From NCBI GenBank assembly GCA_021812925.1, contig JAKAMK010000019.1, positions 1-10,216 on the forward strand: a DNA stretch of 10,216 bases. The letters are read 5' to 3'. A program made the position numbers and the translations under genes. Below the pieces are notes generated by a model that saw nothing but the letters and a program-made list of their open reading frames with translations, was not told the DNA's origin and did no database searches. Source of the DNA: a bacterium. GTDB lineage: Bacteria > Patescibacteria > Paceibacteria > UBA9973 > UBA2103. Of the stretch, positions 1 to 10,216 are shown in pieces; position 1 is the first letter of the stretch; each line of letters begins with the position of its first letter.

Positions 1-2
1 TT

Positions 3-317
3 ACGGACGCGGACGAGGCGCTCGACCCGGCGTATAGCGCGGCCATCGACGCGTTCCGCTTCAACGAAGCGCTCGATCTCGTCTTCCGACGCATCACGGA
101 AGCGGACGAGTTCATGACGGCGCGCGCGCCGTACAAGGGCATAAAGAGCGGCGATGCGGTCCTCCGCGAGCAGGCGCGTGACGACATTGAGCACCTCGTG
201 CACGAGCTCGTCTCGATAGCGACGCACCTCACGCCGGCCATGCCGCGCACGGGCGCGGCTATCCTCTCGGCCGTCCGCAAGAACGAGAAGCCCGATAACC
301 TCTTCCCGCGCGTGTGA
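3..317 (+). CDS. metG: Methionyl-tRNA synthetase, C-terminal part (5' end outside window)
   Basis: The last 104 codons of a gene that enters from the left edge. The enzyme charges tRNA-Met with methionine in the cytoplasm. What is visible is the all-alpha anticodon-binding domain at the C-terminus. The stretch FNEALDLVFRRITEADEF, then APYKGIKSG, then LTPAMPRTGAAIL and the final LFPRV are the recurrent landmarks of the MetG tail (helix with the N/D near the start, the P-W/Y-K loop, the L-x-P-x-M-P-x-T helix, and the LFPR end). There is no C-terminal tRNA-binding (Trbp111-like) extension. The catalytic HIGH and KMSKS motifs would lie upstream and cannot be checked. In many bacteria metG sits next to tatD. 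Here the two are separated by about 1.2 kb of accessory DNA, and the last 23 codons are repeated as a diverged copy at 1016-1084. Confident from motifs, without a search. Confidence 0.85.
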   Translation, partial: TDADEALDPAYSAAIDAFRFNEALDLVFRRITEADEFMTARAPYKGIKSGDAVLREQARDDIEHLVHELVSIATHLTPAMPRTGAAILSAVRKNEKPDNLFPRV

Positions 318-341
318 CATTTCCGTAGACCGCGTTATGAT
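314..341 (+). promoter_or_regulatory. Promoter for the six-helix membrane protein
   Basis: A -35-like GTGACA (314-319) and a -10-like TATGAT (336-341) are separated by 16 bp. Each matches the sigma-70 consensus at five of six positions. The -35 overlaps the metG stop codon. Transcription would start near 348 and give a leader of about 20 nt carrying the AAGGAGA ribosome-binding site at 357-363. Confidence 0.55.
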
Positions 342-370
342 TTACGCGGGTCAACGAAGGAGACTGTCCC

Positions 371-916
371 ATGCTGAAGTTTCGCTTCCTTGTTTGTTCT
401 CTCGTGACAACTGTTACCGTCGCGCTCGTCCTTATGCTCGGCGTGCTCGGGCAGTGGTCTCTTGACCAGACCGCACTCACGGCGTCTGCGGTCGCGGGTT
501 GTGCGGCAGTAGTGGCGGGGATCATCTCCGCTGCCAGCTTCGCTAAGAACTCGACCGTTGAAGAATACGCGAAGTGGCTTGGTTTCGGGTTCGTGCTCGC
601 CGCGATAAGTGTTCTCGCGGGATTGTCACTCGCGCGCGAAGCATACATAGCGCTCGCGCTGTGGTACGCGCTCAGTGGCGTCGTCATGAGCGTGAGTTCG
701 TTGTTCGACTATGCGGCCGATGCGCGGGGTGGGACTTTTAACCCAACCATCTTGTTTCTCTGTGTCGTGGGTATCACGCTCGGGCTCGCCGACTTGCACG
801 CAGGGAACTTGGTTGTTGGTCTCGGGTTCGTTCTTGCGACGGCGAGCATCGGCGGACTGCTCGCGGTGGTGCTCGACTACCTCAATCAGTCTGACCGAAT
901 CGAGATCCCCGCGTAG
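371..916 (+). CDS. Hypothetical polytopic membrane protein, about six helices
   Basis: A 181-aa protein I do not recognise. The hydrophobic stretches at about residues 6-26, 36-57, 70-88, 91-112, 125-142 and 147-170 predict six transmembrane helices joined by very short loops. The only sizeable hydrophilic stretches are around 58-69 (KNSTVEEYAKW) and 114-124 (YAADARGGTFN). No catalytic or metal-binding motif is apparent, and the C-terminus is a short polar tail. The start is well supported: AAGGAGA at 357-363 lies 7 nt before the ATG. This is one of the few clear Shine-Dalgarno sites in the window, which sets it apart from the neighbouring core genes. It has its own promoter and terminator, so it is a single-gene transcription unit. 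It lies between the two metG tails and is probably cargo of whatever event created that duplication. Confidence 0.75.
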   Translation: MLKFRFLVCSLVTTVTVALVLMLGVLGQWSLDQTALTASAVAGCAAVVAGIISAASFAKNSTVEEYAKWLGFGFVLAAISVLAGLSLAREAYIALALWYALSGVVMSVSSLFDYAADARGGTFNPTILFLCVVGITLGLADLHAGNLVVGLGFVLATASIGGLLAVVLDYLNQSDRIEIPA

Positions 917-945
917 CTGCTCACCCGTCTCACGTTTGTTTCTTG

Positions 946-978
946 GCGACTTGCTTCTCGGTGCAAGTCGCTCTTTTC
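946..978 (+). terminator. Intrinsic terminator after the membrane protein
   Basis: A perfect 9-bp stem, GCGACTTGC (946-954) with GCAAGTCGC (963-971), and an 8-nt loop are followed by the T-rich tail TCTTTTC. It lies 30 bp after the stop codon of the membrane protein gene. Confidence 0.75.
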
Positions 979-1015
979 ATGTGCTGTCGTGCCGAAATGA
1001 AGTACTTCGACGAGC

Positions 1016-1084
1016 ACGGCTGCCGCCATCCTTTCCGCAGTCCGCAAAAACGAAAAGCCCGAGAATCTCTTCCCGCGCGTGTGA
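1016..1084 (+). pseudogene. Orphan second copy of the metG 3' end
   Basis: Read in frame, this 69-bp stretch gives TAAAILSAVRKNEKPENLFPRV and a stop. That is the last 22 residues of the metG product at 249-317 with two changes (G to A, D to E). By eye 58 of 69 bases match, and 10 of the 11 differences are at third codon positions. The last 18 bp, CTCTTCCCGCGCGTGTGA, are identical (300-317 and 1067-1084). Similarity stops abruptly just before 1016, where the frame has an in-frame stop and unrelated sequence, and again right after the stop codon. It has no start and cannot be a gene. It is a remnant of another metG allele or of an insertion event. Confidence 0.85.
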
Positions 1085-1092
1085 ACTGAAAC

Positions 1093-1121
1093 TTGCTCGG
1101 CGGACGTCAGGGGCGTATAAC
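1093..1121 (+). promoter_or_regulatory. Promoter for the 98-aa protein
   Basis: TTGCTC (1093-1098) and TATAAC (1116-1121) with a 17-bp spacer, just after the second metG tail. The layout (metG tail, promoter, Shine-Dalgarno, gene) repeats the arrangement seen at 314-371. Confidence 0.55.
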
Positions 1122-1151
1122 ACAGTCGGCGCACTGATAGGGAGACAGGCC

Positions 1152-1448
1152 GTGCGGAAACTTGGAATAATCGGCTGGCGGCCATTTCAACGACCGCCCC
1201 TGTATTTCCGTGGTGACCATCGATATGAGATCTTCCTGCCATACCTTTCAGACGAACGGGTGGCGGGGGGTCTTATAAGAGGTTGGGTTGAAGATAGTCG
1301 TGTGGCTCGAGTGTTCGAGCTCCCAATCGTCTTTACAAAGCGGAGCTTCGCGAAGGGGCTCGATCTCGAACGTCTCGTTATCTTTCCGTATCAAGGGGAG
1401 CTACTGACGACGCAGTTCTTTCACCCCATAAAGCGACCTAGAAACTGA
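1152..1448 (+). CDS. Hypothetical protein, 98 aa
   Basis: A small basic soluble protein that I do not recognise. It begins at GTG 1152, 7 nt after an AGGGAG ribosome-binding site at 1139-1144, and reads MRKLGIIGWRPF at its N-terminus. The same frame is open far upstream, but that part lies over the 371-916 gene and the metG remnant and is not believable as coding. There is no signal peptide or membrane helix. It contains many Arg, Phe and aromatic-Pro pairs, with segments such as YEIFLPYL and LERLVIFPY that suggest beta strands. It is followed within 10 bp by a hairpin terminator, so it is monocistronic. It lies in the metG-tatD accessory island, and a lineage-restricted or transferred origin is likely. 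Its reality rests on the promoter, ribosome-binding site and terminator more than on homology. Confidence 0.55.
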   Translation: MRKLGIIGWRPFQRPPLYFRGDHRYEIFLPYLSDERVAGGLIRGWVEDSRVARVFELPIVFTKRSFAKGLDLERLVIFPYQGELLTTQFFHPIKRPRN

Positions 1449-1452
1449 TGAA

Positions 1453-1486
1453 ACACGGCGCGCCTTCTCTCGAAGGTGCGCCGTGT
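1453..1486 (+). terminator. Long hairpin terminator between the 98-aa gene and tatD
   Basis: ACACGGCGCGCC (1453-1464) pairs with GGTGCGCCGTGT (1475-1486), and TTC/GAA extends it to 15 bp around a TCTC loop. The one non-Watson-Crick pair is G-U when read as plus-strand RNA but C-A on the minus strand, which favours plus-strand action. No real T tract follows, so termination strength is uncertain. Confidence 0.5.
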
Positions 1487-1491
1487 ATGCT
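1486..1491 (+). promoter_or_regulatory. Candidate -10 box for tatD
   Basis: TATGCT ends 12 nt before the ATG at 1504, so the predicted leader is only about 6 nt. No good -35 is seen because the upstream side is the hairpin. No ribosome-binding site precedes tatD. Confidence 0.4.
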
Positions 1492-1503
1492 ACGCTCTTC
1501 GCA

Positions 1504-2316
1504 ATGAACTACCGCTACTTCGACGCGCACTGCCACGTGCAGTTCGAGGACTATAAGCACGACCAGGACGAGGTCATAAGCCGCATGCAGCAATACGGCA
1601 TCGGCGGCATCGTTGTCGGCGTGGGGCGCACCTCAAGCGCGGAGGCCGTGGCGCTCGCGGAGAAGCACGATAATCTCTATGCCGCCGTCGGACTGCATCC
1701 GAACATGGTTGCGGTGGAACCGTGGAGCGAAGAGATATTCCGGACGCTTGCTTCGCGACCGAAGGTGGTGGCGATAGGGGAGTGCGGGCTTGATTACTAC
1801 CGTCCGACGGAGTTCACCGAGGAAGTGAAGCGCGCGCAAAGCGATGTGTTGCGCGCACACATAGACCTCGCCGCCGCTCTCGATAAGCCGCTCATCATCC
1901 ATGCTCGGCCGAGTAAGGGTACGCAGGATGCGTACGCAGACCTCATCGCCATCATCAAGGAGAAGAAGGCTGAACACGGAGACCGCGTGCGCGGCGACAT
2001 ACATTTCTTTGTCGGCGGCGTCGCGGAGGCTGAGGAGCTCTTCGCGCTCGATTTCACCGTATCGTTCACGGCGGTCATCACGTTCGCGCGCGACTATGAC
2101 ACGGTCATTCGCACCGCGCCCTTGGACCGCATCCTCTCGGAGACGGACGCCCCGTACCTTTCACCCGCTTCGAGGCGCCGTGAACGCAACGACCCGCTCG
2201 CGGTCGAGGAGGTGGCCATCCAGATAGCGGATATCCGCGGCGAGGACCGGGAGGTGGTCCGACAGGCGCTTCTCGCGAACGCACGGCGGGTTTTCGGCCT
2301 GCCTGCCGGTAGGTAG
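1504..2316 (+). CDS. tatD: TatD family metal-dependent hydrolase/DNase
   Basis: A 270-aa TIM-barrel amidohydrolase of the TatD family, cytoplasmic metal-dependent nucleases implicated in 3'-5' DNA trimming and repair. The metal ligands are in place: H9 and H11 (DAHCH), E93 (IGECGLDYY), H133 (IIHAR), H167 (DIHFF) and D215 (SETDAPYLSP). Length is typical (255-270). I chose ATG 1504 over an in-frame GTG at 1483: the GTG lies inside the terminator hairpin and would add a non-family leader, while MNYRYFDAHCH is the normal TatD opening. The C-terminus departs from the family. After the usual NARRVFGL the last residues and the stop codon are contributed by a palindromic repeat (2298-2317). metG-tatD adjacency is common in bacteria and here is interrupted by the accessory island. 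Confidence 0.93.
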   Translation: MNYRYFDAHCHVQFEDYKHDQDEVISRMQQYGIGGIVVGVGRTSSAEAVALAEKHDNLYAAVGLHPNMVAVEPWSEEIFRTLASRPKVVAIGECGLDYYRPTEFTEEVKRAQSDVLRAHIDLAAALDKPLIIHARPSKGTQDAYADLIAIIKEKKAEHGDRVRGDIHFFVGGVAEAEELFALDFTVSFTAVITFARDYDTVIRTAPLDRILSETDAPYLSPASRRRERNDPLAVEEVAIQIADIRGEDREVVRQALLANARRVFGLPAGR

Positions 2317-2317
2317 G
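2298..2317. repeat. 20-bp loopless palindrome at the end of tatD
   Basis: CCTGCCTGCCGGTAGGTAGG folds on itself over its full length: ten pairs, two of them G-U on the plus strand, with no loop spacing. It supplies the last codons (PAGR) and the TAG of tatD. I associate similar CCTGCC-CCGG-GGCAGG palindromes with recurrent extragenic repeats of Parcubacteria genomes, but this is recollection and was not checked. Confidence 0.5.
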
Positions 2318-2332
2318 GGTCTAGCGGGCGCA

Positions 2333-2361
2333 TTGCCGTCGTCCTGGGGGCGTGGTAGGAT
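2333..2361 (+). promoter_or_regulatory. Promoter of the rpsF-ssb-rpsR operon
   Basis: TTGCCG (2333-2338), a 17-bp spacer and TAGGAT (2356-2361), with TGG before the -10 giving an extended -10. The ATG of rpsF follows only 9 nt after the -10, so the transcript would start within about 3 nt of the start codon. Confidence 0.6.
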
Positions 2362-2370
2362 GCGCCCATC

Positions 2371-2859
2371 ATGGCTAAGAACGAGGCAGAAATGAACGAC
2401 ACGACGGACGCCGCAAGTGAGGGCGTCTTGCGCGTGTATGAGCTCGGGTTCCACCTGGACCCGGAGCTTCCCACCGAGGAGGTGAAGACCACCTATCAGG
2501 CGATTCTGAAGGTCGTCGAGGACTCTGGCACGGTAGTCGCCCTTGGCGAGCCGCTCCACATCCAGCTCGCGTACACCATCTCCCGCCAGGAGCCCTCTGG
2601 TCGCCGCGACTTCGATGCGGCCTACTTCTCGTGGATCGCCTACGAGGCATCGGTCGAAGGGCACGAGGCCGTGCTCGAGGCGGTAAAGGACGAGAAGCGC
2701 GTCATCCGTTTCATCGACCTCGTAACTACTTCGGACGCGGCACGCCATTCGGCTGAGCTCCGCGAGCTCGCGATGAAGACGCCGGAAGCATCGGATGATG
2801 CGGAAGAGGAGGCAGCCGATGCTGAACTCGACGCAGCGCTCGAGAGCGCGGCAGCATAA
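2371..2859 (+). CDS. rpsF: 30S ribosomal protein S6
   Basis: A 162-aa protein assigned as ribosomal protein S6, which binds 16S rRNA together with S18 in the small-subunit platform. The S6 core starts at about residue 20 (LRVYELGFHLDPELPTEEV, the first beta strand and helix of the ferredoxin-like fold) and runs to about 125, including LGEPLHIQLAYTI and FSWIAYEA. It is longer than the usual 95-135 aa because of an N-terminal extension of about 18 residues and an acidic Ala/Glu/Asp tail from about 135 to the end. Such tails are common in S6. The order rpsF-ssb-rpsR is one of the most conserved bacterial operons and makes the call secure. No Shine-Dalgarno is present, and the gene appears leaderless or nearly so. 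Confidence 0.9.
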   Translation: MAKNEAEMNDTTDAASEGVLRVYELGFHLDPELPTEEVKTTYQAILKVVEDSGTVVALGEPLHIQLAYTISRQEPSGRRDFDAAYFSWIAYEASVEGHEAVLEAVKDEKRVIRFIDLVTTSDAARHSAELRELAMKTPEASDDAEEEAADAELDAALESAAA

Positions 2860-2861
2860 GG

Positions 2862-2867
2862 TACACT
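2862..2867 (+). promoter_or_regulatory. Candidate internal -10 box before ssb
   Basis: TACACT sits 6 nt before the ssb ATG, the right spacing for a transcript beginning at the ATG itself. No -35 is evident. It would give ssb its own leaderless promoter within the operon. The 14-bp gap has no ribosome-binding site. Confidence 0.35.
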
Positions 2868-2873
2868 TTAGGC

Positions 2874-3335
2874 ATGTATCTCAATAAAGTCTTCCTGTAC
2901 GGCAATCTTACTCGCGACCCGGAGGCGCGTGCGCTCCCGAGCGGGAGCCAGGTGGTAACGTTCGGGCTCGCGACGAATCGCTCGTACAAGGACAAGAACG
3001 GGCAGAAGCAGGAGATGACCGAATTCCATAACATCGTCGCCTTCGGCAAGCCTGGGGAGCTCATCGCGCAGTATATGAAGAAGGGCCGCCCGCTCTTCGT
3101 CGAGGGGCGCCTGCAGACCCGCTCGTGGGACGACAAGGACACGGGGAAGAAGAACTATCGCACCGAGATCGTCGTCGACAACTTCCAGTTCGGCGATGGC
3201 GGCAGTCGCGGCGGTTCGGGCTCCGACTACGGCTCCGCCGCTCCGGCAGCCGCTTCGCATGAAGCGCCAGCTGCGGCAGGAGACGAGATACAGTACCCGG
3301 ACGAGGAGATAAACCCGGAGGACATTCCGTTTTAA
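2874..3335 (+). CDS. ssb: Single-stranded DNA-binding protein
   Basis: A 153-aa SSB that coats single-stranded DNA during replication, repair and recombination. The N-terminal OB fold (about residues 1-107) shows the family pattern: MYLNKVFLYGNLTRDPEAR, then VVTFGLATNRSY, FHNIVAFGKPGELIAQYMKKGRPLFVEGRLQTRSW and YRTEIVVDNFQF. A flexible Gly/Ser/Ala-rich linker follows. The C-terminus is the acidic tip PEDIPF, the docking site for partners such as RecO, PriA or Exo I in other bacteria. Length is normal for a single-OB SSB. It lies between rpsF and rpsR as in most bacteria. There is no Shine-Dalgarno in front of the ATG. Confidence 0.95.
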   Translation: MYLNKVFLYGNLTRDPEARALPSGSQVVTFGLATNRSYKDKNGQKQEMTEFHNIVAFGKPGELIAQYMKKGRPLFVEGRLQTRSWDDKDTGKKNYRTEIVVDNFQFGDGGSRGGSGSDYGSAAPAAASHEAPAAAGDEIQYPDEEINPEDIPF

Positions 3336-3359
3336 TAGCTTTCGATAACGAACACCATC

Positions 3360-3566
3360 ATGGCACACCAGGCAGAACGAGAAGAGATAGAGGTGAAGAA
3401 GTTCGTGGACTACAAGGACGTTGCGTACCTGAAGCAGTTCACGAATACCCACGCGAAGATGATGAGCCACCGCCGCACGGGCATTCCGGCTCTGAAGCAG
3501 CGCGAAATCGCGAATGCGATAAAGCGCGCGCGCTTCATGGGACTTCTCCCGTACGTCGCGTCGTAA
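3360..3566 (+). CDS. rpsR: 30S ribosomal protein S18
   Basis: A 68-aa basic protein that forms the S6-S18 pair on the small-subunit platform. It shows the S18 core: VDYKDVAYLKQFTNTHAKMMSHRRTGIPALKQREIANAIKRARFMGLLPYV, with the R-R-x-x-x-IPALKQR-like rRNA-binding segment and the A-x-x-I-x-R-A-R-x-x-x-LLPY ending that define the family. There is no zinc-binding cysteine set. It lies 24 bp after ssb and closes the operon, followed 20 bp later by a strong terminator. No Shine-Dalgarno is visible before the ATG. Confidence 0.93.
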   Translation: MAHQAEREEIEVKKFVDYKDVAYLKQFTNTHAKMMSHRRTGIPALKQREIANAIKRARFMGLLPYVAS

Positions 3567-3587
3567 TCGAGACGAGAGACGAGCGCG

Positions 3588-3624
3588 TGCAAATGCCGCC
3601 TACGGGCGGCATTTGCATTTTCTC
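3588..3624 (+). terminator. Intrinsic terminator of the rpsF operon
   Basis: A perfect 12-bp stem, GCAAATGCCGCC (3589-3600) with GGCGGCATTTGC (3605-3616), and a TACG loop; the flanking T/A pair extends it. The tail is ATTTTCTC. Confidence 0.85.
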
Positions 3625-3699
3625 ACATGTGTGGTATCAAGGCGTTTGCGGGCATGAGGGGCAGAGACCTGCCTCGGTTCCGTAGGGAGAATGAGTGAA

Positions 3700-4089
3700 A
3701 TGAAACGTTCTATCGTTGCTGTGGCATTCGCCATGGCTGCCGTACCGCTCTTCGCGAATGCGGGCACCCCGTCCGCTCTTTCCGAGAAGCATCAAGTGGA
3801 ACTCGCGGCCACCTGCCTTGGCCTGGCGAACGCCGATACGGCGTCGCTCGTGAGCAGTCGGTTCTCGACCGCCAAGGAAGACGTGACGATGACCTGGGGT
3901 CTCACGACCGACGCGAACATCGCCACCATCTCGCCGGCGGGCATCTGCACGCTCTCGGCACCACAGAGCCGGCTGCTGTTCCGTCCGATCGGCGTCGCCT
4001 ATATTCCGAATCCTCCCGAGGGCGGAGCAGTCCTCCTCGAGATGAAAGTCGGCAAGGACGGTTCTCGGGTCTTCACCAACGGGCGGTAG
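3700..4089 (+). CDS. Hypothetical secreted protein with signal peptide
   Basis: A 129-aa exported protein of unknown function. The N-terminus MKRSIVAVAFAMAAVPLFANA is a textbook Sec signal peptide with a probable cut after the ANA motif at residues 19-21, leaving a mature chain of about 108 residues. Two cysteines (about C39 and C83) could form a disulphide. The rest reads as a small beta-rich domain (VTMTWGLTTDANIATISPAG, LLFRPIGVAYIPNP, VLLEMKVGKDGSRVF). The frame also opens at ATG 3691, but AGGGAG at 3684-3689 is then 1 nt from the start. ATG 3700 gives a 10-nt spacing and begins exactly at the signal peptide, so I prefer it. It stands alone between two terminators. No family was recognised. 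Confidence 0.65.
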   Translation: MKRSIVAVAFAMAAVPLFANAGTPSALSEKHQVELAATCLGLANADTASLVSSRFSTAKEDVTMTWGLTTDANIATISPAGICTLSAPQSRLLFRPIGVAYIPNPPEGGAVLLEMKVGKDGSRVFTNGR

Positions 4090-4115
4090 TCAGCGGCACG
4101 CGCCGTACGACACAG

Positions 4116-4143
4116 AAGGGCGGGGCTTCGGCTCCGCCCTTTC
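4116..4143 (+). terminator. Terminator of the secreted-protein gene
   Basis: Arms 4116-4126 and 4131-4141 form an 11-bp stem closed by a TTCG tetraloop. Its single wobble is G-U on the plus strand. The tail TTTCG is short, so efficiency is uncertain. Confidence 0.65.
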
Positions 4144-4165
4144 GAATTCCGTTATGCACAAGGAG

Positions 4166-4185
4166 GCCGCGTACGCGGCTTTTTT
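4166..4185 (+). terminator. Second terminator with a T6 tail
   Basis: GCCGCG (4166-4171) pairs with CGCGGC (4174-4179) and is followed immediately by TTTTTT (4180-4185). The two-base apparent loop would open to a larger one. It insulates the downstream small gene from upstream read-through. Confidence 0.6.
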
Positions 4186-4240
4186 GGTGGGGGAGGCGGG
4201 CGTATGGTGAGAAGGTACGCGGAAGAAACGGGGGCTTGCT

Positions 4241-4372
4241 ATGGCACACACGAATGATATGGAAACCGCGTCTGTACCTTCTGGGCCGAATGCAGAGTCA
4301 AAACTGTTTTACGTCCTGCTCGTGCTCGTCATCATATTCTGTATCGGCCTGTTCTTCATACCAACCGCATGA
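4241..4372 (+). CDS. 43-aa single-pass membrane protein
   Basis: A short open frame with a clear design. It has a polar N-terminus of about 20 residues (MAHTNDMETASVPSGPNAES) and one strong transmembrane helix at about residues 22-40 (LFYVLLVLVIIFCIGLFFI), ending in PTA. A helix this regular is unlikely by chance in GC-rich intergenic DNA. It lies between two sets of hairpins: the T6 terminator at 4166-4185 before it, and the convergent efp terminator 16 bp after its stop. A possible -10 TATGGT is at 4203-4208. The only ribosome-binding candidate is a weak purine run at about 4221-4233. The topology is probably N-in or signal-anchor. The function is unknown, and conservation in relatives would decide whether it is real. 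Confidence 0.5.
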   Translation: MAHTNDMETASVPSGPNAESKLFYVLLVLVIIFCIGLFFIPTA

Positions 4373-4388
4373 AGCTGGCCGGAAAGAC

Positions 4389-4417
4389 GAAAGGGCCCGC
4401 CATCGGCGGACCCTTTC
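4389..4417 (-). terminator. Terminator of efp
   Basis: Arms 4389-4401 and 4405-4417 with a 3-nt loop lie 13 bp past the efp stop codon. The one imperfect position is C-A on the plus strand but G-U on the minus strand, so the structure is best formed by the minus-strand transcript. The tail on that strand is GTCTTTCC. It probably also stops the convergent 43-aa gene. Confidence 0.7.
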
Positions 4418-4430
4418 CTTGCGTGCGCTT

Positions 4431-5006
4431 CTATGCTTTACTCACGCGCTCCACGTAGGTGCCGTCGTCGGTGTTGATGCGCAACACGTCGCCGGTGTTT
4501 ATGAAGAGCGGAACGTTCACGACCGCGCCGGTCGAGAGGGTCACCGGCTTCGTGCCGCCGGTCGAGGTATCGCCCTTTATGTTCGGCGGCGCTTCCTTCA
4601 CCTCGAGCTCTACCTTGACCGGGATGCGTACCGTGATGGGCTTCTCTTCGTAGGTCACCACTTCGACCGGTGCATTCTGCGCGAGCCACTTCACGGAGGT
4701 GGCCACGGCGTCCTCGGCGAATGAGAAGCGATTCGAGGGCTTGCCATCCTCCGAGAACCAGCTCTCGCCGCGGTTCGTGTAGAGGTAGAGCGCGTTCATC
4801 TTGCCGATGTCGGCCTCGTTCGCGGTTTCGCTCTGGTGGAACGATATCTCCACCACCTTGCCGCTGACGAGGTGACGCAGCTTCGTCTGGTTCACCGGCT
4901 TCCTCATCTGCATGCGGAAGACGTGCGACGAGAGCACTTCGTACGGCTCGCCGTTATAGGTGATGACCGTCTTCGGGACGATCTCGTTGTAGCTCAATAC
5001 TGCCAT
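4431..5006 (-). CDS. efp: Translation elongation factor P, Parcubacteria-like loop
   Basis: A 191-aa EF-P, which binds ribosomes stalled on polyproline and promotes peptide bond formation. The start is ATG at 5006 (MAVLSYNEIVPKTVITYNGEPYEVL). The frame is open further upstream but would add 41 non-family residues over the promoter. Three domains can be followed: the KOW-like N-domain to about residue 65, the middle OB domain from about 66 to 130, and the C-terminal OB domain with VNVPLFINTGDVLRINTDDGTYVERV. The N-domain loop that reaches the peptidyl-transferase centre is unusual. Where most EF-Ps read HVKPGKG-AFVRTKL, this one reads HVFRMQMRKPVNQTKL: it lacks the PGKG tip and is one residue longer. 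No EpmA, EpmB, EarP or YmfI modification gene is nearby. It is monocistronic with its own terminator. Confidence 0.93.
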   Translation of the reverse strand: MAVLSYNEIVPKTVITYNGEPYEVLSSHVFRMQMRKPVNQTKLRHLVSGKVVEISFHQSETANEADIGKMNALYLYTNRGESWFSEDGKPSNRFSFAEDAVATSVKWLAQNAPVEVVTYEEKPITVRIPVKVELEVKEAPPNIKGDTSTGGTKPVTLSTGAVVNVPLFINTGDVLRINTDDGTYVERVSKA

Positions 5007-5058
5007 AGGGATTCGTAGGTTTCCGAGACGGGGAGGAAACCTCCGCCGTGCCCGGTTC

Positions 5059-5064
5059 GTTATA
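5059..5064 (-). promoter_or_regulatory. Candidate -10 box for efp
   Basis: On the minus strand TATAAC (positions 5064 to 5059) lies about 52 nt before the efp ATG. The -35 is poor. The leader contains a GGAGG-TTT-CCTCC hairpin (5031-5043), which is too far from the start to be a ribosome-binding site. Confidence 0.4.
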
Positions 5065-5095
5065 AAAAGTAGCCCTCGCGGGCGACTCGTGTATG

Positions 5096-5226
5096 CCCCG
5101 TTAGAAGTCTCCGGGATAAAAAGGTTCATGAAAACCTTTTTATCCGCTTCTGGCGGGACAACTCATTACTTGTAATCAATTTTGAGCCGAAGAGCAACAG
5201 TGGTGTGATTTCGACTTCTAACGGGG
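5096..5226 (+). mobile_element. MITE-like inverted-repeat element, copy 1 (131 bp)
   Basis: Bounded by perfect 14-bp inverted repeats, CCCCGTTAGAAGTC (5096-5109) and GACTTCTAACGGGG (5213-5226). The flanks carry a direct TATG repeat (5092-5095 and 5227-5230), consistent with a target-site duplication. Inside, 4 bp after the left repeat, is a 13-bp-stem hairpin (5114-5145), then a 67-bp core (5146-5212) with no open frame. It is far more AT-rich than its surroundings. A second element with the same ends, order and near-equal length lies at 9840-9972. The hairpin-side ends of both share 16 bp (adding TC), and the core-side ends share 15 bp (adding G), so the two ends are distinct and the family has polarity. 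No transposase is encoded, so it would be non-autonomous. Confidence 0.7.
5114..5145. terminator. Hairpin inside element copy 1
   Basis: GGATAAAAAGGTT (5114-5126) pairs with AACCTTTTTATCC (5133-5145) around a CATGAA loop. The A5 and T5 runs within the arms make it resemble a weak bidirectional terminator between the divergent efp and sigma-factor genes. Confidence 0.4.
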
Positions 5227-5232
5227 TATGCT
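5227..5232 (+). promoter_or_regulatory. Candidate -10 box of the sigma-factor gene, abutting element copy 1
   Basis: TATGCT begins at the base right after the element's terminal GGGG and contains the flanking TATG repeat. It would drive a transcript starting near 5239, which fits a leaderless GTG start at 5240. Before insertion the same box would have been preceded by the sequence now at about 5080-5091. No convincing -35 is found inside the element. Confidence 0.4.
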
Positions 5233-5824
5233 AGCAGACGTGGCACGTATTTCAACTACCGAGGACTATGGCGCTCTCGGAGACGCCGAGGTCCTCGCGC
5301 GCTCGCGGAAAGAGCCCGAGCTCTTCGCCGTACTCGTCCGCCGGTATGAGGCGCCCCTCCTGCGCCGCGCCCGCGTCATCTTGCGTGCGCCGGAAGACGC
5401 GGAAGAGGCCGTGCAGGATGCTTTCACGAAGATGTACCTTTATGCGGACAAGTACCACCCGCAAGAAGGAGCTTCGTTCTCGTCCTGGGCGTACACCATC
5501 CTGAACCGCGTCGCGTACACGAAGTACCGCTCGCGCATGAAGGAGCTCCCGCAGCGCGCCGAACTCCTTCCCGAGCATTTCGAGAGCCTCCCGGACACGC
5601 ACGAGCATTTCCTCGAAGACCTCACCATCCGCGACGAGGTCTTGGCGGCGCTCGCAAAGCTCCCTGAAACCGCTGCGCGACTCCTGCGGTTGCAGTTTAT
5701 CGAGGGGAAGAGCCAAGAGGAGATAGCAGAGAGCGAGGATCTCTCCGTGCCGGCCGTGAAGACGCGCGTCCATCGGGCCAAGAAATTATTCAAACAGGCG
5801 TATGATGAACAACACTATGACTAA
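5228..5824 (+). CDS. ECF-type RNA polymerase sigma factor
   Basis: A 198-aa sigma-70 family protein of the two-domain ECF/RpoE type, which redirects RNA polymerase to a specific promoter set. Region 2 spans about residues 31-103: FAVLVRRYEAPLLRRARVIL, then DAEEAVQDAFTKMY and the promoter-melting segment FSSWAYTILNRVAYTKYR. Region 4 spans about 135-190: LAKLPETAARLLRLQFIEGKSQEEIAE, then the helix-turn-helix VPAVKTRVHRAKKLF. There is no region 1.1 or 3. ATG 5228 lies inside the candidate -10 box and inside the element's flanking repeat, so GTG 5240 (leaderless) is an attractive alternative start; it removes only four residues. The 3' end overlaps the next gene by 23 bp, implying translational coupling. 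The target regulon cannot be read from the window. Confidence 0.85.
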   Translation: MLADVARISTTEDYGALGDAEVLARSRKEPELFAVLVRRYEAPLLRRARVILRAPEDAEEAVQDAFTKMYLYADKYHPQEGASFSSWAYTILNRVAYTKYRSRMKELPQRAELLPEHFESLPDTHEHFLEDLTIRDEVLAALAKLPETAARLLRLQFIEGKSQEEIAESEDLSVPAVKTRVHRAKKLFKQAYDEQHYD

Positions 5825-6143
5825 CCCATCCACCATCGAGCAGAATGTGATGCGCCGCGTGCGCACCATTTCCATACTCCGTCCGCTCGTCTCGGGAGGC
5901 GCGCTCGCCGCGCTCGTGTTCGTCGCCGCGCTGTGGGGCATCGGCAGGGAAGTGTGGGTCGCGAAGGTATTCGAGAACGGCCCGCAGGGGCTCCTTGGGC
6001 ACACGCGCTACCTGCTCTACGCGTTCGACCATACGCGCCTCATCGTACAGGCGCTTACGCTCGTCACCATCCTCGCCTTCGTGTATCTCGCGCGCAGCGT
6101 CGCGCAGGGCATCGCCACCGTTTTGGCGCCGGCGCACGCGTAA
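5802..6143 (+). CDS. Two-helix membrane protein coupled to the sigma factor
   Basis: A 113-aa protein in the +2 frame relative to the end of the sigma gene. It overlaps that gene by 23 bp from ATG 5802, or 8 bp if the internal ATG 5817 is used. Residues 1-26 are a basic cytoplasmic-type N-terminus (VMRRVRTISILR), followed by helix 1 at about 28-47, a loop of about 30 residues (REVWVAKVFENGPQGLLGHTRYLLYAFDHTR), helix 2 at about 79-98, and a short tail. There is no zinc-binding HxxxCxxC anti-sigma motif and no recognisable family. Overlap with an ECF sigma gene makes a membrane regulator (anti-sigma-like) the natural guess, but the short N-terminus is small for that role. The unit ends at the long terminator at 6146. 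Confidence 0.65.
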   Translation: MMNNTMTNPSTIEQNVMRRVRTISILRPLVSGGALAALVFVAALWGIGREVWVAKVFENGPQGLLGHTRYLLYAFDHTRLIVQALTLVTILAFVYLARSVAQGIATVLAPAHA

Positions 6144-6145
6144 CG

Positions 6146-6191
6146 GCGTAACGAAAAAGGCCGGGCGAAAGCCCGGCCTTTTTCGTTACGC
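6146..6191. terminator. Bidirectional terminator between convergent units
   Basis: A perfect 21-bp stem (6146-6166 with 6171-6191) closed by a GAAA tetraloop. The arms carry A5 (6154-6158) and T5 (6179-6183), so a GC-rich core with a T tract is present in both directions. It serves the sigma/membrane-protein pair on the plus strand and recA on the minus strand. Its last base overlaps the recA stop codon. Confidence 0.9.
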
Positions 6192-7240
6192 TACGCCTCC
6201 TTCAGTTTCTCCTGTATCTGCTTCAGGAGCTCTTTCGAGACATCCTTGTGCTCGCGTAGGTACGTGCGCGTGGCGTCGTAGCCGACGGCGAGCTTTTCGC
6301 CACCGGCAAGCTTGTAGGTGGCGCCGCTCTTCTCGATGAGGTCGTACTTTTCGCCGAGTGCGATGAGCTCGCCTTCGCGACTGATGCCTTCGTTGTAAAG
6401 GAGATCGAATTCGGTGGTCTTGAACGGAGCCGCCACCTTGTTCTTCACCACTTTCACGCGCACACGTCCGCCCACGACCTCCTCGCCCTTCTTTATCTGC
6501 GCGATGCGCCGGATGTCGAGGCGCACCGAGGTGTAGAACTTGAGCGCCTTGCCGCCCGGCGTCGTCTCCGGATTGCCGAACATGACGCCGATCTGCATGC
6601 GTATCTGGTTTATGAAGATGACGATGGTCTTCGAGCGCGCGACGATGCTCGTCAGTTTGCGCAGCGCCTGGCTCATGAGGCGAGCCTGCTTGCCAACGTG
6701 CTGCTGGCCCATCTCGCCCTCAATCTCGTCTTTGGGCGTTAAGGCGGCCACGGAGTCCACGACGATGACGTCCACGTTGCCGCTCCGGACCAGGCTCTCG
6801 ACGATGTCGAGCGCCTGCTCGCCGGTGTCCGGCTGGCTGATGAGGAGCTCAGGGAGCTTTACGCCTATCTTGCGCGCGTACTCCGGGTCGAGTGCGTGCT
6901 CGGCGTCTACGAACGCTGCGATACCACCCGCTTTCTGCGCCTCGGCGACCGTGTGGAGCGCGAGGGTCGTCTTGCCGCTCGATTCCGGGCCGAATATCTC
7001 GATGATGCGGCCGCGGGGGAGACCGCCGATGCCGAGCGCTGCATCGAGTCCGATGGAGCCGGTCGAGATGGACGGAATCTTCTCGATCTTACCCGCGCCG
7101 AAGGTCGTGATGGCTTCGTCGCCGAACTTGGTGCGAATCTCCTTCAGGGCCTGTTCGATGGATTTCTGCTTCTCATCCTTGTCGACGGCAGCGGCGGCTA
7201 CTTCCTTCGGAGCTTTAACGACTTTCTTCTTCACAGGCAT
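6191..7240 (-). CDS. recA: Recombinase RecA
   Basis: A 349-aa RecA, the ATP-dependent strand-exchange protein that forms filaments on single-stranded DNA. Key elements: the N-terminal helix region to about residue 48, the MAW segment [23 protein letters not shown] (about 57-79), Walker A GPESSGKT at 84-91, Walker B VIVVD at 158-162, loop L1 around [22 protein letters not shown] (about 174-195), and [28 protein letters not shown] (about 209-236) covering the sensor and loop L2. The C-terminal domain follows, ending in a Lys/Glu-rich helix without the long acidic tail of E. coli RecA. It is third in a ftsK-(small protein)-recA unit, with a 12-bp gap before it and no Shine-Dalgarno. No LexA-type box was recognised. 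Length and motifs are normal. Confidence 0.97.
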
Positions 7241-7252
7241 AGTGGCGTTCAG

Positions 7253-7576
7253 TTACGGTACGTAAATAGTTCTTGTTTTCGTGACAGAGCGTCCGAAGCG
7301 GTCGGTCGCAGTCAGGGTAAGTATAGACCCTCCGGAGGGAAGCGCGAGCGCACTTGAGAAGGCGCCACTCTGGTCCGGCAAGACCGGGGCGCCGTCGAGC
7401 GTGAGCGCCACGGTGCGCCCCGCGCGCCCTGAGATGGTCACGAGCCCGCCCGGGATATCCGCATCTTGGGCAGGTGTCATGATTGCGAGGGAAGGGCCGA
7501 GCAGGAGCGGGCGCGCTTCCATGAAGCCGTACCCGAGGAGCACGACGAGCAAGGCGGCGATGAGGTAGCGGACCAT
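7253..7576 (-). CDS. Membrane-anchored small beta-sandwich protein
   Basis: A 107-aa protein. Residues about 4-18 (YLIAALLVVLLGYGF) form one N-terminal membrane anchor. The rest (about 28-107) looks like a single immunoglobulin-like or cohesin-like beta domain: LAIMTPAQDADIPGGLVTISGRAG, VALTLDGAPV, GAFSSALALPSGGSILTLTATDRFGRSVTKTRTIYV. The pattern 'tP-x-D-x-x-v-x-x-x-x-v-x-i-x-G-x-a' followed by 'v-x-v-x-G' and 't-l-t-v-x-A-t-D-x-x-G-n' is typical of bacterial Ig-like repeats found in surface proteins. It starts 3 bp after the ftsK stop and ends 12 bp before recA, so it is co-transcribed with both. It would sit in the membrane with its domain outside. The role is unknown, and a link to division through FtsK is only a guess from position. 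Confidence 0.7.
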   Translation of the reverse strand: MVRYLIAALLVVLLGYGFMEARPLLLGPSLAIMTPAQDADIPGGLVTISGRAGRTVALTLDGAPVLPDQSGAFSSALALPSGGSILTLTATDRFGRSVTKTRTIYVP

Positions 7577-7579
7577 ATG

Positions 7580-9820
7580 CTAGAAGGTGTCCTCATCCTC
7601 GTCGCCTTCGAGCGTGTCGCTCGACGTGCCGCCTAAGGACAGCACTTCGCGAGGCTTCGAACCGTCTGCCGGGCCGATGACGCCCTTGGCTTCGAGCACG
7701 TCCATGAGTCGTGCTGCACGTGAGTAGCCTATCTTGAGCTTCCGTTGCAGGTAGGAGGTCGAGGCGCGGCCCGCCTCTTCCACCGCACGCTTCGCGTCCT
7801 CGTAGAGGTCATCATCAAGGTCGTCGTCTTCGAATGAGCCGTTTGAAAGACCTATGGTGTCGCCCGCATCTGCGACGACGATGCCGTTGCCTCCCATGTC
7901 TATCGAGGCAAGGTCGCCGGCGTTGTGGCTCTTAATATAGGACGCGACTTTCTTCACTTCGGTCTCGGAGATGAACGCACTCTGGAGACGCACCGGCTTC
8001 TGCATGTCGCTTGCGAGATAGAGCATGTCGCCGGCGCCCAGCAGGGTTTCGGCACCCGAGCCGTCGAGGATGGTGCGCGAGTCTATCTGCGAAGCGACCT
8101 GGAGCGCCATGCGGGTAGGCACGTTCGCCTTGATGAGGCCGGTGATGACATTCACCGACGGGCGCTGGGTACTAAGGACGAGGTGGATGCCCACCGCGCG
8201 GCTCATCTGCGCGAGGCGCACAATGGAGCTCTCGAGCTCGCGCGGGTAGCTCTGCATGATGTCGGCGAGCTCGTCGATGACGATGACGATGTAGGGCATC
8301 GCCTCAGGCATGTCCTCCGCGCCTTTCTTCTTGGCAGGTTCGAAGACGGAGGTGTGGTAGCTCTCGATGTCGCGGACCTGTTCCGCTTCGAGCACGTTGT
8401 AGCGGCGCTCCATTTCCTTGGCCGCCCATTTGAGCGCGAGGATGGTCTTCTTCGGGTCGGTGATGACCGGCGTGAGCAGATGGGGGATACCGTTATAGAG
8501 CGTGAGCTCGACGCGCTTCGGGTCCACCATGATGAAGCGCAGCTGGTTCGGGCCGTTCCTATAGAGGAGCGACGTGATGAGCGCGTGAATGGCCACTGAC
8601 TTGCCCGAGCCGGTCGCGCCAGCGACCAAGGCGTGCGGCATCTTCGCGATGTTCACGTAGTGCGGTGTGCCGGTGATATCGCGCCCGATCGCGGCGAGGA
8701 GCGGCTTCTTGCTCTCTTGCCATGAAGGGGAAGAGAGGACGCCGCCCAAGCCCACCATCGCCTTGGTCGAGTTCGGCACCTCGATGCCGACGAGCGACTT
8801 ACCCGGTATCGGCGCTTCGATGCGCACCGGATGCGCGGCGAGCGCGAGCTCGAGGTTCGAGGCGAGCGAGACGATTTTTGAGAGGCGCACGCCTTCGGCC
8901 GGCTTCACCGCGTAGCGGGTCACCGTCGGGCCGACCGACACCTCGTCCATCTCCACGTTTATGCCGAAGTTCTGGAACGTGCGCTTTATGATGTTCGCGT
9001 TCGCCTTGATGTCGCCCGTACCCGGCTTACCCTTATCGTCACCCAGGATAGAGAGCGGGGGAGCGTCGTACTCGGCATCGAAGTTCCGGATGCCGGCTGC
9101 CGCGGGTGCTACGGTGTCGCTGAAGACGTTCACGACCGGTTCGTGCTCCGGACGAGCCGGTGTCTCGTCTTCGGCTTCCTCATCGTAGGCCTCTTCTCCT
9201 TCGTATGCCTCGGCCTCTTCCTCATATGATTCGTCTTCCGTATCGGCGAATGTCTCACCGTCCTCATCGGACTGGCGGCGCTCCTTGAGGCGCTCGAGCG
9301 TAGAGGCGCCGGTGTGCGCGAGCGCTTCCCCGAGCGCCTCCAGGTCGCTCACGATGACGACGCCTATCGCGATGATGGCGATGAGCAGTACGAGTGCTCC
9401 CCAGAAGCCGAAGAAGCCGTCGAGCGCGGCGCCCACCCAATTGCCCGCCGCGCCGCCCCAGCCGGTGGTGGGGAAGAGCCCGACGAATGCGAGGACGGAG
9501 GCAGCGATGAGCACGTACCCGGCCGCGTTCATGGGAGCCAGGGTCGGCTTGCCGAATCCGGCGTAGAGACCAACCGCGATGAGCGCGAGCGGCAGGAAGA
9601 ATGCCCCTATGCCTACGATAGCGTACGCGAAGGTGAACGCGGCGCGGCCGGCAGGGCCGGCGCCGCCGAAGATGGCGAGGATGAAAAGGACACCGGCGGC
9701 CATAAGGACGATGGCGCTTGCCCATCGTATGAGGGCGTCGTATTCCTTCACTTCTTCATCACGACGCGGCCGACGAGCCGCGTTCTTGCGTGCGAGCGCT
9801 TTACTTTTCGGACGGGCCAT
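7580..9820 (-). CDS. ftsK: DNA translocase FtsK/SpoIIIE
   Basis: A 746-aa FtsK-family translocase that pumps chromosomal DNA through the closing septum. The N-terminus has four transmembrane helices at about 33-51, 61-86, 99-117 and 138-158. A short, strongly acidic linker follows (about 184-220), much shorter than the proline/glutamine-rich linker of E. coli. The alpha and beta motor domains run from about 265 to 640, with Walker A GATGSGKS at 401-408, Walker B IVIVIDELAD at 511-520, and the LVLSTQRPSVNVITGLIKANVPTR segment at 547-570. The C-terminal gamma winged helix (about 672-728; DLYEDAKRAV to KGVIGPADG) reads the polarity sequences (KOPS/SRS-like) on DNA. The start at 9820 (MARPKSKALARKN) lies 10 nt after an extended -10, so it appears leaderless. 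Confidence 0.95.
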   Translation of the reverse strand: MARPKSKALARKNAARRPRRDEEVKEYDALIRWASAIVLMAAGVLFILAIFGGAGPAGRAAFTFAYAIVGIGAFFLPLALIAVGLYAGFGKPTLAPMNAAGYVLIAASVLAFVGLFPTTGWGGAAGNWVGAALDGFFGFWGALVLLIAIIAIGVVIVSDLEALGEALAHTGASTLERLKERRQSDEDGETFADTEDESYEEEAEAYEGEEAYDEEAEDETPARPEHEPVVNVFSDTVAPAAAGIRNFDAEYDAPPLSILGDDKGKPGTGDIKANANIIKRTFQNFGINVEMDEVSVGPTVTRYAVKPAEGVRLSKIVSLASNLELALAAHPVRIEAPIPGKSLVGIEVPNSTKAMVGLGGVLSSPSWQESKKPLLAAIGRDITGTPHYVNIAKMPHALVAGATGSGKSVAIHALITSLLYRNGPNQLRFIMVDPKRVELTLYNGIPHLLTPVITDPKKTILALKWAAKEMERRYNVLEAEQVRDIESYHTSVFEPAKKKGAEDMPEAMPYIVIVIDELADIMQSYPRELESSIVRLAQMSRAVGIHLVLSTQRPSVNVITGLIKANVPTRMALQVASQIDSRTILDGSGAETLLGAGDMLYLASDMQKPVRLQSAFISETEVKKVASYIKSHNAGDLASIDMGGNGIVVADAGDTIGLSNGSFEDDDLDDDLYEDAKRAVEEAGRASTSYLQRKLKIGYSRAARLMDVLEAKGVIGPADGSKPREVLSLGGTSSDTLEGDEDEDTF

Positions 9821-9830
9821 AACGTAACGT

Positions 9831-9839
9831 ATTGTAGCA
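9831..9839 (-). promoter_or_regulatory. Extended -10 promoter of ftsK, abutting element copy 2
   Basis: On the minus strand TGCTACAAT (9839 to 9831) is an extended -10. The ATG of ftsK is 10 nt further on, leaving a leader of only about 3-4 nt. Its upstream edge coincides exactly with the end of the inverted-repeat element (9840), and its TGCTA is the flanking direct repeat. No -35 is recognisable. Confidence 0.6.
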
Positions 9840-9972
9840 CCCCGTTAGAAGTCGGCCTTGGCCGGCTCGTCCGCAAAAGACAGTCAGATACCGTGAGTTT
9901 CGGCCACCGATTACCAAGCCCAAGAAAATCCGGGCATGCCCGGATTTTCTTGGGCCGAGACTTCTAACGGGG
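9840..9972 (-). mobile_element. MITE-like inverted-repeat element, copy 2 (133 bp)
   Basis: Bounded by the same 14-bp inverted repeats as the element at 5096-5226: CCCCGTTAGAAGTC (9840-9853) and GACTTCTAACGGGG (9959-9972). Direct TAGCA repeats flank it (9835-9839 and 9973-9977). On the minus strand the order matches copy 1: the end followed by TC, a palindrome (here 38 bp, 9955-9918), a 64-bp core, and the end followed by G. The core does not align with that of copy 1, and the palindrome has a different sequence apart from a central CATG. Its core-side end meets the ftsK -10 box, as copy 1 meets the sigma-factor -10. No open frame is present. It also separates ftsK from the possible RNA gene at 9978. 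Confidence 0.7.
9918..9955. terminator. 38-bp perfect palindrome inside element copy 2
   Basis: The sequence from 9918 to 9955 equals its own reverse complement. The centre (CCGGGCATGCCCGG) is flanked by AAGAAAAT on the left and ATTTTCTT on the right, so either transcript would form a GC stem followed by a T-rich stretch, as in a bidirectional intrinsic terminator. It lies upstream of the ftsK promoter and could block read-through from either side. Confidence 0.55.
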
Positions 9973-9977
9973 TAGCA

Positions 9978-10164
9978 CCGTAGCGCGTACGAAGCCCTCA
10001 AAAAGCCACGAACCGTAAAGGTGTCTGTGGAATAACGAGCGCCAATTTCACCGGTAGCGGGGCTGCCAATGACCCCCCCCGAGGAGGGTGTGCTTCAACC
10101 CGTCATCCGAGCATCTTTCCTAAGGGAATCGCGCGGGAGCCTGGGCGTCGCGTGCGTATTGCGG
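9978..10164 (+). ncRNA. Possible structured RNA of about 187 nt, class unknown
   Basis: The two ends can pair. 9978-9991 with 10151-10164 gives 13 of 14 pairs, four of them G-U on the plus strand; on the minus strand four positions would be mismatched. This favours a plus-strand RNA. A second helix, GCCC (9994-9997) with GGGC (10143-10146), continues inward. Inside are candidate hairpins: CCAC/GTGG with ACC/GGT (10006-10030), GGTAGC/GCTGCC (10053-10067, with a plus-strand G-U), ATGAC/GTCAT (10069-10106, enclosing a C8 run) and TTCC/GGAA (10117-10128). No open reading frame of note occurs. I tested by eye for tmRNA, 4.5S RNA, RNase P RNA and common riboswitch signatures and found none. The size would suit 6S RNA, but its landmarks were not recognised. 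It could also be non-functional spacer. Confidence 0.35.
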
Positions 10165-10186
10165 ACAGTGCCGGGCGGAGTATACT
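10159..10186 (+). promoter_or_regulatory. Promoter for the gene at the right edge
   Basis: TTGCGG (10159-10164), a 16-bp spacer and TATACT (10181-10186). The predicted start near 10193 leaves about 11 nt before ATG 10204, with no Shine-Dalgarno. The -35 overlaps the 3' arm of the possible RNA's closing helix. Confidence 0.55.
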
Positions 10187-10203
10187 TGTCCTTAATAAAC
10201 AGT

Positions 10204-10216
10204 ATGACGTCCGATA
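10204..10216 (+). CDS. Start of an unidentified gene (runs off the window)
   Basis: Only ATG ACG TCC GAT is visible (MTSD...). The call rests on the well-formed promoter 18 nt upstream and on the resemblance of the arrangement to the other near-leaderless genes in the window. No product can be inferred. Confidence 0.35.

Follow-up and report, generated by a model that had tools for sequence, protein, structure and literature searches.

The two short inverted-repeat elements of the window (the whole stretch of 10,216 nucleotides that was analysed) belong to a patchy but widespread MITE-like non-autonomous family in Patescibacteria. Judged by their sequences, the elements carry no transposase, and more than half of them are located at a predicted start codon. 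Taken as a whole, the observations are in our opinion probably best explained by non-autonomous elements that duplicate a YNNR target, would be moved in trans and would often be kept where the insertion rebuilds a start codon. New here are the siting at putative start codons with the codon being rebuilt at insertion, and an end variant in a second lineage which is predicted to restore ATG.

The two elements of the window

The initial annotation had described two elements of near-equal length with perfect 14-bp terminal inverted repeats and with direct repeats, TATG and TAGCA, at their flanks. All of this was confirmed: the four 14-bp ends are exact, the hairpin-side ends share 16 bp and the core-side ends 15–16 bp, the lengths differ by 2 bp, and both direct repeats abut the element ends without a gap (Table 1). 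Allowing up to three mismatches, no match to the 14-bp end was found in the window beyond these four (chance mean 0.73). Four such loose matches were also seen in 3 of 200 shuffled sequences; the real four are all exact and paired. Searched with Rfam at gathering thresholds, the whole window gave no match to a known RNA family, and a simple scan of the two elements revealed no sigma-70-like promoter directed towards the genes. Element 2 is not sited at a start codon.

Table 1. Features of the two window elements and of the genes downstream of them.
Feature	Position	Strand	Basis
Left target-site duplication TATG, element 1	5092..5095	+	sequence; single TATG in relatives G439, G216, G358
Whole of element 1 (131 bp), with the hairpin end on the left and the core end adjoining the ECF sigma-factor gene	5096..5226	+	sequence; empty site in relatives
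Element 1 hairpin-side terminal inverted repeat, CCCCGTTAGAAGTC	5096..5109	+	end-motif search
Element 1 subterminal palindromic hairpin, 13-bp arms	5114..5145	+	sequence
Element 1 variable core	5146..5212	+	sequence
Element 1 core-side terminal inverted repeat	5213..5226	-	end-motif search
Right target-site duplication TATG, element 1; an ATG at 5228 lies within it, in frame with the sigma-factor ORF	5227..5230	+	sequence; relatives
Gene for an ECF sigma-70 factor, downstream of element 1	5228..5824	+	TIGR02937, E 2.8e-23
Gene for an FtsK-type DNA translocase, downstream of element 2	7580..9820	-	PRK10263 FtsK profile, E 6.7e-117, below the model's curated cut-off
Target-site duplication TAGCA, element 2 (read on the strand of ftsK: TGCTA)	9835..9839	+	sequence; single TGCTA in relatives G216, G439
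Whole of element 2 (133 bp); read on the minus strand, the hairpin end comes first and the core end adjoins ftsK	9840..9972	-	sequence; empty site in G216, G439
Element 2 core-side terminal inverted repeat	9840..9853	+	end-motif search
Element 2 variable core	9854..9917	-	sequence
Element 2 subterminal palindrome, two perfect 19-bp arms	9918..9955	+	sequence
Element 2 hairpin-side terminal inverted repeat	9959..9972	-	end-motif search
Second TAGCA copy, element 2	9973..9977	+	sequence

Distribution and layout of the family

Further inverted pairs of the ends, which the initial annotation had proposed to look for, are numerous. When 84,980 species genomes were scanned, the exact 14-bp ends occurred as an inverted pair in 101 stretches; these fall into 40 assemblies, 34 of which are titled as Patescibacteria groups. 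Among the sampled genomes of the phylum, exact ends were found in 3 of 192 and relaxed ends in 9 of 192, G001 being included in both counts. It had been suggested that the elements may be undescribed and proper to one lineage. A literature search at the level of titles and abstract openings indeed found no description of the family; the restriction to one lineage had to be given up, as the elements are scattered over many Patescibacteria groups. G001 contains 43 elements within 523 kb, G002 has 41 exact ends, and one genome of 0.6 Mb has 49 exact 14-mers versus none for a reversed-motif control. Chance repeats were rejected on the grounds of this control, the exact paired ends of the window and the permutation tests given below, and a viral origin because no inverted pair of ends was found in the viral contigs searched.

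The family statistics refer to 107 distinct exact-end elements. The outer bases are CCCCGTTAG(A), situated inside an inverted repeat of mostly 13–15 bp. With CCCCGTTAG alone 215 pairs were found, a redundant set in which overlapping loci are counted twice; the matched end measures 13–15 bp in 194 of them, and 204 span 85–150 bp. The polar order end, spacer, hairpin, core and end, first noticed in the window, holds in the wider family: the spacing between end and hairpin is 2–6 bp in 99 of the 107 elements, and the core comprises about 70 bp (63–74 bp, 5th to 95th percentile of the 107 elements). The hairpin score has a median of 12, compared with 5 in 60 shuffled interiors. The central CATG of the hairpin, formerly regarded as a shared trait, occurs in 2 of the 107 elements and hence is not a family feature. 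A few of the end pairs enclose tRNA genes.

Target-site duplication and empty sites

A flush direct repeat of 4 or 5 bp with the pattern YNNR flanks 81 of the 107 elements (76 of 4 bp, five of 5 bp); the remaining 26 are without a duplication of at least 4 bp (21 with none, five with 2–3 bp). Exact matches of the flanking 4-mers number 76, versus a mean of 16.1 and a maximum of 29 in 5000 permutations. Within one subfamily both flanks change together, as TGAA/TGAA, TATG/TATG, TTGA/TTGA and TGGA/TGGA. The duplication is strand-polar, with 34 cases of TGAA versus two of TTCA in the hairpin-left orientation.

Empty sites holding one copy of the flanking repeat are present in relatives at both window loci. 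G439, G216 and G358 have a single TATG each in place of element 1, and G216 and G439 a single TGCTA each in place of element 2; in G358 the element 2 locus is without insert, but the bases of the site differ. Each window element has duplicated 4–5 bp of a motif that is conserved in relatives near the gene start. In addition, one element was found inside another (L196, 2256–2521). The elements show the features by which MITEs are known, namely terminal inverted repeats, target-site duplication, empty sites, dispersed copies and no transposase inside. Neither an autonomous relative nor a transposase gene bounded by the family ends was found in the sequence searched; the definition does not require one. 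The proposal of a non-autonomous, MITE-like, polar and modular element is borne out: targets are duplicated, empty sites exist, copies are numerous and spread over many genomes, and ends and layout are conserved around differing interiors.

Could the elements be integron-like recombination sites, relatives of attC with the variable cores as cassettes? The variable interiors and the few enclosed tRNA genes would fit, and the ends contain GTTAGAA/TTCTAAC, resembling what we take to be the integron core consensus. The order of these motifs is, however, presumably the reverse of that in attC, the sites are scattered, and 4 bp of target are duplicated on insertion. The empty sites with the duplication are a strong argument against such sites, and we regard this interpretation as hardly credible.

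Siting at start codons

Using gene calls made by a simple longest-frame rule and not by a gene finder, we found 57 of the 107 elements on a start codon (38 TG junctions, five TATG and 14 CATA). The duplicated TGAA or TATG together with the terminal base of the element leaves an in-frame GTG or ATG, the junction (marked by a slash) having the form GGGG/TG or GGGA/TG. A GTG frame is present in 38 of 39 TG-flanked elements with a downstream frame of at least 300 nt open to the junction. Some insertions lie where two operon genes overlap by ATGA, leaving the upstream stop codon intact and the next gene with an in-frame start.

Start codons account for 28 of 42 sites in G001. By a strict test, the true TGAA duplications of this genome comprise 18 at start codons, three at other non-coding positions and one in coding sequence, the background being 193 TGAA sites at starts and 614 at other non-coding positions (P = 4e-9). 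Put differently, 18 of the 21 non-coding duplications are at starts, a class that makes up 24% of the TGAA sites available at starts or in non-coding sequence. In the separate lineage G057, frames of at least 60 codons are opened by 10 of 13 TG-flanked ends versus 2 of 24 other ends; nine of these ten have ATG from a GGGA end and one has GTG.

A start codon within the element was rejected for the common subfamily since the frame closes no more than seven codons upstream of the junction in 25 of 66 TG-junction rows. In six of the 66 rows an ATG precedes the junction by exactly 16 codons, and some elements could add an N-terminal leader ending in TSNG. Among the genes that carry an element are some that, named by eye, look like ribosomal protein, SSB, FtsA and YidC genes. 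The siting at start codons, the most unusual feature of the family, had been missed in the initial annotation.

We considered two reasons for this siting. First, selection in the gene-dense genomes would keep mainly those insertions that regenerate the initiation signal. Second, the enzyme itself could be drawn to an A-T rich motif, (A/G)TGAA or TATG, to an open promoter or to the initiation complex, and not selection after random insertion but targeting would then place the elements. Such targeting would agree with the excess of G001 TGAA duplications at starts, with the conserved motif that both window elements have duplicated in part, and with an orientation towards the gene that is nearly fixed in each subfamily despite identical ends. 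A tolerance filter combined with a benefit of the leader could, however, yield the same pattern, and the gene-facing end differs between classes (see below). Targeting by the enzyme is possible, though on balance we think it unlikely.

A more far-reaching combination would be a phylum-scale mobile initiation module. Here the enzyme would be guided to start signals and insert into the start codon, which would be rebuilt with the last base of the element itself (G giving GTG, in the second lineage A giving ATG). The gene would thereby acquire a new promoter, a structured leader and sometimes an N-terminal peptide, and the ends could enclose unrelated cargo including tRNA genes. We put this forward tentatively and consider it doubtful.

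Subfamilies and interior structure

Subfamily A1 consists of 34 elements hand-picked from 42 selected ones (17 assemblies); eight were dropped by hand because their interiors looked different. The cores of the 34 elements align with a mean column identity of 76%, and in this chosen set the stems covary, with 53 double-change cells versus 16.4 after shuffling and none of 500 shuffles as high. No alignment was obtained between subfamilies, where the median pairwise core identity is 0.61 versus 0.58 for shuffled cores (150 cores). The interiors had been called unrelated, which is true between subfamilies, for example for the two window elements, but not within one. The conserved interior structure exceeds the needs of a MITE and counts against a simple MITE reading.

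Within a subfamily the orientation towards the gene is nearly fixed, though both ends are identical, and the end that faces the gene differs by subfamily, with a CATA class and a TGAA class. The element may double as the gene's promoter and leader in one large subfamily or more, and this would account for the nearly fixed orientation.

The covarying stems, this orientation and the position at start codons could also be explained by immobile DNA that is passed on vertically, the elements being structured 5' UTRs that serve particular genes as cis-regulatory leaders. The same can be said of the location of only 3 of the 107 elements between convergent genes, a count that stands without a background estimate for convergent space. 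Against such leaders, the carrier genes are unrelated, the empty sites of the relatives have the duplicated bases once, a case of one element within another was found, and the 4-bp duplications match far above permutation. Vertical inheritance is in our view very improbable.

Search for the mobilising enzyme

A transposase gene bounded by the same ends had been expected; none was detected in about 2.5 Mb of partly overlapping sequence including one single-contig genome. Twenty-two pairs of ends lying 400–6000 bp apart with a matching 4-bp flank were rejected as autonomous copies, being neighbouring short elements around host genes. Six transposase families were searched, and none tracks the elements, each being absent from most of the bearing genomes. 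IS1380 (PF13701), suspected from what we take to be its end and duplication length, is present in 2 of 32 genomes, PF01609 in 4 of 27, rve (PF00665) in 10 of 27 with none in G001, IS1595 (PF12762) in 4 of 27, and PF13546 and PF13612 in 1 of 31 each; all six were discarded as mobilisers.

Y1_Tnp (PF01797) genes occur in 20 of the 27 element-bearing genomes tested, and in a comparison of the G001 ORFs by eye they were the only multi-copy transposases, alongside two serine recombinases. These genes, the strongly palindromic elements and the strand polarity of the duplication would suit a REP/REPIN-like system, in which single-stranded hairpins are moved by a stand-alone Y1 enzyme (RAYT- or IS200-like) and the flanking 4-mers are its cleavage tetranucleotide and no duplication. 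None of 30 Y1 loci examined is bounded by an inverted pair of the family ends, however, and of the 13 loci with inspected flanks, 11 showed a different palindrome by eye. Moreover, no Y1 match was found in G002 despite its 41 exact ends, and the flanking 4-mers change together within one subfamily as in a duplication. Movement by Y1 is therefore improbable.

An enzyme acting in trans would pair the inverted ends of the favoured non-autonomous elements, excise the element and join it to a 4-bp staggered cut. This would probably be a transposase of the DDE type, as suggested by the duplication alone.

Comparison with known systems

The genomes of Patescibacteria are tiny and gene-packed, and to our knowledge few mobile elements have been described in them. 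Spreading by regeneration of the interrupted signal, be it an ATGA stop/start overlap, a start codon or a promoter-like motif, would show how selfish DNA can live with almost no free genome space. The family also makes it possible to test in concrete terms whether the initiation of essential genes is rewired by small mobile DNAs, since genes of the kinds named above carry an element, and its mobilising enzyme is a well-defined goal for future discovery.

With REP/REPIN and RAYT the elements share the intergenic, hairpin-rich nature and the frequent RAYT-like Y1 genes in the bearing genomes. In contrast, they show target duplication, the inspected Y1 flanks mostly carry other palindromes, and none of the 30 Y1 loci examined has a RAYT-like gene flanked by the same repeats.

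RUP and ERIC, which are likewise small and MITE-like, have TA at their ends and repeats given as 9 and 7 bp long, and RUP of Streptococcus pneumoniae is thought, on indirect evidence, to be mobilised in trans by the IS630-Spn1 transposase (PMC2229807). The cited account as far as consulted mentions no start-codon regeneration for RUP or ERIC, unlike that predicted for the Patescibacteria elements. Rickettsia palindromic elements are given there as 105–146 bp in size, with long stem–loops and terminal repeats, in frame with genes, their duplication being marked '?' (PMC2229807). They resemble our elements in size and in having stem–loops with terminal repeats; as portrayed, they lie within protein genes, whereas ours are at gene starts and only sometimes provide a possible N-terminal leader.

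The Correia or NEMIS elements of Neisseria are described as non-autonomous elements of about 107 and 155 bp that have terminal inverted repeats, duplicate their target, frequently lie directly upstream of genes and carry promoters (PMC10969869, PMC2229807). Their inverted repeat measures 24 bp with TA at the termini (PMC2229807). Both groups are thus small and non-autonomous, with inverted ends and target duplication, and often adjoin genes. The Patescibacteria elements differ from this description in lacking TA termini and a repeat of about 24 bp; theirs is mostly 13–15 bp, starts with CCCC and is accompanied by a 4-bp YNNR duplication. They further stand apart from the Neisseria elements, as these are described, by their many unrelated cores, their phylum-wide hosts and the start codons that they appear to rebuild.

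The two elements of the window and their empty sites

According to the initial annotation, the window holds two inverted-repeat elements flanked by short direct repeats, TATG at element 1 and TAGCA at element 2. Both observations were borne out in the sequence: four exact 14-bp ends delimit the elements, and no further match to the ends with up to three mismatches was found in the window. The core end points towards the gene in both cases, and the gene-adjacent copy of the duplication is intact. RNA folds of both strands of both elements are far more stable than those of shuffled sequences (z −5.9 to −9.0). The CATG at the hairpin centre is peculiar to these two elements (2 of 107 family members).

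Positions of the features in the window
Feature	Position	Remarks
Element 1	5096-5226	hairpin end left, core end facing the ECF sigma-factor gene
Hairpin, element 1	5114-5145	
Element 2	9840-9972	minus strand, core end facing ftsK
Hairpin, element 2	9918-9955	
Repeat of 74 bp	244-317 and 1011-1084	84% identical, second copy 767 bp downstream, ends in a stop codon; apparently the duplicated 3' terminus of a gene
Perfect palindrome	6146-6191	21-bp arms, in the gap between recA and the sigma operon; probable bidirectional terminator

The order efp–sigma factor is kept in three relatives, G439, G216 and G358, whose sigma factors are 79%, 76% and 57% identical to that of the window, and all three contain a single TATG without an insert. 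The window reads ...GTG-TATG-(131 bp)-TATG-CTAGCAGACG... and G439 reads ...CTG-TATG-CTAGCAGATG.... At element 2 the window reads TGCTA-(133 bp)-TGCTA-CAATACG; one TGCTA is present in G216 (...AAG-TGCTA-CAATATAC...) and one in G439 upstream of ftsK (...TGA-TGCTA-TACTATG...), while G358 has no insert but different bases at the site.

At element 2, TGCTA forms the beginning of TGCTACAAT, an extended −10-like motif located 5' of ftsK; the motif is identical in G216 and reads TGCTATACT in G439. The TATG of element 1 holds an in-frame ATG (5228) of the sigma-factor reading frame, and the overlapping TATGCT/TATGAT common to the relatives could be a −10 box. Start codon and −10 box are both possible readings of the site.

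Family size and host range

The scan for the two ends at a distance of 90–120 bp covered the genomes of 84,980 species of bacteria and archaea. By a hand count of the listing, 101 stretches with paired ends come from 40 assemblies. Patescibacteria titles account for 34 assemblies and 84 stretches (Nealson-, Uhr-, Kaiser-, Wolfe-, Niyogi-, Wildermuth-, Buchanan- and Falkowbacteria, Parcubacteria, and Kazan, which we count as a member of this phylum); the remaining six are, by record title, four "bacterium" (13 stretches), one Omnitrophota (3) and one Opitutia (1). The viral collection contained no element pairs. In the centre genome G001 (0.6 Mb) the exact 14-mer occurs 49 times and the reversed-motif control not once. 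The 523 kb read from it contain 43 elements, of which some have variant ends. Among 192 genomes sampled from the phylum, G001 included, exact pairs occur in three and pairs with CCCCGTTAGA ends in nine; the distribution across the phylum is patchy.

Target duplication

Of 108 exact-end pairs 107 distinct elements were analysed, because one pair (217 bp, locus L098) exceeded the length limit. Flush direct repeats measure 4 bp in 76 elements, 5 bp in five and 2–3 bp in five, and are missing in 21. Against the 76 four-base matches observed, 5000 permutations gave a mean of 16.1 and a maximum of 29. With the hairpin to the left, the right flank begins with T or C in every one of the 107 elements and has A or G at its fourth position in 101, and the target is therefore YNNR. 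Within one subfamily both 4-mer copies change jointly, the behaviour expected of a duplication.

At locus L196 (2256-2521) one element is nested in another, close to its hairpin-side end. Locus L305 holds two elements (1501-1600 and 1671-1771) with TCCA duplications; the first element shares two bases with the 3' end of a tRNA-Ala gene. Hairpins of 28–34 bp with the family's terminal bases (L006:7333-7366, with TTGA on both flanks, and L310:1522-1549) are possibly internal-deletion relics.

Constant layout and modular interiors

The gap between end and hairpin is 2–6 bp in 99 of the 107 elements (hairpin-left orientation), the core measures 63–74 bp (5th–95th percentile), and the hairpin score has a median of 12 versus 5 in 60 shuffled interiors. 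The cores had been described as variable. This is right between subfamilies, because the median pairwise identity of 150 cores is 0.61 versus 0.58 after shuffling, but not within the large aligned subfamily A1 (34 elements, 17 assemblies), where mean column identity is 76%. For the A1 alignment, 42 elements passed the core-end criterion and eight with differing interiors were removed by hand.

In the four-helix structure stated for A1, 13 pairs changed on both sides versus 6.2 in shuffles, with 53 double-change cells versus 16.4, in a hand-chosen set in which kinship alone can beat shuffles without any structure. Every measure falls once the helix partners are slid. Helix 1, formed by the element ends, is invariant owing to how the set was selected. 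Forty further elements have an inner repeat that departs from AAGTC on one or both sides; their two ends agree at repeat position 12 in 34 and at repeat position 13 in all 40, versus 17.7 and 23.8 after permutation.

Many A1 members carry an internal AACGGGG just 5' of TATAAT (columns 59–68); it repeats the terminal heptamer a third time and could pair with the left end as an alternative.

Gene context and start codons

Gene calls followed a simple longest-frame rule. In hairpin-to-core order, 56 of the 107 elements lead from one gene's end to the next gene's start and 26 do so in reverse; 13 lie between divergent genes, three between convergent genes, and nine have a gene on one side only. 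Of the 107, 57 elements sit at a start codon: in 38 the G of the element and the flanking TG form a GTG in frame with the downstream gene, in five a core-side TATG supplies an in-frame ATG, and in 14 the neighbour's ATG lies within the duplication (hairpin-side CATA). Thirty-nine TG-flanked elements are followed by a frame of 300 nt or longer that stays open as far back as the junction, and in 38 of them this is the GTG frame.

In 21 of the 107 the gene upstream stops 4 nt short of the element, which places its stop codon within the TGAA, TAAA or TGAG flank. Fourteen of the 21 also have the downstream gene in the GTG frame: here an ATGA overlap has been split, leaving both genes intact.

In G001, 28 of 42 sites are start-codon sites under a lenient rule. 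A strict test on true TGAA duplications gave 18 at a start codon, three at other non-coding sites and one in a coding region, against a TGAA background of 193 start and 614 other non-coding sites (P = 4e-9). In G057, a single-contig genome of 700 kb, a TCCC...GGGA end variant makes ATG; 10 of 13 TG-flanked ends lead into open frames of 60 codons or more (nine ATG, one GTG) versus 2 of 24 other ends.

Possible cargo

Hexamers that match TATAAT at five or more of the six positions are commonest at two A1 columns (19/34 and 27/34), which is compatible with a putative carried promoter. A sigma-70 scan found no promoter directed at the gene in either of the window's two elements. In 6 of 66 TG-junction rows there is an in-frame ATG upstream, at a distance of exactly 16 codons from the junction, so that the host protein could be preceded by a predicted short peptide with TSNG at its end. 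At three loci intact tRNA genes lie between CCCCGTTAGA...TCTAACGGGG ends (L312:1481-1594, L313:1511-1624 and L299:1501-1618; tRNA-Met in genomes G022 and G018, tRNA-Val in G157), with no clear target duplication at these pairs.

Search for a mobiliser

The target duplication, taken by itself, would point to a DDE-type transposition step. No long transposase-bearing copy was found in 329 sequences (2.52 Mb including the G057 contig, overlapping loci counted repeatedly). Twenty-two end pairs 400–6000 bp apart share a 4-bp flank; 21 were rejected as autonomous copies, both of their ends already being part of short elements. For the unpaired end of the remaining pair a degenerate short partner could be made out by eye, with host genes in between. 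Six transposase families are missing from most bearing genomes, including G001: PF13701 (present in 2/32), PF01609 (4/27), PF00665 (10/27), PF12762 (4/27), PF13546 (1/31) and PF13612 (1/31). Y1 (RAYT/IS200-like, PF01797) genes occur in 20 of 27, and none of 30 fetched Y1 loci is bounded by the family's ends. Possibly the mobiliser has been lost from the bearing assemblies or belongs to a family beyond these six and Y1.

Stand-alone Y1/RAYT genes of Patescibacteria have perfect palindromes alongside that differ between most genes, for example CTATCGGGGTTCGACCCCGATAG (loci L226, L230, L231, L233, L234, L235, L238, L241, L243, L245 and L246); judged by eye, these form a separate, diverse REP-like system.

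Relation to known elements

Among the matches listed, no title or abstract opening describes the family, preprints and subscription papers lying outside the scope. Start-codon siting could reflect targeting, tolerance or benefit, and these are testable alternatives. Five features make the family MITE-like: the ends, the duplication, empty sites in relatives, the number of copies and the absence of coding capacity. New are its host range, the regeneration of start codons, and the combination of modular interiors with constant ends and a constant layout.
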